Part shown: piece by piece, positions 1-64,000 of the stretch
Layout of the letters: each line of letters opens with the position of its first letter
Position numbering within the stretch: position 1 is the first letter of the stretch
NCBI GenBank assembly: GCA_958295465.1
Contig: OY282353.1
Location: 5,579,664-5,643,663, forward strand
DNA: 64,000 nt
Direction of reading: 5' to 3'
Origin: an uncultured Gammaproteobacteria bacterium
GTDB taxonomy: Bacteria; Pseudomonadota; Gammaproteobacteria; HK1
Translations under genes and position numbers: made by a program
The notes under the pieces: model-generated
What the model saw: only the letters and a program-made list of their open reading frames with translations
Told to the model about the DNA's origin: nothing
Database searches by the model: none

Positions 1-142
1 CCGGAGTTCGGACATCTCCGACTCTGCAATCACTCGCCGGATATTCCTCTCGTTCGTCGATGTGATCCGCACACCCCCTCATACATCAAATCCGGATACC
101 AGCGCTCTCGCGCCTCGCTTCCAACGGCGGCGGCCCTTTTAG

Positions 143-505
143 TCAGCTCGCCGAATCTCGAGCACGGCGTTCCAGGAGGGCAAGAATCCGCGCCTGACCT
201 TCCTTCAGGGCTTCGATATCTTTCTCCATCCTTGCCAGGCGTTCGCGGACGTCCCCCATCGTCGCCTGCAACCCCCGTACGTCCCCACGAACCACCTGTA
301 CATCCTCGCGCACCGGCTGCACGGCATACGTCACCCCCGCAATCAGTACCCCGGAGCTCGCTATCACCGCGGCCAACACCAATACCGCCTCACGAGCACG
401 AGACCACGACCACGCCGACGAATTCGACGCCTTCACCGAGCCAGCTTCCACTTGCCCACTCTTCTCTGTTCGTCCGCTCGCTCGCAGCGTATCAGGATCG
501 AGCAA
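143..505 (-). CDS. Small membrane protein with C-terminal coiled coil
   Basis: A 120-residue protein of unknown function. It has a polar N-terminus, one hydrophobic segment at about residues 40-62 (VLVLAAVIASSGVLIAGVTY) and a charged heptad-rich tail at about 66-115 that reads as a coiled coil (VRERLARMEKDIEALKEG). This architecture suggests a single-pass membrane protein with a helical oligomerisation domain; no family is recognised. It lies downstream of fbiC on the same strand, about 165 bases away. The start is the only plausible upstream ATG; I see no strong ribosome binding site. Confidence 0.5.
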   Translation of the reverse strand: MLDPDTLRASGRTEKSGQVEAGSVKASNSSAWSWSRAREAVLVLAAVIASSGVLIAGVTYAVQPVREDVQVVRGDVRGLQATMGDVRERLARMEKDIEALKEGQARILALLERRARDSAS

Positions 506-669
506 CCAGGGTCTTTATCGTCAACCAGTCAATCATCGGAATCGCACGATGGAATCGAGACATCGCGATCAAGCAGCGAACCCGATTCAGGCGAACGGCC
601 TGACGGTGTGGGCTGGCGACAGGCTCGATCCGGCCGAACGGCTTGACGATACGGGTTGGCGGGCTCGAC

Positions 670-3507
<2,838 letters not shown>

Positions 3508-3585
3508 CACGGATAGCGATGCGGGATGTGGACAGGGATCAACGCGGCTACGGGTCTCCGCCGCGCCGGGAGTACACCCCAACTC

Positions 3586-3747
3586 ATGGCCGCGTACAAG
3601 CGGCGGAAGCAGAACGTTCGCCGACAGCGCCCGAAGGATGGTGACGAGTTCCTTGCCCGCACCCTGGCCGCACGAGCCGACTCGATCGTCAGCGGCGACA
3701 GGAAGCTGCTCGCGATATCGGGCTGCCGGGGCGGCACGGTCTCATCA
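3586..3747 (+). pseudogene. PIN-domain toxin C-terminal fragment
   Basis: The translated segment DEFLARTLAARADSIVSGDR followed by KLLAI matches the C-terminal signature of PIN-domain ribonucleases (VapC-like), where the D in SGDR is part of the acidic metal site. No N-terminal PIN half and no antitoxin precede it, so this is a remnant. It sits in the gap between fbiC and pgl. Confidence 0.5.
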
Positions 3748-3849
3748 CCGGCTCTTGCGGTACGCAGCGCCGGCCGCCTCGCGAGTCTTCGCGAGCAACA
3801 GCTCGCCCTCGGCGAGCACGTCGAATTCACCGGTGGTGCGTCCGCAGGC

Positions 3850-3969
3850 GCCGAGCCTTTCGGCGAGCCTGACGCACTTGATGACGTCGTCGGGCGTGGC
3901 GGACCCACAGGGTACGAACACGCCTTCCCGGCAGGTGGGGATCTCGACGTCGAAGCGCGGGCGGCTCAT
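3850..3969 (-). pseudogene. N-terminal fragment of an LLM-class (F420/flavin) oxidoreductase
   Basis: The first 40 codons read MSRPRFDVEIPTCREG and later VRLAERLG, the usual opening of luciferase-like monooxygenase-class oxidoreductases. The reading frame then continues into unrelated sequence and stops after 77 codons, so the barrel is missing. It suggests that a second F420- or FMN-dependent enzyme gene once lay beside fbiC. Confidence 0.5.
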
Positions 3970-4146
3970 GCGCTGCATCCTTTCACCGTCGGGACCGGCC
4001 GGCCGGTCGCGGGCGAGTACAATCCAGACCCGTGCCTTGTCACTTTGCTCGAGATTTCACGGACAGGGGTCCAATTGACGGCATATGCGAACAGCATCGG
4101 GATACGTGGTAACCAGTCCCCGCGCGAGGACGGCCAATTGACGGCC

Positions 4147-4893
4147 ATGTACGAACAGCATCCTCCAATGCTGGAAATCGAAGTCAGCCGCACCGGCGAC
4201 GACGTTGCCGCGGCGGCGGCGGCCCACGTCGCCGGACGGGCCGGCGCCGCGGTCTCCGGGCACGGCGCGTTCTGCGTCGCGCTGAGCGGCGGGCGCACGC
4301 CGTGGAGGATGCTCGAACGCCTGATCGAGCTGGATCTCCCGTGGACCGCGATCCACGTGTTCCAGACCGACGAGCGCGAGGCGCCGGACGGCGACGCGGA
4401 CCGCAACGCCACCCGGCTCGCCGCGATCCTGGGGGATTCCGGCCTGCCGGCCGCGAACCTGCACCTCATGCCGGTGGCGGGCGGGGACCTGCACCGGGCC
4501 TGCGAGACGTACGCGCGGACCATCGCCCGGCATGGTCGGGACAGCCGGCTCGATCTGGTGCACCTCGGGCTCGGCGAGGACGGGCACACCGCCTCGCTGG
4601 CGCCGGGCGACCCGGTGCTGGACGTCGCGGACCGGGACGTCGCGGTGGCCGGGCCCTACCGGGGCCGGCGGCGCATGACCCTGACCCGTGCCGCGATCGA
4701 CAGGGCGGCGGAGCGCATGTGGGTGGTGACGGGGGCATCGAAGGCGGCGATGCTCGCAAGGCTGTGCGCAGGCGATCGGACGATCCCGGCCGGGCGTGTC
4801 GCCCGGCGAAGCTCCATCGTCTTCGCCGACGAGGCGGCGGCCACGGCCCTCCGGGAGCCGGCCCCGGATCGCCCCGAAGCACGAGAAGCATGA
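4147..4893 (+). CDS. pgl: 6-phosphogluconolactonase
   Basis: Hydrolyses 6-phosphogluconolactone to 6-phosphogluconate, the step after glucose-6-phosphate dehydrogenase in the oxidative pentose phosphate pathway. The 248-residue protein has the family signatures QTDERE (about residue 77) and LGLGEDGHTASLAPG (about 140-154, catalytic-site loop) and the normal family length. ATG 4147 is chosen; ATG 4168 is possible. It directly precedes the F420-dependent glucose-6-phosphate dehydrogenase, so the two probably act in sequence. Its 3' end has been tandemly duplicated together with the start of the next gene. Confidence 0.9.
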   Translation: MYEQHPPMLEIEVSRTGDDVAAAAAAHVAGRAGAAVSGHGAFCVALSGGRTPWRMLERLIELDLPWTAIHVFQTDEREAPDGDADRNATRLAAILGDSGLPAANLHLMPVAGGDLHRACETYARTIARHGRDSRLDLVHLGLGEDGHTASLAPGDPVLDVADRDVAVAGPYRGRRRMTLTRAAIDRAAERMWVVTGASKAAMLARLCAGDRTIPAGRVARRSSIVFADEAAATALREPAPDRPEAREA

Positions 4894-5100
4894 CGAGGAG
4901 CCGCACGATGCCGAAGCTCGGGCATGAAGCCCTCGCAGGGCAATGCCGCGCCACCCGGCGAAGCTTCACCGTCTTCGCCGGCGAGGCGGCGGCCACGAAC
5001 CTCCGGGAGCCGGTCCCGGAGCATCCCGAGGCACGACAGGCAGGAGGAGCCGCACGATGCTGAAGCTAGGGTACAAAGCGTCCGCGGAGCAATTCGGACC
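4795..5100. repeat. 152-bp tandem duplication spanning pgl 3' end and fgd 5' end
   Basis: The block from the last ~30 codons of pgl through the first codons of the next gene occurs twice with a 152-base offset (for example CGGCGAAGCT at 4804 and 4956, GGAGCCGCACGATG at 4897 and 5046). The first copy creates a decoy start at 4909 followed by a 50-codon open frame ending at 5063. The second copy holds the real fgd start. Confidence 0.85.
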
Positions 5101-6061
5101 CCGCGATCTGCTCGAGTTCTCCGTGCACGCCGAGCGGGCGGGGTTCGACTCGATCATGGTGAGCGACCACTTCCAGCCGTGGCGGCATACCGGCGGCCAC
5201 GCCCCCTACTCCTTCGCCTGGCTCGGCGCGCTGGGCGAGCGCACCTCCAGGGCGATGATCGGCACCAGCGTCGTCACCCCGACGTTCCGCTACCACCCCT
5301 CCATCGTCGCGCAGGCGATGGGCACCCTCGGCGCGATGTACCCGGGCCGGGTGATGCTGGGGGTCGGCACCGGGGAATCGCTGAACGAGGTGCCGTCCAT
5401 CGGCTGCGAGTGGCCGGCGTTCCGCGAGCGGTTCCGCCGGCTCAAGGAGTCCATCGAGCTGATGCGCAGGCTCTGGACCGAGGAGCGGGTCACCTACGAG
5501 GGCGAGTACTACCGCACCGGGAACGCGACCGTCTACGACCGCCCCGACTCGCCGGTTCCGCTCTACGTCGCCGCTTCCGGGGCGGTCGCGGCGCGGCTCG
5601 GAGGGCGGGTCGCGGACGGCTTCATCTGCACCAGCGGCAAGAAGCCGGATCTCTACTCCGGGACCCTCCTGCCGGCGGTGCGCGAGGGGATGGCCAAGGC
5701 CGGGCGGGCGGAGGGGAGCGTCGAGCTCACGATCGAGATGAAGGTCTCGTTCGACACCGACCGGGAGCGGGCGATGGAGGACACCCGGCACTGGGCCGCG
5801 CTCGCGCTCTCCCCGGAGGAGAAGATGGGGGTGGAGGACCCGGCGGAGATGGAACGCCTCGCCGATGCGCTGCCGGCCGAGCGCGCGGCGAGCCGCTGGA
5901 TCGTATCCACCGAGGTGGAGGAGCACGTCGAGCGCATCGCCCCCTACGTCGCGCTCGGCTTCCGGCACCTCGTGTTCCACGGCCCGGGGCCGGACCAGAG
6001 GCGGTTCATCGATCTGTACGCGGAGAAGGTGATGCCGGCGCTGCGCAGGCGCTTCGGGTGA
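5057..6061 (+). CDS. fgd: F420-dependent glucose-6-phosphate dehydrogenase (LLM family)
   Basis: Oxidises glucose-6-phosphate to 6-phosphogluconolactone while reducing F420 to F420H2. The 334-residue protein has the SDHFQPWRH signature near residue 36 that holds the catalytic His and Trp of Fgd enzymes, and a phosphate-binding ICTSGKK loop near residue 194. The start at 5057 is supported by AGGAGG eight bases upstream. It follows pgl after a duplicated junction, and fbiC is close on the opposite strand. Together these suggest an F420-reducing entry into the pentose phosphate pathway, which is rarely reported outside actinobacteria. Confidence 0.85.
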   Translation: MLKLGYKASAEQFGPRDLLEFSVHAERAGFDSIMVSDHFQPWRHTGGHAPYSFAWLGALGERTSRAMIGTSVVTPTFRYHPSIVAQAMGTLGAMYPGRVMLGVGTGESLNEVPSIGCEWPAFRERFRRLKESIELMRRLWTEERVTYEGEYYRTGNATVYDRPDSPVPLYVAASGAVAARLGGRVADGFICTSGKKPDLYSGTLLPAVREGMAKAGRAEGSVELTIEMKVSFDTDRERAMEDTRHWAALALSPEEKMGVEDPAEMERLADALPAERAASRWIVSTEVEEHVERIAPYVALGFRHLVFHGPGPDQRRFIDLYAEKVMPALRRRFG

Positions 6062-6235
6062 GCATGGCCGGCCGCGATTGCCAGGCCGGTCTGCCTTCCT
6101 CTGGCAACACCGATCCGCACCGCCCGTCACACGACTTTCGCCCCGTCATGAAGCCGCCGGTCATCATCCGTCCGACTGAAGCGCCCCGGCCGGCTGCCGG
6201 AGGAGCTGGCCGTCTGAAAACGGAGATACGACCAG

Positions 6236-6421
6236 CCGAACCCGGAGCTGCGCAAGCACGGCGTTTCCTGTCCGGGGCAGTTGATCGAAGCCCTGTGCGC
6301 CCGGGATGCCGAAACGGCCCGTGCGGCCATGCGGACGCCCATGCACGCGGCGCGGCGTATGATGCTTGCCCGGGAAGCGCAGGTGATCGGGGAATTCCTC
6401 TCGGCCCGGGAAGGGCGATGA
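6236..6421 (+). pseudogene. GntR/FadR-family regulator C-terminal (FCD) fragment
   Basis: The frame reads LIEALCARDAETARAAM, a typical final helix of FCD ligand-binding domains, followed by a stop at 6419-6421. No DNA-binding domain precedes it. It is a leftover of a metabolic regulator between fgd and the M24 hydrolase gene. The rest of the 6062-6642 gap shows nothing I can recognise. Confidence 0.4.
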
Positions 6422-6642
6422 TGGAGCCGGCGTGCCCGGAGTGAACCCATGCGGACCGCCGTTCGGAGCAGGCACGAATACGAATACGCCCATATCGCAT
6501 CTCGCCGGCCCTCGAATCGAGGTGACGGCTTGCGCGGGCCATGACGAATCGGGGCGCGAAAGACTTCCGCTCCGCCCCGCATTCGAAGAAGATCCACCAT
6601 CTTCATCGCCCCCCGGCGAACCATCCAAGGGAGAGCGCTCCG

Positions 6643-7887
6643 ATGAACGTCGGCGATCCGAACCGGCACCGTCCCCCCGAGCCCCACGTGCAAACGATGC
6701 GGGTCCCGACCATGGCCGACATCGACTTCGCGGCGTTGCGCCGCGAGCGGCTCGAACGGCTGCAGGCGATGATGAGGAAACGCGACATCCCGGTCGCGCT
6801 GTTCTACAACCCGGCCAACGTCCGCTACGCCACCGGGGTCGACGTGATGGGGGTGTGGACGGCGACGACGTTCTCGCGCTGCTGCATCGTCGCGGCCGAG
6901 GGCGCCCCCGTCCTCTTCGAATACCCGAACTCGATGCACGTGGCCGAGAAGCACGTGAAGGACGTCCGGCCCCACCGCAGCCACCAGTTCATGGGCCACC
7001 AGGGATACGGGCTCGCGCGCAAGTGGGCGGAAGAGGTCAGGGACGTGATGCGCGAGCTGGGCTGCGCCGGCCAGCCCCTCGCGGTGGACAAGCTCGACGG
7101 CAACGGGTTTCGGGCGCTCATCGACCTCGGCGTGGAAGTGACCGATCCGACCCCCGCCACCGTCGACGCGCGCGAGGTGAAGACGCCGGAGGAGGTGAAG
7201 CTCATGCTCGTCAACGGCACCATCGGCGACGCGATGATGGCCGACTTCGAGGCTGCCATCCGTCCCGGCATCCGCGAGCACGAGCTGATGGCGGTGCTGA
7301 ACGAGTCGCTGTTCCGCCATCATGGCGAGTTCATGTTCACCCGCCTGATCGCCACCGGCGCCAACACCAACCCCTGGATGTCGGAGGCGCACGACAAGCT
7401 CGTGCAGCCGGGCGACCTGGTCGGGATCGACACCGACGCGAACGGCTTCGAGGGCTACGTCATCGACTTCTCGCGCACCTTCCTGTGCGGGGACCGGGCG
7501 ACGGAGGGCCAGAAGGAGGCGTACCGCATCGCCTACGACTGTGTGAACGGCATGCGGGAGCTGATGAAGGTGGGCATGACCTTCGAGGAATTCTCACGCG
7601 CCGCGCCGCAGCTCCCGCCCGAGTACCGCAATCTGCGCTATGGCGGGATGGCCCACCAGGCCGGCCTTGAAGATGAAGGCCCGGGCATTCCCTACCTGTA
7701 CGAGGACGGGGTGGACACCAAGGCGATGCCCGAGCGCGAGCTCCGGGAGAACATGGTGTGGAGCCTCGAATGCTATGCCGGCAAGGAAGGCGCGCCATAC
7801 GGCGTGAAGCTCGAGGACCAGGTGCTGCTGACCCGCGGCGGTGCGCTGCCGTTGATGACCTATCCCTTCGATGCGAAGTTGCTTTGA
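6643..7887 (+). CDS. M24-family hydrolase, DddP-like (candidate DMSP lyase)
   Basis: A 414-residue pita-bread-fold metalloenzyme. The metal ligands follow the DddP spacing: DTD with a third Asp ten residues on (IDTDANGFEGYVIDFSRTF), a His in GGMAHQAG, then two Glu fifteen residues apart (SLECYAGKEG and KLEDQVL). The C-terminus YPFDAKLL and internal motifs NVRYATG and TNPWM also resemble DddP, which cleaves dimethylsulfoniopropionate to DMS and acrylate. Other M24 enzymes (Xaa-Pro peptidase, creatinase) remain possible. ATG 6643 is chosen for the GGGAG upstream; it gives a slightly shorter N-terminus than DddP. It lies after fgd on the same strand. Confidence 0.65.
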   Translation: MNVGDPNRHRPPEPHVQTMRVPTMADIDFAALRRERLERLQAMMRKRDIPVALFYNPANVRYATGVDVMGVWTATTFSRCCIVAAEGAPVLFEYPNSMHVAEKHVKDVRPHRSHQFMGHQGYGLARKWAEEVRDVMRELGCAGQPLAVDKLDGNGFRALIDLGVEVTDPTPATVDAREVKTPEEVKLMLVNGTIGDAMMADFEAAIRPGIREHELMAVLNESLFRHHGEFMFTRLIATGANTNPWMSEAHDKLVQPGDLVGIDTDANGFEGYVIDFSRTFLCGDRATEGQKEAYRIAYDCVNGMRELMKVGMTFEEFSRAAPQLPPEYRNLRYGGMAHQAGLEDEGPGIPYLYEDGVDTKAMPERELRENMVWSLECYAGKEGAPYGVKLEDQVLLTRGGALPLMTYPFDAKLL

Positions 7888-8110
7888 GCCCGACCAGGCC
7901 TCCGCCCTCCTTTCAAGGCTCGTGTCGAACTCGTGCAGGATGAGCGATTCCGCGAGCTGCCGATCCAAATCGTCGTGCCCCCTGACCACCGGCGCCGGGC
8001 GGGGGCCGTCATCATCTTCAGAATTCCCCGACACTCCCTCTCGTCGTCGCTCGTTGTCGTGAAATGCGAGATCACTTGACGCTGCCGCAGCATCGCGGGA
8101 ATGTCCGGGC

Positions 8111-9373
8111 ATGAGCCTTCTCGAACCGCTTCCCGACTGCTACGAAGGCGATCCGGATCTCCTCCCTCCGGACGAGGCGATGCGCCGGATCCGCGCACAC
8201 GTGCGGCCCGTGGACGCGACCGAGTCGGTCGCGGTGATCGATGCCCTCGGACGGGTCGCGGCCCGAGACGTGGTCTCGCCCATGAACGTGCCGGGGCATA
8301 CGAATTCGGCGATGGACGGCTACGCCTGCGCGGGCGACTCATTGCCGGACGGTACGCCGCGCTGGTACGAGGTCGTGGGGACGGCCTGGGCGGGCAAGCC
8401 TTTCGCCGGCCCGGTGGGGCCGTCGCAGGCGGCGCGGATCATGACCGGCGCGGTCATGCCCGGCGGAACCGACACCGTGGTGATGCAGGAGCACGTGGAG
8501 GCCGAGGGCGATCGCGTGCGGATCCCGCCGGGCAACCGGCCGGGGCAGCACGTGCGCCAGGCCGGCGAAGACATCGCGGCCGGCGCGGTGGTGGTCCCGT
8601 GCGGACGGCGCGTGATGCCGGCGGAGATGGGCTTGCTCGCATCGCTGGGAATCGCCGAAATCGAGGTCTATCGCACACTCCGGGTCGCGTACTTCTCGAC
8701 CGGCGACGAGATACGCGCTCCCGGCGACCCCTTCGAGCCGGGGCTCGTCTACGACAGCAACCGTTTCACCATGCACGGCATGCTCGGCCGGCTCGGGGTG
8801 GAGATCCTCGACCTGGGTATCGTGCCGGACCGGCGCGAGGCAGTGTTCGATGCGCTGCGCGAGGCGTCCGCCCGCGCCGACGTGGTGCTGTCCTCCGGCG
8901 GCGCCTCGACCGGCGAGGCCGACTACGTGAAGGAGGCGTTGCAAGCGCTGGGGCGGGTCGGGTTCTGGCGTATCGCGATCCGGCCCGGGCGCCCACTCGC
9001 GTTCGGCCTCCTCGGGGGTTCGGCGTTCTTCGGCCTGCCGGGCAACCCGGTGGCGGTGATGGTGACGTTCTACCAGTTCGTGGCGCCCGCGCTCCGGGCC
9101 GTGTCCGGCGAGATCGACTCCAGACCGCTGCCCGCGGTGGAGGCGCGCTGCACGACGCGGCTGCGCAAGAAGCCTGGCCGGGTCGAGTACTACCGGGCCG
9201 TCCTGGAACGCGACGAGGCCGGCGCCCTCGTCGTGCGCAGCACCGGCAGGGCCGGCTCCGGCCTCCTGCACACGATGAGCGGCGCGAACTGCTTCATCGT
9301 CCTCCCCGAGGACGGGGCCACGGTGGAGCCCGGCGCGACGGTCGAGGTGCAGCCCTTCTTCGGCCTCATGTGA
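8111..9373 (+). CDS. moeA: Molybdopterin molybdenumtransferase
   Basis: Inserts molybdate into adenylylated molybdopterin in molybdenum cofactor synthesis. The 420-residue protein has the expected order: an N-terminal domain with NSAMDGYA, the MoCF-binding domain with TGDEI and SSGGASTGEADYVK, GLPGNPVAV, and a C-terminal beta barrel ending in QPFFGLM. Length is normal. moaB follows in the same direction about 340 bases downstream, forming a molybdenum cofactor pair. Confidence 0.95.
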   Translation: MSLLEPLPDCYEGDPDLLPPDEAMRRIRAHVRPVDATESVAVIDALGRVAARDVVSPMNVPGHTNSAMDGYACAGDSLPDGTPRWYEVVGTAWAGKPFAGPVGPSQAARIMTGAVMPGGTDTVVMQEHVEAEGDRVRIPPGNRPGQHVRQAGEDIAAGAVVVPCGRRVMPAEMGLLASLGIAEIEVYRTLRVAYFSTGDEIRAPGDPFEPGLVYDSNRFTMHGMLGRLGVEILDLGIVPDRREAVFDALREASARADVVLSSGGASTGEADYVKEALQALGRVGFWRIAIRPGRPLAFGLLGGSAFFGLPGNPVAVMVTFYQFVAPALRAVSGEIDSRPLPAVEARCTTRLRKKPGRVEYYRAVLERDEAGALVVRSTGRAGSGLLHTMSGANCFIVLPEDGATVEPGATVEVQPFFGLM

Positions 9374-9419
9374 GCCGCGACACGACGCCGGGAATGGATC
9401 CGCGGCCCCTGCACTCCTC

Positions 9420-9665
9420 GGGACCGGCAGCGCAGATGGCCGTGCGGGCAGATCCTGGGAGGTGGGTCGGCCGCCGGGCGCACCGGGTTTCCCCCGACAG
9501 ATGCCGGCTCCGCCCGCGCTCCCCGTTACGTTGCGCCCCCGGATCGACCGTGCGGGGCGGCCATGCAGGCAAGTCCCGGAAGGTGAACCGGCCGCCGGGG
9601 GCCACCGGGCTTCCTCCGGAAGACGCCGGCCCCGCCCGCGGGCTCCCCGTTACGCGCCCCGTCCC
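9420..9665. repeat. Imperfect ~120-bp direct repeat between moeA and moaB
   Basis: Two similar GC-rich segments (about 9429-9545 and 9550-9663) share, in order, GGTGRRYCGGCCGCCGGG, a CACCGGG(T/C)TTCC stretch, GCCGGC, CCGCCCGCG and CTCCCCGTTACG. No gene is evident in the 340-base gap. The repeat probably arose by tandem duplication. Confidence 0.6.
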
Positions 9666-9712
9666 GTTTTCCCGCGTACCATTCGGAACGACCTTCCGAG
9701 CGAGCGAATACC

Positions 9713-10252
9713 ATGCAAGACCCGATTCCAGGACACACCGGCCGCGCATTCATCCCGCTCTCGATCTGTGTGCTCACCGTCTCCGACACCCGCACCGAGG
9801 ACACCGACAAGTCCGGCCGGCTGCTCGCGGACCGGCTGCTGGCGGCCGGCCACGCCCTGCACGAGAAACGGATCGTGCCCGACGACGTCTACCGGATCCG
9901 CGCCGCGGTGTCGGAATGGATCGCGGATCCCGGGGTCAACGCCGTCATCAGCACCGGCGGCACCGGGGTCACCGGCCGCGACGGCACGCCGGAAGCGGTC
10001 GGCGTGCTCCTCGACAAGACCATCGACGGCTTCGGCGAAGTGTTCAGGGCGATCTCGTACGAGGAGATCCGGACCTCGACGATGCAGTCCCGCGCCTTGG
10101 CCGGGGTCGCGAACGCGACGTACGTCTTCTGCCTCCCCGGATCGTCCGGCGCCTGCCGTACCGCGTGGGACAAGCTCATCGCCGACCAGCTCGACTACCG
10201 CACCCGGCCGTGCAACCTCGTCGAGCTGATGCCGCGGCTGCTGGAGAAGTAG
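9713..10252 (+). CDS. moaB: Molybdenum cofactor biosynthesis protein MoaB
   Basis: A 179-residue MoCF-domain protein that belongs to the MogA/MoaB molybdopterin adenylyltransferase group. It shows LTVSDTRTEDTDKSG near residue 20, the STGGTGVTGRD molybdopterin-binding loop near residue 84, and LPGSSGACRTAWD near residue 143. Length and motif order are normal. It works with moeA upstream in the last steps of cofactor synthesis. Confidence 0.93.
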   Translation: MQDPIPGHTGRAFIPLSICVLTVSDTRTEDTDKSGRLLADRLLAAGHALHEKRIVPDDVYRIRAAVSEWIADPGVNAVISTGGTGVTGRDGTPEAVGVLLDKTIDGFGEVFRAISYEEIRTSTMQSRALAGVANATYVFCLPGSSGACRTAWDKLIADQLDYRTRPCNLVELMPRLLEK

Positions 10253-10282
10253 CCCGCATTTCCCACCGGAGCGCGAAGCGGG

Positions 10283-10357
10283 GCACTGTCGGGATCGGAG
10301 ATGGTGGAGGCCGTTTCGACGATGCGCACATGGAGGCACTACGATGCTGCGGGGTAG
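10283..10357 (+). pseudogene. 3' fragment of a DNA methyltransferase gene
   Basis: Twenty-four codons read ALSGSEMVEAVSTMRTW then RHYDAAG and stop. They nearly repeat the C-terminus of the complete methyltransferase ending at 28071 (ALSGSEVVEAVSTMRTW). It is a detached copy of that gene's end lying just downstream of moaB, and it marks the left edge of the accessory island. Confidence 0.7.
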
Positions 10358-10450
10358 TGATGGCCGTTCCGTCGCGGCCACTCGCCACCGGTGTGCGGGA
10401 CGGAGCAGCTCAGCATGTAGTAGATTCGTACTTGTTTGTACGATATTCGC

Positions 10451-10668
10451 ATGACTGGCACGGAATTCATCCGGCGAATCCAAAGACTTCGGCCGGACCC
10501 GTGGTGTCGAGATCCGGTTCGAATCCCGTGTGGGCAAGGGGAATCATGGTCGACTCCACTATGGTGATCGCTTCACCACGATGAAGGACCGCAAGAAGGA
10601 GATTCAGTCGGCCGCTGCTCGCCGCGATGCTCGTCCAACTCGGACTGTCCCGCAAGGACGTTCAATAA
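10451..10668 (+). pseudogene. hicA: HicA toxin, interrupted by two frameshifts
   Basis: Three reading frames together spell a HicA mRNA interferase: MTGTEFIRRIQRL from 10451, then GKGNHGRLHYGDRFTT and MKDRKKEI in the next frame from about 10485, then LLAAMLVQLGLSRKDVQ with a stop at 10666-10668 in the third. Two +1-type changes, near 10485 and 10605, break the gene. The catalytic-type His in GKGNHGRL is present. hicB follows 17 bases downstream, the normal order for the module. Sequencing error is a less likely explanation for two events. Confidence 0.75.
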
Positions 10669-10685
10669 AGATGATGGAGGCGACA

Positions 10686-11333
10686 ATGGCCCAGGCAATG
10701 CGACTGGCCTACCCTGCCAGGCTGGAAACGTTGGAGGGGACGGTGCTCGTGTCGTTTCCCGATGTCCCGGAGGCACTGACCGAGGGCGCGACGCGGGCTG
10801 AAGCATTGTCCGAGGCGGCCGACTGCCTCGTGGCTGCGCTCGGCGGTTACGTCAACGAACGACGCGCCATCCCGAGACCGTCCCCGGCGCGCGGGCGTCC
10901 TCTCGTCGAGCTTCCGGCGCTCGCCGCCGCGAAGCTCGCGCTCCATCAGGCGATGATCGAGCAGAAGCTGAGCAACGTCGCGCTGGCGAAGCGACTGGGG
11001 ACCGTGGAAGGCGCCGTGCGGCGGCTTGTCGATCTCGATCACCGCTCACACATCGGCCAGGTGGAGTCTGCGCTCGAAGTCCTCGGGAGACGCTTGGTGG
11101 TAGAAGTACGAGCGGCACAGGCGGCCGGCCGGAGCGCCGGCGCGATACCGGATTTCTTCCTCTATTCCCACAAGACCGACACGCTACAAGCGCTGAGCCT
11201 GTCCTGTTCGGGCCTCTATCGGGAGTTCCGGCAACTGGGGCGTTCCGGATGCAAGATCACCATTGACGGAGGGACGGACATGGCGCCTTCTCTGCTTTCG
11301 TCGTATTTCGGAGCGATCCATGCGCATCGGTGA
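10686..11333 (+). CDS. hicB: HicB-family antitoxin with C-terminal extension
   Basis: The first ~138 residues match HicB antitoxins: a degraded RNase-H-like domain (VSFPDVPEALTEGATRAEAL) followed by a helix-turn-helix (VALAKRLGTVEGAVRRLVD and DHRSHIGQVESAL). HicB neutralises HicA and represses the operon. The start at 10686 has GGAGG six bases upstream. After GRRLVVEV, where the family usually ends, the frame continues for about 75 unrelated residues to 11333 and overlaps the next gene, probably because the original stop was lost. Its partner hicA is broken, so the module is likely inactive as a toxin. Confidence 0.8.
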   Translation: MAQAMRLAYPARLETLEGTVLVSFPDVPEALTEGATRAEALSEAADCLVAALGGYVNERRAIPRPSPARGRPLVELPALAAAKLALHQAMIEQKLSNVALAKRLGTVEGAVRRLVDLDHRSHIGQVESALEVLGRRLVVEVRAAQAAGRSAGAIPDFFLYSHKTDTLQALSLSCSGLYREFRQLGRSGCKITIDGGTDMAPSLLSSYFGAIHAHR

Positions 11334-11742
11334 AGCGGCCCGGCGTTCGGGCATGGCGGCGAAGACGATCCGCTTCTACGAAGAGGCCGGCCTCACCGCG
11401 CCCGCATCACGCACCGGCAACGGCTATCGCGAGTTCGGCGAAGACGACGTGCGGCGCTTGCGGTTCATCCACCGCGCCCGCGACCTGGGGTTCAGCATCG
11501 AAGAGGTCCGCCGGCTGCTCTCGCTGTGGTCGGACCGCGAGCGCGCGAGCGCGGACGTGAAACGGTTCGCGCTCGAACACGTCGCGCGGGTCGAGGCGAA
11601 GATGGCGGAGCTGCGCTCGATGCGCGACGCCATCCTCCACCTCGCCGAGCGCTGCCACGGCGACGACCGGCCCGAGTGCCCGATCCTCGACGAGCTCGCC
11701 GGCGGGACGGGCGCCGGTCGGGGCGCCCGCGATTCTGCGTAA
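11320..11742 (+). CDS. MerR-family metal-responsive regulator (CueR-like)
   Basis: A 140-residue MerR-type activator. It begins with the winged helix MRIGEAARRSGMAAKTIRFY, has a long dimerisation helix, and ends with a two-Cys loop (CHGDDRPECPIL) like the Cu(I)-binding loop of CueR. No copper pump or chaperone gene is adjacent, so the target is unknown. It overlaps the extended hicB frame by 14 bases, and a piece of its sequence (11617-11648) recurs at 12403. Confidence 0.8.
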   Translation: MRIGEAARRSGMAAKTIRFYEEAGLTAPASRTGNGYREFGEDDVRRLRFIHRARDLGFSIEEVRRLLSLWSDRERASADVKRFALEHVARVEAKMAELRSMRDAILHLAERCHGDDRPECPILDELAGGTGAGRGARDSA

Positions 11743-11799
11743 CGGAATCGCCAAACGACCGCGCCAGCGGTTGCCACTCGCATTGCCGCATCCACGGGC

Positions 11800-11886
11800 C
11801 GCCTTGTCCGATTCAACGCTGCTTTCCGGATCGGTTGGAGATCTTGTCCCGACATGGTTAGCATCGCTGCCGTTGATCGCAACGAA
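11800..11886 (+). repeat. Dispersed repeat R1, copy 1 (upstream of DUF433 gene)
   Basis: This 5' region of the DUF433 antitoxin gene (core TAGCATCGCTGCCGTT then CGCAACGAA) recurs at 26530-26571, 29031-29072 and 29969-30009. Copies 1 and 3 also share CCGCCTTGTCCGATTCAACG. It looks like a promoter or leader segment re-used across the island. Confidence 0.8.
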
Positions 11887-11902
11887 TAGACGGGAAACTC
11901 CG

Positions 11903-12145
11903 ATGCGCTTTGGCAGGATCACGGCCAATCCCGCTCAAATGGGCGGCGTCCCATGTATCCGCGGTCTGCGCATACCGGTCGCCACGATCATCGGTCTTCT
12001 CGCGCAGGGCATGAGCAGGGCGCAGGTGTTGACCGATTACCCGGACCTCGAACCCGAGGACATCGAGGAAGCGCTCCGTTATGCGGCTGCGGCAACTGCC
12101 GTGGCAGTTGACGAGCGCCAGCTTCCACTGGTCGCCTCGGCCTGA
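11903..12145 (+). CDS. DUF433-family antitoxin
   Basis: An 80-residue protein with the DUF433 pattern MRFGRITANPAQMGGVPCIRG, then IPVATIIGLLAQGMS and DYPDLEPEDIEEALRYA. These small helix-turn-helix proteins pair with DUF5615 PIN-like toxins, and a broken DUF5615 gene follows immediately, overlapping the stop. It probably autoregulates from the R1 repeat just upstream. The same start and first ~11 codons recur at 30026. Confidence 0.8.
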   Translation: MRFGRITANPAQMGGVPCIRGLRIPVATIIGLLAQGMSRAQVLTDYPDLEPEDIEEALRYAAAATAVAVDERQLPLVASA

Positions 12146-12442
12146 AGTTCCTCGTCGACAACGCGTTGGCGCCACGGTTCGCGGAGGGTCTCTCCGCGCG
12201 GCGGCCATGACGCGGTACATGTCCGCGTGCTCGGTTTGCAGTCCGCGGACGATCCCACGATCTTCGAACTCGCCGCGGAAGAAGATCGCGTGCTGGTGTC
12301 GGAGGATACGGATTTCGGGGCGTTGCTCGCGCTTCGGGAAGCGGCCAGTCCGTCTTTCATCCTCTTTCGCGGCCTGCCGGACCGCAGCGCTGCCACTCTC
12401 CTGTCGATGCGCGACGCCATCCTCCACCTCGCCGAATCGTGA
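12142..12442 (+). pseudogene. DUF5615 PIN-like toxin, frameshifted and 3'-chimeric
   Basis: The start reads [19 protein letters not shown] (CTG start overlapping the antitoxin stop). After a frameshift near 12200 the family sequence resumes as [11 protein letters not shown] and then [18 protein letters not shown]. The last residues ([11 protein letters not shown]) do not belong to the family. They copy 32 bases of the merR gene upstream (11617-11648), so the 3' end was replaced by recombination. Confidence 0.65.
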
Positions 12443-12572
12443 CTTTCCGTCACGGCAACTCCAAGGCTACCGGCTACGTGTTGGGGATTGGCGCGTGTTT
12501 TATTCGCTTGACGCCAAGGCAAAGACGTTGACAGTTGAAGGGGTTGAACCCCGCGGAGGTGCTTATCAATGA
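12441..12572 (+). pseudogene. RelE/ParE-type toxin C-terminal fragment
   Basis: The frame gives RQLQGYRLRVGDWRVFYSLD then a stop at 12570-12572, the usual end of RelE/ParE ribosome- or gyrase-targeting toxins. The N-terminal half is absent, replaced by the merR-derived seam. The antitoxin gene starts inside its last codons, the normal arrangement for this type of module. Confidence 0.6.
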
Positions 12573-12934
12573 AGTCTGTACTTCAGACCATCACCATTGC
12601 CGGGCAGCCATGCGAGTACCATGCGTTGCGCGAGGCATTGGAGGACGCTGCTGACAACGCCACACTGCTTCGCCTCCGTGCCGAGACCGCCGGCGAGGAG
12701 GCCATGCCGGCCGCCCTCTTCGACCGCATACTGGACGGCGAAAGCCCCGTCCGTGTCTGGCGCGAGTTCCGCGGCCTGAAAGCCCGCGAACTCGCGGAAG
12801 CGGCCGGTGTATCCGCCGCCTACCTGTCCGACATCGAAAGCAGCCGCAAGCCCGGCTCCGCACGAGCCTTGCAACGGCTTGCCGAGGCGTTGCAGGTCGA
12901 TATGAATGAACTGGTGGCGTCTCCGCCCGCATGA
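12569..12934 (+). CDS. XRE-family antitoxin
   Basis: A 121-residue protein with an N-terminal antitoxin region and a C-terminal Cro/C1 helix-turn-helix (VWREFRGLKARELAEAAGVS then AAYLSDIESSRKPGS). Its start overlaps the end of the truncated RelE/ParE toxin by 4 bases, so it was the second gene of that module. It is now an orphan antitoxin and transcriptional repressor. Confidence 0.8.
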   Translation: MKSVLQTITIAGQPCEYHALREALEDAADNATLLRLRAETAGEEAMPAALFDRILDGESPVRVWREFRGLKARELAEAAGVSAAYLSDIESSRKPGSARALQRLAEALQVDMNELVASPPA

Positions 12935-13287
12935 AGTCGTTGGCCAGGCATGGACAGGGCGAAAACTGCAACCTGCGGTGCTTTGACGGGCAGGTGGCCC
13001 GCCAGCAGAACAGGCGCCCTATCGAGCGTGAAGCACATGTCACCGGTCCGCCGGCGCTGCGGTTCATCGGAGAGACTGACACCGGATAACCTCTATCAGC
13101 GCGGCCTTGCCCATACCGTTTGCACCGGGCCGTCGATGCGCAGGTGCCGGGCAGGAGGGATACATCTGCCTTGCATTGACAGGAAAAGGCGGTGCCTTGA
13201 TTGCCGGGGCGGCTACCGGTGAGACTTCGGCGGCATGGGCGCGCGGGCGCAACGCCCGCCTTCGCCCGCGGCGTGGGGGACCTCGAA
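12935..13287. other. Gap with possible ATPase fragment
   Basis: No complete gene is visible in these 353 bases. On the minus strand at about 13085-13135 a short frame reads PGANGMGKAALIEVI, which resembles a Walker A loop of an AAA ATPase, but nothing around it supports a gene. Confidence 0.35.
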
Positions 13288-14007
13288 ATGACGGTCGAAG
13301 TTGCGGCCCGTGGCGATACCGGCGCCGGCGGGCGGAGGAATCGCGGCGCCAGGGAAGCAACCGCGGCTCCGCGGGAGCCGGCTCTGCGGGAGGACGCCGC
13401 CTCGCAGGCCGCGCTGGACGCCTTGCTGTGCGAGCTTCTGCCGCACCAGGGGGACTGGAGCGATGAGGGCTACCTGTGGCTCACCGACCACGGCAACCGA
13501 CGGGTCGAGTTCACCGACGGCCGCATCGAGGAGCTACCGATGCCGACCGACGCCCACCAGTCCGTCCTCCTGTTCCTCCATGCCCTGTTCCGTGCCGGGC
13601 TCCGGTCGTGCGGCGGCGTCGTGATGGTCTCCGGGATGCGGATGCGTGTCCGGGAGGGCAAGTTCCGCGAGCCGGACATCCTGTTGTTGCGCGACCGCTC
13701 CGACCCTCGCCGCCAGAACCGCTATTGGCAGGGCGCGGATCTGGTGGTCGAGGTGGTCGAGGTCGTCGGCCCGGACGACCCGGACCGGGATTTGGTGGAG
13801 AAACGGACCGATTACGCCGAGGCGGGCATTGCGGAGTACTGGATCGCGGACCCGCGCGACGAGGCGCTGACGGTGCTGGTGCTGCGTGGGGAGGCATACG
13901 TCGAGCACGGCCGGTACGGGCGTGGGGAAACGGCCTCTTCGGTGCTGCTCGAAGGTTTCGCGGCGGAGGTGTCGGCGGTGTTCGATGCCCCGGAGACGGG
14001 CGCTTGA
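13288..14007 (+). CDS. Uma2 family (DUF820) putative endonuclease
   Basis: A 239-residue protein with the Uma2/DUF820 PD-(D/E)xK-like core: VEFTDGRIEELPMPTDAHQ, FREPDILLLRD, DLVVEVVEV, then DYAEAGIAEYWIADP. The family is structurally related to restriction enzymes but its biological role is unsettled. The ATG at 13288 is chosen because the upstream frame is not family-like. A second, divergent Uma2 gene lies at 19470-20246. Confidence 0.8.
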   Translation: MTVEVAARGDTGAGGRRNRGAREATAAPREPALREDAASQAALDALLCELLPHQGDWSDEGYLWLTDHGNRRVEFTDGRIEELPMPTDAHQSVLLFLHALFRAGLRSCGGVVMVSGMRMRVREGKFREPDILLLRDRSDPRRQNRYWQGADLVVEVVEVVGPDDPDRDLVEKRTDYAEAGIAEYWIADPRDEALTVLVLRGEAYVEHGRYGRGETASSVLLEGFAAEVSAVFDAPETGA

Positions 14008-14129
14008 GCGTCGGGAGTTGAGGCGCGACGCGGTGGCGGGTGAAGGCGATGGGACGCGGGTCGGATTTTTCCTGTCATCCGTGTGTTGGACTTGTCCATA
14101 ACCTGCAATGACCGATTTGGGGAGAAGCA

Positions 14130-15707
14130 ATGCTCTATGAAGCGATTACCGATGAAGTCGGTGTTAAAGACGCCTTTGACCAACTCCGCGAGCTCTTCGA
14201 GGAAGGTGCGGAAGACGGCAATAAATATTATAAATGTATGCGCAAGTTGCATCGAAATTGTGAGCTATGGGGAGCATTCGGTGAAGAACAAGGGAATAGA
14301 TATCTTGCGATGTTCGGACGCGATGAAACAGGTGATGCCATTTTCACTGCGAACCCCCTCAAGCCAGGCTCTCGCGATAACTATCGCAGTTATGCCCTGT
14401 TCAAATATGCCCTGTTCAAATATGGCCTGTTTGTCCGGAACGAGAAAGAAAGGCGATTTCTAGTCCATAGCGGACATTTTCACCGCGACAGCCCTCAGAA
14501 AAGAGAAAGGCTTCTTGAATTCCCCAATGACTGGATTGACGTAAGAGATGTCGAACACCAATTTTTCCCGATCACCCCCATTGACAATATTGACACAAAC
14601 ACCCTGATCGATAAGATCGACAAGTTCACCAAAATCCTTGAGGGTAAAGGGAGGGAAGATTCCGTGAAGAGAGAAGCACGGTCAGCGCTCAACACGATCC
14701 TGTATGGTCCGCCGGGTACGGGAAAGACGTACAAAACATTTCGTCGTTGCGTAGAGATCTGCGTTGGGAAAGAGAAATGCCCGGTCGAGAACGACAAAAT
14801 TCGAATCCGTTACAAGGAGCTTGTCAAGAAAGGTCGAATCGAGTTCGTGACCTTCCATCAATCCTACGGCTACGAGGAATTCGTCGAGGGACTGCGCCCC
14901 AATACCGGCCCGGCAAAGAAAGGCGGGGAAACGGGCGCCGGCTTCCGTCTCGTTGCGACCCCCGGCGTGCTCAAGCGCATTGCAAAACGCGCCCGCGGCG
15001 CGTCCGGGTCAACGGGCGAAGACGAAGCGTCTGCGAACGCGAAGCCCCACGTCCTCGTCATCGACGAGATCAACCGGGCCAACGTCTCGAAGGTGATGGG
15101 AGAGCTCATCACGCTCCTGGAGGAGGACAAGCGGGAGGGCGCAGAGAACGAGGTTTCTGTCACGCTACCCCACTCCCGCAAACCATTCACGCTTCCGGCG
15201 AACCTGTACATCCTCGGCACGATGAACACCGCCGACCGGTCCATCGCGCTGCTCGACACGGCATTGCGCCGACGCTTCGAGTTCGAGGAGTTGACTCCCG
15301 AACCTGAGTTACTGGAGACGGTGGATGGTATCGACCTGCACGCCGTGCTCGGCGCCATCAACCAGCGTCTGGAATACCTCATCGACCGCGACCACCTGAT
15401 CGGCCACGCCTGGCTGATGGGCGCGCGTACGAAAGAGGACGTGGACCGCATCATGCGCCACAAGATCATCCCGCTCATCGCCGAGTACTTCTACGACGAC
15501 TGGCAGAAGGTTCAGGCCGTCCTCGGCGGCACCGAAGACTTCGTTCAGGGAGAATCGCTCGTCCGGCCACCGGGACTCGGCGACGACACGGATGCGGGCG
15601 AGGATCGTCACCGTTGGACGGTGCAGAAAGAGTTCGCGAAAGATGCTTACGGGCGCCTCATATCAGGGCCTGCTCGGGACTCGGAACAGGCTCAGAACTC
15701 GGGGTAA
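14130..15707 (+). CDS. mcrB: McrB-type AAA+ GTPase of a McrBC restriction system
   Basis: The motor subunit of a modification-dependent restriction system that cleaves methylated foreign DNA. The 525-residue protein has an N-terminal DNA-recognition region unlike its GC-rich neighbours in base use, then GPPGTGKTYKT (about 193-203), a Walker B region ending VLVIDEINRAN, and the McrB signature MNTADRSIALLDTALRRRF. An in-frame 15-base repeat at 14391-14420 duplicates five residues (YALFK). mcrC follows about 130 bases downstream. The AT-richer 5' half suggests horizontal gain of the specificity domain. Confidence 0.9.
   Translation: MLYEAITDEVGVKDAFDQLRELFEEGAEDGNKYYKCMRKLHRNCELWGAFGEEQGNRYLAMFGRDETGDAIFTANPLKPGSRDNYRSYALFKYALFKYGLFVRNEKERRFLVHSGHFHRDSPQKRERLLEFPNDWIDVRDVEHQFFPITPIDNIDTNTLIDKIDKFTKILEGKGREDSVKREARSALNTILYGPPGTGKTYKTFRRCVEICVGKEKCPVENDKIRIRYKELVKKGRIEFVTFHQSYGYEEFVEGLRPNTGPAKKGGETGAGFRLVATPGVLKRIAKRARGASGSTGEDEASANAKPHVLVIDEINRANVSKVMGELITLLEEDKREGAENEVSVTLPHSRKPFTLPANLYILGTMNTADRSIALLDTALRRRFEFEELTPEPELLETVDGIDLHAVLGAINQRLEYLIDRDHLIGHAWLMGARTKEDVDRIMRHKIIPLIAEYFYDDWQKVQAVLGGTEDFVQGESLVRPPGLGDDTDAGEDRHRWTVQKEFAKDAYGRLISGPARDSEQAQNSG
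14391..14430 (+). repeat. In-frame 15-bp tandem repeat in mcrB
   Basis: TATGCCCTGTTCAAA occurs twice in a row and a third degenerate copy follows. It encodes YALFK-YALFK-YGLFV in the N-terminal specificity region. Gain or loss of a unit would keep the frame. Confidence 0.8.
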
Positions 15708-15726
15708 GCTCCCGACCCGGAAACCG

Positions 15727-15895
15727 GAACGGACTGATCTCTTGGTCGTGCCCTCACTCGCCGGGAATACGGCTGTCTCACTGTCAGGGTCGGGGCAAGC
15801 CCACGGCGCAGAAATCGGAATGGATTGATCTTTTGGCCGTGACTCTCACTTGCCGGGAATACGGCAGCCTGACCGTCGGGGCCGGGGCCGGAAAG
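15727..15895. repeat. ~90-bp tandem duplication of the mcrC start region
   Basis: The segment beginning CGGAACGGACTGATCTCTTG (15727) is repeated as CGGAATGGATTGATCTTTTG (15817). Both continue into a GTG start and a CGGGAATACGGC stretch. The first copy has lost one base and cannot encode the McrC N-terminus; the second is the functional start. Confidence 0.75.
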
Positions 15896-17242
15896 GACCT
15901 GACGGAGAAGGAAGCAGAACGCTTATACACCCTCGCCGAACGCGCCCGCCAGCGACTCCCTCACAAGCCGCCCGTTCTGACCCGCACCCACGACGGCGGC
16001 CTGAAGGCGGCACAGGTCGTCGGCGTCCTCGCCGTTCCGGGGAAGACCCTCGAAATCCTGCCCAAGATCGACGGGGACGACGGCGCAGTCCGCAAGGCGC
16101 TCATCCACATGCTCGCCGTGGCTCACCGCCTGCGGGTGGCCGATGGGGAGCTCGCGTCCCTGGACACGCAACGGCGCGATCTTCTGGAAGTCCTCATCGG
16201 GTTGTTCGCGAAGCGGCTGCTCAGCGCCGTGCGGCGCGGCCTGCCCCGTCGCTACATCGGGCATGAGGACGATCTCAAGCTGCTGCGCGGGCGGCTCAAC
16301 GTCATCCGCCAGGTCACGCATCTCGCGGCTCGGCCCGACCTGCTCGCCTGCCGCTTCGACGAGCTGACCGAGGACACGCCCCTCAACCGCGTCCTCAAGG
16401 CGGCCGTGTCGCGGCTGGTCCGCGTGGCCCGGACCGCCGCCAACGTGCGGCGTCTGGCCGAGCTCACCGCCCGTTTCGAGTTCGTGGGCGACACGCCGGA
16501 CCCGTTGCGCGAGCCGGTGCGCCTCGACCGCACCAATACCGCCTTCCACGACCTCCACCGCATCGCCCGACTGTTCCTCACCGGAGACTGGCAGAGCACG
16601 ACGGGCGGCGAAGCGACAGGCTTCACCCTGTTGTTCCCCATGAACGAGTTGTTCGAGCAGTTCATCGGACAGAGCCTGAAACACGCCCTCGGCTCCGGGC
16701 GTGTCCGCCTCCAGGACCAAAGGTACAGCGCATTGATCGACGACGCCGACAAGACGGCCGGCAACGGCAAGCCCAAGCCGCTTTACAACTTGAAACCCGA
16801 CGCCGTGATCGAAACGCCGGCTGATGCAACCGGTCCGCCTGTAGCTCTCGACACCAAGCGGAAGCGCCAATCGACCGCTGACGGTCACCGTGGCCGGGTT
16901 CAACCCGGTCCCCCCATCGTTCTCGACACCAAATGGAAACGCCTGACGCCGAATGAACCCGGTTGCGAGAGAACCCTGGGCGTGGCCCAGTCCGACGTCT
17001 ACCAGATGCTTGCCTATGCCCGAGCGTATGGCGCCGGGCGCCTCATCCTGCTCTATCCTTGGCACAAGGAATTGGGCGAGCACGAGGCATCGGACAACAA
17101 GGGGATCCTCCGTACCTGGAGGGTTGCCGAAACCGGTCCCGAAACCGCCTGCCGCCTGGACGTCGCCGTGGTTGACGTCGGCCGCCCCGGTACGGTCGCC
17201 GGCGCTTTGCAGGCCATCGTCGGTTCAGGCGCCCCATCGTGA
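15839..17242 (+). CDS. mcrC: McrC-type nuclease subunit
   Basis: Partner of McrB, carrying the PD-(D/E)xK endonuclease. From the GTG at 15839 the protein has 467 residues: an N-terminal McrB-contact region (VGVLAVPGKTLEILPKID), a helical middle, FPMNELFEQFIG, and the nuclease core LKPDAVIE followed by VLDTKWKRL. The DTKxK segment is duplicated within the protein: a first copy VALDTKRKRQS about 25 residues before the canonical IVLDTKWKRLT. A TTG at 15833 is also possible as start. The 3' part is copied at 19065-19214. Confidence 0.88.
   Translation: MTLTCREYGSLTVGAGAGKDLTEKEAERLYTLAERARQRLPHKPPVLTRTHDGGLKAAQVVGVLAVPGKTLEILPKIDGDDGAVRKALIHMLAVAHRLRVADGELASLDTQRRDLLEVLIGLFAKRLLSAVRRGLPRRYIGHEDDLKLLRGRLNVIRQVTHLAARPDLLACRFDELTEDTPLNRVLKAAVSRLVRVARTAANVRRLAELTARFEFVGDTPDPLREPVRLDRTNTAFHDLHRIARLFLTGDWQSTTGGEATGFTLLFPMNELFEQFIGQSLKHALGSGRVRLQDQRYSALIDDADKTAGNGKPKPLYNLKPDAVIETPADATGPPVALDTKRKRQSTADGHRGRVQPGPPIVLDTKWKRLTPNEPGCERTLGVAQSDVYQMLAYARAYGAGRLILLYPWHKELGEHEASDNKGILRTWRVAETGPETACRLDVAVVDVGRPGTVAGALQAIVGSGAPS
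16829..16950 (+). repeat. Internal ~75-bp duplication of the McrC nuclease motif
   Basis: CCGGTCC then CTCGACACCAA occurs at about 16829-16875 and again at about 16903-16950. Each copy encodes an LDTK[RW]KR motif, in frame. One copy matches the canonical catalytic segment better (WKRL). Confidence 0.7.
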
Positions 17243-17634
17243 CTTTCCGCCGCGGCAACTCCGGCGAACGGCGACTCCCCAACCGGCAAGGTTTCCACCT
17301 GCTGTCGGGGCGGGGACGTGCGGAGGACGGTGCGGGGGACGTGCAGGTGAGGGGTTTGCCTTCCACCGCGTCCCGGCGCCCTGGTGTTCAGCCGCCTGGC
17401 ATCCTGGCGTCGACCCGGCCGCCGCGTATGACGGTCGTCGGCGAGCGGGTCGGCTGAATCATGGCGTCTCCGGTGCGGCGGCGCGGCCCGCCGCGCGAGG
17501 CGGGGGACGGCGGGCATGACGGCGATGATCGCGCCGGGGTCGCGGCAGCGTCGAGCCGCCGCGTCACCGGATCACCACATCGGGTATCGTCGCGTCCGAG
17601 TCATCGACCGTACGCTCTGCAAGGAAGGATCGCC
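17243..17634. other. Gap without recognisable gene
   Basis: These 392 GC-rich bases show no supported gene. The first bases after the mcrC stop (TCGTGACTTTCCG then CGGCAACTCC) match the sequence at 12437-12465 that begins the RelE/ParE fragment, so this is another recombination seam. Confidence 0.4.
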
Positions 17635-18450
17635 ATGAACGAGACCTCTCGCTTCGCCGCCGGGCGCCTCTCCACGTGGCGCCGCGCGGCGCTGGCGCTG
17701 CCCGTCCTGGTGATGCTCTCGATGGCCGGCGCCGCGGACGCCGGAGGCGGCGATGCCGGTTTCGATCGGGAGGGAATCTACGCGGGACTCTTCGCCGGCT
17801 CCGGCCGAACGCGGGGACGGAGCGTCGACGTCGACGGCTTCTCGAACTGGGGGATGCCCGGTTTCACCGTCGATTACCACGACGCCGGATTCGCCGGGGG
17901 CGCCTTGATTGGGAAGCGCTTCGCGATCGGGCGCCTGCCTCTCAGGTTCGAGTTGGACGGCACGATCGGCGACCTGCGGGCAAGCACCGATCAGCTCGAC
18001 CCCGAGGGCCGGGACGAGACGGTGGAATCGGAGTTTCGATGGATCGTGACGGCGCGCGCCGGCGTCGAGCACGCCCTCGGGCCGGTCACGCTCTTTGCCT
18101 CCGCGGGGCTCGCCGCCGCCCGGATCGACAACTCGGTGAGCGATCTCGACCGCAGCGTCGGTCCCGATGGCATGCCCACGCCGTGGCGATTCGACCCCGA
18201 CGATTCCTTTCATGAACGCGCGACGGAAATCGGCTGGGTGGCCGGGCTCGGCGCCGAAGTGCCCCTGGCGGAAGCCTGGACGCTGCGACTCGAAGGTTCG
18301 TACCTGGATTTCGGGCGGAGCACCCATTACGTGAACCGCTCCGGTGACGGCCGTTGCGGGCCGGGAAATCCTCGAAGACCCTGTCCCTATGTGATCGAGA
18401 ATCGGCTCGGCATGCTGCGCATCGCGATCGTCCACCGCTTCGGCGCTTAG
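17635..18450 (+). CDS. Outer-membrane beta-barrel protein
   Basis: A 271-residue exported protein. It starts with a basic stretch, a hydrophobic signal peptide (AALALPVLVMLSMAGAADAG, likely cleaved after about residue 36), and then alternating strands typical of an eight-stranded OmpA/Omp25-like barrel (GIYAGLFAGSG, RWIVTARAGVEHALGPVTLF, WTLRLEGSYLDFG). It ends IAIVHRFGA. The start has AAGGA upstream. Function is unknown; such barrels are often surface or virulence-related porin-like proteins. Confidence 0.75.
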   Translation: MNETSRFAAGRLSTWRRAALALPVLVMLSMAGAADAGGGDAGFDREGIYAGLFAGSGRTRGRSVDVDGFSNWGMPGFTVDYHDAGFAGGALIGKRFAIGRLPLRFELDGTIGDLRASTDQLDPEGRDETVESEFRWIVTARAGVEHALGPVTLFASAGLAAARIDNSVSDLDRSVGPDGMPTPWRFDPDDSFHERATEIGWVAGLGAEVPLAEAWTLRLEGSYLDFGRSTHYVNRSGDGRCGPGNPRRPCPYVIENRLGMLRIAIVHRFGA

Positions 18451-18669
18451 CGGCGCCTGCTCGGAAGTGGACGCCGAGGGAGATGGCGCCGAAGCGCCGG
18501 GCCGGGGCGTAACCCGAAGTAGTTGACGCGGCCATGCCCATCGTTCGCGGGGCGGTCGCCCTGTCGGAGCCTGACGGCAGGGTGACCCTTGCAGGCGATG
18601 ATCATGTCCTCCCGGATTTCGGCACAGCGAATCTGCCGCCGCTCTCCTGCAGCGGGACCGGCTGCTTCT

Positions 18670-18975
18670 TCATGCAGGCTCGTAGCGCCGGACGTCGATC
18701 TCGCTTGCCCGGGCGCGCATCCGCGAGGCGTCGTACCAGGCCTGCATTCGCAGCAGCATGTCCATGCTGACGCCGAACGCCTTCTCGACGCGCAACGCCA
18801 TCTCCGGGGACAGCGCGGCGTTGCCGTTCAGCAGGGCTGACAGCGTCGCACGGCGGACACCCAGAATCCCGGCCGTCCGCGTCACGTTCAGACCCAGCGC
18901 CTCGATGACCTCCGTGCGGATGAAGTCGCCCGGATGCGAAGGAGTCATGTTCACCTTGATGCCGTTGGCAGCCAT
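18670..18975 (-). CDS. higA: HigA-type XRE antitoxin
   Basis: A 101-residue HigA antitoxin: TPSHPGDFIRTEVIEALGLN opens the family domain, followed by the helix-turn-helix TRTAGILGVRRATLSALLNG and NAALSPEMALRVEKAFG. It overlaps by one base the end of a truncated higB, the normal toxin-first order. Without an intact toxin it is an orphan repressor. Confidence 0.85.
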   Translation of the reverse strand: MAANGIKVNMTPSHPGDFIRTEVIEALGLNVTRTAGILGVRRATLSALLNGNAALSPEMALRVEKAFGVSMDMLLRMQAWYDASRMRARASEIDVRRYEPA

Positions 18976-19019
18976 CAGTGGTAATCCTCCAGGTTCAAAC
19001 GGTCGATGTAACCGTCCTC
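18975..19019 (-). pseudogene. higB: HigB toxin C-terminal remnant
   Basis: Fifteen codons read EDGYIDRLNLEDYH and stop, overlapping the higA start (TGATG). LEDYH-stop is the usual end of HigB toxins next to HigA. Everything upstream was replaced by an mcrC fragment. Confidence 0.6.
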
Positions 19020-19064
19020 AGCTCATCTCTGGCCACAGGCAGACGAGGCCGACCGGCTCGACGC

Positions 19065-19214
19065 GCCGGGCGCCTCATCCTGCTCTATCCCTGGCACGAG
19101 GAATTGGGCGAGCACGAGGCATCGGACAACAAGGAGATCCTCCGTACCTGGAAGGTTGCCGAAACCGCCTCCGGAACCGCCTGCCGTCTGGACGTCGGTA
19201 GTGTCTCAGCTTAA
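19065..19214 (+). pseudogene. Copy of the mcrC 3' region
   Basis: The frame AGRLILLYPWHEELGEHEAS then DNKEILRTWKVAETASG matches mcrC residues near its C-terminus almost exactly and then diverges and stops. It is a detached copy about 2 kb downstream of the complete gene, butted against the higBA remnant. Confidence 0.8.
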
Positions 19215-19323
19215 AATTCGGTGCCTCGGCTGAAACGACCTTTCGCAAGTGCGCATGATTGATTTAGAGTAACAGCCGAGAGCAAATTGGTGCCTGAACA
19301 CAAGAGAACCATAGGAGACCGAC

Positions 19324-19473
19324 ATGCCTGAGTATGAGCCAATACAATGTGACAGATGCGGGATACTGTTTCTCCCGTGGAGGCACGATGCCCGCTACTG
19401 TAACGAATGTGGAGACAACGAGCGGCACCCTCGTGTTGGCCTTGATGAGGATGCCCCCGATGTGGAATCCTAA
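19324..19473 (+). CDS. Small zinc-ribbon protein
   Basis: A 49-residue open frame with GGAGACC just upstream of the ATG. It contains two CxxC knuckles, CDRCG (residues 9-13) and CNECG (26-30), spaced like a minimal zinc ribbon, followed by an acidic tail (LDEDAPDVES). Family and role are unknown. Base composition is lower in GC than the neighbours. It converges with the Uma2 gene, overlapping it by 4 bases. Confidence 0.55.
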   Translation: MPEYEPIQCDRCGILFLPWRHDARYCNECGDNERHPRVGLDEDAPDVES

Positions 19474-20246
19474 AGATATGCAGTACCGGATTTTAAATCT
19501 CCGGGCAGGAGGTACGGCGCTTCCTCCTCCCGTACCTGCACGCTCCCCCGCTGCCGCCGGCGCACGATCCGGGTCACCGCTTTCGTCTGTTCGTCGCGGG
19601 TCTGGCTGAACCGCACCCCGTCCACCGCCTCGCACACGTCGTCCGGCGTCAGCCCCTCCAGCACCACCGAGGCATCGAGCCGGCGCGGCCCGCTCCCGGG
19701 AGACAGCGCGAGGAACTCGACACGCAACTCCCGTGTGCCTTTGCGCCCGTGCAGCCGCCACAGCTCCCGCACCCCCATCTCGCCGTAGCGTCCGGCTTTC
19801 CCCTCATCGGCGCTCGTGATCTCGACCTCCACCACCAAGTCCGGCGCGATGCGTTCGAAATAGGCATCGGCCGCCGCTTCCCCTTCGGCGAGGGCCGCGA
19901 GATAACCCCTGGCCCGCTCGCCGAGGTAGAACTCGCAGTCGGGCTCCATCCCCGTGCCGGGCGGCTCGTCCCGCCCGCGCAAACGGGCGCTGCGCAACCC
20001 CCTCGCCGTGCCGGTGAGGGCGCTGCCCGCGGTTCCCACGACGTGGTCGAGGATCCCGGACAAGTCGTCATGGAGGCGGGAAGGCACCATCAGGGTGATG
20101 ACCCCGCGCACCGGGTCGAGGCAGACCTGCCGGAAGTGGCGGTTCCAATCGATGGCCGCGAGCTCGGCGATGGTGCCGGCATCGGCACGCAGGACATGGA
20201 TGGTGGACCCGAGCGGCCCGACGTGCATGGTGGCGGAGGTGGCCAT
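19470..20246 (-). CDS. Uma2 family (DUF820) putative endonuclease
   Basis: A protein of about 258 residues with the Uma2 fold: VRGVITLMVPSRLHDDLSG, the GMEPDCEFYLGERARGYLA segment, APDLVVEVEITSADEGKAG, and YGEMGVRELWRLHGRKG. It may start at ATG 20246 (chosen, with GGAG further upstream) or ATG 20288. It is only distantly related to the Uma2 gene at 13288. An 86-base internal piece (19915-20000) recurs exactly at 30056-30141. Confidence 0.75.
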   Translation of the reverse strand: MATSATMHVGPLGSTIHVLRADAGTIAELAAIDWNRHFRQVCLDPVRGVITLMVPSRLHDDLSGILDHVVGTAGSALTGTARGLRSARLRGRDEPPGTGMEPDCEFYLGERARGYLAALAEGEAAADAYFERIAPDLVVEVEITSADEGKAGRYGEMGVRELWRLHGRKGTRELRVEFLALSPGSGPRRLDASVVLEGLTPDDVCEAVDGVRFSQTRDEQTKAVTRIVRRRQRGSVQVREEEAPYLLPGDLKSGTAYL

Positions 20247-20543
20247 GACGGAATACGTCTCCGGCGAAGTGTCGTGGCCGAACAGCATACCCCGCACCGG
20301 TATCCGCAACCACGACGTCGGGGCGTGCGCCAGAGCCACTCTCTTTTCGTCGTGTCGTCCGCCCGCCAGACATCTTCCGAGATCGACGGCGGGAGCCCGG
20401 TATCGAGCCGGTGGACCGGAAGGGGTGGCCACCTGCCGCAAGCCTTGTCTGGCCGGCAACGCGGATCGATGGGTTATTCTTACTATCCTCGTTCATCGAC
20501 GATGTGCACGGACGGAGTCACGGACGACGCGGGAGGATTCCGG

Positions 20544-20912
20544 ATGGGATTGCGCGTGCAGGATTTCCAGAGTCCATCGGATCAGAACCCCAATGCCGGG
20601 AACGGAGGAGATGTCATCAAGCACTCCGTCTATCTGGCGGTGCTGGACGAGCTTCGCGCGCGGGAACGGTGGCGCGACGAACTGCATGTCGTGGAAACAC
20701 ATGCCGGCAAGGGCGTCTACGTGCCGGCAGCGAGGGAATATGCCAAGGCGGCTAACGATTGCGGCATGCGGCAATCGAAGCTGTGCGCCGCGCAGGAGAG
20801 GGTGTTCCGGCCCGCGCCGGACAGACTGGGACCGGTGGACGGCATGAATGCCGATAAGCGTCCCTACGCCGCGTCGGCTGTGCTCCACGCTGAATTTCGC
20901 CCCTGTGGGTAA
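20544..20912 (+). pseudogene. RlmJ-like methyltransferase N-terminal fragment
   Basis: The open frame begins MGLRVQDFQSPSDQNPNAGN, then GGDVIKHSVYLAVLDEL and ETHAGKGVY, similar to RlmJ (23S rRNA A2030 methyltransferase) and relatives, where HAGN-x-x-DVxKH and THAGxGxY bind RNA and SAM. It lacks the catalytic DPPY half and ends in unrelated sequence after 122 codons, so it is truncated. Confidence 0.5.
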
Positions 20913-20940
20913 GTCTGCAACGCGACAAGGAGAGTTGAAC

Positions 20941-21234
20941 ATGAGGAGTGACACGAACACTGACACTTTTCGGCTCATCGGTTTCGATGAAGGTGGAGAA
21001 AAAGTCGGACGAGATTCTGGCCACCATAGGCTGGTGTGTAACATCGATGGAGGCGGAAAGATTGCGATATGGGGCAGTAAAGATTCACGGCGCAACATCG
21101 ATTCAGTTTTGAAAGCGGGCCTCCCTTGCGACATCGAATGTGAATACCGTCTGCCAGATGATCCTTGGGCGAAGGAGTACTGCCACACGCATTGGGTGCC
21201 GGAGAACTGGGATTTACATATTCTGGAAGGCTAG
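20941..21234 (+). CDS. Hypothetical small protein
   Basis: A 97-residue acidic soluble protein with a strong AAGGAGAG ribosome binding site nine bases before ATG 20941. Notable motifs are GGGKIAIWGSKDSRRNIDSV and DDPWAKEYCHTHWVPENWD. It lacks a signal peptide or membrane segment. No family is recognised. Base use is more AT-rich than the chromosome average, consistent with recent acquisition within the island. Confidence 0.55.
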   Translation: MRSDTNTDTFRLIGFDEGGEKVGRDSGHHRLVCNIDGGGKIAIWGSKDSRRNIDSVLKAGLPCDIECEYRLPDDPWAKEYCHTHWVPENWDLHILEG

Positions 21235-21274
21235 TCCCTCTGCACAGTGGTTTTGATCGATTGAATTTGTCCGT

Positions 21275-21463
21275 TCAGCGCAAGACGGGGAGGGCTTCTG
21301 GGGCCACGAGCACTTCGAGATTTCGGGCACGCCCCGCGTGGCGGCGCAACAGCCCATGGCGTTCCAGGCCGAGCACCATCTGGTGAACACTCGGGGCAGT
21401 GACCGCGAAATAGCGTTGCATGTCGGCCTGAGCCGGAGGGCGTCCATTGACCTTCGTATGGGT
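21275..21463 (-). pseudogene. LexA/MarR-type winged-helix fragment
   Basis: The minus-strand frame reads QADMQRYFAVTAPSVHQMVL then GLERHGLLRRHAGRARNLEV and ends LPVLR. This is the winged-helix DNA-binding core of small LexA-domain-like regulators often found on mobile DNA. No start codon with an upstream family segment is visible, so it is called a fragment. Confidence 0.5.
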
Positions 21464-21488
21464 GCGTGATGGTCTGGCGGAAGCGGCG

Positions 21489-22352
21489 CTAGAGGTACTT
21501 CGCGGTGGCGTTGTCTTCGGCGGCGACTCCGGCGCTGTAGTGGGCGACCATGCGGGCGGTCTTCCATGCGTCGGCCCGCATGGCTTCGGTCGTGGACGCG
21601 CCGAGCCGGGTCAATTCGCTGGCGTAGGTGACGCGGGCGCTGTGGGCGGTGGCCCGGTATCCGGCCCGCTTCGCGGCGGCGCTGAACCGGCGCCCGATGG
21701 ACTGGCCGGACAACCCGAACACGCTTGCGGCCGGGTCGACGTCGTCCGGGCGGATGGCGAGTAGCGCCCTGGCGGCCCCGTTCTTCACAAGGCGCACGTC
21801 CGGCGCCCCTTCCTGGTTCGTCTTCGAGGCCCGGACCGTGATCCGGAGGGCGCCCGGGATCGCGGCCGGTTCGATGTCGCGCCATTCGAGGGCGGCGGCT
21901 TCGGAGCGGCGCAAGCACGCCTGGAACATCGTCAACACGATGGCGCGGTCGAGCGGGGTGCACTGGCCGGCAATCTCGCGGATGGCGTCGAGGTCGAGGG
22001 CGGGCGCCTGGCCCCGGCCCCGCTCGTTGCGGCCCGCGCGGCGGAACCCCTTGTGCGCCCGATCGGCGATCGGCCCGACCGGATCGGGCTGGCCGGCGAG
22101 CTTCGCGCGGAAGCGCACGGCGGCGATCACCATCGAAGCGGTTGCCGGCGACTTCCCGGCCGCGTCGAGCGTGCCGAGGTACTCGGCGATGCCGGCATCG
22201 TCGGTCGGTCGGGCGTCGAGGGACGCATCCAGCCGGTCAAGGGCGCCGGCGTAGGCGCGGCGGGTGTTGGCGCTGGTGGAGTCGCGGATGAGGCGGTCAG
22301 TGGCCGGGGTGACGGGGGCGGGGACCGCGGCGGTGGGGGCGAGGTCGTTCAT
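21489..22352 (-). CDS. Tyrosine recombinase (phage-type integrase)
   Basis: A 287-residue site-specific recombinase. The N-terminal SAM-like core-binding domain (STSANTRRAYAGALDRLDA) is followed by the catalytic domain with Arg in CLRRSEAAALEW, Lys in SKTNQEG, HSAR (the HxxR box), and the nucleophile Tyr in MVAHYSAG. All catalytic residues are present. Two pieces of this gene, with its upstream region, recur joined together at 47733-47905 beside the RiPP locus. It may have mobilised parts of the accessory DNA. Confidence 0.85.
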   Translation of the reverse strand: MNDLAPTAAVPAPVTPATDRLIRDSTSANTRRAYAGALDRLDASLDARPTDDAGIAEYLGTLDAAGKSPATASMVIAAVRFRAKLAGQPDPVGPIADRAHKGFRRAGRNERGRGQAPALDLDAIREIAGQCTPLDRAIVLTMFQACLRRSEAAALEWRDIEPAAIPGALRITVRASKTNQEGAPDVRLVKNGAARALLAIRPDDVDPAASVFGLSGQSIGRRFSAAAKRAGYRATAHSARVTYASELTRLGASTTEAMRADAWKTARMVAHYSAGVAAEDNATAKYL

Positions 22353-22365
22353 GGCGCGGGCTCCG

Positions 22366-22553
22366 GGTCAGGAAAGGACGCTGGCAACGGCGTTGAAGAT
22401 GCCGAGCGGCGAGGTCGCCTTTCGTGGCGAGTTCGTCATGGTCCGACGGTGGCGGCGCATCCCTTCGGCGATGGCTTCGGCGTGGCAACGCTCGATGCCG
22501 GCCGCTTCGATCTCGCGGGAACCCGCATGGGGGACTCGCGCCCGATCGGGCAA
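22366..22553 (-). pseudogene. DUF1640-like coiled-coil gene fragment
   Basis: The frame REIEAAGIERCHAEAIAEGM matches the N-terminal part of the DUF1640-like protein at 23550-23873 and then loses similarity. A second short stretch, DHDELATKGDLA, appears in another frame. It is a decayed copy directly upstream of the integrase. Confidence 0.5.
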
Positions 22554-22905
22554 AGCGAGGATCCGCGGGACCGTTGCCAGCGAGAGAAGCGCGGTCGGCT
22601 CCGGACGCTACCGGCGAGATACCGCCCTGGCCGTCCTGTCGAACGCCTTGAGGGGACTACTCGATGAGACGCATCGTGAAACGCTTGGCGCTGGCAGTGG
22701 GCTGAAAGCTCGCGGCCTTCCTGTCAGAGTATGCGCAACCGTCCGCCATGCGCCAGCCTCCGCCTTTTGCTCTCCTGCGGCCGGGGTCTCTCCCTGGAAC
22801 GGACGTTCTGATAAGCGATGCCGGCGACGGGGGGCGGGGGATGGTGACGGGCGCTCCGTCACTGCCTTGGCGCTGAGCGGTAACGGCCAGATGGGGAGGA
22901 ACACC

Positions 22906-23214
22906 ATGAAGACGATACGGGCCACTGTTGCGCTGTTGGTCGTCGCGGGGGCGTTGCCTGCCGTTCAGGCTCAAGGCATTCCGAGCGTGGAAGCCTGCAT
23001 TAGATACGCGGAGGCGGATGCCGCCTTTGAAGCCGCCATGCAACAGGCGGAAGCCGCCGTGGAAGCCGTCAAGCAACCGGCGGAACAGGCATTAGTTACT
23101 GCCTATTCCGCCAGCTATGACATTGACGGCGGGGCGCGAAGCGATGTGCCGGATGTCATGATGAAGCTTCTAGACCACCGTCGGCAGCGCTGCCGTGAGC
23201 TTCACGGGCTTTGA
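22906..23214 (+). CDS. Small secreted protein
   Basis: A 102-residue protein with a clear signal peptide (MKTIRATVALLVVAGALPAV then QAQ, probable cleavage after QA). The mature part is Ala/Glu-rich and helical (FEAAMQQAEAAVEAVKQPAE) and has two Cys. GGGGAGGA lies six bases upstream of the ATG. No family is recognised; a periplasmic location is likely. Confidence 0.65.
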   Translation: MKTIRATVALLVVAGALPAVQAQGIPSVEACIRYAEADAAFEAAMQQAEAAVEAVKQPAEQALVTAYSASYDIDGGARSDVPDVMMKLLDHRRQRCRELHGL

Positions 23215-23549
23215 GCCGGGAACTGGTCACGGATGACAACGGCCACCGGGCGCATACAGCTATCTGGCGAAAGCGGCGCTGACCCGCCTGCTTCGTAGCA
23301 CTGCCTGACTTCCCGCCGGCGCTGCCTTGGCGCCGGCGGTCACTTCCTCGATGTTCCCGTCTTCCAGGGCGCGATAGCGCCACGATAAGGCGGTCGTGCC
23401 CGTAAGCCGGCATGGCCGTTCATCCGCTCGCCATCCGCTGCGCCTGCCTGTCTCCCAACGGACGATAACTGCCCTTATCGGTCGCTGCCGGGAAAGCGGA
23501 ATTGCGCCACGTGGCGCAATTCCGGAAGGGCGGTGCGGCAGGCACCTGG
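23215..23549. other. Gap containing a long palindrome
   Basis: No supported gene is seen in these 335 bases. The only clear structure is the 28-base palindrome annotated separately. Confidence 0.3.
23497..23524. promoter_or_regulatory. Perfect 28-bp palindrome
   Basis: CGGAATTGCGCCAC is followed immediately by its exact reverse complement, with no spacer. It lies about 26 bases beyond the stop of the minus-strand DUF1640-like gene. There is no T-tract, so an intrinsic terminator is not clear; an operator or recombination site is possible. Confidence 0.7.
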
Positions 23550-23873
23550 TCAGATCAAGCCGAACACTCGAAGGCCGATGGCGAACAGGAAGGCGGCGAT
23601 CAAGCCGACCGTCCATCGGATCGTCCCGAACTCGGCGCGCACGCCGGCAAGGTCGGCCTTCGTGGCGAAGGTGTCCATGCGTGCCGTCAGCCGGGTTTCG
23701 AGCTCGGCGAGGTCGGCCCGGAGCTCGGCAAGGTCCGCCTTCGTCGCCAGAGCTTCCCGGTCGGCGGCGGCGGTGCGGACCGTGCCGGCGATGGCTTCGG
23801 CTTGGCGGCGCTCGATGCCGGCCGCTTCGAGGTCGCGTGCGGCGGTGAGGGTGTCGAAGGCGACGGCGCTCAT
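23550..23873 (-). CDS. DUF1640-like coiled-coil membrane protein
   Basis: A 107-residue protein: MSAVAFDTLTAARDLEAAGI opens it, the middle is a coiled coil with repeated ATKADLAELR units, and the end is a single transmembrane helix (TVGLIAAFLFAIGLRVFGLI). Such proteins are common and repeated near mobile DNA in proteobacteria; their function is unknown. ATG 23873 is chosen. Decayed copies occur at 22366, 24637 and 42339. Confidence 0.75.
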   Translation of the reverse strand: MSAVAFDTLTAARDLEAAGIERRQAEAIAGTVRTAAADREALATKADLAELRADLAELETRLTARMDTFATKADLAGVRAEFGTIRWTVGLIAAFLFAIGLRVFGLI

Positions 23874-24244
23874 GTCTCTGTCTGGTACGGGTCGGCGGGC
23901 GTGCGGTCGGCAGGGTACCGCCAAATCCGCCGCGCCGCATATGCGCTGTCAGGACGTTCGCGGGTAGCGGGCGGTTTCAGCATTAGCAATGCGCTCCGTG
24001 CCACTCCTGACTTCGCGCGCGCCATCGGCGGGTGGGGGCGGCAGCGTGTGCCTCAGGAAGAGACGTAATACAGATGGTCCTCCACGCTATCGGCGGTGGG
24101 GGCGCTTTCCGTGTCCACCAGCTCGCCTCGTGAGGTTCGTCGAAACCTGCCGGTCAAGTTGAGAGCGGCGGAACGGGCACACCCGACATGGTCGGGGAAA
24201 ACGGGATCGAAAGGGTAGTTCCGTCGTTGTGCCGGGCGGATAGG
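23874..24244. other. Gap without recognisable gene
   Basis: These 371 bases contain only short, unconvincing frames on either strand. I see no repeat shared with the rest of the window. Confidence 0.3.
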
Positions 24245-24619
24245 TCAGCGTCGTATCTCTATCTGGAACGGATCTCCTCGACATCCCCTCCCTTCCGTTG
24301 GACCAGCCACCCCGATCCTCTGCAACAAGTGAAACAGAACCGTACAGTTACATGAATGTCCAGCGGGCCGGGCTTTGGAATCGAATACCGCTGGTTTAAA
24401 TCTCCGCAAATCCGGGCATGACACTCGACGACCTCTGAAGTGATCGTATGTCATATGCAGATCGCGCAAATCTACCCTGATCGTCGAGTTTCTTCTGCGA
24501 TAGGAGATAGCCGCATCGTCGATGCGCAAAATCATAGTGGTGCCTCCTCCGGGATTGTCGAATTCATACCCGGGGCTAAACACCCTTTGCGATGCCTGAA
24601 TAAAAGCCTGTTCGTCCAT
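24245..24619 (-). CDS. Hypothetical protein
   Basis: A 124-residue protein starting MDEQAFIQASQRVFSPGYEF, with GGGTTMILRIDDAAISYRR, DLRDLHMTYDHFRGRRVSC, and PDLRRFKPAVFDS then a Cys-containing CNCTVLFHLLQRIG segment. The pattern (a small alpha/beta domain followed by a helix) looks like a real protein, but I cannot name its family. It is AT-richer than its neighbours. A DUF1640-like fragment abuts its start. Confidence 0.5.
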   Translation of the reverse strand: MDEQAFIQASQRVFSPGYEFDNPGGGTTMILRIDDAAISYRRRNSTIRVDLRDLHMTYDHFRGRRVSCPDLRRFKPAVFDSKARPAGHSCNCTVLFHLLQRIGVAGPTEGRGCRGDPFQIEIRR

Positions 24620-24636
24620 TTTTCCTCTGCTCCCCG

Positions 24637-24760
24637 GAGTTCGGCGAGGTCGGCCTTCGTGGCGAGTGCATCCCGGTCGGCGGCGGCTGTGCGGACCGTG
24701 CCGGCGATGGCTTCGGCCTGGCGGCACTCGATGCCGGCCGCTTACGAGGTCGCGTAGCGC
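24637..24760 (-). pseudogene. DUF1640-like gene fragment
   Basis: The frame IECRQAEAIAGTVRTAAADR then DALATKADLAELR is an internal piece of the DUF1640-like protein at 23550-23873, fused at its end to the leader of the hypothetical gene at 24245-24619. No start or membrane helix remains. Confidence 0.65.
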
Positions 24761-25128
24761 GGGCTTTCCACGGCTGGCGGTGGGCAGGCTCGCGCCTTCT
24801 GCCTTTCCGATCGGGATGCGCTTCCCAGTCCAGATCGGTCACCGATGGTTCATCGTCCACAAAGCGGACCGGCGAATAGCTGGCCGGCTGCGGTGGACTC
24901 ATGCCTGATTCCCGTCGACGTCGCCTGACGTCGGCGGTCCCATCCTCGATGTTCTCGGCTCTGGGCGATACCGCCTTTGGGGAGGGTTGAGTGTGGATGG
25001 GGCAGTCCGGTTCAGCACGACGGCATGGTGTCATGCGGGTATTACGAGGGTGTTTACAGAATGGACCGGGCTCCCGTCGTTCCAGCCGCCCATCTGCCTC
25101 CGTAGCGGGGCCGTCCGCCGGGAAACGA
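24761..25128. other. Gap without recognisable gene
   Basis: No family-like frame is seen in these 368 bases. A minus-strand frame reading SPVRFVDDEPSVTDLDWEA is possible but unsupported. Confidence 0.25.
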
Positions 25129-26280
25129 CTACAGCCCGGCGATACGGGACAATGCGACCGCTTCGACGTCCCTGGCCAGCGGAAAGCTCTCGTCTCCACC
25201 GTGGACGACGAGCTTGCGCTTCGGCTTCAAGTCCTCGCAGGCGCTGTGAAAGCCCTTGGAAACCGATGGCGCCGTGCTTCGCTTGATCTCCATCGCCCAG
25301 ATCTCCCCCGCGCCCATGTCGACGACCAGGTCGATTTCCGCACCGCCCGCCGTCCGGTAGTACCCCCATGATGCGCGTCTCGGCAGCGCGCCCACGATGT
25401 TTTCGATGACGAAGCCCTCCCAGCTCCCGCCCACGACCGGATGACCGAGCAGCTCGTCGAGCGTCCCGATCCCCAGCAATGCGTGGCAGATGCCGCTGTC
25501 CCTCACGTAGACCTTCGGCGCCTTGACGAGGCGCCGGCCGAGGTTGCTCGTCCAGGGTTGAAGGCGGCGGACCAGGAGAAGGTCCACCATCAGGTCGAGG
25601 TAGCGGCCGATGGTGACGCCGTTGACGTCGAGCCCCCTGGCGAACGAGGCGGCGTTGAACGTCTGTCCCTGGTTGTGCGCGAGCATGGTCCAGAAGCGGC
25701 GCAGGGTCTCGGCCGGGATGCGTGGTCCGAGCGCGGGGACATCGCGCTCCAGGTAGGTACGGATGAAATCGAGCCGCCAGTCGAAGCCGCGCTCGTCGGT
25801 CGGCGCCAGGAAGCTTTCGGCAAAGCCGCCCCGATGCCACAGCCGGAGGCGCTCGCCGCCGCCTACCTCCGAGACGCTGAGCGGATGCAGCTCGCAGTAC
25901 GCGACGCGGCCCGCCAGGGTTTCGCCGGACTGCTTCATGAGGTCGATGGAGGCGGAGCCCAGGAACAGGAATTGCCCCGTGCGGCGACCGGCTCGCCTCC
26001 GCATGTCGATGATACCGCGCAGGGGAGCGAACAATCCCGGCGAGCGGTGCACTTCGTCCAGCACCAGGAGCTTGTCCGCGTTGATCTCGCAGTACTGTTC
26101 GATGTCGGCGATTCTGGCGAGGTCGCGCGGGCGTTCCAGGTCGAGATAGATGGCGCCGCGTTCGCGCACGATCTGGTGCGCGAGGGTGGTCTTGCCCACT
26201 TGGCGTGGTCCGGTGAGCACCACCGCGGGGTTCCCGTCCAGCAGACGGTTCACCTCGGCTTTCCGGTTGCGTTCGATCAT
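25129..26280 (-). CDS. AAA+ ATPase with DUF4143 domain
   Basis: A 383-residue protein. The N-terminal AAA domain begins MIERNRKAEVNRLLDGNPAV, has Walker A TGPRQVGKTT at about 23-32 and Walker B KLLVLDEVHRSPGL, then FLFLGSASIDLMKQ. The C-terminal DUF4143 nuclease-like domain shows LLLVRRLQPW and AEIDLVVD followed by AMEIKRS, a PD-(D/E)xK-like arrangement. These proteins are widespread, probably DNA-associated, and of unknown role. A decayed relative lies at about 37880-38100. Confidence 0.85.
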   Translation of the reverse strand: MIERNRKAEVNRLLDGNPAVVLTGPRQVGKTTLAHQIVRERGAIYLDLERPRDLARIADIEQYCEINADKLLVLDEVHRSPGLFAPLRGIIDMRRRAGRRTGQFLFLGSASIDLMKQSGETLAGRVAYCELHPLSVSEVGGGERLRLWHRGGFAESFLAPTDERGFDWRLDFIRTYLERDVPALGPRIPAETLRRFWTMLAHNQGQTFNAASFARGLDVNGVTIGRYLDLMVDLLLVRRLQPWTSNLGRRLVKAPKVYVRDSGICHALLGIGTLDELLGHPVVGGSWEGFVIENIVGALPRRASWGYYRTAGGAEIDLVVDMGAGEIWAMEIKRSTAPSVSKGFHSACEDLKPKRKLVVHGGDESFPLARDVEAVALSRIAGL

Positions 26281-26503
26281 GTATGCAAATCTAACACAAT
26301 GTGCAGGATTTGCATTGTTTTGCCGTCGTACACACTGCCGTCGCTGTCGTAGACGGTCCGGGTGGCGTGCTGGCCGCGGGGGCGAGATACTCCGCGCTCC
26401 CGGGAGCGGAATTCCGGATTCCTTCGTACATTCAAGCACCTGCCGCTTGTTTTCTCCTGTTTTCAATCGCTTGCGGAAACACTGCCAGCACGGATGATTG
26501 CAC

Positions 26504-26590
26504 CATGGTCCCGGCCCGGAGTGAGTTCCTGTCCCGATGTGGCTAGCATCGCTGCCGTTTGCCGCAACGAATGGACGGAAAACTCCGATG
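26504..26590 (+). repeat. Dispersed repeat R1, copy 2 (upstream of methyltransferase)
   Basis: The core TAGCATCGCTGCCGTT then GCAACGAA at 26530-26571 matches copy 1. It continues through a decayed DUF433 start (AACTCCGATGCG). With copy 4 it shares ATGGTCCCGGCCCGGA. It now lies directly upstream of the methyltransferase start and may supply its promoter. Confidence 0.75.
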
Positions 26591-26607
26591 CGGTGCGGAG
26601 CGCCCCG

Positions 26608-28071
26608 ATGACCCGCCTCTCGCGAAAACAGGCCGGCGCCTACTACACGCCGGACGCAGTCGTTGCGAACCTCGTGCGGTGGGCGGTCCGGAAAGAGCGC
26701 GACCGGCTTCTCGACCCCTCCTGCGGAGACGGGCGCTTCATCGCCGCCCACCGGAACAGCTTCGGCGTCGAGCAGGACGCCGAGGCCGCGGCCGTGGCGA
26801 TGGGCCGCGCTCCCGGGGCCAGCGTCCACCAGGGCGATTTCTTCGCCTGGGCCGCACGGACCCGCGAGCGCTTCGAATGCGCTGCGGGCAATCCTCCCTT
26901 CATTCGCTACCAGACCTTCAAGGGTGAGGTGCGCGAGCGCGCCCTCCAGCTATGCGCCCGCCTGGGCGCGAAGTTCTCGGGGCTCACCGGGTCCTGGGCG
27001 CCGTTCCTCGTGGCGACCGCGAGCCTGCTGACACCCGGCGGGCGGATGGCGTTCGTCGTCCCCGCGGCCATCGGCCATGCCCCCTATGCCGCGCCCCTGC
27101 TCGACTACCTCGTCGGGCATTTCGACGACGTGCGGATCGTCGCCGTGCGCACGAAGCTGTTTCCGGATCTCTCCGAGGACTGCTGGCTGCTCCATGCCGG
27201 CGGCTTCGGCGGCAGGGCCGCGGAGCTCCGCTTCAGTGTGCTCGATCGGTTCAATCCGACGGCGGAGCTGCCTTGCGAGGCGGTTCCGGTTCCGGTCCGC
27301 GAATGGCGCACGTCGTGGAACCGCCGTCTTCGCCCGTACCTGTTACCCGGGAACGTCCGCGAGCTCTATCGGGCGACCGCCTCGAACCCGGACTCGTTGC
27401 GTTTCGGCGACCTTGCCTCCATCGGAATCGGATACGTCAGCGGCGCCAACGGATTCTTCCACCTGCGGCCTTCCGAAGCCGAAGCATGGGGGATCCCGGG
27501 CGGACTCCTCCATCCGACGGTGCGAAACGGCCGGATGCTGCCGGCCCGGACCCTGACGGCGCGGACCATCGAGCAGTGGCGGCGCTCCGACGAGCCCATG
27601 ATGCTCCTGCGGCTCCCGAAGGACGCAGACCTGCCGCCCGTTGTCTCGGAGTACCTCGATACCGATCGGGGCCAACAGGTTCGGAAGGGATACAAGTGCC
27701 GGATGCGCACTCCCTGGTACTCGGTTCCCGACGTGCGGGTGCCCGACTTCTTCCTGACCTACATGTCCGGGCGCATGCCGAACTTGGTTCGCAACTGCGC
27801 GGCAGCGACCTGCACGAACGCCGTGCACGGCGTTCACCTGCGCGACCGGAAGGCGGCGCGCCGCGTCACCGGGAGTTGGGAGACGCCTTTCGTTCGCCTG
27901 AGCTGCGAGCTCGAAGGCCATCCGCTCGGCGGCGGCGTGCTGAAGCTCGAACCGCGGGAAGCCACCAGGATCGTCCTCCCTCCGCCCGCGATGGAATCGG
28001 CGTTGTCGGGATCGGAGGTGGTGGAAGCCGTTTCGACGATGCGTACATGGAGACACTACGATGCCGGATGA
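26608..28071 (+). CDS. N6-adenine-type DNA methyltransferase (Eco57I/TaqI-like)
   Basis: A 487-residue modification enzyme. It opens MTRLSRKQAGAYYTPDAVVA, as TaqI/Eco57I-type methylases do, then SAM-binding DPSCGDGRF (about 38-46), the catalytic GNPPFIRYQ motif (about 94-102), and a long C-terminal target-recognition region. The stop overlaps the following endonuclease gene by 11 bases, so they form a type II-like R-M pair. Its last codons are copied at 10283-10357. The ATG at 26608 is chosen because the family domain begins there. Confidence 0.85.
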   Translation: MTRLSRKQAGAYYTPDAVVANLVRWAVRKERDRLLDPSCGDGRFIAAHRNSFGVEQDAEAAAVAMGRAPGASVHQGDFFAWAARTRERFECAAGNPPFIRYQTFKGEVRERALQLCARLGAKFSGLTGSWAPFLVATASLLTPGGRMAFVVPAAIGHAPYAAPLLDYLVGHFDDVRIVAVRTKLFPDLSEDCWLLHAGGFGGRAAELRFSVLDRFNPTAELPCEAVPVPVREWRTSWNRRLRPYLLPGNVRELYRATASNPDSLRFGDLASIGIGYVSGANGFFHLRPSEAEAWGIPGGLLHPTVRNGRMLPARTLTARTIEQWRRSDEPMMLLRLPKDADLPPVVSEYLDTDRGQQVRKGYKCRMRTPWYSVPDVRVPDFFLTYMSGRMPNLVRNCAAATCTNAVHGVHLRDRKAARRVTGSWETPFVRLSCELEGHPLGGGVLKLEPREATRIVLPPPAMESALSGSEVVEAVSTMRTWRHYDAG

Positions 28072-28984
28072 TGGTCGGCAGACGAAGGGCGTTCCTCGCG
28101 AGTGCCAATGGGTGAATCGAGCCGAGGCGCTCGAGCATTTCGCCGTCCATGACGGGCCGACCCAAAGTCAGCAGCACATCAAGCCACTCCACTGGTACGT
28201 GACCTGCCGCCTCGTCCTGGAGGGCGGATTCCATCCGGACGAGCTCAAGCCCCGACCGCCGTTCACCGTGACCAGACGGCGCGGTGAACGTCTCATCCAC
28301 TTCGACCCGGGAGCCGCGACCAGCGGCGAAGCGACGATCCTCGGAGGGCTGAAGACGAAGAACGTCGACGTTGTAGTCAACAAGGACGGTATCGGACCCA
28401 TCCTCGCCGTTTCATGCAAAGGCATGACCGGCGCTTTCCGGAACCTCACCCACCGCATGGAAGAAACGATCGGCGAATGCACGAACCTGCACATCACCTA
28501 TCCGGCGCTGGTGTTCGGGTACCTGTTCGTGATCCGTGCCAACCAGGCTGCCGAGACGGCTGCTTCGAGAGAACCATCCCATCAGGAACGGCCATCGCGG
28601 CAGATAGCCAACGATATTGCGATCGCCGGTGACGGCCGGCCCGTGGAAACGATCGTCCGTTTCCATTCGGCGTTGGGCGCACCCACCGGCCGGCGTGGCA
28701 TCCGCGAGGACGCCAGCCGATATGAGGCGGTGTCGCTGGCGATGATCGACATGCGTGAGGACAGCATCGGCCGACTTCTGCCCGGCTTTCCACCACCGGA
28801 CAGCCCGGTGCGCATCGAACGGTTCTTCGAGACACTGTACCTGCGGTATGACGAGCGCTATGTCTACAGCGCTCCGGACCTCAAGTCTAAAACCCGCCGT
28901 ATCGAGTGGTCGCCCGAATCCCCGGTCCTGGAATCCGACATCGGCTCCACTCTTGACTACGAAATCAGGCTTGCGGGCGATTGA
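28061..28984 (+). CDS. Putative type II restriction endonuclease
   Basis: A 307-residue protein encoded directly after, and overlapping, the methyltransferase. It has a plausible PD-(D/E)xK site: KNVDVVVNKDGIGPILAVSC followed by KG (about residues 105-125), with an upstream Glu in SGEATILGG. Later parts (RYEAVSLAMIDMREDSIG) match no family I recognise. Function as the cognate nuclease is inferred mainly from gene order and the active-site pattern. Confidence 0.7.
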   Translation: MPDDGRQTKGVPRECQWVNRAEALEHFAVHDGPTQSQQHIKPLHWYVTCRLVLEGGFHPDELKPRPPFTVTRRRGERLIHFDPGAATSGEATILGGLKTKNVDVVVNKDGIGPILAVSCKGMTGAFRNLTHRMEETIGECTNLHITYPALVFGYLFVIRANQAAETAASREPSHQERPSRQIANDIAIAGDGRPVETIVRFHSALGAPTGRRGIREDASRYEAVSLAMIDMREDSIGRLLPGFPPPDSPVRIERFFETLYLRYDERYVYSAPDLKSKTRRIEWSPESPVLESDIGSTLDYEIRLAGD

Positions 28985-29072
28985 CCGCCTTGTCCGATTC
29001 AACGCTGCTTTCCGGAGCTGTTGGAGAGCTTGCCCCGACATGGTTGGCATCGCTGCCGTTGATCGCAACGAA
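28984..29072 (+). repeat. Dispersed repeat R1, copy 3
   Basis: This copy shares CCGCCTTGTCCGATTCAACG and the core GCATCGCTGCCGTTGATCGC with copy 1. It begins at the stop of the endonuclease gene and ends at the 3' end of the convergent vapC. Confidence 0.8.
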
Positions 29073-29073
29073 G

Positions 29074-29472
29074 CTACGATATCTTCGTTGCGGCAGGTTC
29101 AACATCGGTTCGCGGAAAGTCCCCGCCCTTGAAAAGAAGCGGCACGCCGCGTTTGCGTGAAAGCGAACAGGCGAAGACATCTCCCAGGTTGAGACTCGCC
29201 GCGTGACGGCCTTTGCCATAGCGGCGATATGCTTCCGCCGCGATCGCAACCTGCGCCGTGTCGACCGGTTCGACGTGAATGAAAGGCTCGTTCAGGAAGG
29301 TCAGTGCGGCTGCGTAAAGATCGTCGTCGCGACTCGCGACCGCCGCGAGCTCGACGGCGGTGCCGGCCGAGACGACGGCGCCTCCGGCTTCGCCGATCAG
29401 GTCGCGGAACTCCGGAGCCTCATCTTCCGCCAACAGGATGGCCAGGATTGCCGAAGTGTCGAGAGCGATCAC
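29074..29472 (-). CDS. vapC: VapC-family PIN-domain toxin
   Basis: A 132-residue ribonuclease toxin starting at GTG 29472 (VIALDTSAILAILLAEDEAP). Acidic residues of the PIN active site are visible: Asp in ALDTS, Glu in GTAVELAAVA, and Asp in LNLGDVFACSL; a later GGDF is also present. The start overlaps the vapB stop (GTGA), so the genes are translationally coupled. A truncated second copy lies at 30150-30390. Confidence 0.88.
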   Translation of the reverse strand: MIALDTSAILAILLAEDEAPEFRDLIGEAGGAVVSAGTAVELAAVASRDDDLYAAALTFLNEPFIHVEPVDTAQVAIAAEAYRRYGKGRHAASLNLGDVFACSLSRKRGVPLLFKGGDFPRTDVEPAATKIS

Positions 29473-29774
29473 TTCGGCAATCCGTGCTCGTCGTAGAGTA
29501 CTTCTTGCAGCGCCAGTGACAACGGAGCGCCGCCATCGAGGCCGTTGCCGGCCGACAACCGTTCGCATCGGTGAGAACCGGCACGGATGTAGTGATCGAG
29601 TGATGCCACGATGGCCTCGCGACTCGGCCGATCCCGTTCCACTCGTTCTTCCAGGGCGGTCAACGCCCGTTCGATCACACCGGTCTTTCGTCCTTTACCG
29701 GTCAAGCCGAGGCGGGCGGCCAGCTTTTCGACACGCTGGTCGAGATCCGCCCGGTGGGCGAGGTTGATGGCCAT
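29469..29774 (-). CDS. vapB: VapB-family antitoxin
   Basis: A 101-residue antitoxin starting MAINLAHRADLDQRVEKLAA, followed by RLGLTGKGRKTGVIERALTA, a VapB/PSK-type DNA-binding domain. The C-terminal part, which should cover VapC, ends EVLYDEHGLPK. It represses its own operon with VapC. Antitoxin-first order and a 4-base overlap are typical. Confidence 0.85.
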   Translation of the reverse strand: MAINLAHRADLDQRVEKLAARLGLTGKGRKTGVIERALTALEERVERDRPSREAIVASLDHYIRAGSHRCERLSAGNGLDGGAPLSLALQEVLYDEHGLPK

Positions 29775-29941
29775 GGACGGGCGCTCCTTCAGGGCCGGAC
29801 AAGGTTTCAATTGTAGCATTCATCGTATAGACACAGGGCCTGCAAAGAATCCGACCGAGTCGTGGCCGCCATCCGGGCGGGCGGGCGTGAGGTTGCCGGA
29901 ACCCATCTCTCCCCGCGCCGACCGGGACCGTAAACACTCCG

Positions 29942-30059
29942 CATGGTCCCGGCCCGGAATGAGCTCTTGTCCCGATGTGGTTAGCATCGCTGCCGTTTGC
30001 CGCAACGAATGGACGGAAAACTCCGATGCGCTTTGGCAGGATCACGGCCAATCCCGCTC
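29942..30059 (+). repeat. Dispersed repeat R1, copy 4, with DUF433 5' fragment
   Basis: The R1 core at 29969-30009 is followed by the DUF433 leader, ATG (30026) and 11 codons (MRFGRITANPA-like). It then switches at CCCGCTCG into an Uma2 gene fragment. It is the best match to copy 1 downstream of the core. Confidence 0.8.
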
Positions 30060-30141
30060 GCCGAGGTAGAACTCGCAGTCGGGCTCCATCCCCGTGCCGG
30101 GCGGCTCGTCCCGCCCGCGCAAACGGGCGCTGCGCAACCCC
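30056..30141 (-). pseudogene. Exact 86-bp copy of an Uma2 gene segment
   Basis: From CTCGCCGAGGTAGAACTCGC to GCGCTGCGCAACCCC the sequence equals 19915-20000 of the minus-strand Uma2 gene. Perfect identity suggests a recent copying event. Confidence 0.85.
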
Positions 30142-30149
30142 TACGAGAG

Positions 30150-30390
30150 AACCGTGAGCCATGCTTCCGCCGCGATCGCAACCTGGGTCGTGTCGACCGG
30201 TTCGATGTGCGTGAAGGGCTCGTTCAGGAAAGTCAGTGCGGCTGCGTAAAGATCGTCGTCGCGACTCGCGACCGCCGCAAGCTCGACAGCGGTGCCGGCC
30301 GAGACGACGGCGCCTCCGGCTTCGCCGATCAGGTCGCGGAATTCCGGAGCCTCCTGTTCCGCCAGCAGGATGGCCAGGATTGCCGAAAGG
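30150..30390 (-). pseudogene. Truncated second vapC copy
   Basis: The frame SAILAILLAEQEAPEFRDLI then GEAGGAVVSAGTAVELAAV and FLNEPFTHIEPVDTTQVAIA is nearly identical to vapC at 29074-29472. It lacks the first codons, with the catalytic Asp, and ends before the C-terminal acidic residues. No vapB copy precedes it. Confidence 0.85.
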
Positions 30391-30687
30391 ATGCCCTGTA
30401 TGATTTCCTGAAACGTAAAGCCGAAGGACATCGCCGACGCCGCAAAGACCATATGTCGGCAATCGCAAGTCGATTTCGACCTGCGCCTTCAGGAGCTCCC
30501 GCGGCTACGCAGCTCGTTCGTGAGTGGTTTTCCAGGGAGCTCGCAGCATGCCGCCACCGGAGAAACCGTATGTCCGTTCGATACATGCGAATATATGGAG
30601 TTGCCCTGAAATGAATGGCCCGGCACGCGCCGCCGGACCCGGTGCGGGCGCTGCACCCGTTTCGATTCCGCGGACGAGGCAAGCGTC
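30391..30687. other. Gap without recognisable gene
   Basis: A plus-strand frame at about 30458-30610 reads QVDFDLRLQELPRLRSSFVS and ends EYMELP, but no family or start is evident. This closes the accessory island before galD. Confidence 0.3.
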
Positions 30688-31788
30688 ATGAGGGAAGGGA
30701 TGCCGAGGGAAGGCATCCAAGGCATTCCCTGCACCTGGATGCGCGGCGGGACGTCCAAGGGCGCCTATTTCCTCGAGCACGACCTGCCGACCGTCGAGGC
30801 GGAGCGCGACGCCCTGCTGCTGGCGGTGATGGGCTCGCCCGACCCCCGGCAGATCGACGGCATCGGCGGCGCCGATCCCCTGACCAGCAAGGTGGCGGTG
30901 GTGGCCGCCTCCGAGCGCCCGGACGCCGACGTCGAGTACCTGTTCCTGCAAGTGTTCGTCGACCGGGCCGTCGTCACGGACCGGCAGAACTGCGGAAACA
31001 TCCTCGCGGGCGTCGCCCAGTTCGCGGTGGAGAAGGGGCTGGTGCGGGCCGCGGACGGTCGCACCGAGGTCGCGGTCCACATGGTCAACAGCGATCAGGT
31101 CGCCGGGGTGACCATCGAGACCCCGGGCGGCGTCGTGACCTACGAAGGGAGCGCGCGGATCGACGGGGTGCCCGGCGCCGCGGCGCCGGTGCTCCAGAAC
31201 TTCCCGCAAGCGGCCGGATCGACCTGCGGCGCCTTGCTGCCCACGGGGAACGCAGTGGACGTGATCGCCGGCATCGAGGCCACGTGCATCGACAACGGCA
31301 TGCCGGTGGTGGTGATGCGGGCGGAGGATCTGGGGGCCAGCGGGTATGAGAGCCGCGAGGCGCTGGACGCGGACGGCGCCCTGAAGGAAAGGCTCGAAAC
31401 GGTCCGGCGACAGGCGGGGCCGCTGATGAACCTGGGCGACGTGCGGGACAAGTCCGTGCCGAAGATGACGATGGTGGCCCCGCCCCGCGCCGGCGGCGCC
31501 ATCGCCACCCGCACCTTCATCCCGCACCGCTGCCATGCGTCGATCGGCGTGCTCGGGGCGGTGAGCGTCGCCACCGCCTGCATGTTGCCGGATTCCCCCG
31601 CCGGCGCCCTGGCGCAGGTGCCCGCCGGAGAGGAAAAGCTGGTCTCGGTGGAGCATCCCATCGGCGAGACCAGCGTGATGATGCGCGTGTCCACGGAGGG
31701 CGGAGCGCTGAAGATCACCCGGGCCGCGGTGCTGCGCACGGCGCGCAAGCTGTTCGAGGGGCGGGTCTTTCCGCGTTCAGCTCCGTAG
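30688..31788 (+). CDS. galD: 4-oxalomesaconate tautomerase (PrpF family)
   Basis: Converts 4-oxalomesaconate keto/enol forms in gallate/protocatechuate 4,5-cleavage-type pathways. The 366-residue protein has the GalD/PrpF opening PCTWMRGGTSKGAYFLEHDL, GSPDPRQIDGIGGADPLTSK, and DRQNCGNILAGVAQF. Two-domain diaminopimelate-epimerase-like architecture and length are normal. No other gallate-pathway gene is adjacent, so a related tautomerase role (for example PrpF aconitate isomerase) is possible. The start may be 30688 or 30703. Confidence 0.75.
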   Translation: MREGMPREGIQGIPCTWMRGGTSKGAYFLEHDLPTVEAERDALLLAVMGSPDPRQIDGIGGADPLTSKVAVVAASERPDADVEYLFLQVFVDRAVVTDRQNCGNILAGVAQFAVEKGLVRAADGRTEVAVHMVNSDQVAGVTIETPGGVVTYEGSARIDGVPGAAAPVLQNFPQAAGSTCGALLPTGNAVDVIAGIEATCIDNGMPVVVMRAEDLGASGYESREALDADGALKERLETVRRQAGPLMNLGDVRDKSVPKMTMVAPPRAGGAIATRTFIPHRCHASIGVLGAVSVATACMLPDSPAGALAQVPAGEEKLVSVEHPIGETSVMMRVSTEGGALKITRAAVLRTARKLFEGRVFPRSAP

Positions 31789-31886
31789 CTCGTGGGTCCA
31801 GGGAGGGGTTCGGCGCCGATTTCCCGCGTGTCGGCTGCTCCCACCGTTCACCATCCGCGAGCCGCAGGTGTTCCCGGGTGGTTCGA

Positions 31887-34244
<2,358 letters not shown>

Positions 34245-34481
34245 GCGCGTGTCCACTCCTGTCCGGCCCGCCGGCGCACCTGACGCCGGGTCACGGGAGG
34301 ATGCGCAGAATACCCGTTGCGCGTGCTGACCCGCCATGCACCGGCCGCAACCGCCGCGCCACGGGGTCAGGCGTCCGACCTCCCGAAGGACAGGCAGGAC
34401 GGCTCGCTGATCCGGATGACCGGTGAAGCAGGGGGATGGACGGAACAGCCGCGGATGGGTGGAAGTGGCGTCAATCAGGCG

Positions 34482-34811
34482 TTATTCGAAGGCGAACATG
34501 CTCTGGAGGGTATCTGCAATCACCCGGGCCCGATCTTCCGGCAAACGGCCCAGGCGTCTGACGAGCCGTGCCTTGTCCACCGTACGTACTTGATCCAGGA
34601 CGACTTGCCCCGCCCTGTCCTGGAACGTGACGTCTATCCGCGTGGGATAGTCGCGCTTGACCGACGTCATCGGCGCGACGATCACCGTCCGAATGTGCCG
34701 ATTCATTTCGTCCGGTGAGACGACGACGCAAGGACGGGTTTTTCGGATCTCCCGGCCGCGGGTCGGATCAAGGCTGACGAGATGCACGTCGTAACGACGG
34801 GTCGCCGTCAC
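34482..34811 (-). CDS. mazF: MazF-family mRNA interferase toxin
   Basis: A 109-residue PemK/MazF endoribonuclease starting at GTG 34811: YDVHLVSLDPTRGREIRKTR then PCVVVSPDEMN, VIVAPMTS, and DQVRTVDKARLVRRLG near the end. The catalytic-type Arg and Thr in APMTS are present. The start overlaps the antitoxin stop by 4 bases, so translation is coupled. Its target specificity cannot be read from sequence. Confidence 0.88.
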   Translation of the reverse strand: MTATRRYDVHLVSLDPTRGREIRKTRPCVVVSPDEMNRHIRTVIVAPMTSVKRDYPTRIDVTFQDRAGQVVLDQVRTVDKARLVRRLGRLPEDRARVIADTLQSMFAFE

Positions 34812-35059
34812 CACTCCCACTCCGTGTCGTCCCAGTCGCTCGCGGCGTGATCGGGAAGGAGAAGCGCGTCGTCTCCCGCGGCCGCCATCTTCTCGAAAGG
34901 GGCGTCCCAATCCTGGCGAGGGCGGCGGGGCGCCACCAGAACGATCGCGTTCTTCTCGATGCGCATATCGACATGATCCTCGAACCCACATGCCCTGATG
35001 AACGCCTGGGGGATCCGGACGCCTCTGGAGTTGCCGACGGGGACCAGCTTCACTTTCAT
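34808..35059 (-). CDS. mazE: MazE/AbrB-type antitoxin
   Basis: An 83-residue antitoxin with a swapped-hairpin AbrB domain at the N-terminus (MKVKLVPVGNSRGVRIPQAF) and an acidic, Trp-rich tail (SDWDDTEWEW) likely to cover the MazF active site. It is the first gene of the pair. It begins about 200 bases from the divergent methylase gene. Confidence 0.88.
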   Translation of the reverse strand: MKVKLVPVGNSRGVRIPQAFIRACGFEDHVDMRIEKNAIVLVAPRRPRQDWDAPFEKMAAAGDDALLLPDHAASDWDDTEWEW

Positions 35060-35361
35060 CGTGCGATTCCTCGAAAGTCAGTGATTACAGAGTAATTACG
35101 CCGGCATCCCGTCGTCAACGTTGCGATGCCTCCCGCATCGCTCTCCATTGCCGGCAGGGCAAAGCCTGACCCGGCTCCTGCGGCGAAGGAAGAACTGAAT
35201 TCATTTTCCCCGTCACCCCGCGGACGCGACCTGATCGGCGGGTCGGTTATGATGCACAGGTGCGGCTGCCCGGAGCCCCGTCCCCGCGGCCTCGCGAGCG
35301 CATCCGGCCCCCGGGGCAGCACGCCGGGAGCCGATCCGATCATCTTCCTCGGTACCGGGAT

Positions 35362-36189
35362 GTGGCCACTGCCGCGACGACCCGACACGACGGCGAGCCG
35401 CGCTGGCCGACGCTGAAACCCCCGCTCAAATGGGCGGGCGGCAAGCGCTGGCTGGTGCCGCACGTTGCGCCGCTCTGGCTCAAGTTCACACGCCGGCGCC
35501 TGGTCGAGCCGTTCTGCGGCGGGCTTGCGATTGCGCTTGGTCTCAATCCCCGCCGGGCGCTGCTCAACGACGCCAACCCGCACCTGGTCGATTTCTACCG
35601 GCATCTGCAGTGCGGACTCGTGGCCAGGATCCCGATGAGGAACGAGAGCGAGCTCTACTACCGGCATCGCGCCGAGTTCAACCGGCTGGCGACCACGGCC
35701 CGCGGGCGGGGGAGCCGCAAGGCGGCGGAGCTGTTCTACTACCTCAACCGCACGGGATTCAATGGACTATGCCGCTTCAATCGGCGCGGGGAGTTCAACG
35801 TGCCGTTCGGAAGCTACGCGGCGATCAGGTATGCCTCGGATTTCAGGGCATACGCCGGGCTGCTCTCACGATGGGTCTTTTCCGGTGGCGACTTCGAGTC
35901 GATCGAGGTATCGCCGAAGGACTTCATCTACGCCGACCCGCCTTACGACGTCCAGTTCCGCCAGTACGCGAGCGACGGCTTCGATTGGGACGCGCAGGAG
36001 CGCCTCGCGGCCTGGCTCGCCCGCCACCCCGGTCCGGTGGTGGCGTCGAACCAGGCCACGGATCGAATCTTGGCGCTCTATCTCGGCCTCGGGTTCAAGG
36101 TGGACGTTCTCGACGGACCTCGCTTCATCAGCCGCACCGGTGACCGCACCCCGGCATCGGAGATCCTGGCGATCCGCAACATCGACTGA
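35362..36189 (+). CDS. Dam-family (D12 class) DNA N6-adenine methyltransferase
   Basis: A solitary methylase of about 275 residues. It has the class signatures PLKWAGGKRWLVP (about 21-33), VEPFCGGLAIALGL (SAM site), LFYYLNRTGFNGLCRFN, and the catalytic IYADPPYDVQF (DPPY near 192). No nuclease partner is adjacent, so it may be regulatory or a remnant of an R-M system. The start is uncertain: GTG 35362 is chosen near the family domain; GTG 35260 would add 34 Arg/Pro-rich residues. Confidence 0.85.
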   Translation: MATAATTRHDGEPRWPTLKPPLKWAGGKRWLVPHVAPLWLKFTRRRLVEPFCGGLAIALGLNPRRALLNDANPHLVDFYRHLQCGLVARIPMRNESELYYRHRAEFNRLATTARGRGSRKAAELFYYLNRTGFNGLCRFNRRGEFNVPFGSYAAIRYASDFRAYAGLLSRWVFSGGDFESIEVSPKDFIYADPPYDVQFRQYASDGFDWDAQERLAAWLARHPGPVVASNQATDRILALYLGLGFKVDVLDGPRFISRTGDRTPASEILAIRNID

Positions 36190-36271
36190 CCCCGGCCGGA
36201 GCGCCGCGGCCGGTACTCCACGCACGTCTCCGGTCGCTCGACGGCACCGGAGCGCGACCCGCTCCGAGCTG

Positions 36272-37048
36272 CTATTGCCGCACCTCGATGCCGCGGCTGG
36301 CGAGATGCCGCTTGGCCTCGGCGATGCCGTGCTCCCCGAAATGGAAGATGCTCGCCGCGAGCACCGCGTCGGCGCCCCCTTCGGTGATTCCTTCAGCGAG
36401 ATGGTCCAGAGTGCCGACACCGCCGGACGCGATGACCGGGACCGGGACCGCGGCGCAGGCCGCGCCGGTCAACGCCAGATCGAACCCGTCGCGGGTCCCG
36501 TCCCGGTCCATGCTGGTCAGCAGGATCTCGCCGGCGCCGAGCTCGGCCATGCGCCCGCACCAGGCGACCGCGTCGATGCCCGTGGGTCGCCGCCCGCCAT
36601 GGGTGAACACCTCCCAGCGCGGGGAGCCGCCGGCCCCGTTCTCCACCCGCTTCGCATCGACGGCGACGACGATGCACTGCGATCCGAAGCGCGCCGCGGC
36701 CCGGGCGACGAACTCCGGCTCGAACACCGCCGCGGTGTTGATCGACACCTTGTCGGCGCCCGCGTTGAGGAGGCGCCGGATGTCGTCGATGGCACGCACG
36801 CCGCCGCCCACGGTGAGCGGGATGAACACCTCGGCGGCGACGGCCTCGACCACCGCGAGCATCGTGTCGCGCTCGTCGGACGAGGCCGTGATGTCGAGGA
36901 AGCAGAGCTCGTCGGCGCCCTGCTCGTCGTAGCGCCGCGCGGCCTCCACCGGATCTCCCGCGTCGCGGATGTCGACGAACTTCACGCCCTTGACGACCCG
37001 CCCGGCGTCGATGTCGAGGCAGGGAATGATGCGCTTGGCGAGCGCCAT
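36272..37048 (-). CDS. hisF: Imidazole glycerol phosphate synthase cyclase subunit
   Basis: With HisH, forms imidazole glycerol phosphate and AICAR in histidine synthesis. The 258-residue TIM barrel has the catalytic Asp residues in [13 protein letters not shown] (Asp near 11) and VVAVDAKRV (Asp near 130), plus GGGVRAIDD and [10 protein letters not shown] phosphate-binding loops. It follows hisA by 4 bases on the same strand. Confidence 0.96.
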
Positions 37049-37052
37049 CGCG

Positions 37053-37796
37053 TCAGGGACCGGGGGCCAGCTCGTCGGCCAGCTTCTGCGCTTCGGCGAA
37101 ATCCAGGGTGCCTTCGTAGATCGCGCGCCCCGTGATGGCCGCCCCGACGCCTTCGTCGGCGACCGCGCAGAGTGCGCGGACGTCGTCGAGGTCCCGGATC
37201 CCTCCCGATGCGATGACCGGCACCGACACCTTGCGCGCGAGGGCCGCCGTCGCCTCCACGTTCACCCCGCTCATCATCCCGTCGCGACCGATGTCGGTGA
37301 ACACGAAAGCCTCCACCCCGTCGCGCTCGAATTGGCGGGCGAGATCGAAGGGATCGTGATGAGACAGCTTCGACCATCCGTCCACCGCGAGCCTGCCGTC
37401 CCTGACGTCGAGGGCGACGATGACGTGTGCGGGAAACTCGACGCAGAGATCGGCCACGAAGTGCGGCGCCGCCACCGCCCTGGTTCCCAGGATGACGAAT
37501 CGGACCCCGGCCTGGATGTACGCCTCGACCGTCTCCTCGCTCCGGATGCCCCCCCCGACCTGCACCGGGACGTCGGGATGCGCCTCGACGACGTCCCGAA
37601 CGACCCCGGCGTTCTTCGGCTCACCGGCGAACGCCCCGTCGAGGTCGACGACGTGCAGCCGGCGGGCGCCGGCCTCGACCCAGCGCGTCGCCATCGCCAC
37701 GGGGTCGTCCGAGAACACGGTCGCACTGTCCATGCGCCCTTCGCGCAGGCGCACGCACTTGCGTTCCTTGATGTCGATGGCGGGAATGAGAAGCAT
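37053..37796 (-). CDS. hisA: Phosphoribosylformimino-5-aminoimidazole carboxamide ribotide isomerase
   Basis: Catalyses the Amadori rearrangement of ProFAR to PRFAR, feeding HisF. The 247-residue TIM barrel starts [17 protein letters not shown] (general base Asp 8), has [21 protein letters not shown] (acid Asp near 127), and [10 protein letters not shown]. It is co-transcribed with hisF. The hisH and other his genes are not in this window. Confidence 0.96.
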
Positions 37797-37879
37797 CTTG
37801 CTCGTGTCGCCGGAAGTGACGAGCAGGCTCCTGGCGTCAGGTCGCTCTCCCTTGCCGGCGGATACTAATCAGGTGCTTG

Positions 37880-38100
37880 AAAAAGTACCAGATGCAGGCT
37901 CATGCCCGGCCGTGTCGTGCGTCAGGGTCGTGAACAGTGCATCGAGTTCCTGCACGTCCCGGATGCCGTACAGGCTCGGAAGGTCGCGCCGCGGGACTTT
38001 TCGACGATGTCGGCGTCGATGCGGTAAGCGGAGTCGGAGCGTACGGCGCCTGACGATACCGCTTGCGGACAGCCGCCGAGATCGACGTAGCCGACGAAAG
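37880..38100 (-). pseudogene. DUF4143-type ATPase fragment with frameshift
   Basis: In one frame the sequence reads FVGYVDLGGCPQAVSSG then SDSAYRIDADIVEK; after loss of one base it continues RRDLPSLYGIRDVQELDALF. This is the middle of an AAA/DUF4143 protein of the type found whole at 25129-26280. Both ends are missing. It lies between hisA and the MFS gene, at the left border of the RiPP region. Confidence 0.6.
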
Positions 38101-38153
38101 GGCGTTCCGCTCGACCGGCGGACCCCGTCCGCGATTTCCCCGGGAGCGTCGCA

Positions 38154-39401
38154 GTGGCAGGATCGGCGGACCTCCTGCCGCCGTGGTGCATCGTGAAGAC
38201 ACTCGGGGAAGCGAGCCCGGCCGCGCTACGGAAGCGGACCCTCGCCGCGTGCTGCGGCACGCACGGCGTCCAGGACGGGCTCACCGCGTCGATCTACGTC
38301 CTGCTTCCGATCCTGGCGCAGACCTTCGGGCTCGGCTACGCGCAGGTGGGCATGATCCGTGCCGTCCACGGCGGCGCCATGTGGGTGCTGGAGCTGCCCT
38401 CCGGCATGCTCTCGGAGCGGTTCGGGCAGCGCGGCCTGCTGGCGTTCGGACTGCTCTGCGGCGGGGCCGGGTACCTCGCCTTCTCGATGGCCGGCGGGTT
38501 CACCGGAGTGCTGCTCGGGCTCGGCATCGCGGGCTGCGGCGCCGCCTTCCAGCATTCGCTCTGCTCGTCGCTGGTGAGCGGGCAGTTCGAAGGCCCGATG
38601 CGGCGCACCGCGCTCGGGGCCTACAACGCGAGCGGCGACGCCGGCAAGCTCGCATTCACCGGGCTGGCGACGGCCCTCCTCGGCGCCGGCGCGGGCTGGC
38701 AGGGAGTGGCGTTCGGCTACGGCGCGATCGCGCTCACCGCGGGGGCCGGCCTGTTCCTGCTGTTGCGCGCGGTCCGGGCCGGAGGACGCGACACCCGCTC
38801 CGGCAGGGAGCGTGCGATGCGCAGCACCGATTGGGGGATCCGTCATCCGTTCGGGTTCACCACCCTCGCGTCGATCGTGTTTCTCGACATCGCGGTGCAG
38901 GACGGATTCCTGGTGTTCGTCGCCTTCCTGCTGCTTCAGAAGCAGGCGCCGGCGGGTCTGGCCGGCTTGGGCGTGGTGCTCACCCTCGCCGGCGGCATGG
39001 TGGGGAAGCTCGGATGCGGCCTGCTGGCCGCGCGCATCGGGGTGGTGCGGGCGCTCGTCCTGGTCGAGCTGCTGAGCGCCGCCGGCATCGTGGCCGTACT
39101 CCTCGCGCCGGTTACGCTCGCTCTCTGCCTGCTGCCCTTGGTGGGAGTGGTGCTGCAAGGCTCGTCCACGATCACCTACGGCACCGTCGGCGATCTGGTG
39201 GATGAACGTCGCCACACCCGCGGCTTCGCCCTCATCTACACCATCGTGAGCGGGGCGGCGGTCGTGGGGCCGATCGCGTTCGGCCTCGTCAGCGACGGGC
39301 TCGGACTCGGCGCGGCGATGCTCGCGATGGCCGTGGTCGTCGTACTGCCGATTCCCCTGTGCCTGCTGCTGCGCGGCGCCCTGCGCCCGGCCCTGTCCTG
39401 A
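38154..39401 (+). CDS. MFS transporter (fosmidomycin-resistance-like)
   Basis: A 415-residue inner-membrane transporter with about twelve hydrophobic helices. The first reads GTHGVQDGLTASIYVLLPIL, as in the fosmidomycin-resistance (Fsr) group, and a loop after helix 2 carries PSGMLSERFGQRG, the MFS motif A position. It starts at GTG 38154. A short gap separates it from the cyclase-gene remnant and the RiPP locus, so export of the peptide product is possible but not shown. Confidence 0.8.
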   Translation: MAGSADLLPPWCIVKTLGEASPAALRKRTLAACCGTHGVQDGLTASIYVLLPILAQTFGLGYAQVGMIRAVHGGAMWVLELPSGMLSERFGQRGLLAFGLLCGGAGYLAFSMAGGFTGVLLGLGIAGCGAAFQHSLCSSLVSGQFEGPMRRTALGAYNASGDAGKLAFTGLATALLGAGAGWQGVAFGYGAIALTAGAGLFLLLRAVRAGGRDTRSGRERAMRSTDWGIRHPFGFTTLASIVFLDIAVQDGFLVFVAFLLLQKQAPAGLAGLGVVLTLAGGMVGKLGCGLLAARIGVVRALVLVELLSAAGIVAVLLAPVTLALCLLPLVGVVLQGSSTITYGTVGDLVDERRHTRGFALIYTIVSGAAVVGPIAFGLVSDGLGLGAAMLAMAVVVVLPIPLCLLLRGALRPALS

Positions 39402-39494
39402 AGACGCCGCACCTGCCGCGGGACGGCTTCGCCCGAAATCCCGGGTCCGCCGCCGGTCGAGGCGGCGCGCTCCCCGATGAACCCGATACGGGGG

Positions 39495-39658
39495 CAGTGC
39501 CGGCGCTGAGACGGATCCTCACCGCACGCACCGACCCTCCGTCGCGGGCGCGTTACGTCCACATGCCTCGCCTCCTGGAGCGTCTGGACGCCGACCGGTT
39601 CCGGCCGGACCGCTGGTTCATGCCGACGTGGAAAGCCTTGCAGCTTCTCGACTTCTGA
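39495..39658 (+). pseudogene. 3' remnant of the lasso-cyclase-like gene
   Basis: The frame PALRRILTARTDPPSRARYV then PRLLERLDADRFRPDRWFMP and ALQLLDF is nearly identical to the last 54 codons of the complete asparagine-synthetase-like gene ending at 45819. The rest of this copy is missing. It overlaps the 3' end of the first glycosyltransferase-sulfotransferase gene exactly as the complete copy does, which marks a tandem duplication. Confidence 0.9.
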
Positions 39659-41444
39659 TCGGGTCCAGCCGCCGCCCCCCATCCCCTGCCTCTCCACCCA
39701 TGAGATCGTAGCCGAAGTAGTCGAGCGCGTCCCGATGCTCCCGGAACACGCGGTTGAACACCGCAATCTGCGAGGCATCCAGGCGCGCGATCTGGCGTTC
39801 GTTCATGTCGGTCAGCATCGCGTCGTAGGTGTTGTCCTTCACCGGCAGTCTCCGGCGCAGGTTCAGGTCGTCGAGCTCCGGCGCCAGGGTCCGGATCCGC
39901 TGCGCCACCCGCTCGGGCTCGGCGCACATCGCCTCGTAGGTGAAGAACACGCTGCAATCCCCGTATGTCTGCACGTTGCGCCGCTGCCAGGCGAGGCAGC
40001 GGGCGACGTGCAGAGCGGCCTCCTCCTCCAGGCTGCGTTCCTCGGCCACGAACTGGCTGCGGTAGTTGCGGCAGATGCCCTCGCAGACCGCGTAGGGGTT
40101 GCGCACCATGAACAGGAACTTCGCGTTGCGGAAGTGGCGGAGCAATTGATCGACGAGCAGCAGGAACGGCGGGGACTTGGTGACGAACACCGGCGCGCGG
40201 GGGTCCTGGGCGCTGGCCTGGAAGTACCATGCCTTGCGGTTGCGCGGCCAGTCGTAGCTGCGGGGGTCGGCGAAGCGGTCGATCCAGTGCTGGCGGGCGC
40301 CCCAGATCAGTCCGGGCTTGGGCTCTCCCGGCAGAGGGGGCCGGTAGGTCGTGGGTCCCGCGTAGCCGAGCATTCTCTTGCCTTCGCGGGGGAGGCTCCA
40401 GGCGGCCCGGCAGGTGGCCAGGGTGCGCTCCAGGAAGGTGGAGCCGCTGTTGTTGGGGCACACGGCGAACAGGTGGGTGGTCACCGTGTTGTCCAGATCA
40501 CGGCCGGCGCCGCTGACGCGCGTGCTGGAAGGGCGCCTGGCGGCCGAGCCCGTCCGGATTGCGGGGGGAGTCGCCTCGGCCATCTCGTCGCGGGCATCGC
40601 TCCAGAGCTTGAAATGGCGCGTGGGCGCGCGGGTGGGGTGGGCCCAGACCCATCGCAGCATGGCGTCGGGCGCCCAGGGTTTGACCGGATAGTTGAAGTG
40701 CAGCGCCCTGGCGTGTTCGGGGGCGAGGTTCTCGCGCGCGCGGATGGCGTGGGCCGAGGCGAGCAGATAGTTGTAGGTCGAGCTGACGAGGGTGCAGCGC
40801 CCGGCGAAGCATCGGTTGAGGAGGAGCTGGTCGGTATGGGGGGCGCGTGGGCCGGGCCAGGTGCGCGGGTGGACCATGTCGAGCAGGTCCGCGTAGCAGG
40901 CTCCGTCGGCGAGCCGTCCGTCGAAGAGGAAGAACCCGCTGTTGAACGTGTTCGAGAGCGCGGGAGCGTCAGCCGGGTCGGAAGCGCTCAGGGGTTCGAA
41001 GGTGCGGGCGTCGCGTCGCCCGCCGCCGAGGGCGACCTGGTCCGGGCAGCACAGCAGCGTGCCGGGAGCGTCGAACAGGGCGTCGAGCGGGGCGCGGACG
41101 AGCACGTCGCTGTCGTAGAAGAGCACCTTGCGGTAGCCGTGCAGCCGGAAGGCTTCGAGGGAGTAGAGGTACTCGCGCCCGCTGGCAAAGGCCGGATGGC
41201 CGGCGGCCAGATGGGCGAGGCGGTCCCGGAGCCTGGTGGACACCGTCTCGAACCGCACGCGGTCGGAGACGGCCTGGAGGGCGTCGCGCGCAGCTTGGGG
41301 GAGTGCGTCGTGGATGATGACGAGGTCGCCGTCGAAGCGTGGATGGTGCTTGAGGAAGGAGCCGAGCATGACGAGGGCGCCCGGGACGAAGGACTCGGTG
41401 GTGGCGGTGGCGAGGCAGACGCCGGAGGTGGACGAGGACTTCAT
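39618..41444 (-). CDS. GT8 glycosyltransferase-sulfotransferase fusion, copy 1
   Basis: A 608-residue two-domain enzyme. Residues ~10-285 are a GT8 (glycogenin/galactosyltransferase-type) domain: ESFVPGALVMLGSFLKHHP, the metal-binding FYDSDVLVRAPLD (DSD at 111-113), NTFNSGFFLFDG, HTDQLLLNR and the family C-terminal HFNYPVKPW. Residues ~325-590 are a PAPS sulfotransferase: the 5'-phosphosulfate loop CPNNSGSTFLER (about 329-340), VTKSPPFL, and the 3'-phosphate site FMVRNPYAVCEGICR (about 445-459). Expected substrates are the short precursor peptides encoded just upstream on the same strand (41508-41952). Copy 2 (45779-47605) has the same length and is nearly identical except at about residues 70-100. 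Confidence 0.85.
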   Translation of the reverse strand: MKSSSTSGVCLATATTESFVPGALVMLGSFLKHHPRFDGDLVIIHDALPQAARDALQAVSDRVRFETVSTRLRDRLAHLAAGHPAFASGREYLYSLEAFRLHGYRKVLFYDSDVLVRAPLDALFDAPGTLLCCPDQVALGGGRRDARTFEPLSASDPADAPALSNTFNSGFFLFDGRLADGACYADLLDMVHPRTWPGPRAPHTDQLLLNRCFAGRCTLVSSTYNYLLASAHAIRARENLAPEHARALHFNYPVKPWAPDAMLRWVWAHPTRAPTRHFKLWSDARDEMAEATPPAIRTGSAARRPSSTRVSGAGRDLDNTVTTHLFAVCPNNSGSTFLERTLATCRAAWSLPREGKRMLGYAGPTTYRPPLPGEPKPGLIWGARQHWIDRFADPRSYDWPRNRKAWYFQASAQDPRAPVFVTKSPPFLLLVDQLLRHFRNAKFLFMVRNPYAVCEGICRNYRSQFVAEERSLEEEAALHVARCLAWQRRNVQTYGDCSVFFTYEAMCAEPERVAQRIRTLAPELDDLNLRRRLPVKDNTYDAMLTDMNERQIARLDASQIAVFNRVFREHRDALDYFGYDLMGGEAGDGGRRLDPIRSREAARLSTSA

Positions 41445-41507
41445 CGGTGCGATGGGAAGGCGCAGATCGGGAGCCGGGGCGCCGGCTCCCGAACGGTCGG
41501 ATCGGCG

Positions 41508-41672
41508 TCAGGATGTTGGCCTGTAGGTGGCGTTTTCCGCAAAATTAGGATCGCTGCCGGTCCCGACTTCGCCGTCCACTGTCCGGATGGTCGGCTTGGC
41601 TCAGGGCTTCTTCGGCGCATCGGCCGGCGAGGCCGTGCGCGTATCAGCTACGGGGGGGAGGGATTCCGACAC
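41508..41672 (-). pseudogene. RiPP precursor P1 (lasso-type leader), nonsense codon
   Basis: Fifty-four codons aligned with P2. The start is GTG (ATG in P2), then VSESLPPVADTRTASPADAP and KKP. Codon 24 is TGA (41601-41603) where P2 has TGG (Trp), then AKPTIRTVDGEVGTG and the putative core SDPNFAENATYRPTS. The conserved Glu, Tyr and C-terminal Ser are kept. TGA is a normal stop in neighbouring genes, so this copy is probably silent. Confidence 0.75.
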
Positions 41673-41775
41673 GACTCGATTCTCCGTCAGGTAGTCCACG
41701 GGCCATCAGCGCCGACCTTGGCAAACAACCAGGCACTGCGGCACAAGATTCTATACCCGAGCGGTCGGATCGGCG

Positions 41776-41952
41776 TCAGGACGTTGGCCTGTAGTTGGCG
41801 TTTTCAACGTTCTTGTCGCCTTCCGGGCCAGTCCCGACTTCGCCGTCCACTGTCCGGATGGTCGGCTTGGCCCAGGGCTTCTTCGGCGCATCGGCCGGCC
41901 GCGAGGCCGTGTGCGTATCGGCTACGGGGGGAGGGGAGGTGGATTTCGACAT
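41776..41952 (-). CDS. RiPP precursor peptide P2 (lasso-type leader), intact
   Basis: A 58-residue peptide starting at ATG 41952 with GGAGAG upstream. The leader (MSKSTSPPPVADTHTASRPA then DAPKKPWAKPTIRTVDGEV) has a K-K-P-aromatic-x-K-P-x-I core like lasso leaders (YxxPxLxxxG). The putative core is GTGPEGDKNVENANYRPTS. Features shared with P1, P3 and P4 are a Glu followed two to four residues later by Tyr, a nearby Pro, and a C-terminal Ser. A Gly1-Glu9 macrolactam (from GPEGDKNVE) is one possible lasso ring. The terminal Ser matches the site phosphorylated by HPrK-like kinases in paeninodin. It is the only precursor in the window that is intact as read. Confidence 0.75.
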   Translation of the reverse strand: MSKSTSPPPVADTHTASRPADAPKKPWAKPTIRTVDGEVGTGPEGDKNVENANYRPTS

Positions 41953-42027
41953 GACTCGACTCTCCATATTGGTCCACAAGCCATCAGTGCCGGCTTTGGC
42001 AAACGTCCGGGCGTCGCGGCACAAGAT

Positions 42028-42081
42028 TTTACACCTGTTTGCACGACAGGCGACGAATCTTCAATGCACCCCGTCCCGGTC
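42028..42081 (-). pseudogene. Duplicated polA 3' end
   Basis: About 50 bases (GCATTGAAGATTCGTCGCCT then GTCGTGCAAACAGGTG on the minus strand) match the last codons and downstream bases of polA at 48700-48745 (GCATTGAAGGTTCGTCGCCT). The copy is cut by the MITE-like sequence at 42083. It shows that polA was the original upstream neighbour of both precursor groups. Confidence 0.8.
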
Positions 42082-42082
42082 C

Positions 42083-42165
42083 AGCAATTTCCGCCAAGCC
42101 CGACAACGTCCCATGAATCGCAACGATCGGATGCTCGGGCGGCCGGCATGGCCGCGAAATCCCGG
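42083..42165 (+). mobile_element. Truncated MITE-like element
   Basis: From CAGCAATTTCCGCCAA through GCGAAATCCCG it matches the reverse complement of the complete element at 43740-43861 over about 80 bases, but the other terminal repeat is missing. Confidence 0.6.
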
Positions 42166-42338
42166 TCATGCAATCGAGTTCAAGGCCCGGAAGCACCATG
42201 ATCGGTCGTCCGGGGCAGGTCAGCCACCGACCGTGACCTCCCACGTCGCATCCGCGGATGGATCCCGGACCGCCCTGTGCCCCACCATGTAGCAATAGAG
42301 GCTGGTCGGGATGAAATCCAGGCGTCCTTCTCCGGGCC

Positions 42339-42503
42339 ATGGCACGGTTCTTTCCATCAGCGTCCGACCGTGACGAGCTCGCCACCAAGGCCGACCTCGC
42401 CACCCTCGAAACGCGCATGACCGCCACACTCTACCGCGCCCTCTGGTTCCAGGGCGGAGCCGTCATCGCCATCCTCACCGCGCTTCGGTTCCTGCCGATC
42501 TGA
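42339..42503 (+). CDS. Short DUF1640-like coiled-coil membrane peptide
   Basis: A 54-residue frame, MARFFPSASDRDELATKADL then ATLETRMTATLYRALWFQ, ending in a hydrophobic helix (GGAVIAILTALRFLPI). It is a shortened relative of the protein at 23550-23873, keeping one ATKADLA unit and the membrane helix. It could be a functional small protein or a remnant. Its position between the precursor group and the kinase gene gives no functional clue. Confidence 0.45.
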   Translation: MARFFPSASDRDELATKADLATLETRMTATLYRALWFQGGAVIAILTALRFLPI

Positions 42504-42719
42504 CCATGCGCCCGGAACACGATTTCTCCCGGGGAGAACGAGGCGTGACGGCGCGAAAGGACGCACAGGGTGGGAATCCGGTCGTCGTCTCGCTGGACGT
42601 CCTTGACGTGTTTCCCGGCGTTGCGGCAGGAGAGCGGCAACGGCGGCCCGTGCGGACCACGCCGGCGGGATATACGACTTCGATTGTTTCGATCAGCTAC
42701 GAAGACTTCTCGATGTCAA

Positions 42720-43688
42720 TCAGAGATCCGCACCCCTCGGGAGAATACGGCGATTGACCGCAGCCGGCCCTGCCTCGCGCAGGTGCGCCTCGACGTGGTC
42801 CGCCAGCGCGTCCAGCAGGAACGGATGCCGTGGCCGCGTCATCCGCGCCACCGGCACGCGCCGCGCCGTCGCGGTGATGGTGCGGAAATGGGCGAGGCGT
42901 TGTCCCATCGCGCTCATCACCCGCCGGCGGTGGGTGTTTCTCCACAGCAACCGGAAGGCGCTGCCGGGCGGCGCGGGTTCGATGCCGATGTCCGGGTGGT
43001 CGTCGGCTTCCAGCACGAAGGCGGCGCACACCGGCAGCGGCACGGCGCAGGCCCGTTGCGCCGGCATCCAGTACTTCTCCAACCCCCGCTGCACCCTCGA
43101 CTGCGCCCGCCCTCGCCAGTGCATCTCGTCCAGGGTGTTCGCCCACAGCCGCTGGTGCGCGAACGCGGGCAGCGCCACGGGACGACCGCCGGCGTCCAGC
43201 GTCACGCCGGTCACGTCGTCGGCGAGCAAGGGGTAGCCGCGCTCGACGAGCGCCGCGGCCAGCGAAGACTTGCCGATGCCGCTCCTGCCGAGCAGCAGCA
43301 CCGCGCCGGCCTCGGTGGCGACGGAGGCGGCGTGCAGCGTGGCCACGCCGCGCTGTTGCAGCAGAGCGGTGAACGGGGAGCTTGCGAAGAAGGCGACGAC
43401 CTCGCCATCATCCGTACCGAGCGGCTCGACCAGCATGTCGCGTCCGCCGGTGACCAGATACCGGGCGACGTCCTCCACGCGCATGAGGAAGGCGCCGGGT
43501 CGGGCCTGCCAGCGATTGCTGCGGATCGAGTGGCCGTTGCAGGCGGGGAGGGTCGCGGGAACGGCGCCGAGGCGCACGGTCACGTCCGGTTCGAAGGCGC
43601 CGGAATCGGGCAGGGGGTCGAAGGGCAGGGCGACGGCGGAGCGTATGCGCAGATCGTAGGCGCGATACCAGTACGTCGAGCCGCTCAT
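42720..43688 (-). CDS. HPr-kinase-like protein (putative RiPP precursor kinase)
   Basis: A 322-residue protein starting MSGSTYWYRAYDLRIRSAVA. The C-terminal half has the HPrK fold signatures: LHAASV (about 119), Walker A GRSGIGKSSLA (about 134-144) and YPLLADDVTGV (about 152-162). It lacks the length and N-terminal domain of true bifunctional HPrK/P. Homologues in lasso clusters (paeninodin type) phosphorylate the precursor's C-terminal Ser, and all precursors here end in Ser. It is divergently arranged with the cyclase gene across a 274-base region that contains a MITE-like element. Confidence 0.75.
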   Translation of the reverse strand: MSGSTYWYRAYDLRIRSAVALPFDPLPDSGAFEPDVTVRLGAVPATLPACNGHSIRSNRWQARPGAFLMRVEDVARYLVTGGRDMLVEPLGTDDGEVVAFFASSPFTALLQQRGVATLHAASVATEAGAVLLLGRSGIGKSSLAAALVERGYPLLADDVTGVTLDAGGRPVALPAFAHQRLWANTLDEMHWRGRAQSRVQRGLEKYWMPAQRACAVPLPVCAAFVLEADDHPDIGIEPAPPGSAFRLLWRNTHRRRVMSAMGQRLAHFRTITATARRVPVARMTRPRHPFLLDALADHVEAHLREAGPAAVNRRILPRGADL

Positions 43689-43739
43689 GGGATGGCGCCT
43701 CGCACGGTGAGCGTCGTGTTCGCCGTCACGATCGCCGGC

Positions 43740-43861
43740 CAGCAATTCCCGCCAACGTCTCGAACAGGGTCGTGCCATCGGGATTTCGCGGTCTTTTCTG
43801 CTGCCTGGGCGTCTGGTCGTAGCGATTCGATGGACGTTTGCGGGCTTGGCGGGAATTGCTG
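43740..43861. mobile_element. MITE-like element with 16-bp terminal inverted repeats
   Basis: A 122-base segment bounded by CAGCAATTCCCGCCAA and its exact reverse complement. It has no coding capacity and no clear target-site duplication. It fills nearly half of the region between the divergent kinase and cyclase genes and could affect their promoters. A truncated relative is at 42083. Confidence 0.65.
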
Positions 43862-43962
43862 ATCGTCAGCCAATCCGCCGGGACGCTGGAAATACCGATG
43901 GTTCGCGCGGTTGACGAGGCGGGGATACGTGCGGTGTGGCGGATGGAGAAGGTGGCTTCCCG

Positions 43963-45819
43963 ATGAATGCGCTCTGCGGATTCCACCTGCACGATGCGCG
44001 CGCCACGCACGGGCTGGCCGCCATGCTGGCCGCGCTGTCCGACTACGGGAAGACCTGCGCGCAATGGACGGAGGGAGCCGTCGGCCTCGGCTGCCGGTCT
44101 GCGGCGGCCACGAACGGGGGCGGCGCCGGGCGCTCTCCCTGCCTCGACCGCGACGCGGGCATCGCGGTGACCGCGGACGCCCGCCTCGACGACCGCGACA
44201 CGCTGTGCAGCGCGCTCGGCGTTCCCCACGCCGAGCGTTCCGCCCTCACCGAGGGCAGCCTCATCCTCCGGGCCTGGTCGCGCTGGGGCCGGGAGTGTCC
44301 GAACCACCTGCTCGGCGACTACGCCTTCGCCGTGTGGGATGCAAGGAAGCGCACGCTCTTCTGCGCCCGGGACCACGCCGGCGCCAGGCCCTTCTACTAC
44401 GCCTTTCCTCCGAGCGGCTTCGTCTTCGCCAGCGCCGTGGAAGCCGTCCTCGCCATGCCGGGCGTCTCCGGCGCGCTGGACGAGGCCACCGTGGCGTCCT
44501 TTCTGACGGGTTCCGGCTGGAACACGACCACCCGCACGTTCTTCAAGGAGGTGCGCAAGCTGCCGCCCGGCCATACGCTCACCATCGAGGGAGACCCATT
44601 TCCGGGAGATGGCCCGCGGACGCGCATCGAGCGCTATTGGCGTCCCGAACGCACGCCGGCGGCGCGGCCGGCCTCCGACGACGCCCATGCCGAGGAGCTC
44701 CTGGATCTGTATGCACGTGCGGTCAAGGACCGCCTGTGCGGCGGGCCGGTGGGCGTACACCTGAGCGGGGGCCTGGACTCGTCGAGCATCGCGGTGCTCA
44801 CGGCCCGGGAGCTGCGCCGCCGGGGGCGCCCGCCGCCGCCCGCGTTCAGTTGGCTGCCGGCGTTGGACGGCGAAACGCCGGCGCCGGCGCATGCGAAGGA
44901 GTACGCGCTCATCGACGCGGTGTGCGCCCAGGAAGACTTGCAGGTGTCGCACTGCGCCCTGACACCCGGCGACGTGCTTGCCGTGCTGCGTCGCGACGGC
45001 GCCTTCCCCGGGGTATACGTCCAGATGAACGAGGAAGCGGTGCAGCGCTGCGCGGCGGAGTCGGGGGTGCGGGTGCTGCTGTCGGGCTGGGGCGGGGACG
45101 AGGGCGTCTCGTTCAACGGCCGGGGACTTCACGAGCAGTTGCTTCTCGGCGGGCGCTGGCTGAGGCTGGCCGCCGAATGCCGCGCCGGCCCCCACCCGTT
45201 CCGAACCTTGGCGCAAGTCGCGCTGTCGCTCGCGCATCCCCGCCTCCCGATCCACCTGCACAGGCGGTTGCGGGGAAAGGAGCCGCGCCGCCGGCGCTGG
45301 CTCATCGACCCGGCGTTCGCGCGGCGAGCGAAGCCCTTGCCCGTGGAGGTGTTCAGGTCGATCGGCGTACGGCGCACGCAGACGCGACTTCTGCGTAGCG
45401 GGCTGCTGAGCCAGCGCATCGAGGGCTGGGCCGCGAGCGGCGCGCGCCACGGCCTCGAGTACCGATACCCGCTGCTGGATCGCCGGCTGCTGGAGTTCGC
45501 ACTGGGCCTGCCGCCGGAGCAGTTCCGGCGCGGGCGGTGGAGCCGGTGGCTGATGCGCCACGCCCTGGACGGCGTCCTGCCGCCGGAGATCTGCTGGAAC
45601 CCGGACAAGACCGACCCTGCCCGGATCGAACCGTTGTTCGACGCCTTCGCCGGGGCGGCGCCGGCGCTGAGACGGATCCTCACCGCACGTGCCGAACCGC
45701 CGTCGCGGGCGCGTTACGTCCACCTGCCTCGCCTCCTGGAGCGTCTGGACACCGACCGGTTCCGGCCGGACCGCTGGTTCATGCCGACGTGGAAAGCCTT
45801 GCAGCTTCTCGACTTCTGA
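43963..45819 (+). CDS. Asparagine synthetase homologue, lasso-cyclase-like
   Basis: A 618-residue AsnB-type protein. The N-terminal glutaminase-like domain starts MNALCGFHLHDAR; its Cys is residue 5, so the N-terminal nucleophile of true AsnB is probably not formed. GDYAFAVWDARKRTLFCARD is conserved. The synthetase domain has the PPi loop HLSGGLDSSS (about 266-275) and LSGWGGDEGVSFNG. In lasso pathways this protein adenylates an Asp/Glu side chain and closes the macrolactam. The short precursors, kinase and tailoring enzymes nearby support that role over asparagine synthesis. Its 3' end overlaps the convergent GT-sulfotransferase copy 2 by 41 bases. ATG 43963 is chosen; GTG 43936 is possible. 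Confidence 0.8.
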   Translation: MNALCGFHLHDARATHGLAAMLAALSDYGKTCAQWTEGAVGLGCRSAAATNGGGAGRSPCLDRDAGIAVTADARLDDRDTLCSALGVPHAERSALTEGSLILRAWSRWGRECPNHLLGDYAFAVWDARKRTLFCARDHAGARPFYYAFPPSGFVFASAVEAVLAMPGVSGALDEATVASFLTGSGWNTTTRTFFKEVRKLPPGHTLTIEGDPFPGDGPRTRIERYWRPERTPAARPASDDAHAEELLDLYARAVKDRLCGGPVGVHLSGGLDSSSIAVLTARELRRRGRPPPPAFSWLPALDGETPAPAHAKEYALIDAVCAQEDLQVSHCALTPGDVLAVLRRDGAFPGVYVQMNEEAVQRCAAESGVRVLLSGWGGDEGVSFNGRGLHEQLLLGGRWLRLAAECRAGPHPFRTLAQVALSLAHPRLPIHLHRRLRGKEPRRRRWLIDPAFARRAKPLPVEVFRSIGVRRTQTRLLRSGLLSQRIEGWAASGARHGLEYRYPLLDRRLLEFALGLPPEQFRRGRWSRWLMRHALDGVLPPEICWNPDKTDPARIEPLFDAFAGAAPALRRILTARAEPPSRARYVHLPRLLERLDTDRFRPDRWFMPTWKALQLLDF

Positions 45820-47605
45820 TCGGGTCCAGCCGCCGCCCCCCACCCCCTGCCTCTCCACCCATGAGATCGTAGCCGAAGTAGTCGAGCGCGTCCCGATGCT
45901 CCCGGAACACGCGGTTGAACACCGCAATCTGCGAGGTGTCGAGGCGCGCGATCTGGCGTTCGTTCATGTCGGCCAGCATCGCGTCGTAGGTGTTCTCCTT
46001 CACCGGCAGTCTCCGGCGCAGGTTCAGGTCGTCGAGCTCCGGCGCCAGGGCCCGGATCCGCTGCGCCACCCGCTCGGGCTCGGCGCACATCGCCTCGTAG
46101 GTGAAGAACACGCTGCAATCCCCGTATGTCCGGACGTTGCGCCGCTGCCAGGCGAGGCAGCGGACGACGTGCAGGGCGGCCTCCTCCTCCAGGCTGCGTT
46201 CCTCGGCCACGAACTGGCTGCGGTAGTTGCGGCAGATGCCCTCGCAGACCGCGTAGGGGTTGCGCACCATGAACAGGAACTTCGCGTTGCGGAAGTGGCG
46301 GAGCAATTGATCGACGAGCAGCAGGAACGGCGGGGACTTGGTGACGAACACCGACGCTCGGGGGTCCTGGGCGCTGGCCTGGAAGTACCATGCCTTGCGG
46401 TTGCGCGGCCAGTCGTAGCTGCGGGGGTCGGCGAAGCGGTCGATCCAGTGCTGGCGGGCGCTCCAGATCAGTCCGGGCTTGGGCTCTCCCGGCAGAGGGG
46501 GCCGGAAGGTCGTGGGTCCCGCGTAGCCGAGCATCCTCTTGCCTTCGCGGGGGAGGCTCCAGGCGGCCCGGCAGGTGGCCAGGGCGTGCTCCAGGAAGGT
46601 GGAGCCGCTGTTGTTGGGGCACACGGCGAACAGGTGGGTGGTCACCGTGTTGTCCAGATCACGGCCGGCGCCGCTGACGCGCGTGCTGGAGGAGCGCTTG
46701 GCGGCCGAGCCCGTCCGGGCTGCGGGGGGAGTCGCCTCGTCCATCTCGTCGCGGGCATCGCTCCAGAGCTTGAAATGGCGTGTGGGTGCGCGGTCGGGGT
46801 GGGTCCAGACCCATCGCAGCATGGCGTCGGGCGCCCAGGGTTTGACCGGATAGTTGAAGTGCAGCGCCCTGGCGTGTTCGGGGGCGAGGTTCTCGCGCGC
46901 GCGGATGGCGTGGGCCGAGGCGAGCAGATAGTTGTAGGTCGAGCTGACGAGGGTGCAGCGCCCGGCGAAGTAGCGGTTGAGGAGGAGCTGGTCGGTATGA
47001 GGCGCGAGGGGGCCGGGCCAGGTGTGCGGGTGGATCATGTCGAGGAGGTCCGCGTAGCAGGTTCCGTCGGCGAGGCGTCCGTCGAGGAGGAAGAACCCGC
47101 TGTTGAACGTGTTCGAAAGTGCTGGGGCGTCGGCCGGGTCGGCGCAGGCCAGAGGCTTGAAGGTGCGGGCGTCGCGTCGCCCGCCGCCGAGGGCGACGTA
47201 GTCCGGGCAGCACAGCAGCGTGCCGGGAGCGTCGAACAGGGCGTCGAGCGGGGCGCGGACGAGCACGTCGCTGTCGTAGAAGAGCACCTTGCGATAGCCG
47301 CGCAGCCGGAAGGCTTCGAGGGAGTAGAACTCGCCCAGCCGGGCGGCCAGGCGCGCCTGCACGGCGCCCAGGGCGGCAAGGCGTTCGCGCAGCTCGGGCG
47401 ACACCGTCTCGAACCGCACGCGGTCGGAGACGGCCTGGAGGGTGTCGCGCGCGGCCTGGGGGAGTGCGTCGTGGATGATGACGAGGTCACCGTCGAAGCG
47501 TGGATGGTGCTCGAGGAAGGAGCCGAGCATGACGAGGGCGCCCGGGACGAAGGATTCGGTGGTGGCGGTGGCGAGGCAGATGTCGGAGGTGGACGGGGAT
47601 TTCAT
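45779..47605 (-). CDS. GT8 glycosyltransferase-sulfotransferase fusion, copy 2
   Basis: A 608-residue protein nearly identical to copy 1, with the same GT8 motifs (FYDSDVLVRAPLD, NTFNSGFFLLDG, HFNYPVKPW) and sulfotransferase motifs (CPNNSGSTFLEH, FMVRNPYAVCEGICR). The main difference is about residues 70-100, where copy 1 has RDRLAHLAAGHPAFASGREY and this copy RERLAALGAVQARLAARLGE. That stretch lies just before the DSD motif and may affect acceptor choice. ATG 47605 is chosen to match copy 1. It lies downstream of P3 and P4 on the same strand. Confidence 0.85.
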   Translation of the reverse strand: MKSPSTSDICLATATTESFVPGALVMLGSFLEHHPRFDGDLVIIHDALPQAARDTLQAVSDRVRFETVSPELRERLAALGAVQARLAARLGEFYSLEAFRLRGYRKVLFYDSDVLVRAPLDALFDAPGTLLCCPDYVALGGGRRDARTFKPLACADPADAPALSNTFNSGFFLLDGRLADGTCYADLLDMIHPHTWPGPLAPHTDQLLLNRYFAGRCTLVSSTYNYLLASAHAIRARENLAPEHARALHFNYPVKPWAPDAMLRWVWTHPDRAPTRHFKLWSDARDEMDEATPPAARTGSAAKRSSSTRVSGAGRDLDNTVTTHLFAVCPNNSGSTFLEHALATCRAAWSLPREGKRMLGYAGPTTFRPPLPGEPKPGLIWSARQHWIDRFADPRSYDWPRNRKAWYFQASAQDPRASVFVTKSPPFLLLVDQLLRHFRNAKFLFMVRNPYAVCEGICRNYRSQFVAEERSLEEEAALHVVRCLAWQRRNVRTYGDCSVFFTYEAMCAEPERVAQRIRALAPELDDLNLRRRLPVKENTYDAMLADMNERQIARLDTSQIAVFNRVFREHRDALDYFGYDLMGGEAGGGGRRLDPIRSREAARLSTSA

Positions 47606-47627
47606 TGGCGGGATGGGACGGCGCAGC

Positions 47628-47861
47628 TCAGAAGCCGGCACGCCGGCTCCCGAACGGTCGGATCGGCATCAGGACGTTGGTCCAGGGCTTCTTCGGCGCC
47701 TCGGCCGGCGGGGCCGTGTGCGCATCGGCTACAGCCCGGTATCCGGCCCGCTTCGCAGCGGCGCTGAACCGGCGCCCGATGGACTGGCCGGACATCCCGA
47801 ACACGCTTGCGGCCGGGTTGACGGGGGCGGGGACCGCGGCGGGGGTGGCGAGGTCGTTCAT
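47628..47861 (-). pseudogene. Integrase fragment fused to a RiPP leader remnant
   Basis: The open frame starts MNDLATPAAVPAPVNP (the integrase N-terminus) and jumps to ASVFGMSGQSIGRRFSAAAK (an internal integrase piece). It then enters VADAHTAPPAEAPKKPWT, a precursor leader that ends abruptly before any core. The integrase parts match 21489-22352 closely. It is a chimera created by recombination, with the integrase upstream region (to about 47905) also copied. Confidence 0.8.
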
Positions 47862-47916
47862 GGCGTGAGCGCCGGGTCAGGAAAGGACGCTGGCAACGGC
47901 GTTAGCGCCCTGGCCT

Positions 47917-48098
47917 TCAGGATGGTTGGTAAATCATCGTCTCGATCACGTTCCGGGGGTCCACTTCCACGCTGCTCTCGACTTCGCCGTACACTGTCCG
48001 GATGGTCGGCTTGGTCCAGGGCTTCTTCGGCGCATCGGCCGGCGAGGCCGTGTGCGTATCAGCTACGGGGGGGGGGGGGGGGGGGGGGATTCCGACAT
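47917..48098 (-). pseudogene. RiPP precursor P3, out of frame at a 22-nt poly-C tract
   Basis: ATG 48098 begins MSES and then a run of Pro codons from 22 consecutive C. As read, the frame then hits TAG. One more C (or two fewer) would restore a peptide continuing VADTHTASPADAPKKPWTK, PTIRTVYGEVESSVEVDP and RNVIETMIYQPS. The body keeps KKPW, the Glu-x-x-x-Tyr spacing, Pro and the terminal Ser. It could be a phase-variable gene or an artefact of homopolymer length in the assembly. Confidence 0.65.
48067..48088. repeat. 22-nt G/C homopolymer in precursor P3
   Basis: Twenty-two consecutive G on the plus strand (C on the coding strand) lie seven codons or fewer after the P3 start codon. The other precursors have interrupted C tracts of 6-7 at the same site. 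Confidence 0.85.
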
Positions 48099-48311
48099 GA
48101 CTCGATTCTCCGTCAGGTAGTCCACAAGCCATCAGCGCCGACCTTGGCGAACTTGTCGATGAGTTCATCTGCCCTTCCTCCCGAAGACCCGACAAGTGTA
48201 GTCCCCGGGGGACCCTGGACTTACCCCGATCTCGTAGACGGTTGATGGCACGGTCAATCCTCCTTGGCGATCGCCCATCCTTGATCTTGGTGGCGGGATG
48301 GTAGTCGAGGG

Positions 48312-48490
48312 TCAGGACGGAGGGGTATTGTAGGTGGTTTCAAGGCCGGGGACCCTTGTGTCGGGGCCGCTGCGTACTTCGCCATCTACCGTCTGGATCT
48401 TCGGCCTGTTCCAAGGCTTTTTCGGTGTCCCGGACGGGGAAGCCGTGTCCGTGTGCGTCTCGGTCTCCGGGGGGGTTCCGGCATTGGCAT
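48312..48490 (-). pseudogene. RiPP precursor P4, frameshift at a 7-nt poly-C tract
   Basis: From ATG 48490 the frame MPMPEPP runs into a 7-C tract (8 C would keep frame). After the shift it reads ETHTDTASPSGTPKKPWNRP, KIQTVDGEVRSG and the putative core PDTRVPGLETTYNTPPS. KKPW, DGEV, the Glu-x-x-Tyr spacing and terminal Ser are conserved. No alternative in-frame start is visible. Confidence 0.65.
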
Positions 48491-48557
48491 GTCTCGACGC
48501 CTCGCGGTGCTCGTGGCTGGTGCAGCGCCGACGAGGATAGCACGGCAGGCCGGAGCG

Positions 48558-48695
48558 TTATCCCGTCGGATAAGCATCGAGGTCGGCCCGGTCGAAGGCG
48601 ACCTGACCCACTGGCCGAACGCCTTCCCGGAGGGCCGCTTCGACCGGTAACGCGGTGCAAACGCTCTCGAGGTCGGCGCGTCCGCTGACGGGCAT
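48558..48695 (-). CDS. Possible small protein downstream of polA
   Basis: A 45-residue frame (MPVSGRADLESVCTALPVEA and later VAFDRADLDAYPTG) starts 27 bases after the polA stop. It is acidic, with no motif or family I recognise, and resembles no RiPP part. It may be spurious. Confidence 0.25.
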   Translation of the reverse strand: MPVSGRADLESVCTALPVEAALREGVRPVGQVAFDRADLDAYPTG

Positions 48696-48721
48696 CTGCT
48701 TGCACGACAGGCGACGAACCT

Positions 48722-51412
48722 TCAATGCGCCTCGTCCCAGTTGTCCCCGACCCCGATATCGACCACCAGCGGCACCGCGAGATCCGCCGCCCCGCTCATT
48801 CGCTCGCGGATGTAAGGCGTCACGTCCTCGACCGCCTCGCGGGCCACCTCGAACACGAGCTCGTCGTGCACCTGCATGATCATGCGCACCGGCGTCTTCG
48901 ATTCGGTGATCCACGTATCGAGCACCAGCATCGCGCGCTTGATGACGTCGGCCGCGGTCCCCTGCATCGGGGCGTTGATCGCGGTGCGCTCCGCGTACTG
49001 GCGGCGATGGACGTTGCCGGACCGGATCTCCGGCAGGTACAGGCGCCGGCCGAAGACCGTCTCCACGAAGCCCCGCTCGCGCGCTTGTTCGCGCATCTCG
49101 TCCATGAACGCCTTGACCCCCGGATAGCGGGAGAAATAGAGCTCGACGTAGCGTTGCGCCTCGCCACGCTCGATCCCGAGCTGGCGGGCGAGCCCGAACG
49201 CGGACATGCCGTAGATCAGCCCGAAGTTGATCGCCTTCGCGCTCCGCCGCTGCTCATCGCTCACCGGCCCGCCGCCCGCGAAGACCTCGGCCGCGGTCGC
49301 CCGGTGGATGTCGGCGCCGGATGCGAAGGCGTCGAGCAACCCCCGGTCGCCGGAGAGGTGCGCCATGATCCGAAGCTCGATCTGGGAGTAGTCCGCCGCG
49401 AGGATGCGGAACCCGGGGTCCGCGACGAACGCCTGGCGGATCCGCCGGCCCTCGCCGGTGCGCACGGGGATGTTCTGGAGGTTCGGGTCCGAGGACGAGA
49501 GGCGTCCGGTGGCGGCCACCGCCTGGTGGTAGCTGGTATGGACCCGCCCGGTGCCGGGATTCACGCAGGTCGGCAGGGCGTCGGTGTAGGTCGATTTCAG
49601 CTTGCTCATCGCCCGGTGCTCCAGGATGAGCTTCGGCAGCTCGTGCTCGAAGGCGAGCTCCTGCAGCACCGACTCCGCCGTCGAGGGCTGGCCCTTGGGG
49701 GTCTTCGCCCGCACCGGCAGCCCGAGCTGGTCGTAGAGGATGGCCTGGATCTGCTTCGCGGACCCGAGGTTGAACGGCCCGCCGGCGCAGGCGTGGGCCG
49801 ACGCCTCGATCTCGTGCATCCGCTTCGCGAGCTCCGCGCTCTGCGCGTTGAGCCGCCCGACGTCGATTCGCACCCCGTTGCGCTCGACCCGCGAGAGCAC
49901 CGGCACCAGCGGCACCTCCACCCGGTCGCACAGCTCCGCCAGAGAGTCGTGCGCTTCGAGCCGCGGGCGCAGCGCCCGGTGCAGCCGCAGGGTGACGTCC
50001 GCGTCCTCCGCTGCGTACGGCCCGGCCTCCTCGATCGCGATCTCGTTGAAGGAGAGCTGCTTTGCGCCCTTGCCGGCGATGTCCTCGTAGTGGATGGTGC
50101 GGTGCCCGAGGTACTTGAGCGCCAGCGAATCCATGTCGTGGCGGGTGGCCGTGCTGTCGAGCACGTAGGATTCGAGCATCGTGTCGAACGCGATACCGGC
50201 GAGCGCCAGACCTGCGCGCGCGAGCACGCTCATGTCGTACTTGAGGTTCTGGCCGATCTTCGCCGGTCGTTCGGACTCGATGATCGGGCGCAGCTTCTCC
50301 AGCACCACCTCCCGCCCAAGCTGATCCGGCGCCCCCGGGTAGTCGTGCCCGAAGGGGACGTAGGCGGCGCGCCCGGGCTCGACGGAGAACGAGACCCCGA
50401 CCAGCTCCGCCCGCATGTAGTCGAGGCTCGTGGTCTCGGTGTCGAAGGCGATCTCCGGGGCGGTTCGCAGGCGCTCGATCCAGCGGTCGAGGGCGGCTTC
50501 GTCGAGCACCGTCTCGTACTCGGCGGCGAGCGCCTCGGCCGCCGGCTCGCCGTCCGCGTCGAGCAGCTCCCCGAGCCAGGTCTTGAACTCCAGCTCGCCG
50601 TAGAGCGCCTTCAGCGTCTCCACGTCCGGCTCCCGGAGCTCCAGATCGAGCGGGCCGGCGTCGAGCGACACGTCGCGGAGAATCGTCACCAGCTCCTTCG
50701 AAAGCGGGATCCGGTCGACGCTCGCCCGCAGGTTCTCCCCCACCTTGCCCTTGACCTCATCGGCGTGTGCCACGAGGTTCTCCAGCGTGCCGTACTGGGC
50801 GAGCCACTTCGCCGCGGTCTTCGGCCCCACCTTGGGAACCCCGGGGACGTTGTCCACCGTGTCGCCGACCAGCGCGAGATAGTCGACGATCGACTCCGGC
50901 GGCACGCCGAACTTGCCCTTCACCCCGGCCGCATCGAGGACCGCCCCGTCCATGGTGTTGACCATGGTGACGCGATCGTCCACGAGCTGGGCCATGTCCT
51001 TGTCCCCGGTGGACACCAGCACGTCGAGCCCCGCCTCCTTGCCTCGCTCGGCGAGGGTGCCGATGACGTCATCGGCCTCCACCCCGCCCACCTCCAGCAC
51101 CGGGAAGCCGAGCGCGCGCACGATGGCATGGATGGATTCGAGCTGGGCGCGCAGCTCCCCGGGCATGGGCGGCCGGTTCGCCTTGTACTCGGGATACAGA
51201 TCGTCGCGGAAGGTCTTGCCCTTGGCGTCGAAGATCACCGCCGCGAGCTCGGGCGCGACCTCCGCCTCGAGCCGCTTCAGCATGTTGGTCATGCCGTAGG
51301 CCGCTCCGGTGGGCCGGCCCTTGGAGTTGGTGAGTGCGGGCAGCGCGTGGAACGCGCGGTACAGGTACGAGGAGCCGTCCACCAGGACGAGACAGCGGCG
51401 GGTCGCGGACAT
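48722..51412 (-). CDS. polA: DNA polymerase I
   Basis: Repair and Okazaki-fragment polymerase of 896 residues. The N-terminal 5'-3' exonuclease starts LVLVDGSSYLYRAFHALPAL and has STGDKDMAQLVDD. The proofreading domain keeps FDTETTSLDYM, so the Asp/Glu pair of 3'-5' exonuclease is intact. The polymerase domain has DPNLQNIPVRTGEGRRIRQA, ADYSQIELRIMAHLSG, and the catalytic MQVHDELVFEV near the end. The last ~15 bases and downstream sequence are duplicated at 42028. DUF2782 lies upstream, divergently. Confidence 0.97.
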   Translation of the reverse strand: MSATRRCLVLVDGSSYLYRAFHALPALTNSKGRPTGAAYGMTNMLKRLEAEVAPELAAVIFDAKGKTFRDDLYPEYKANRPPMPGELRAQLESIHAIVRALGFPVLEVGGVEADDVIGTLAERGKEAGLDVLVSTGDKDMAQLVDDRVTMVNTMDGAVLDAAGVKGKFGVPPESIVDYLALVGDTVDNVPGVPKVGPKTAAKWLAQYGTLENLVAHADEVKGKVGENLRASVDRIPLSKELVTILRDVSLDAGPLDLELREPDVETLKALYGELEFKTWLGELLDADGEPAAEALAAEYETVLDEAALDRWIERLRTAPEIAFDTETTSLDYMRAELVGVSFSVEPGRAAYVPFGHDYPGAPDQLGREVVLEKLRPIIESERPAKIGQNLKYDMSVLARAGLALAGIAFDTMLESYVLDSTATRHDMDSLALKYLGHRTIHYEDIAGKGAKQLSFNEIAIEEAGPYAAEDADVTLRLHRALRPRLEAHDSLAELCDRVEVPLVPVLSRVERNGVRIDVGRLNAQSAELAKRMHEIEASAHACAGGPFNLGSAKQIQAILYDQLGLPVRAKTPKGQPSTAESVLQELAFEHELPKLILEHRAMSKLKSTYTDALPTCVNPGTGRVHTSYHQAVAATGRLSSSDPNLQNIPVRTGEGRRIRQAFVADPGFRILAADYSQIELRIMAHLSGDRGLLDAFASGADIHRATAAEVFAGGGPVSDEQRRSAKAINFGLIYGMSAFGLARQLGIERGEAQRYVELYFSRYPGVKAFMDEMREQARERGFVETVFGRRLYLPEIRSGNVHRRQYAERTAINAPMQGTAADVIKRAMLVLDTWITESKTPVRMIMQVHDELVFEVAREAVEDVTPYIRERMSGAADLAVPLVVDIGVGDNWDEAH

Positions 51413-51856
51413 GGGGGGCTTCGCTGCCGGTTCGGTCGGGGAGCGCCGGGGGTGCTGCCGCCGGTGCGGATGCGGTCAGTATAGCGCCGGGTGGACGGGA
51501 TACGGGGCCGTGCGCCCCTCTCCCCTGGCCCCGGCCCGAAACCGGTGTGGAAGGATATGTGCGGCACCACCGTCTTCGATGGCGGACAGACGGGCGATAT
51601 CTCTCTCGCGGCTGTCGCCCGGCGTCCGGACCATCGGTGAAATGTTCGAGCCGGGCCGAATAATCGGCGAGCCGCCGGGGGTGTGGACAACCCGGAGCAA
51701 GTGGCGGATGCTGTCTCCATTGCCGGGGGCGCCCGGCCCGGCGTCCGGGGTCCTGGCCCGGCAGGCGCCTGCTTCGCATCCGGGAGCACGGCGCCCGCCT
51801 TCTCGCTGCCTTGCCGGTGCGCCGATGGGTGCGTTCACGTTTCGGAGGCGACACTC
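51413..51856. other. Gap between divergent polA and DUF2782 gene
   Basis: These 444 bases show no supported gene. They should carry the promoters for both flanking genes; I cannot point to a convincing -35/-10 pair. Confidence 0.35.
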
Positions 51857-52237
51857 ATGAACCGCATGTCCTTCGCCGTCCCCGCCGTTCTTCCGGCGCT
51901 CCTGCTCGCCACCGCGTCCGGAGCCGCCGCCCAGACCCGGCCCGGGAACGTCGAGCCCGTTCCCGACGGGCCACCCGCCCTGCCGCCCCGGGTGACGAGC
52001 GGCGAAACGCTGGAGCCGCGGGCGCACGCCGTCGCGCGGGAGCACGAGACCATCACCGAGTACCGGGTCAACGGCCATCTGCGGGCGGTCAGGGTCGATC
52101 CCGACGGATTTCCCGCGTACTGGTTCATCGACGCCGACGGGGACGGCCAGATCGACACCGACGGGACCGCGCGGCCCGGCGGCGGCCTCGACTCGGCGGG
52201 CGAGCTGAGGCCGTACTGGATGATCTTCAGTTGGTGA
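51857..52237 (+). CDS. DUF2782 family small exported protein
   Basis: A 126-residue protein with a signal peptide (MNRMSFAVPAVLPALLLATA then SGAAAQ). The mature region has ITEYRVNGHLRAVRVDPDGF, a DADGDGQIDTDG acidic loop and the C-terminal PYWMIFSW. This matches DUF2782 proteins, which sit beside polA in many gammaproteobacteria. Function is unknown; it is probably periplasmic. GGAGG lies eight bases upstream of ATG 51857. Confidence 0.8.
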   Translation: MNRMSFAVPAVLPALLLATASGAAAQTRPGNVEPVPDGPPALPPRVTSGETLEPRAHAVAREHETITEYRVNGHLRAVRVDPDGFPAYWFIDADGDGQIDTDGTARPGGGLDSAGELRPYWMIFSW

Positions 52238-52285
52238 GCGCGCTGCCGGAGGGCCGGCGCCGACACACCCGGCAGCTCCCGGTCC

Positions 52286-54028
52286 TCAGCGTCCGCCGCG
52301 GTTCAACTCGTCGATGAGGGCGAGGCGCGTGGTGGAGTAGGTGGAGCGCAGGATACGCCGCGTGAACTTCCGGGCCGGAGCGACCCGCGTCTCGCCGATG
52401 ATCTGCTTCACCTCCAGCAGCGCGTTCGGGTGCACCGAGAACTCCCGCAGCCCCATGCCGAGGAGCAGCTTCGTGTAGCGTGCATCGCCGGCCATCTCTC
52501 CGCACATCGCGACCGGGATGCCTGCCTTGCGCCCTGCCGCGATGGTGGTCGCGACCAGCCGCAGCACCGCGGGATGCAGCGGGTCGTAGAGGTAGCTCAC
52601 CTCGTCGTCGATGCGATCGATGGCGATCGTGTACTGGATCAGGTCGTTGGTTCCGATCGAGAGGAAGTCGAGCCGGCGGGCGAAGATGTCCGCGCAGATG
52701 GCGGCGGCGGGGACCTCGATCATCGCCCCCACCGGCATCGACGTGTCGTAAAGCTCATCCCGCGCATCCAGCTCCCGCTTGCAGTCGCGCACGATCCGCA
52801 GCACCTGATCGAGCTCGGTGGTGGTCGCGAGCATCGGGATCATCATGCGCACCGGACCGCTCGCCGATGCCCGCAGGATGGCCCGGATCTGCGGCCGGAA
52901 CAGGCTCTGCTCCTTCAGGCACAGCCGCACCGCGCGCAGGCCGAGAGCGGGGTTCGACGTGGCCGGCGCACCGGGGCGCGCCCCGTCCACCTGCTTGTCC
53001 GCCCCGAGATCGAGGGTGCGGATGGTCACCGGCGCCCCCTTCAGCGCGGCGACGAGCTCCGAGTACGCCTCGAACTGCTCCTGCTCGTCCGGCGGTTCAC
53101 GACGGTTCATGAACAGGAACTCGGTGCGATAGAGACCGACCCCGGCCGCGCCGTCCCGCACCGCACCGGCGGACTCGCCGGGCAGCTCGACGTTGGCCTG
53201 CAGCACCACCGGCTCCCCGTCCGCGGTCACCGTCGGCGTCGAGCGCAGCTTGCGCCTTGCGGCCCCGATGCGCTCGATCCCGCGCCGGCGACGTTCGTAG
53301 AACCACTTGACGACGTCGGCCGGGGAAACGATGACGACTCCTTCGCGACCGTCGAGCACCACCTCGTCGCCGTCGCGCAGCAGCGCCGCCGAGCGATGCA
53401 GACCCACCACCGCGGGGATGTTCAGGCTGCGGGCGAGAATGGCGGTATGCGAGTTCGGGCCGCCGAACTCGGTCATGAACCCCGCGACGCCCTGGTGCTG
53501 CATGAGCACGGTGTCGGCCGGGGTCAGATCGTCGGCGCAGATGATCCTGCCGGTGGCGGCATCGCCCGGTGGCGGCTTCTTCCGGGGTCCGCCTTGCAGG
53601 TGTATCTGCACCCGGTTGACGACGTGCTCGACGTCGTCCTTGCGCGTGCGCAGGTACGGATCGTCCATCGCGTCGAAGACCGCGACCAGCGCATCGCGCT
53701 CCAGCTTGAGGGCCCACTCCGCATTGCATCGCATCTCGCGGATATAGGTGATGGGGGCCTTCGAGATGGCCTCGTCCTCGAGCATCAGCAGGTGGGTGTC
53801 GATGAACGCGGCGATCTCCCTCCGCGTCCCTTCGGGGATCCGGGCCTTCACCGCGCGGAGATCAAGGCCCGCGGCATCCACCGCCCGCCGGAACCGCTCG
53901 ACCTCGGCCTCGACCTGCGACGGATCGAGCGTGCGTTCGGTCGCCTCCGGCCGGCCGCGGTCCACCACGCGCACCCGCCCGATCGCGATGCCCTTGGAGG
54001 CGCTGATGCCGTGGATGGTGAACGTCAT
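52286..54028 (-). CDS. ptsI: Phosphoenolpyruvate-protein phosphotransferase (enzyme I)
   Basis: Transfers phosphate from PEP to HPr at the head of the PTS. The 580-residue protein has the HPr-binding N-terminus (ISASKGIAIGRVRVVDRG), the phospho-His in GGPNSHTAILARSLNIPAVV (His near 194), and the C-terminal PEP barrel (LYRTEFLFMNR, SIGTNDLIQYTIAIDR, CGEMAGDARYT). It lacks an N-terminal GAF domain, so it is the sugar-PTS type rather than PtsP. ATG 54028 is chosen at the domain start. ptsH lies upstream on the same strand. Confidence 0.95.
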   Translation of the reverse strand: MTFTIHGISASKGIAIGRVRVVDRGRPEATERTLDPSQVEAEVERFRRAVDAAGLDLRAVKARIPEGTRREIAAFIDTHLLMLEDEAISKAPITYIREMRCNAEWALKLERDALVAVFDAMDDPYLRTRKDDVEHVVNRVQIHLQGGPRKKPPPGDAATGRIICADDLTPADTVLMQHQGVAGFMTEFGGPNSHTAILARSLNIPAVVGLHRSAALLRDGDEVVLDGREGVVIVSPADVVKWFYERRRRGIERIGAARRKLRSTPTVTADGEPVVLQANVELPGESAGAVRDGAAGVGLYRTEFLFMNRREPPDEQEQFEAYSELVAALKGAPVTIRTLDLGADKQVDGARPGAPATSNPALGLRAVRLCLKEQSLFRPQIRAILRASASGPVRMMIPMLATTTELDQVLRIVRDCKRELDARDELYDTSMPVGAMIEVPAAAICADIFARRLDFLSIGTNDLIQYTIAIDRIDDEVSYLYDPLHPAVLRLVATTIAAGRKAGIPVAMCGEMAGDARYTKLLLGMGLREFSVHPNALLEVKQIIGETRVAPARKFTRRILRSTYSTTRLALIDELNRGGR

Positions 54029-54206
54029 CGTCTTCAGACCAGCCTGTGTCCCTCGCTCCGGCAGAACCGGAACCGGAACCGGGACTTTATTCGGACTCCG
54101 AAGTCCGCTCATGAATTTCTTCGGTATCGTTCCTGATCCGGTATGACGGGAACAGAGGCCTGCGCATTCTATTCGCCATTTCGTGGCTTGACGGATGGAA
54201 GATCGC

Positions 54207-54485
54207 CTACTCCGGCTCCTCGAACCGCCCGGAGACGAGCCGTTCGACGGCGTCCACGGCCTCGGCGGCATCGTCTCCCCGGGCCACGACCTCGATACTC
54301 GTTCCTTTCGAAGCAGCGAGCATCATCACGCGCATGATGCTCTTCGCGTCGACCTCGCGCCCTTCCCGGCGGATGCTGATCCTGGATCCAAAACGCGACG
54401 TGAGCTCGACGAGCTTCGCCGCGGCCCGGGCGTGCAGCCCCAGCTTGTTGACGATCATCAACGTCCTGCGGACTTCACCGCCCAC
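54207..54485 (-). CDS. ptsH: Phosphocarrier protein HPr
   Basis: Small PTS phosphocarrier. It has NKLGLHARAAAKLVELTSRF with the phosphorylated His, and DAKSIMRVMMLAASKG with the Ser that HPr kinases can modify. I place the start at GTG 54485 so that the first beta strand (RRTLMIVNK) is included; ATG 54458 would remove it. The length of 92 residues fits HPr. It sits between ptsI and hemD on the same strand. No EIIA or sugar permease genes are in the window, so a regulatory PTS is likely. Confidence 0.88.
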   Translation of the reverse strand: MGGEVRRTLMIVNKLGLHARAAAKLVELTSRFGSRISIRREGREVDAKSIMRVMMLAASKGTSIEVVARGDDAAEAVDAVERLVSGRFEEPE

Positions 54486-55284
54486 CGCGGCACCCGTTCC
54501 CGCCTTGCCGGATGCCACCCCCCATGCCGCGCACCGTCGCCTCGACGATCGATGCGCCGTCCGCGCCTTCCGCCACCGTGACCCGCGACAGGTTCCGCGC
54601 CCGCGCGATGCCGGCGATCCGCTCGCTGGCGGTGACGAGCAGGCGGCGCGAGAGCCAGGGCGCGGTCCAGGGCGCCGCACCGAGGAGGTTGTCGAGCGCC
54701 TCGACGCTGGTGGCGGTCACGACGTCGATCGACTCGCGCACGCCGTCGAGCGTCGCGGCGAGCGGCGGCGGCGCCCGCCGGCGGTAGACGTCCGCCTCGA
54801 TCACCTCGGCGCCGCGCCGGCGCAGCTCACGCGCGAGCAGCCCGCGTCCACCCTCACCCTTGACGATCGCGACGAGCCGGCCGTTCACCCGCTCCGCGCC
54901 GAGCTCCGGACAGGCGAGCAGTCCTTCGCTGTCGAACCGGCCGGCCGGCGTGCGGACACCGTCGACGCGGCGCACGCGCAACGCCTCGGCCGTCGCCCGT
55001 CCGACCGCGAGCGCCGCCGGCGGCAATCCGTCCGGTGACATGTCCGGCGCGAGGCCGAAAAACCCCTCCACCGCGTTCACGCTGGTGAACACGACGACCG
55101 CGACGCCGGACAGCCGCTCGCGGAGCCGTTCGGCCGATGCCCTGTCCGCCACCGGCGCGATGACGATCGCGGGTATGCAAACCGGGATGGCGCCTTCGCC
55201 GGCGAACGTCTCCGCGAGCCGCCCCGCCGCGGGCTCGGGCCGGGTCACGAGCACCCGCACGCCGGGCAGGCGTTGCGCACTCAC
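54475..55284 (-). CDS. hemD: Uroporphyrinogen-III synthase
   Basis: Closes hydroxymethylbilane with ring inversion in haem synthesis. From GTG 55284 (GGAGG six bases upstream) the protein has 269 residues: VRVLVTRPEPAAGRLAETFA, VVVFTSVNAVEGFF, VGRATAEALR and a second domain with DVVTATSVEALDNLLG. Motifs match the weakly conserved HemD family. Its 3' end overlaps ptsH by 11 bases. It is separated from its usual partner hemC by an inserted defence segment. Confidence 0.88.
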   Translation of the reverse strand: MSAQRLPGVRVLVTRPEPAAGRLAETFAGEGAIPVCIPAIVIAPVADRASAERLRERLSGVAVVVFTSVNAVEGFFGLAPDMSPDGLPPAALAVGRATAEALRVRRVDGVRTPAGRFDSEGLLACPELGAERVNGRLVAIVKGEGGRGLLARELRRRGAEVIEADVYRRRAPPPLAATLDGVRESIDVVTATSVEALDNLLGAAPWTAPWLSRRLLVTASERIAGIARARNLSRVTVAEGADGASIVEATVRGMGGGIRQGGNGCRGGR

Positions 55285-55772
55285 CGGTCCGCCTCCGCAC
55301 GGATCCGTGCGAATCGATCCCACGGTTCCCGGGGCACTTGCGCCGCGCCTGTCCACCAGGGGTTGCCGGCGGCTTCCGGCGGCTGCGCACCTCTCCCTGA
55401 TGCGGCATGGGTCGCTCTCATGAGCATCACGCAGTTCGTATTCGATCTCTTTCCGGTAATGCTGGGCATGCATTCCCGCCGCCAGTAGCGCAGCAGCTCC
55501 ACGGTGGTGCGGGTCACCCCGCCTTCGCCGCGCAACGCCAGGGGCCGCCATTCGGCGAGCTTGGCGCGGATCCGGTTGACCAGCTTCAGCTCGATGGCCG
55601 TTCCGATTCCCTCGTCCTGCGACGGCTCGCGCCCCGGCTGCCGGTAGAAGTACATGGCCGCCCGCCGGCCCGCCCGCCGCTCCGGCGGATCGTGCTCGGT
55701 GATCCACCAGTGCGCTTCCGGCTCCTCGAACGGCGAGTTGAGGATGGGTTCGGGGACCTCGTGCGCGTTCAT
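55281..55772 (-). pseudogene. N-terminal fragment of a type III-like restriction helicase
   Basis: The frame starts MNAHEVPEPILNSPFEEPEA, continues HWWITEHDPPERRAGRRAAM, and reaches AIELKLVNRIRAKLAEWRPL and GGVTRTTVELLRYWRRE. That is the opening of large DEAD/DEAH restriction-type helicases, which need about 900 residues. Here it runs into unrelated sequence after about 100 codons and stops. It overlaps the upstream ATPase gene by 4 bases, so the two were one operon. Confidence 0.7.
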
Positions 55773-57484
55773 GGCTCGGTCCCGAAGGCGCGGCAGATCG
55801 CATCGAGCTTTTCCACGACTTCCGGGTGGATCTCCTCGGGGCGCATCCCCGCCGCGATCTCGTGGTGGCGGGTGCAAGGCAGGCCGCGGAGTCCGGCTGC
55901 ATCCAGCAACGGAGGGATGAGTCGCGTGCGGGCCTTGGTCGTGTTCAAGAATTCATGGTCACCGAGCGGGTCCCTCACCACCGCCGGCGGGAACTCGTCG
56001 CGCCAGTACGCGAGCATGTCCTCGACGTGCGCCGCGGCGGAATCGGTTCCGACCACCGCCTCGACGAAGCGGGCGAGCGCATCCGGGTGGACGAGATAGC
56101 TCTCGATCTCGTAGCGGCGCCAGCGGAGCCGCTGCAACCCGGCGCCCGTGATCTCCGTGTCCGGGACGGACGGCTGTGCATCGCCGTCGTGCAGTTCAAG
56201 CCCGGGAAGCCCCTCGCGCACGAGCTGCAATGCGTCGAAGTGATCGCGCGCCCTGATCCCCGGTCGTCCCTCCTGCGCCTGGAAGACCAACGGCTTCCAC
56301 ATCAGTTCGGTATCGAGCAGGCCCGCGGCTCGGTGTTCCAGGTTCGCCGCCCAGGCGCGCAGAATGTTGATGTCCGTGTAGTCCTCGACGTAGAGGATGC
56401 CGCGCACCCTCAGCGCCTGCATGACGTCCGCGTTGCTCAACACGCGAAGCGAGGAAATGAGCCGGCTGCGCTCGTTGGTGTCGGCGACCATCCTCGGTCT
56501 ATCGAGCATGACGCATAGCTCGCGGGGCTCGACGGCGTTGATGACGACTTCGGAGTGTGTCGCAACGATGAGTTGCGATCGCTGCCGGGCGGCTACGGTC
56601 CGTAGTTCGTGATAGATGGCGTCCTGGAGAATGACGTGCAGATGCGCATCCGGCTCATCCAGAAGCAGCACGGCGCCTTGCCGCGTGTTCAGGAAGGCGA
56701 GCAGCATCAATATCTGTTGAAACCCGCTGCCCGCGCTCGCGATGTCCAGCCGCGGCCCGCCCTCGGTCATGGTGTATTCCGCGAGGATATGGGCGCCACT
56801 CGCGTCGGGTGGCAGGAGGTCGTAGCCGAACAGCTTGCTGATGGACGCTTTGAGCGCGCCCCACGCGCGTTCGTTCCGGCTCGCCTCCGCAAGCAGATTG
56901 CGCAGCACCTCGCCGGGGCGGCCGAGGCCGAGAAGCTGTTCGATTTTCGGCGGATGGAAGAGTGGTTCCTCGGTCCCGAGTCCGGTCATCGGAGGCACGA
57001 ACACCGTTCGCAGATCGAGCTCCCGCAGCAGGCTGGCTTTTTCTTTAGCCGACTCTTTTGTCGTGGGCCGGGAAGCCGTACTCGCCTTCGGTATGGCAAT
57101 CGTCTTCGCCTGGGGACGGACATGAATTTGTTCGGTGCTGTCGGCGGTGAACTCCATCGTCACCGACCAGCCGGCATCGTGCCGGAGCTCGATCTCGATC
57201 TGTCCCCGATATCGTCGATCCGTCCACAACAGATCGAAGCTCCGCAGAGGAACCGCCGAAAACGCCTGCCGGGCGACCGGCGCACGGCCATAGGCCAAGC
57301 CCCGGCGCAGTCGGAAGTCGTTGAGCTCTCGCCACCGCCGTAGCGCCAGCGACCATGAGGCGATTGCCTGGAGCACCGTGGTCTTGCCGGTGTTGTTGGG
57401 GCCAGCCAGCACTACGTGGTCGGGCAGGCGGAATTCCATCTCCTCGAAACGCTTGAAGCCGCGAATGCGGACCGTGTGGATCAT
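55769..57484 (-). CDS. AAA ATPase with TOPRIM domain (OLD/GajA-like)
   Basis: A 571-residue protein of the OLD-like group. The ABC-type ATPase half has MIHTVRIRGFKRFEEMEF, Walker A AGPNNTGKTTVLQAIAS (about 27-43), GSGFQQILMLLAFL (signature region) and VLLLDEPDAHLH (Walker B). The C-terminal TOPRIM part shows RGILYVEDYTDINILRAWA (Glu and DxD near 366-371). Such proteins act as nucleases or sensors in anti-phage systems such as Gabija and OLD. Its downstream partner is a truncated helicase, so the system is probably incomplete. It interrupts the hemC-hemD region. Confidence 0.8.
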   Translation of the reverse strand: MIHTVRIRGFKRFEEMEFRLPDHVVLAGPNNTGKTTVLQAIASWSLALRRWRELNDFRLRRGLAYGRAPVARQAFSAVPLRSFDLLWTDRRYRGQIEIELRHDAGWSVTMEFTADSTEQIHVRPQAKTIAIPKASTASRPTTKESAKEKASLLRELDLRTVFVPPMTGLGTEEPLFHPPKIEQLLGLGRPGEVLRNLLAEASRNERAWGALKASISKLFGYDLLPPDASGAHILAEYTMTEGGPRLDIASAGSGFQQILMLLAFLNTRQGAVLLLDEPDAHLHVILQDAIYHELRTVAARQRSQLIVATHSEVVINAVEPRELCVMLDRPRMVADTNERSRLISSLRVLSNADVMQALRVRGILYVEDYTDINILRAWAANLEHRAAGLLDTELMWKPLVFQAQEGRPGIRARDHFDALQLVREGLPGLELHDGDAQPSVPDTEITGAGLQRLRWRRYEIESYLVHPDALARFVEAVVGTDSAAAHVEDMLAYWRDEFPPAVVRDPLGDHEFLNTTKARTRLIPPLLDAAGLRGLPCTRHHEIAAGMRPEEIHPEVVEKLDAICRAFGTEP

Positions 57485-57566
57485 GCTGTCTCTCCCCCAT
57501 TGTTACATAAATCAAAGATCTGTCATGCCCTCGCTTTCGCGAGGACAGGCTCCGCGGGCTCAGTAC

Positions 57567-57592
57567 GTCATTCCCGCGGAAGCGGGAATCCA
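57567..57592. repeat. REP-like hairpin, left copy
   Basis: A 26-base sequence (GTCATTCCCGCGGAAGCGGG then AATCCA) with internal dyad CCCGC-GCGGG. It is the inverted counterpart, with one mismatch, of the sequence at 57892-57917. The two bracket the GIY-YIG gene. Confidence 0.8.
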
Positions 57593-57594
57593 TT

Positions 57595-57882
57595 TCAATC
57601 AATCTCATTATACAAGTCTCTCCATGTCGGATTACTCTCCTCAATCAACCCAATCTTCCACACCCGATTCCATTTCTTGATCGCCTTTTCTCTCTGGATG
57701 GCACTTTCCATAGATTCATGAATCTCGTACCAAACCAATCGGTGAACACTGTCACGTTTCGTGAATCCTTCCACAAAATGATTCTTGCGTTGCCAGATCC
57801 GCTGAATGAGATTCGACGTGACACCGACATACAGAGTGACATTGGATTTACTTGCAAGGATTTAAACACATGGAATTTTCAT
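57595..57882 (-). pseudogene. GIY-YIG nuclease-like gene with nonsense codon
   Basis: Ninety-five codons from ATG 57882: MKIPCV, then TAA (57862-57864), then ILASKSNVTLYVGVTSNLIQ and RIWQRKNHFVEGF, later ESAIQREKAIKKWNRVWKIG. This is the UPF0213-type GIY-YIG domain. The stop replaces the Tyr of the first motif (VYIL), a single-base change. The second motif reads LYVGV. The rest of the frame is intact, so inactivation may be recent. Confidence 0.75.
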
Positions 57883-57891
57883 ACAAATCTC

Positions 57892-57917
57892 TGGATTCCC
57901 GCTTTCGCGGGAATGAC
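57892..57917. repeat. REP-like hairpin, right copy
   Basis: TGGATTCCCGCTTTCGCGGG then AATGAC, the reverse complement of the left copy except for one base. It lies just upstream of the GIY-YIG start. Confidence 0.8.
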
Positions 57918-58122
57918 GAGGAATGACGGCCTGAAGAAGACCATTGGCGCGTGTGGCTTACCCTCACTGGCAGTGAACTCGAGCCACACGCTGCTTCGGT
58001 CTGAAACCCCCCATATTTTGTGCAGCGAACGCATGTATGGACAGGCATTTCATGCAACTGGCAGGTCCCCTTCGATTGCCTCCCACCCTCTCCGCGACAC
58101 CGCGTCCGCCGGCGCCGCCCGC

Positions 58123-59055
58123 TCAACGGCCGGCCTCCGCGTAGATGCGCGCGAGGATCTCGCCCGCGCCCTGCCCCAGAACCACGGCGGCGGCCTCGGC
58201 GCCGAGCGGTTCCGCGTCCTCCACGTGGCCCCGGACGCGCGCGCGCAGCACCCGTGCGCCGTCGAGGCTGGCGACGAGGCCGCGCAGGCTCAGGCCCCCG
58301 TCTTCGAGGGTCGCATAGGCCGCGATCGGCACCTGGCAGCCTCCTTCGAGCCGCCGGTTGAAGGCCCGTTCGGCGAGCACGCAGGCGCTGCTGCGCGGAC
58401 ACGCCAGCGGCGCGACGAGCGCTTCCACCCGCGCGTCGCCCCGGCGGCATTCGATGCCCAGCGCCCCCTGCCCGGCCGCGGGCAGCATGGTCGCCACGTC
58501 CAGCGCCTCGGTCACCCGCGCGCCGTGCCCACCGCGTTCGAGGCCGGACACCGCGAGCACGATCGCATCGAAGTCGCCGTCATCGAGCCGCCGCAGCCGG
58601 GTGTCGACACCCCCGCGCAGGTTCTCGATGCGCAGGTCCGGACGATACGCCGCGAGCTGGCACCGGCGGCGCAGGCTCGAAGTCCCGACCACGGCCCCCG
58701 GCGGCAGCGCGTCGAGTCCGCCGAAGCGCATCGAGACGAGTGCGTCGCGGGGGTCCGCGCGCGCCATGACGACCGGAAGGTGAAGCTCGGGCGGCAGCTC
58801 GACCGGAACGTCCTTCATCGAATGCACCGCGACGTCCGCGCGCCCGTCGAGCAGCGCGCGCTCCAGCTCCTTGATGAACAGCCCCTTGCCGCCGACCCTG
58901 GCGAGCGGCGCGTCGAGCAGCCTGTCGCCGCTGGTGCGCATCGCCACGAGCTCGACATCGAGTCCGGGATTCCGCGTGCGCAATGCGCTCGCGACGTGCT
59001 CCGCCTGCCACAGCGCCAGCGGGCTCTTGCGGGTGGCTATCTTCAGATCGGGCAT
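58123..59055 (-). CDS. hemC: Porphobilinogen deaminase (hydroxymethylbilane synthase)
   Basis: Polymerises four porphobilinogen units to hydroxymethylbilane, the HemD substrate. The 310-residue protein has LKIATRKSPLALWQAEHVAS at the start, HSMKDVPVELP, TSSLRRRCQLAAYRPDL, and RLEGGCQVPIAAYA, whose Cys (near 242) carries the dipyrromethane cofactor. All domains are complete. In many gammaproteobacteria hemD follows directly; here about 2.8 kb of defence and REP-like DNA intervenes. Confidence 0.96.
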   Translation of the reverse strand: MPDLKIATRKSPLALWQAEHVASALRTRNPGLDVELVAMRTSGDRLLDAPLARVGGKGLFIKELERALLDGRADVAVHSMKDVPVELPPELHLPVVMARADPRDALVSMRFGGLDALPPGAVVGTSSLRRRCQLAAYRPDLRIENLRGGVDTRLRRLDDGDFDAIVLAVSGLERGGHGARVTEALDVATMLPAAGQGALGIECRRGDARVEALVAPLACPRSSACVLAERAFNRRLEGGCQVPIAAYATLEDGGLSLRGLVASLDGARVLRARVRGHVEDAEPLGAEAAAVVLGQGAGEILARIYAEAGR

Positions 59056-59159
59056 CTCAGAGCGGGCGTCGTGGCGTGTCGGGCATCGCGATTCGAACCC
59101 CGCGTCGGTCGTGGGCGCATTCCGGGTTCAATGCTACGGTATTGTGCGAGGGTTGTCGG

Positions 59160-59269
59160 GTGAAAGACTGCGAACGACGGATGAGGGACGCGGGCGACAC
59201 GACCCTGACGAATACGACACTTCGGCATGTACGTGAAAGACTGCGAACGACGGACAAGGGACGCGGGCG
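59160..59269. repeat. 37-bp direct repeat upstream of gshB
   Basis: GTGAAAGACTGCGAACGACG then a two-base difference and AGGGACGCGGGCG occurs at 59160-59196 and 59233-59269. The rest of the 59056-59526 region between hemC and gshB shows no gene. Confidence 0.8.
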
Positions 59270-59526
59270 GGAATCCTGCCGGACGATTTCAGCGATGACT
59301 TCAGCCTCACGGGCAGCGGCGGCCTGTCTGTTCTCCGCGGCGTACCGATCCAGTCCGTTTCCCGCCGGGAGAAGGTCCCGACCGCTTCGAGATGCCGACG
59401 AAGCAGTAACCTTGCGATCCCGGAGCGGCCTGCCCCGCGTTTCCCCGAATCCCGAGCGGAAGAGTCCGGCATTTCGGCGCACCGAACGGATCGGATGGTC
59501 ATGCAGCCAACCAGGAAGGTGATCCG

Positions 59527-60480
59527 ATGAACGTCAAGGTCGGCGTCGTGATGGACCCCATCGGTTCCATCAACGTCAAGAAGGACACCACCCTCGCGAT
59601 GATGCTCGCGGCGCAGCGCCGGGGCTGGGAACTCCGCTACATGGAGCTCGGCGATCTGTTCGTGCGCGACGGCGACGCCCGCGCCCGGATGCGCCCCATC
59701 GACGTGCGCGACGACCCGCACGACTGGTACACCCTGGGCGAGCCCCGGACCGGTGCGCTGGCGTCGCTCGACGTCATCCTGATGCGCAAGGACCCCCCTT
59801 TCGACATGGAGTTCGTGTACTCGACGTACATCCTGGAGCGGGCCGAGGCGGCCGGAGTGCTCGTGGTCAACAAACCGGGGAGCCTGCGTGACGCCAACGA
59901 GAAGATGTTCACCGCCTGGTTCCCGCAGTGCTGCCCGCCCACCCTGGTGACGCGGGAGCACGCGCGGATGGGCGCTTTCCTCGACGAACACGGGGACGTC
60001 ATCGTCAAGCCGCTCGATGGCATGGGGGGGGTGTCGATCTTCCGGGTGCGGGCCGGCGATCCGAACGTGAACGTCATCTTCGAGACCCTGACCCGGCAAC
60101 AGACCCGCTACGCGATGTGCCAGCGCTACGTCCCGGAGATCCGCGAGGGAGACAAGCGGGTGCTCCTGATCGACGGAGAGCCGGTCGACTACGCCCTTGC
60201 CAGAGTGCCGGCGGGCGACGACGCGCGCGGCAACCTCGCGGCCGGGGCGCGGGGCGTGGGCATGGAGCTCACGGCACGGATGCGCGCGATCGCGAGCGAG
60301 GTGGGGCCGGTGCTGCGCGAGAAGGGCCTCGTCTTCGTCGGACTCGACGTCATCGGGGACTACCTCACCGAGATCAACGTCACCAGCCCCACGTGCGTTC
60401 GCGAGATCGATGCCGTGTTCGGCACCGACGTCGCCGGCGAGCTCATGACCGCCATCGAAGCGAGGCTCGCCGCCCGTTGA
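59527..60480 (+). CDS. gshB: Glutathione synthetase
   Basis: Joins gamma-glutamylcysteine and glycine using ATP. The 317-residue ATP-grasp enzyme has VKVGVVMDPIGSINVKKDTT at the start, MRKDPPFDMEFVYSTYILE, VVNKPGSLRDANEKMF, KPLDGMGGVSIF, and the C-terminal metal site DVIGDYLTEINVTSPT. It is complete. A tonB-like gene follows with overlapping ends and then algH, a gammaproteobacterial order. Confidence 0.96.
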   Translation: MNVKVGVVMDPIGSINVKKDTTLAMMLAAQRRGWELRYMELGDLFVRDGDARARMRPIDVRDDPHDWYTLGEPRTGALASLDVILMRKDPPFDMEFVYSTYILERAEAAGVLVVNKPGSLRDANEKMFTAWFPQCCPPTLVTREHARMGAFLDEHGDVIVKPLDGMGGVSIFRVRAGDPNVNVIFETLTRQQTRYAMCQRYVPEIREGDKRVLLIDGEPVDYALARVPAGDDARGNLAAGARGVGMELTARMRAIASEVGPVLREKGLVFVGLDVIGDYLTEINVTSPTCVREIDAVFGTDVAGELMTAIEARLAAR

Positions 60481-61613
60481 TCCCCGGGATACATACGGTC
60501 GGGTCGGACAATCCGTTGCACGCGCCCCTCGCCCATCCCTGCGTTTCGCCCGCCGACCGTCTCGGCGCGACGATCTTCCTTGCCGTCCTGGCCCACCTGA
60601 TCCTCATCCTCGGAGTGACGTTCGTGCCCGAGGACCGCCCCGAACGCCGCGTCGAAAGGCTCGACGTCGTACTCGTGCCGCCGAGCGCCGAGCCGGCGCC
60701 GGACCAGCCCGACTACCTGGCCCAGGCGAACCGGGACGGCGGCAGGGACGGCGCCGGGAAGGCACGCCCCGAGAGACCGCGAAGCGCACCGCCGCCTGCC
60801 GGCGAATCGTCCACGGCCGCGGCCGAGCCCGCGATGCCGGCGGCCGGGCGGCGGGTGGCGGACGCGATGCCGGCGCCGGGGGCCGCACCGCGGCCGGGTC
60901 CGGCGTCCGGGACACCGCCCGATTCCGCCCCGAGCCGAAGCGACGCGAGGCCGGCGGCCAGAACGAAAGGGGCGTCCGTCCGGACCGTGGCGGAGACGAT
61001 CCTCGTCGAACCGGCTCCATCATTCGCGCAGCCCCGTCCGGCGCGGGAGCCGATCGGTCCACGAGCGGCAGTGCGACCCGCACGAGCGGCAACCGGCGGG
61101 GCCACGGACGCCCGGCCCGAAACCGATCCGGATCCGATCCCCGCCGCCCCCGCGGCAACCGGCAGGGGCGGTGCGGCCATGACCATGGACCGCCGCCGCG
61201 AGATCGCGGCGCTCAGCGCGGTGCTCGAACGCAAGCTTCGAGCGTATGCCGAACGGCCGCGACGCAAGTGGATATCCGCGCGAACCCGGGAACACGAGTT
61301 CGCGGTCTACATGGATGCGTGGCGGCGCAAGGTCGAGCACGTCGGCAACCTGAACTACCCCGACGAAGCAGCGCGACGGGGGCTGTCCGGCAGCCTGCGC
61401 CTCGAAGTCGCTCTCAACCCCGATGGCACCATCGAGGCCGTCGCGCTACGGCAATCGTCGGACGAGCGCATTCTGGACGATGCCGCGATCCACATCGTGC
61501 GGCTCGCCGCACCGTTTGCGGAATTCCCGGAGGGCATCGCGAAAACGGTGGACGTCCTCCACATCGAGCGCACCTGGCTCTTCCACTCGGACAACCGCTT
61601 CACGAGCCCCTGA
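60477..61613 (+). CDS. TonB-like energy transducer
   Basis: A protein of up to 378 residues with one N-terminal transmembrane helix (ATIFLAVLAHLILILGVTFV), a long Pro/Ala/Arg-rich periplasmic linker, and a C-terminal TonB fold (GSLRLEVALNPDGTIEAVAL followed by ASPFAEFP-like APFAEFP). It would couple the inner-membrane proton gradient to outer-membrane receptors. The start is uncertain; TTG 60477 overlaps the gshB stop. ExbB/ExbD genes are not in the window. Confidence 0.8.
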   Translation: MIPGIHTVGSDNPLHAPLAHPCVSPADRLGATIFLAVLAHLILILGVTFVPEDRPERRVERLDVVLVPPSAEPAPDQPDYLAQANRDGGRDGAGKARPERPRSAPPPAGESSTAAAEPAMPAAGRRVADAMPAPGAAPRPGPASGTPPDSAPSRSDARPAARTKGASVRTVAETILVEPAPSFAQPRPAREPIGPRAAVRPARAATGGATDARPETDPDPIPAAPAATGRGGAAMTMDRRREIAALSAVLERKLRAYAERPRRKWISARTREHEFAVYMDAWRRKVEHVGNLNYPDEAARRGLSGSLRLEVALNPDGTIEAVALRQSSDERILDDAAIHIVRLAAPFAEFPEGIAKTVDVLHIERTWLFHSDNRFTSP

Positions 61614-61674
61614 GGGGCCGCGCGACACACTCTCCGTACCCCGTTCGCTTGTCGCCGTCGCGCACCCTGCCATA

Positions 61675-62235
61675 ATGGCCCGCATGGATCTGACCAACCA
61701 GTTCCTCATCGCGATGCCCAGCCTCGCCGATCCGAACTTTCATCGGACCGTGACCCTGATGTGCGCGCACAGCGAGGACGGTGCGATGGGCATCGTCATC
61801 AACCGGCCGCTCGACATCGAGCTCACCGCGGTCCTCGACCACATGAGCATCGAGGCCACCTCGCGCGACGCCGAGCGGGTCCCGGTACTCCAGGGCGGTC
61901 CGGTGCAGCGCGAGCGCGGATTCGTCATCCACCACCCGCCGGGCGACTGGGATGCGGTGCTCACGGTAGGGGACGAGATCGGCATCGCGACGTCGAGGGA
62001 CATTCTCTCGGCGGTTGCAGAAGGGCGTGGCCCGGAGCGTATCGCCATCGCCCTCGGCTACGCCGGCTGGGGGGCCGGACAGATCGAGCACGAGCTCCGG
62101 CAGAACGCATGGCTGAGCGGGCCGGCGGACGCCCGGATCATCTTCGACACCCCCTACGAAGACCGGTGGGCGTCGGCGGCGCGCCTGCTCGGCATCGAGC
62201 CACACCATCTGTCGGGCGACGCGGGCCACGCATGA
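61675..62235 (+). CDS. algH: UPF0301/AlgH family protein (YqgE)
   Basis: A 186-residue protein of the YqgE/AlgH family: DLTNQFLIAMPSLADPNFHR, TVTLMCAHSEDGAMGIVINR, VLQGGPVQRERGFVIH and ALGYAGWGAGQIEHELRQNA. These are family-defining. Its molecular role is unsettled; in Pseudomonas it affects alginate regulation. ATG 61675 or 61684 could start it. It follows the tonB-like gene in the gshB cluster. Confidence 0.93.
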   Translation: MARMDLTNQFLIAMPSLADPNFHRTVTLMCAHSEDGAMGIVINRPLDIELTAVLDHMSIEATSRDAERVPVLQGGPVQRERGFVIHHPPGDWDAVLTVGDEIGIATSRDILSAVAEGRGPERIAIALGYAGWGAGQIEHELRQNAWLSGPADARIIFDTPYEDRWASAARLLGIEPHHLSGDAGHA

Positions 62236-62331
62236 CCGCGGAGGGCCGGGACGAGAGGACTCCGGACCCGGCCGGGGCGGCGCCGCGAGCCGGTTCCACC
62301 CGCTCCTTCCCGCTCGCGGCCGGCGCGCGCG

Positions 62332-63984
62332 CTACCGCCGGAGCTTGAACCGCTGGATCTTTCCGGTGGCGGTCTTCGGGAGGTCCCCCGCGAATTCGAT
62401 CCAGCGCGGGTACTTGAACGGTGCGAGCCGGTCCTTGACGAACTCCTGGAGGGCGGCGGCAAGCGCCGCGTCCGCCTCGACGCCTTCCCGGGGCACGACG
62501 AAAGCCTTCGGTTTGACCAGGCCCCGCTCGTCCTCGGCCGCGACCACCGCCGCTTCGAGCACCGCCTCGTGCCCGAGCAGCGCGGACTCCACCTCGAAGG
62601 GCGACACCCACTGCCCGCCCACCTTGAGCATGTCGTCGGTGCGCCCGCGGTAGTGGTGGTAGCCTTCCTCGTCGACGACGTACTTGTCCCCGGTGCGGGT
62701 CCAGGGTCCGTGGAAGGTGGCGAGCGACTTCTCCCGCTGGTTCCAGTAGGCGGCCGCGGAGGAGTCTCCGCTCACCCACAGCTCCCCGATCTCGCCCGGC
62801 GCCGCGGGCTCGCCGGCCTCGGTGACCACCTTGAGCCGATACCCCGGCACCGCCTTCCCCGAGGTTCCGTAACGCACGTCGCCCTCGCGGTTGGAGAGGA
62901 AGATGTGCAGCATCTCCGTCGAGCCGAGGCCGTCGAGGATCGGGGCGCCGAAGCGCTCCTCCCACGCCGTGCCGATCTCCGCCGGCAGCGCCTCACCGGC
63001 CGAGACCGCGAGGCGCAGCCGGGGCGAGCCGTCCCCGGGGCTGCCGGAGGGCTGCGCGAGCATCGCGCCGTAGAGCGTCGGCACACCGTAGAAGATCGTC
63101 GGCCGATGCTCGCGCAGGAGCGCCGTCACCGCGTCCGGCGTCGGGCGTCCGGCGAGGACCACCGTCGTCGCCCCGACGTAGAACGGGAAGGTCATCGCGT
63201 TGCCCAACCCGTAGGCGAAGAAGAGCTTGGCGGCGGAGTAGACGAGATCGTCCTCCCGGATCCCGAGCGTCGCCACCCCGTAGTGCTCGGCGGTGGTGAC
63301 CAGATCGCGGTGCAGGTGCATCGAGCCTTTCGGGATGCCCGTGGAACCGGAGGTATAGAGCCAGAACGCGACGTCGTCGCAGGTGGTGGGCGCCGCGTCG
63401 AGCCGCGGAGAAGCCGCCGCGATGAGATCCGCGAGCCGGCAATGATCGGCGGCGCCGGTCCCGGCCGCCGTCCGCGGGCGGCCGGAGGTTCCGGCCCCTG
63501 CCGGTGCGGGGGCATCGCTCTGCGCCACGCCCCCCGCGATCACCACCCGCTCGACGTGCGTCCGCTCTTCGAGCGCCGGCGCGAACCGGTCGAGCAGCGC
63601 CTCGCTCACGACCACGATACGCGCCCGCGAGTCGCACAGAAGGTGGGCGTAGTCGTTCGAGGTCAGCAGGGTGTTGATCGGGATCGGCACGCAGCCGGCC
63701 TTGATCGCTCCCCAGAACACCGCCGGGAAGTCGATGCCGTCGAGCATGCACATCAGCACCCGGGTCTCCATCCCCGCGCCGAGCGCACGCAACGCATTGC
63801 CCGCCCGATTCACCCGCTCCGCCAGCGCGGCGTAGGTATGGCGCCCGGCGGCGTCGATGAACGCGACCTTCTCCCCCCGCCCTCTCGCGAGATTGGCGTC
63901 GATGAACTCCAGCGCGGCGTTGTACTCCCGCGGCAGCTCGATTGCCGCCTGCGCGGTGGAGCGGTCCACTCGGGCGAGCTGCAT
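62332..63984 (-). CDS. Benzoate-CoA ligase family protein
   Basis: A 550-residue adenylate-forming enzyme. It has the AMP-binding P-loop WLYTSGSTGIPKGSMHLHRD (about 207-226), AKLFFAYGLGNAMTFPFY typical of benzoate-CoA ligases, GLGSTEMLHIFLSN, RTGDKYVVDEEGYHHYRGRT, and the C-terminal catalytic Lys in PKTATGKIQRFKL. It likely activates benzoate or a related aromatic acid with CoA. With galD it hints at aromatic acid catabolism. A 25-residue Ala/Gly-rich insert at about 155-180 is unusual. Confidence 0.85.
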   Translation of the reverse strand: MQLARVDRSTAQAAIELPREYNAALEFIDANLARGRGEKVAFIDAAGRHTYAALAERVNRAGNALRALGAGMETRVLMCMLDGIDFPAVFWGAIKAGCVPIPINTLLTSNDYAHLLCDSRARIVVVSEALLDRFAPALEERTHVERVVIAGGVAQSDAPAPAGAGTSGRPRTAAGTGAADHCRLADLIAAASPRLDAAPTTCDDVAFWLYTSGSTGIPKGSMHLHRDLVTTAEHYGVATLGIREDDLVYSAAKLFFAYGLGNAMTFPFYVGATTVVLAGRPTPDAVTALLREHRPTIFYGVPTLYGAMLAQPSGSPGDGSPRLRLAVSAGEALPAEIGTAWEERFGAPILDGLGSTEMLHIFLSNREGDVRYGTSGKAVPGYRLKVVTEAGEPAAPGEIGELWVSGDSSAAAYWNQREKSLATFHGPWTRTGDKYVVDEEGYHHYRGRTDDMLKVGGQWVSPFEVESALLGHEAVLEAAVVAAEDERGLVKPKAFVVPREGVEADAALAAALQEFVKDRLAPFKYPRWIEFAGDLPKTATGKIQRFKLRR

Positions 63985-64000
63985 TGCGCCGTTCCTCCCT

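Follow-up and report, generated by a model that had tools for sequence, protein, structure and literature searches.

A satellite locus of a multi-locus lasso-type RiPP system is, judged from sequence, probably encoded at 39.5–48.5 kb of the window, the whole 64,000-nucleotide stretch of DNA analyzed here. The locus comprises a lasso-type cyclase, an HPrK-like kinase, two GT8-sulfotransferase (GT8-ST) fusions, and five leader-bearing precursor segments (Table 1). These findings support an earlier sequence-only reading of the region as a lasso-type RiPP system, and every gene type it had proposed was found where it had been placed. We consider it probable that the system is expanded, likely phase-variable, phosphorylated, and possibly modified with sugar and sulfate, with the window locus as one of its satellites. 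A bolder reading, which we hold tentatively, is a phase-variable combinatorial lasso arsenal with about a dozen cyclase loci and some twenty precursors in one genome relying on one common leader peptidase, in which individual precursors (and, in one relative, a cyclase) would be switched by poly-C tracts and the tail would carry a new Tyr glycosylation and/or sulfation besides the Ser phosphate.

Enzymes of the window locus

Table 1. Features of the lasso-type locus and its immediate neighbor (window positions)
Feature	Position	Strand	Evidence
MFS transporter adjoining the locus; possible export or immunity role, membership putative	38154..39401	+	PF07690 1.9e-23
Duplicate of cyclase gene 3′ end, ~57 codons	39485..39655	+	88% identity, residues 562-618
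GT8-ST fusion, left (duplicated) copy	39618..41444	-	PF01501 + PF13469
Precursor Pb, broken: TGA at 41603-41601	41508..41672	-	Sequence; core segment via leader HMM
Precursor Pa, intact, 58 aa, core ..GT-GPEGDKNVENANYRPTS	41776..41952	-	Sequence; leader HMM 3.3e-16
HPrK-like kinase; shorter start possible	42720..43778	-	PF07475 (Hpr_kinase_C) 2.8e-8; His-Lys-Asp-Asp motif
Lasso-type macrolactam cyclase (AsnB-like)	43963..45819	+	NF033535 match, tree, SGGLDSS ATP-PPi motif, MNALCG N-terminus
GT8-ST fusion, right copy	45779..47641	-	PF01501 + PF13469; glycogenin-like + sulfotransferase folds
Precursor remnant Pe: coreless, leader running into post-core sequence	47628..47861	-	Sequence
Precursor Pc, ATG out of frame at C22 tract	47917..48098	-	Sequence
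Poly-C tract C22 directly behind Pc start, candidate slippage switch	48067..48088	-	Sequence
Precursor Pd, ATG out of frame at C7	48312..48490	-	Sequence, orthologue comparison

The AsnB-like protein matches the lasso cyclase profile NF033535 at 1.4e-105, although below the 525-bit cut-off of that profile, and asn_synth_AEB at 2e-51; a motif scan found its ATP-PPi motif intact. Because the N-terminus reads MNALCG, the Cys lies at residue 5, bearing out the proposal that it is not N-terminal. Reference lasso cyclases likewise carry it there (MSGICG/MSAICG), whereas E. coli AsnB begins with MCSI. A tree of 40 family members and 12 lasso-type cyclases versus nine AsnB/amidotransferases places the window cyclase with the lasso-type cyclases, apart from the asparagine synthetases, with branch support of 100/100, so the objection that the protein might cluster with true asparagine synthetases fails. 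Such an identity is ruled out by the position outside the AsnB group together with Cys5 instead of Cys2. The window family occupies a separate, long-branched clade, and its nearest outgroup consists of cyclases having B1/B2 at their own locus. Five relatives retain the window cyclase at 85–94% identity, and its w values against orthologues are 0.41–0.51.

The HPr-kinase-like assignment also held, with a match to Hpr_kinase_C. A motif scan found the His-Lys-Asp-Asp motif intact (HAAS..GRSGIGKSS..LLADD), as in Paenibacillus reference loci and in agreement with lasso-peptide kinases (PMC9266682), and the predicted substrate is the C-terminal Ser of the precursor. The kinase has a w of 0.86 against its orthologue, a comparison from which the out-of-frame HPrK of locus L043 was left out. 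Assignment to the HPr-rel-A system (TIGR04352) was ruled out, HprK_rel_A scoring 34.5 bits versus a cut-off of 200.

As had been proposed, GT8 and Sulfotransfer_3 domains are fused in both GT8-ST copies, which share 92% identity and have w values of 0.27–0.54. The GT8 domain matches the fold of glycogenin and also that of LgtC, in a structure model with low confidence in the GT8 part and a mean pLDDT of 68 over its whole length. The closest folds to the ST domain include TPST2 and the CurM ST, and its sequence similarity to tyrosylprotein sulfotransferases (TPST) is marginal (E 0.02–0.1). The product is possibly glycosylated and sulfated. The reading frames of the cyclase, the kinase, and both GT8-ST genes are intact, with catalytic motifs present. 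The duplicated cyclase 3′ end overlaps the left GT8-ST gene, and a repeat, D1, joins 39491–39790 to 45652–45951 at 96% identity.

Precursors and machinery across loci

Four short precursor genes with a common leader had been expected. The shared leader stood, whereas their number and intactness did not: there are five segments, of which only Pa is intact, the other four being broken or out of frame in the assembled window. In Pb a leader Trp codon is replaced by TGA, and the Pc core is still read by a longer ORF starting upstream at TTG. The leader repeat is present as four copies of 107 nt with 65–100% identity and recurs in dozens of related loci, so the resemblance is not due to chance.

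Beyond the window, 51 related loci were found, with relatives in at least six MAGs; the genome itself encodes 11 full-length cyclases of the window family and about a dozen such loci. The anticipated co-occurrence of gene types was recovered among 37 cyclase loci, with the kinase in 27, GT8 in 25, and the sulfotransferase in 28. Neither B1 nor B2 was found inside the window locus, and a genome search located both elsewhere. One B2 is present in each of three expanded genomes (G000, G005, and G012); that of G000, a transglutaminase-like leader peptidase encoded outside the window locus, exceeds its NCBIfam cut-off. The genome's single B2 is fused to a nucleotidyltransferase (NTP_transf_5), and an ABC exporter was also found outside the window locus. 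PqqD matches occur at 4465331, 3278248, and 2212140 of the genome, all outside the window locus; two of these genes are lasso-like, and the best NCBIfam match is lasso_PqqD_Bac (3.8e-19; 68.6 bits, under the cut-off of 80). The satellite arrangement, the dozen or so loci, the single intact precursor, and the poly-C tracts had not been foreseen by the sequence-only reading.

Most homologous loci, examined for a short precursor gene, carry one whose product combines this leader with a lasso-like core. Nearly all precursors contain the leader motif WxxPx[I/V/L], in which Trp replaces the Tyr of the lasso motif YxxPxL. A Gly followed 7–8 residues on by Glu occurs in 41 of 60 related cores, compared with a mean of 10 and a maximum of 21 of 60 in 2000 shuffles; about one-third of the cores deviate from this spacing. 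The C-terminal residue is Ser in 53 of the 60, and every one has a Tyr within its last eight residues (shuffle mean 31). This tail Tyr also occurs where the locus of the precursor has no GT8 or ST close by, and is absent from the three precursors of L039, the genome's other lasso locus, which lacks GT8/ST. Core position 1 is ambiguous, and the presence of a leader Thr at −2 depends on the register chosen. With Gly as residue 1, rings of 8–9 result, but Ser/Thr stands at −1; with Ser/Thr as residue 1, Thr/Val/Ile occupies −2, but the rings are of 9–10 or 11.

Poly-C tracts and competing explanations

Runs of at least 12 C (C12–C26) lie just after the start codon in 28 of 67 precursor genes. Genome-wide, only 15 such runs occur in 5.68 Mb, seven of them inside precursor genes. 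Equivalent tracts are present in other MAGs, two with k141 contig names (L064 and L066). The tract at the Pd site differs in length among orthologues (C7 in the window, CCAC5, C21, and C13), and in one genome with two cyclase copies, the C13 copy is intact and the C20 copy broken. The relative G004, which is without these cyclases, has C15–C18 just after the start codons of putative exported proteins; in relatives without these cyclases, most runs of this length are not in precursors, and some lie at contig ends. As assembled, 6 tract-bearing precursors are ON and 17 OFF, with 8 of 31 not scorable, and these calls are unreliable because long homopolymers are prone to sequencing error. Precursors without a tract otherwise look normal. 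The poly-C tracts might act as an on/off switch for each peptide, although they may lack this role in the living cell.

In the biosynthesis we propose, a precursor would be produced only when its tract is in frame, and its leader would be bound in trans by the PqqD-like B1. The kinase would phosphorylate the C-terminal Ser, and the single NTase-B2 fusion protein would remove the leader. The local cyclase would then link residue 1 to the ring Glu, giving a lasso with 8–10 ring residues. Subsequently, GT8 and the sulfotransferase would act on the tail, where the invariant Tyr is the likeliest site for a sugar, a sulfate, or a sulfated sugar. By slipping, the C tracts would turn individual precursors on and off; hence, a population would make a changing mix of related peptides.

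That the system is lasso-type but its tracts are neutral, or in part artefacts of assembly, and encode a poly-proline leader spacer, strikes us as somewhat unlikely. Consensus error would then explain the out-of-frame states, and nothing would switch; C20 runs are indeed hard to sequence, and tract-free precursors look no different. Against this stand the concentration of rare long runs in precursor genes, their recurrence in other MAGs (L064 and L066 included), the length differences among orthologues at one site, and the G004 tracts behind start codons, a classic contingency-gene layout. We would be more surprised if the window copy were a decaying duplicate yielding little or no product, an idea that draws on the TGA in Pb, the lost core of Pe, the out-of-frame Pc and Pd, the duplicated cyclase fragment, and the high kinase w. 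Intact frames and catalytic motifs in all four enzyme genes, the lower w values of the cyclase and GT8-ST genes, an intact Pa, and the conservation of the cyclase in five relatives argue otherwise.

Equally improbable, in our estimation, is that the AsnB-like enzyme forms some other amide, for example in an unthreaded macrolactam or an amidated peptide, in a RiPP class related to lassos. Its separate clade on a long branch, the NF033535 score under the curated cut-off, and the variable ring spacing are compatible with such chemistry, but the genome retains a lasso B2 and lasso-like PqqD, the Gly-to-Glu spacing is well above chance, and the nearest outgroup cyclases have B1/B2 at their locus. 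Finally, GT8-ST might target an exopolysaccharide or surface glycan and neighbor the peptide genes by chance, given that such GT8 enzymes also serve in lipooligosaccharide assembly, that LgtC is a fold match, and that the match to TPST is weak. The recurrence of ST and GT8 at most cyclase loci across genomes makes this quite improbable, as does a tail Tyr that is invariant here yet missing at L039. A probably phase-variable, phosphorylated lasso system remains our preferred reading.

Relation to known systems

If this reading is correct, both the switchable precursors and the predicted sulfation would, as far as we know, be firsts for a lasso system. The bacterium would be shuffling its modified peptides like a deck of cards, in the way that pathogens deal with their surface antigens. 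With dozens of naturally occurring cores served by a single leader peptidase and many cyclases, the family would also aid studies of lasso enzyme specificity, and the switching hypothesis can be put to a direct test with long reads already available for the MAGs. To our knowledge, start-proximal poly-C switching is undescribed for lasso peptides, and a search confined to an open-access library found no report of phase-variable lasso peptides.

The closest counterparts are the paeninodin-type phosphorylated lassos (PadeA/B1/B2/C/K/N, pseudomycoidin, SyanA, and BsfA), which have in common with the present system a cyclase of the lasso clade, B1 and B2 as separate proteins, an HPrK-like kinase with the His-Lys-Asp-Asp motif, a nucleotidyltransferase, the leader motif [Y/W]xxPx[L/I], and a C-terminal Ser (PMC9266682, PMC10368454). 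Unlike in those systems, one B2 here serves many cyclases and is fused to the NTase, a GT8 and a sulfotransferase are present, the tail Tyr is invariant, and the precursors contain poly-C tracts. Ser glycosylation of lasso peptides has been noted (PMC13352647), and pseudomycoidin PsmN, which is homologous to nucleotidyltransferases and acts on phospho-Ser (PMC9266682), provides a precedent for the sugar on the lasso tail predicted here; in contrast to PsmN, the present enzyme is a glycogenin-type GT8, and the suspected site is Tyr. Tyrosylprotein sulfotransferases and glycogenin resemble the ST and GT8 domains in fold, whereas here both are fused in one protein. The predicted on/off switch has a parallel in NapR/NapC of Neisseria gonorrhoeae, where a peptide gene likewise contains a homopolymeric tract (PMC11798529). 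Those peptides are bacteriocin-like, with a poly-G tract of 6–12 in napR, whereas the present genes encode modified lasso-type precursors, with C12–C26 tracts in many paralogues.

A lasso-type locus with a duplicated unit, and its relatives

Profile searches of the window placed all the enzyme types claimed for the roughly 9-kb locus at 39.5-48.5 kb: two GT8-sulfotransferase (GT8-ST) fusions, one HPrK-like kinase and one AsnB-like protein. Judged from its sequence, the last is a lasso-type cyclase, as had been proposed: its hit to the NCBIfam model for lasso cyclases reaches 1.4e-105, under the curated cut-off, and its N-terminus, MNALCG, puts Cys at residue 5, the arrangement of other lasso cyclases; AsnB starts MC. 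In a maximum-likelihood tree, a 100/100 branch splits 40 family members and 12 lasso-classed cyclases, most from loci found on checking to carry B1 (PqqD-like leader-binding protein), B2 (lasso leader peptidase) or kinase genes, from nine AsnB/amidotransferase sequences. The window cyclase thus lies opposite AsnB rather than among true asparagine synthetases; order within the lasso side is less sure because some long branches meet.

The two fusions are 92% identical, and a 300-bp repeat (96%) brings the cyclase gene end into the left copy, so a unit of cyclase end, GT8-ST and precursors was duplicated. In the stretches fetched from relatives, GT8-ST is single-copy at loci L041 and L053, and polA is kept on the same side in L041.

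The genome, a single 5.68-Mb contig, encodes 11 full-length cyclases of the family, one being the window copy and the other ten 59-69% identical to it, besides fragments and two distant lasso cyclases. Scanning one genome per species (84,980 species) yielded 51 related loci; almost all of the close ones are on a handful of complete chromosomes deposited under uncultured Gammaproteobacteria or Pseudomonadales, and two come from other MAGs (47-48%). The genome mining proposed in the sequence-only reading found GT8 at 25, sulfotransferase at 28 and kinase at 27 of 37 family loci.

Features of the window locus and associated regions
Feature	Coordinates	Strand	State
Window	5579664-5643663 (genome)		
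Repeat, left copy	39491-39790 (window)		
Repeat, right copy	45652-45951 (window)		
Precursor Pa		-	intact
Precursor Pb		-	TGA in position of leader Trp codon
Precursor Pc		-	own ATG out of frame at C22 run
Precursor Pd		-	own ATG out of frame at C7 run
Precursor Pe		-	leader present, core absent
Relict precursor piece	24010-24086 (window)	-	
Lasso B2 leader peptidase-NTP_transf_5 nucleotidyltransferase fusion	5872-7656 (L033)	-	
Distant lasso locus L039	G000:C1:2199001-2218000		

Processing and predicted tailoring enzymes

Neither B1 nor B2 occurs at the window locus. The only lasso B2 of the genome is a fusion to an NTP_transf_5 domain, encoded at locus L033 beside an ABC exporter, cyclase, GT8, kinase and sulfotransferase. 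A genome search found three PqqD genes, two near family loci (L034, L038) and one in the different lasso locus L039. Two relatives' genomes (G005, G012) likewise combine several cyclases with a single B2. We infer that B1, B2 and exporter serve the products of many loci in trans. The B2 and NTP_transf_5 parts are also adjacent in relatives (L059, L061, L049). L039, a second lasso locus of the same genome, holds a near-identical pair of cyclases, a pair of kinases, a single PqqD and three precursors of the form RKAWTEPRL.., with a C20 run upstream of one kinase.

The window kinase carries His-Lys-Asp-Asp, the motif known from lasso kinases. Structure comparison of the predicted GT8-ST model, whose mean pLDDT is 68 and whose ST part is far better than its GT8 part, gave matches to the Tyr glucosyltransferase glycogenin and to CurM ST, STF9 and TPST2; profile searches agreed, with TPST1 only marginal (E 0.02). 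Together with an invariant Tyr in the cores, these matches suggest that the product may be glycosylated and/or sulfated on Tyr. The three L039 precursors lack Tyr where GT8 and ST are also missing, which favors such a link, but Tyr is retained at loci without GT8 or ST nearby, which argues against a tight one.

Precursors and their cores

Of the four short genes with a shared leader originally described, the leader (APKKPWxKPTIRTVDGEV, whole or in part) holds, common to five segments, of which only Pa is an intact gene, Pb-Pe being damaged or out of frame. A leader HMM search picked up such precursors at nearly every related locus; their absence from homologous loci had been raised as a possible objection. 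The relict piece (..PPPPADGAREVRSGTERIANAETARYPRTS), without leader motif and about 15 kb from the locus, is a trace of a former precursor. Elsewhere in the genome (L093, ~1500), a lone precursor with C26 behind its GTG start has a GT8 fragment nearby, and no cyclase match was listed at that site.

Among 60 cores, whose counts are somewhat favorable because the collecting model contained core columns and near-identical orthologues were counted, 41 have Gly and then Glu at ring position 8 or 9 (after shuffling: mean 10, maximum 21), all have Tyr within the last eight residues (31 on shuffling; fifth from the end in 40) and 53 end in Ser. With Gly as residue 1, rings of 8-9 result; by eye, several precursors have Ala, Ser or Cys there, all known first residues of lasso rings. 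If instead the Ser/Thr before that position is residue 1, the rings have 9-10 residues and -2 is Thr, Val or Ile, matching known lasso leaders (PMC10368454). C-terminal Ser is the phosphorylation site of PadeK-type kinases (PMC9266682).

Poly-C tracts and comparison with known systems

Shortly behind the start codon, 31 of 67 precursor genes have a run of at least 9 C, and 28 at least 12. Seven of the genome's 15 runs of at least 12 C lie inside precursor genes, precursor starts making up ~0.03% of the stranded genome by our own rough estimate. Six of the 23 tract-bearing genes with an assignable start are in frame and 17 out, near the one in three expected for a free-running frame. These ON/OFF states are not to be trusted because sequencers misread long homopolymers; the tracts' occurrence, location and differences in length are firmer. 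The orthologous Pd site reads C7 in the window, CCAC5 in L041 and L053, C21 in L042 and C13 in L043. In one relative's genome, near-identical cyclases (L062, L065; ~11370) have C13 (open) versus C20 (frameshifted) at the same intragenic site, where L034 and L060 have no tract. In G004, a member of the genus that lacks these cyclases, C15-C18 runs immediately follow the start codons of genes for putative exported proteins (L129, L132, L133, L139), likely other phase-variable genes. Very long runs (C45, C46) at L032 15837 (-) and G004:C27 (L130) are possibly assembly artefacts.

The original observation and its main interpretation, a lasso-type system with kinase, GT8, ST and precursors, stand. 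The reading that fits best is a new form of phosphorylated lasso biosynthesis that is expanded, shares its processing enzymes between loci, is predicted to include glyco/sulfo tailoring and probably has switchable precursors. In the open-access library searched, no paper linked phase variation to lasso peptides in any substantive way. By analogy, the tract arrangement is a slipped-strand contingency gene layout, the same as that of the gonococcal bacteriocin-like Nap peptides (PMC11798529).
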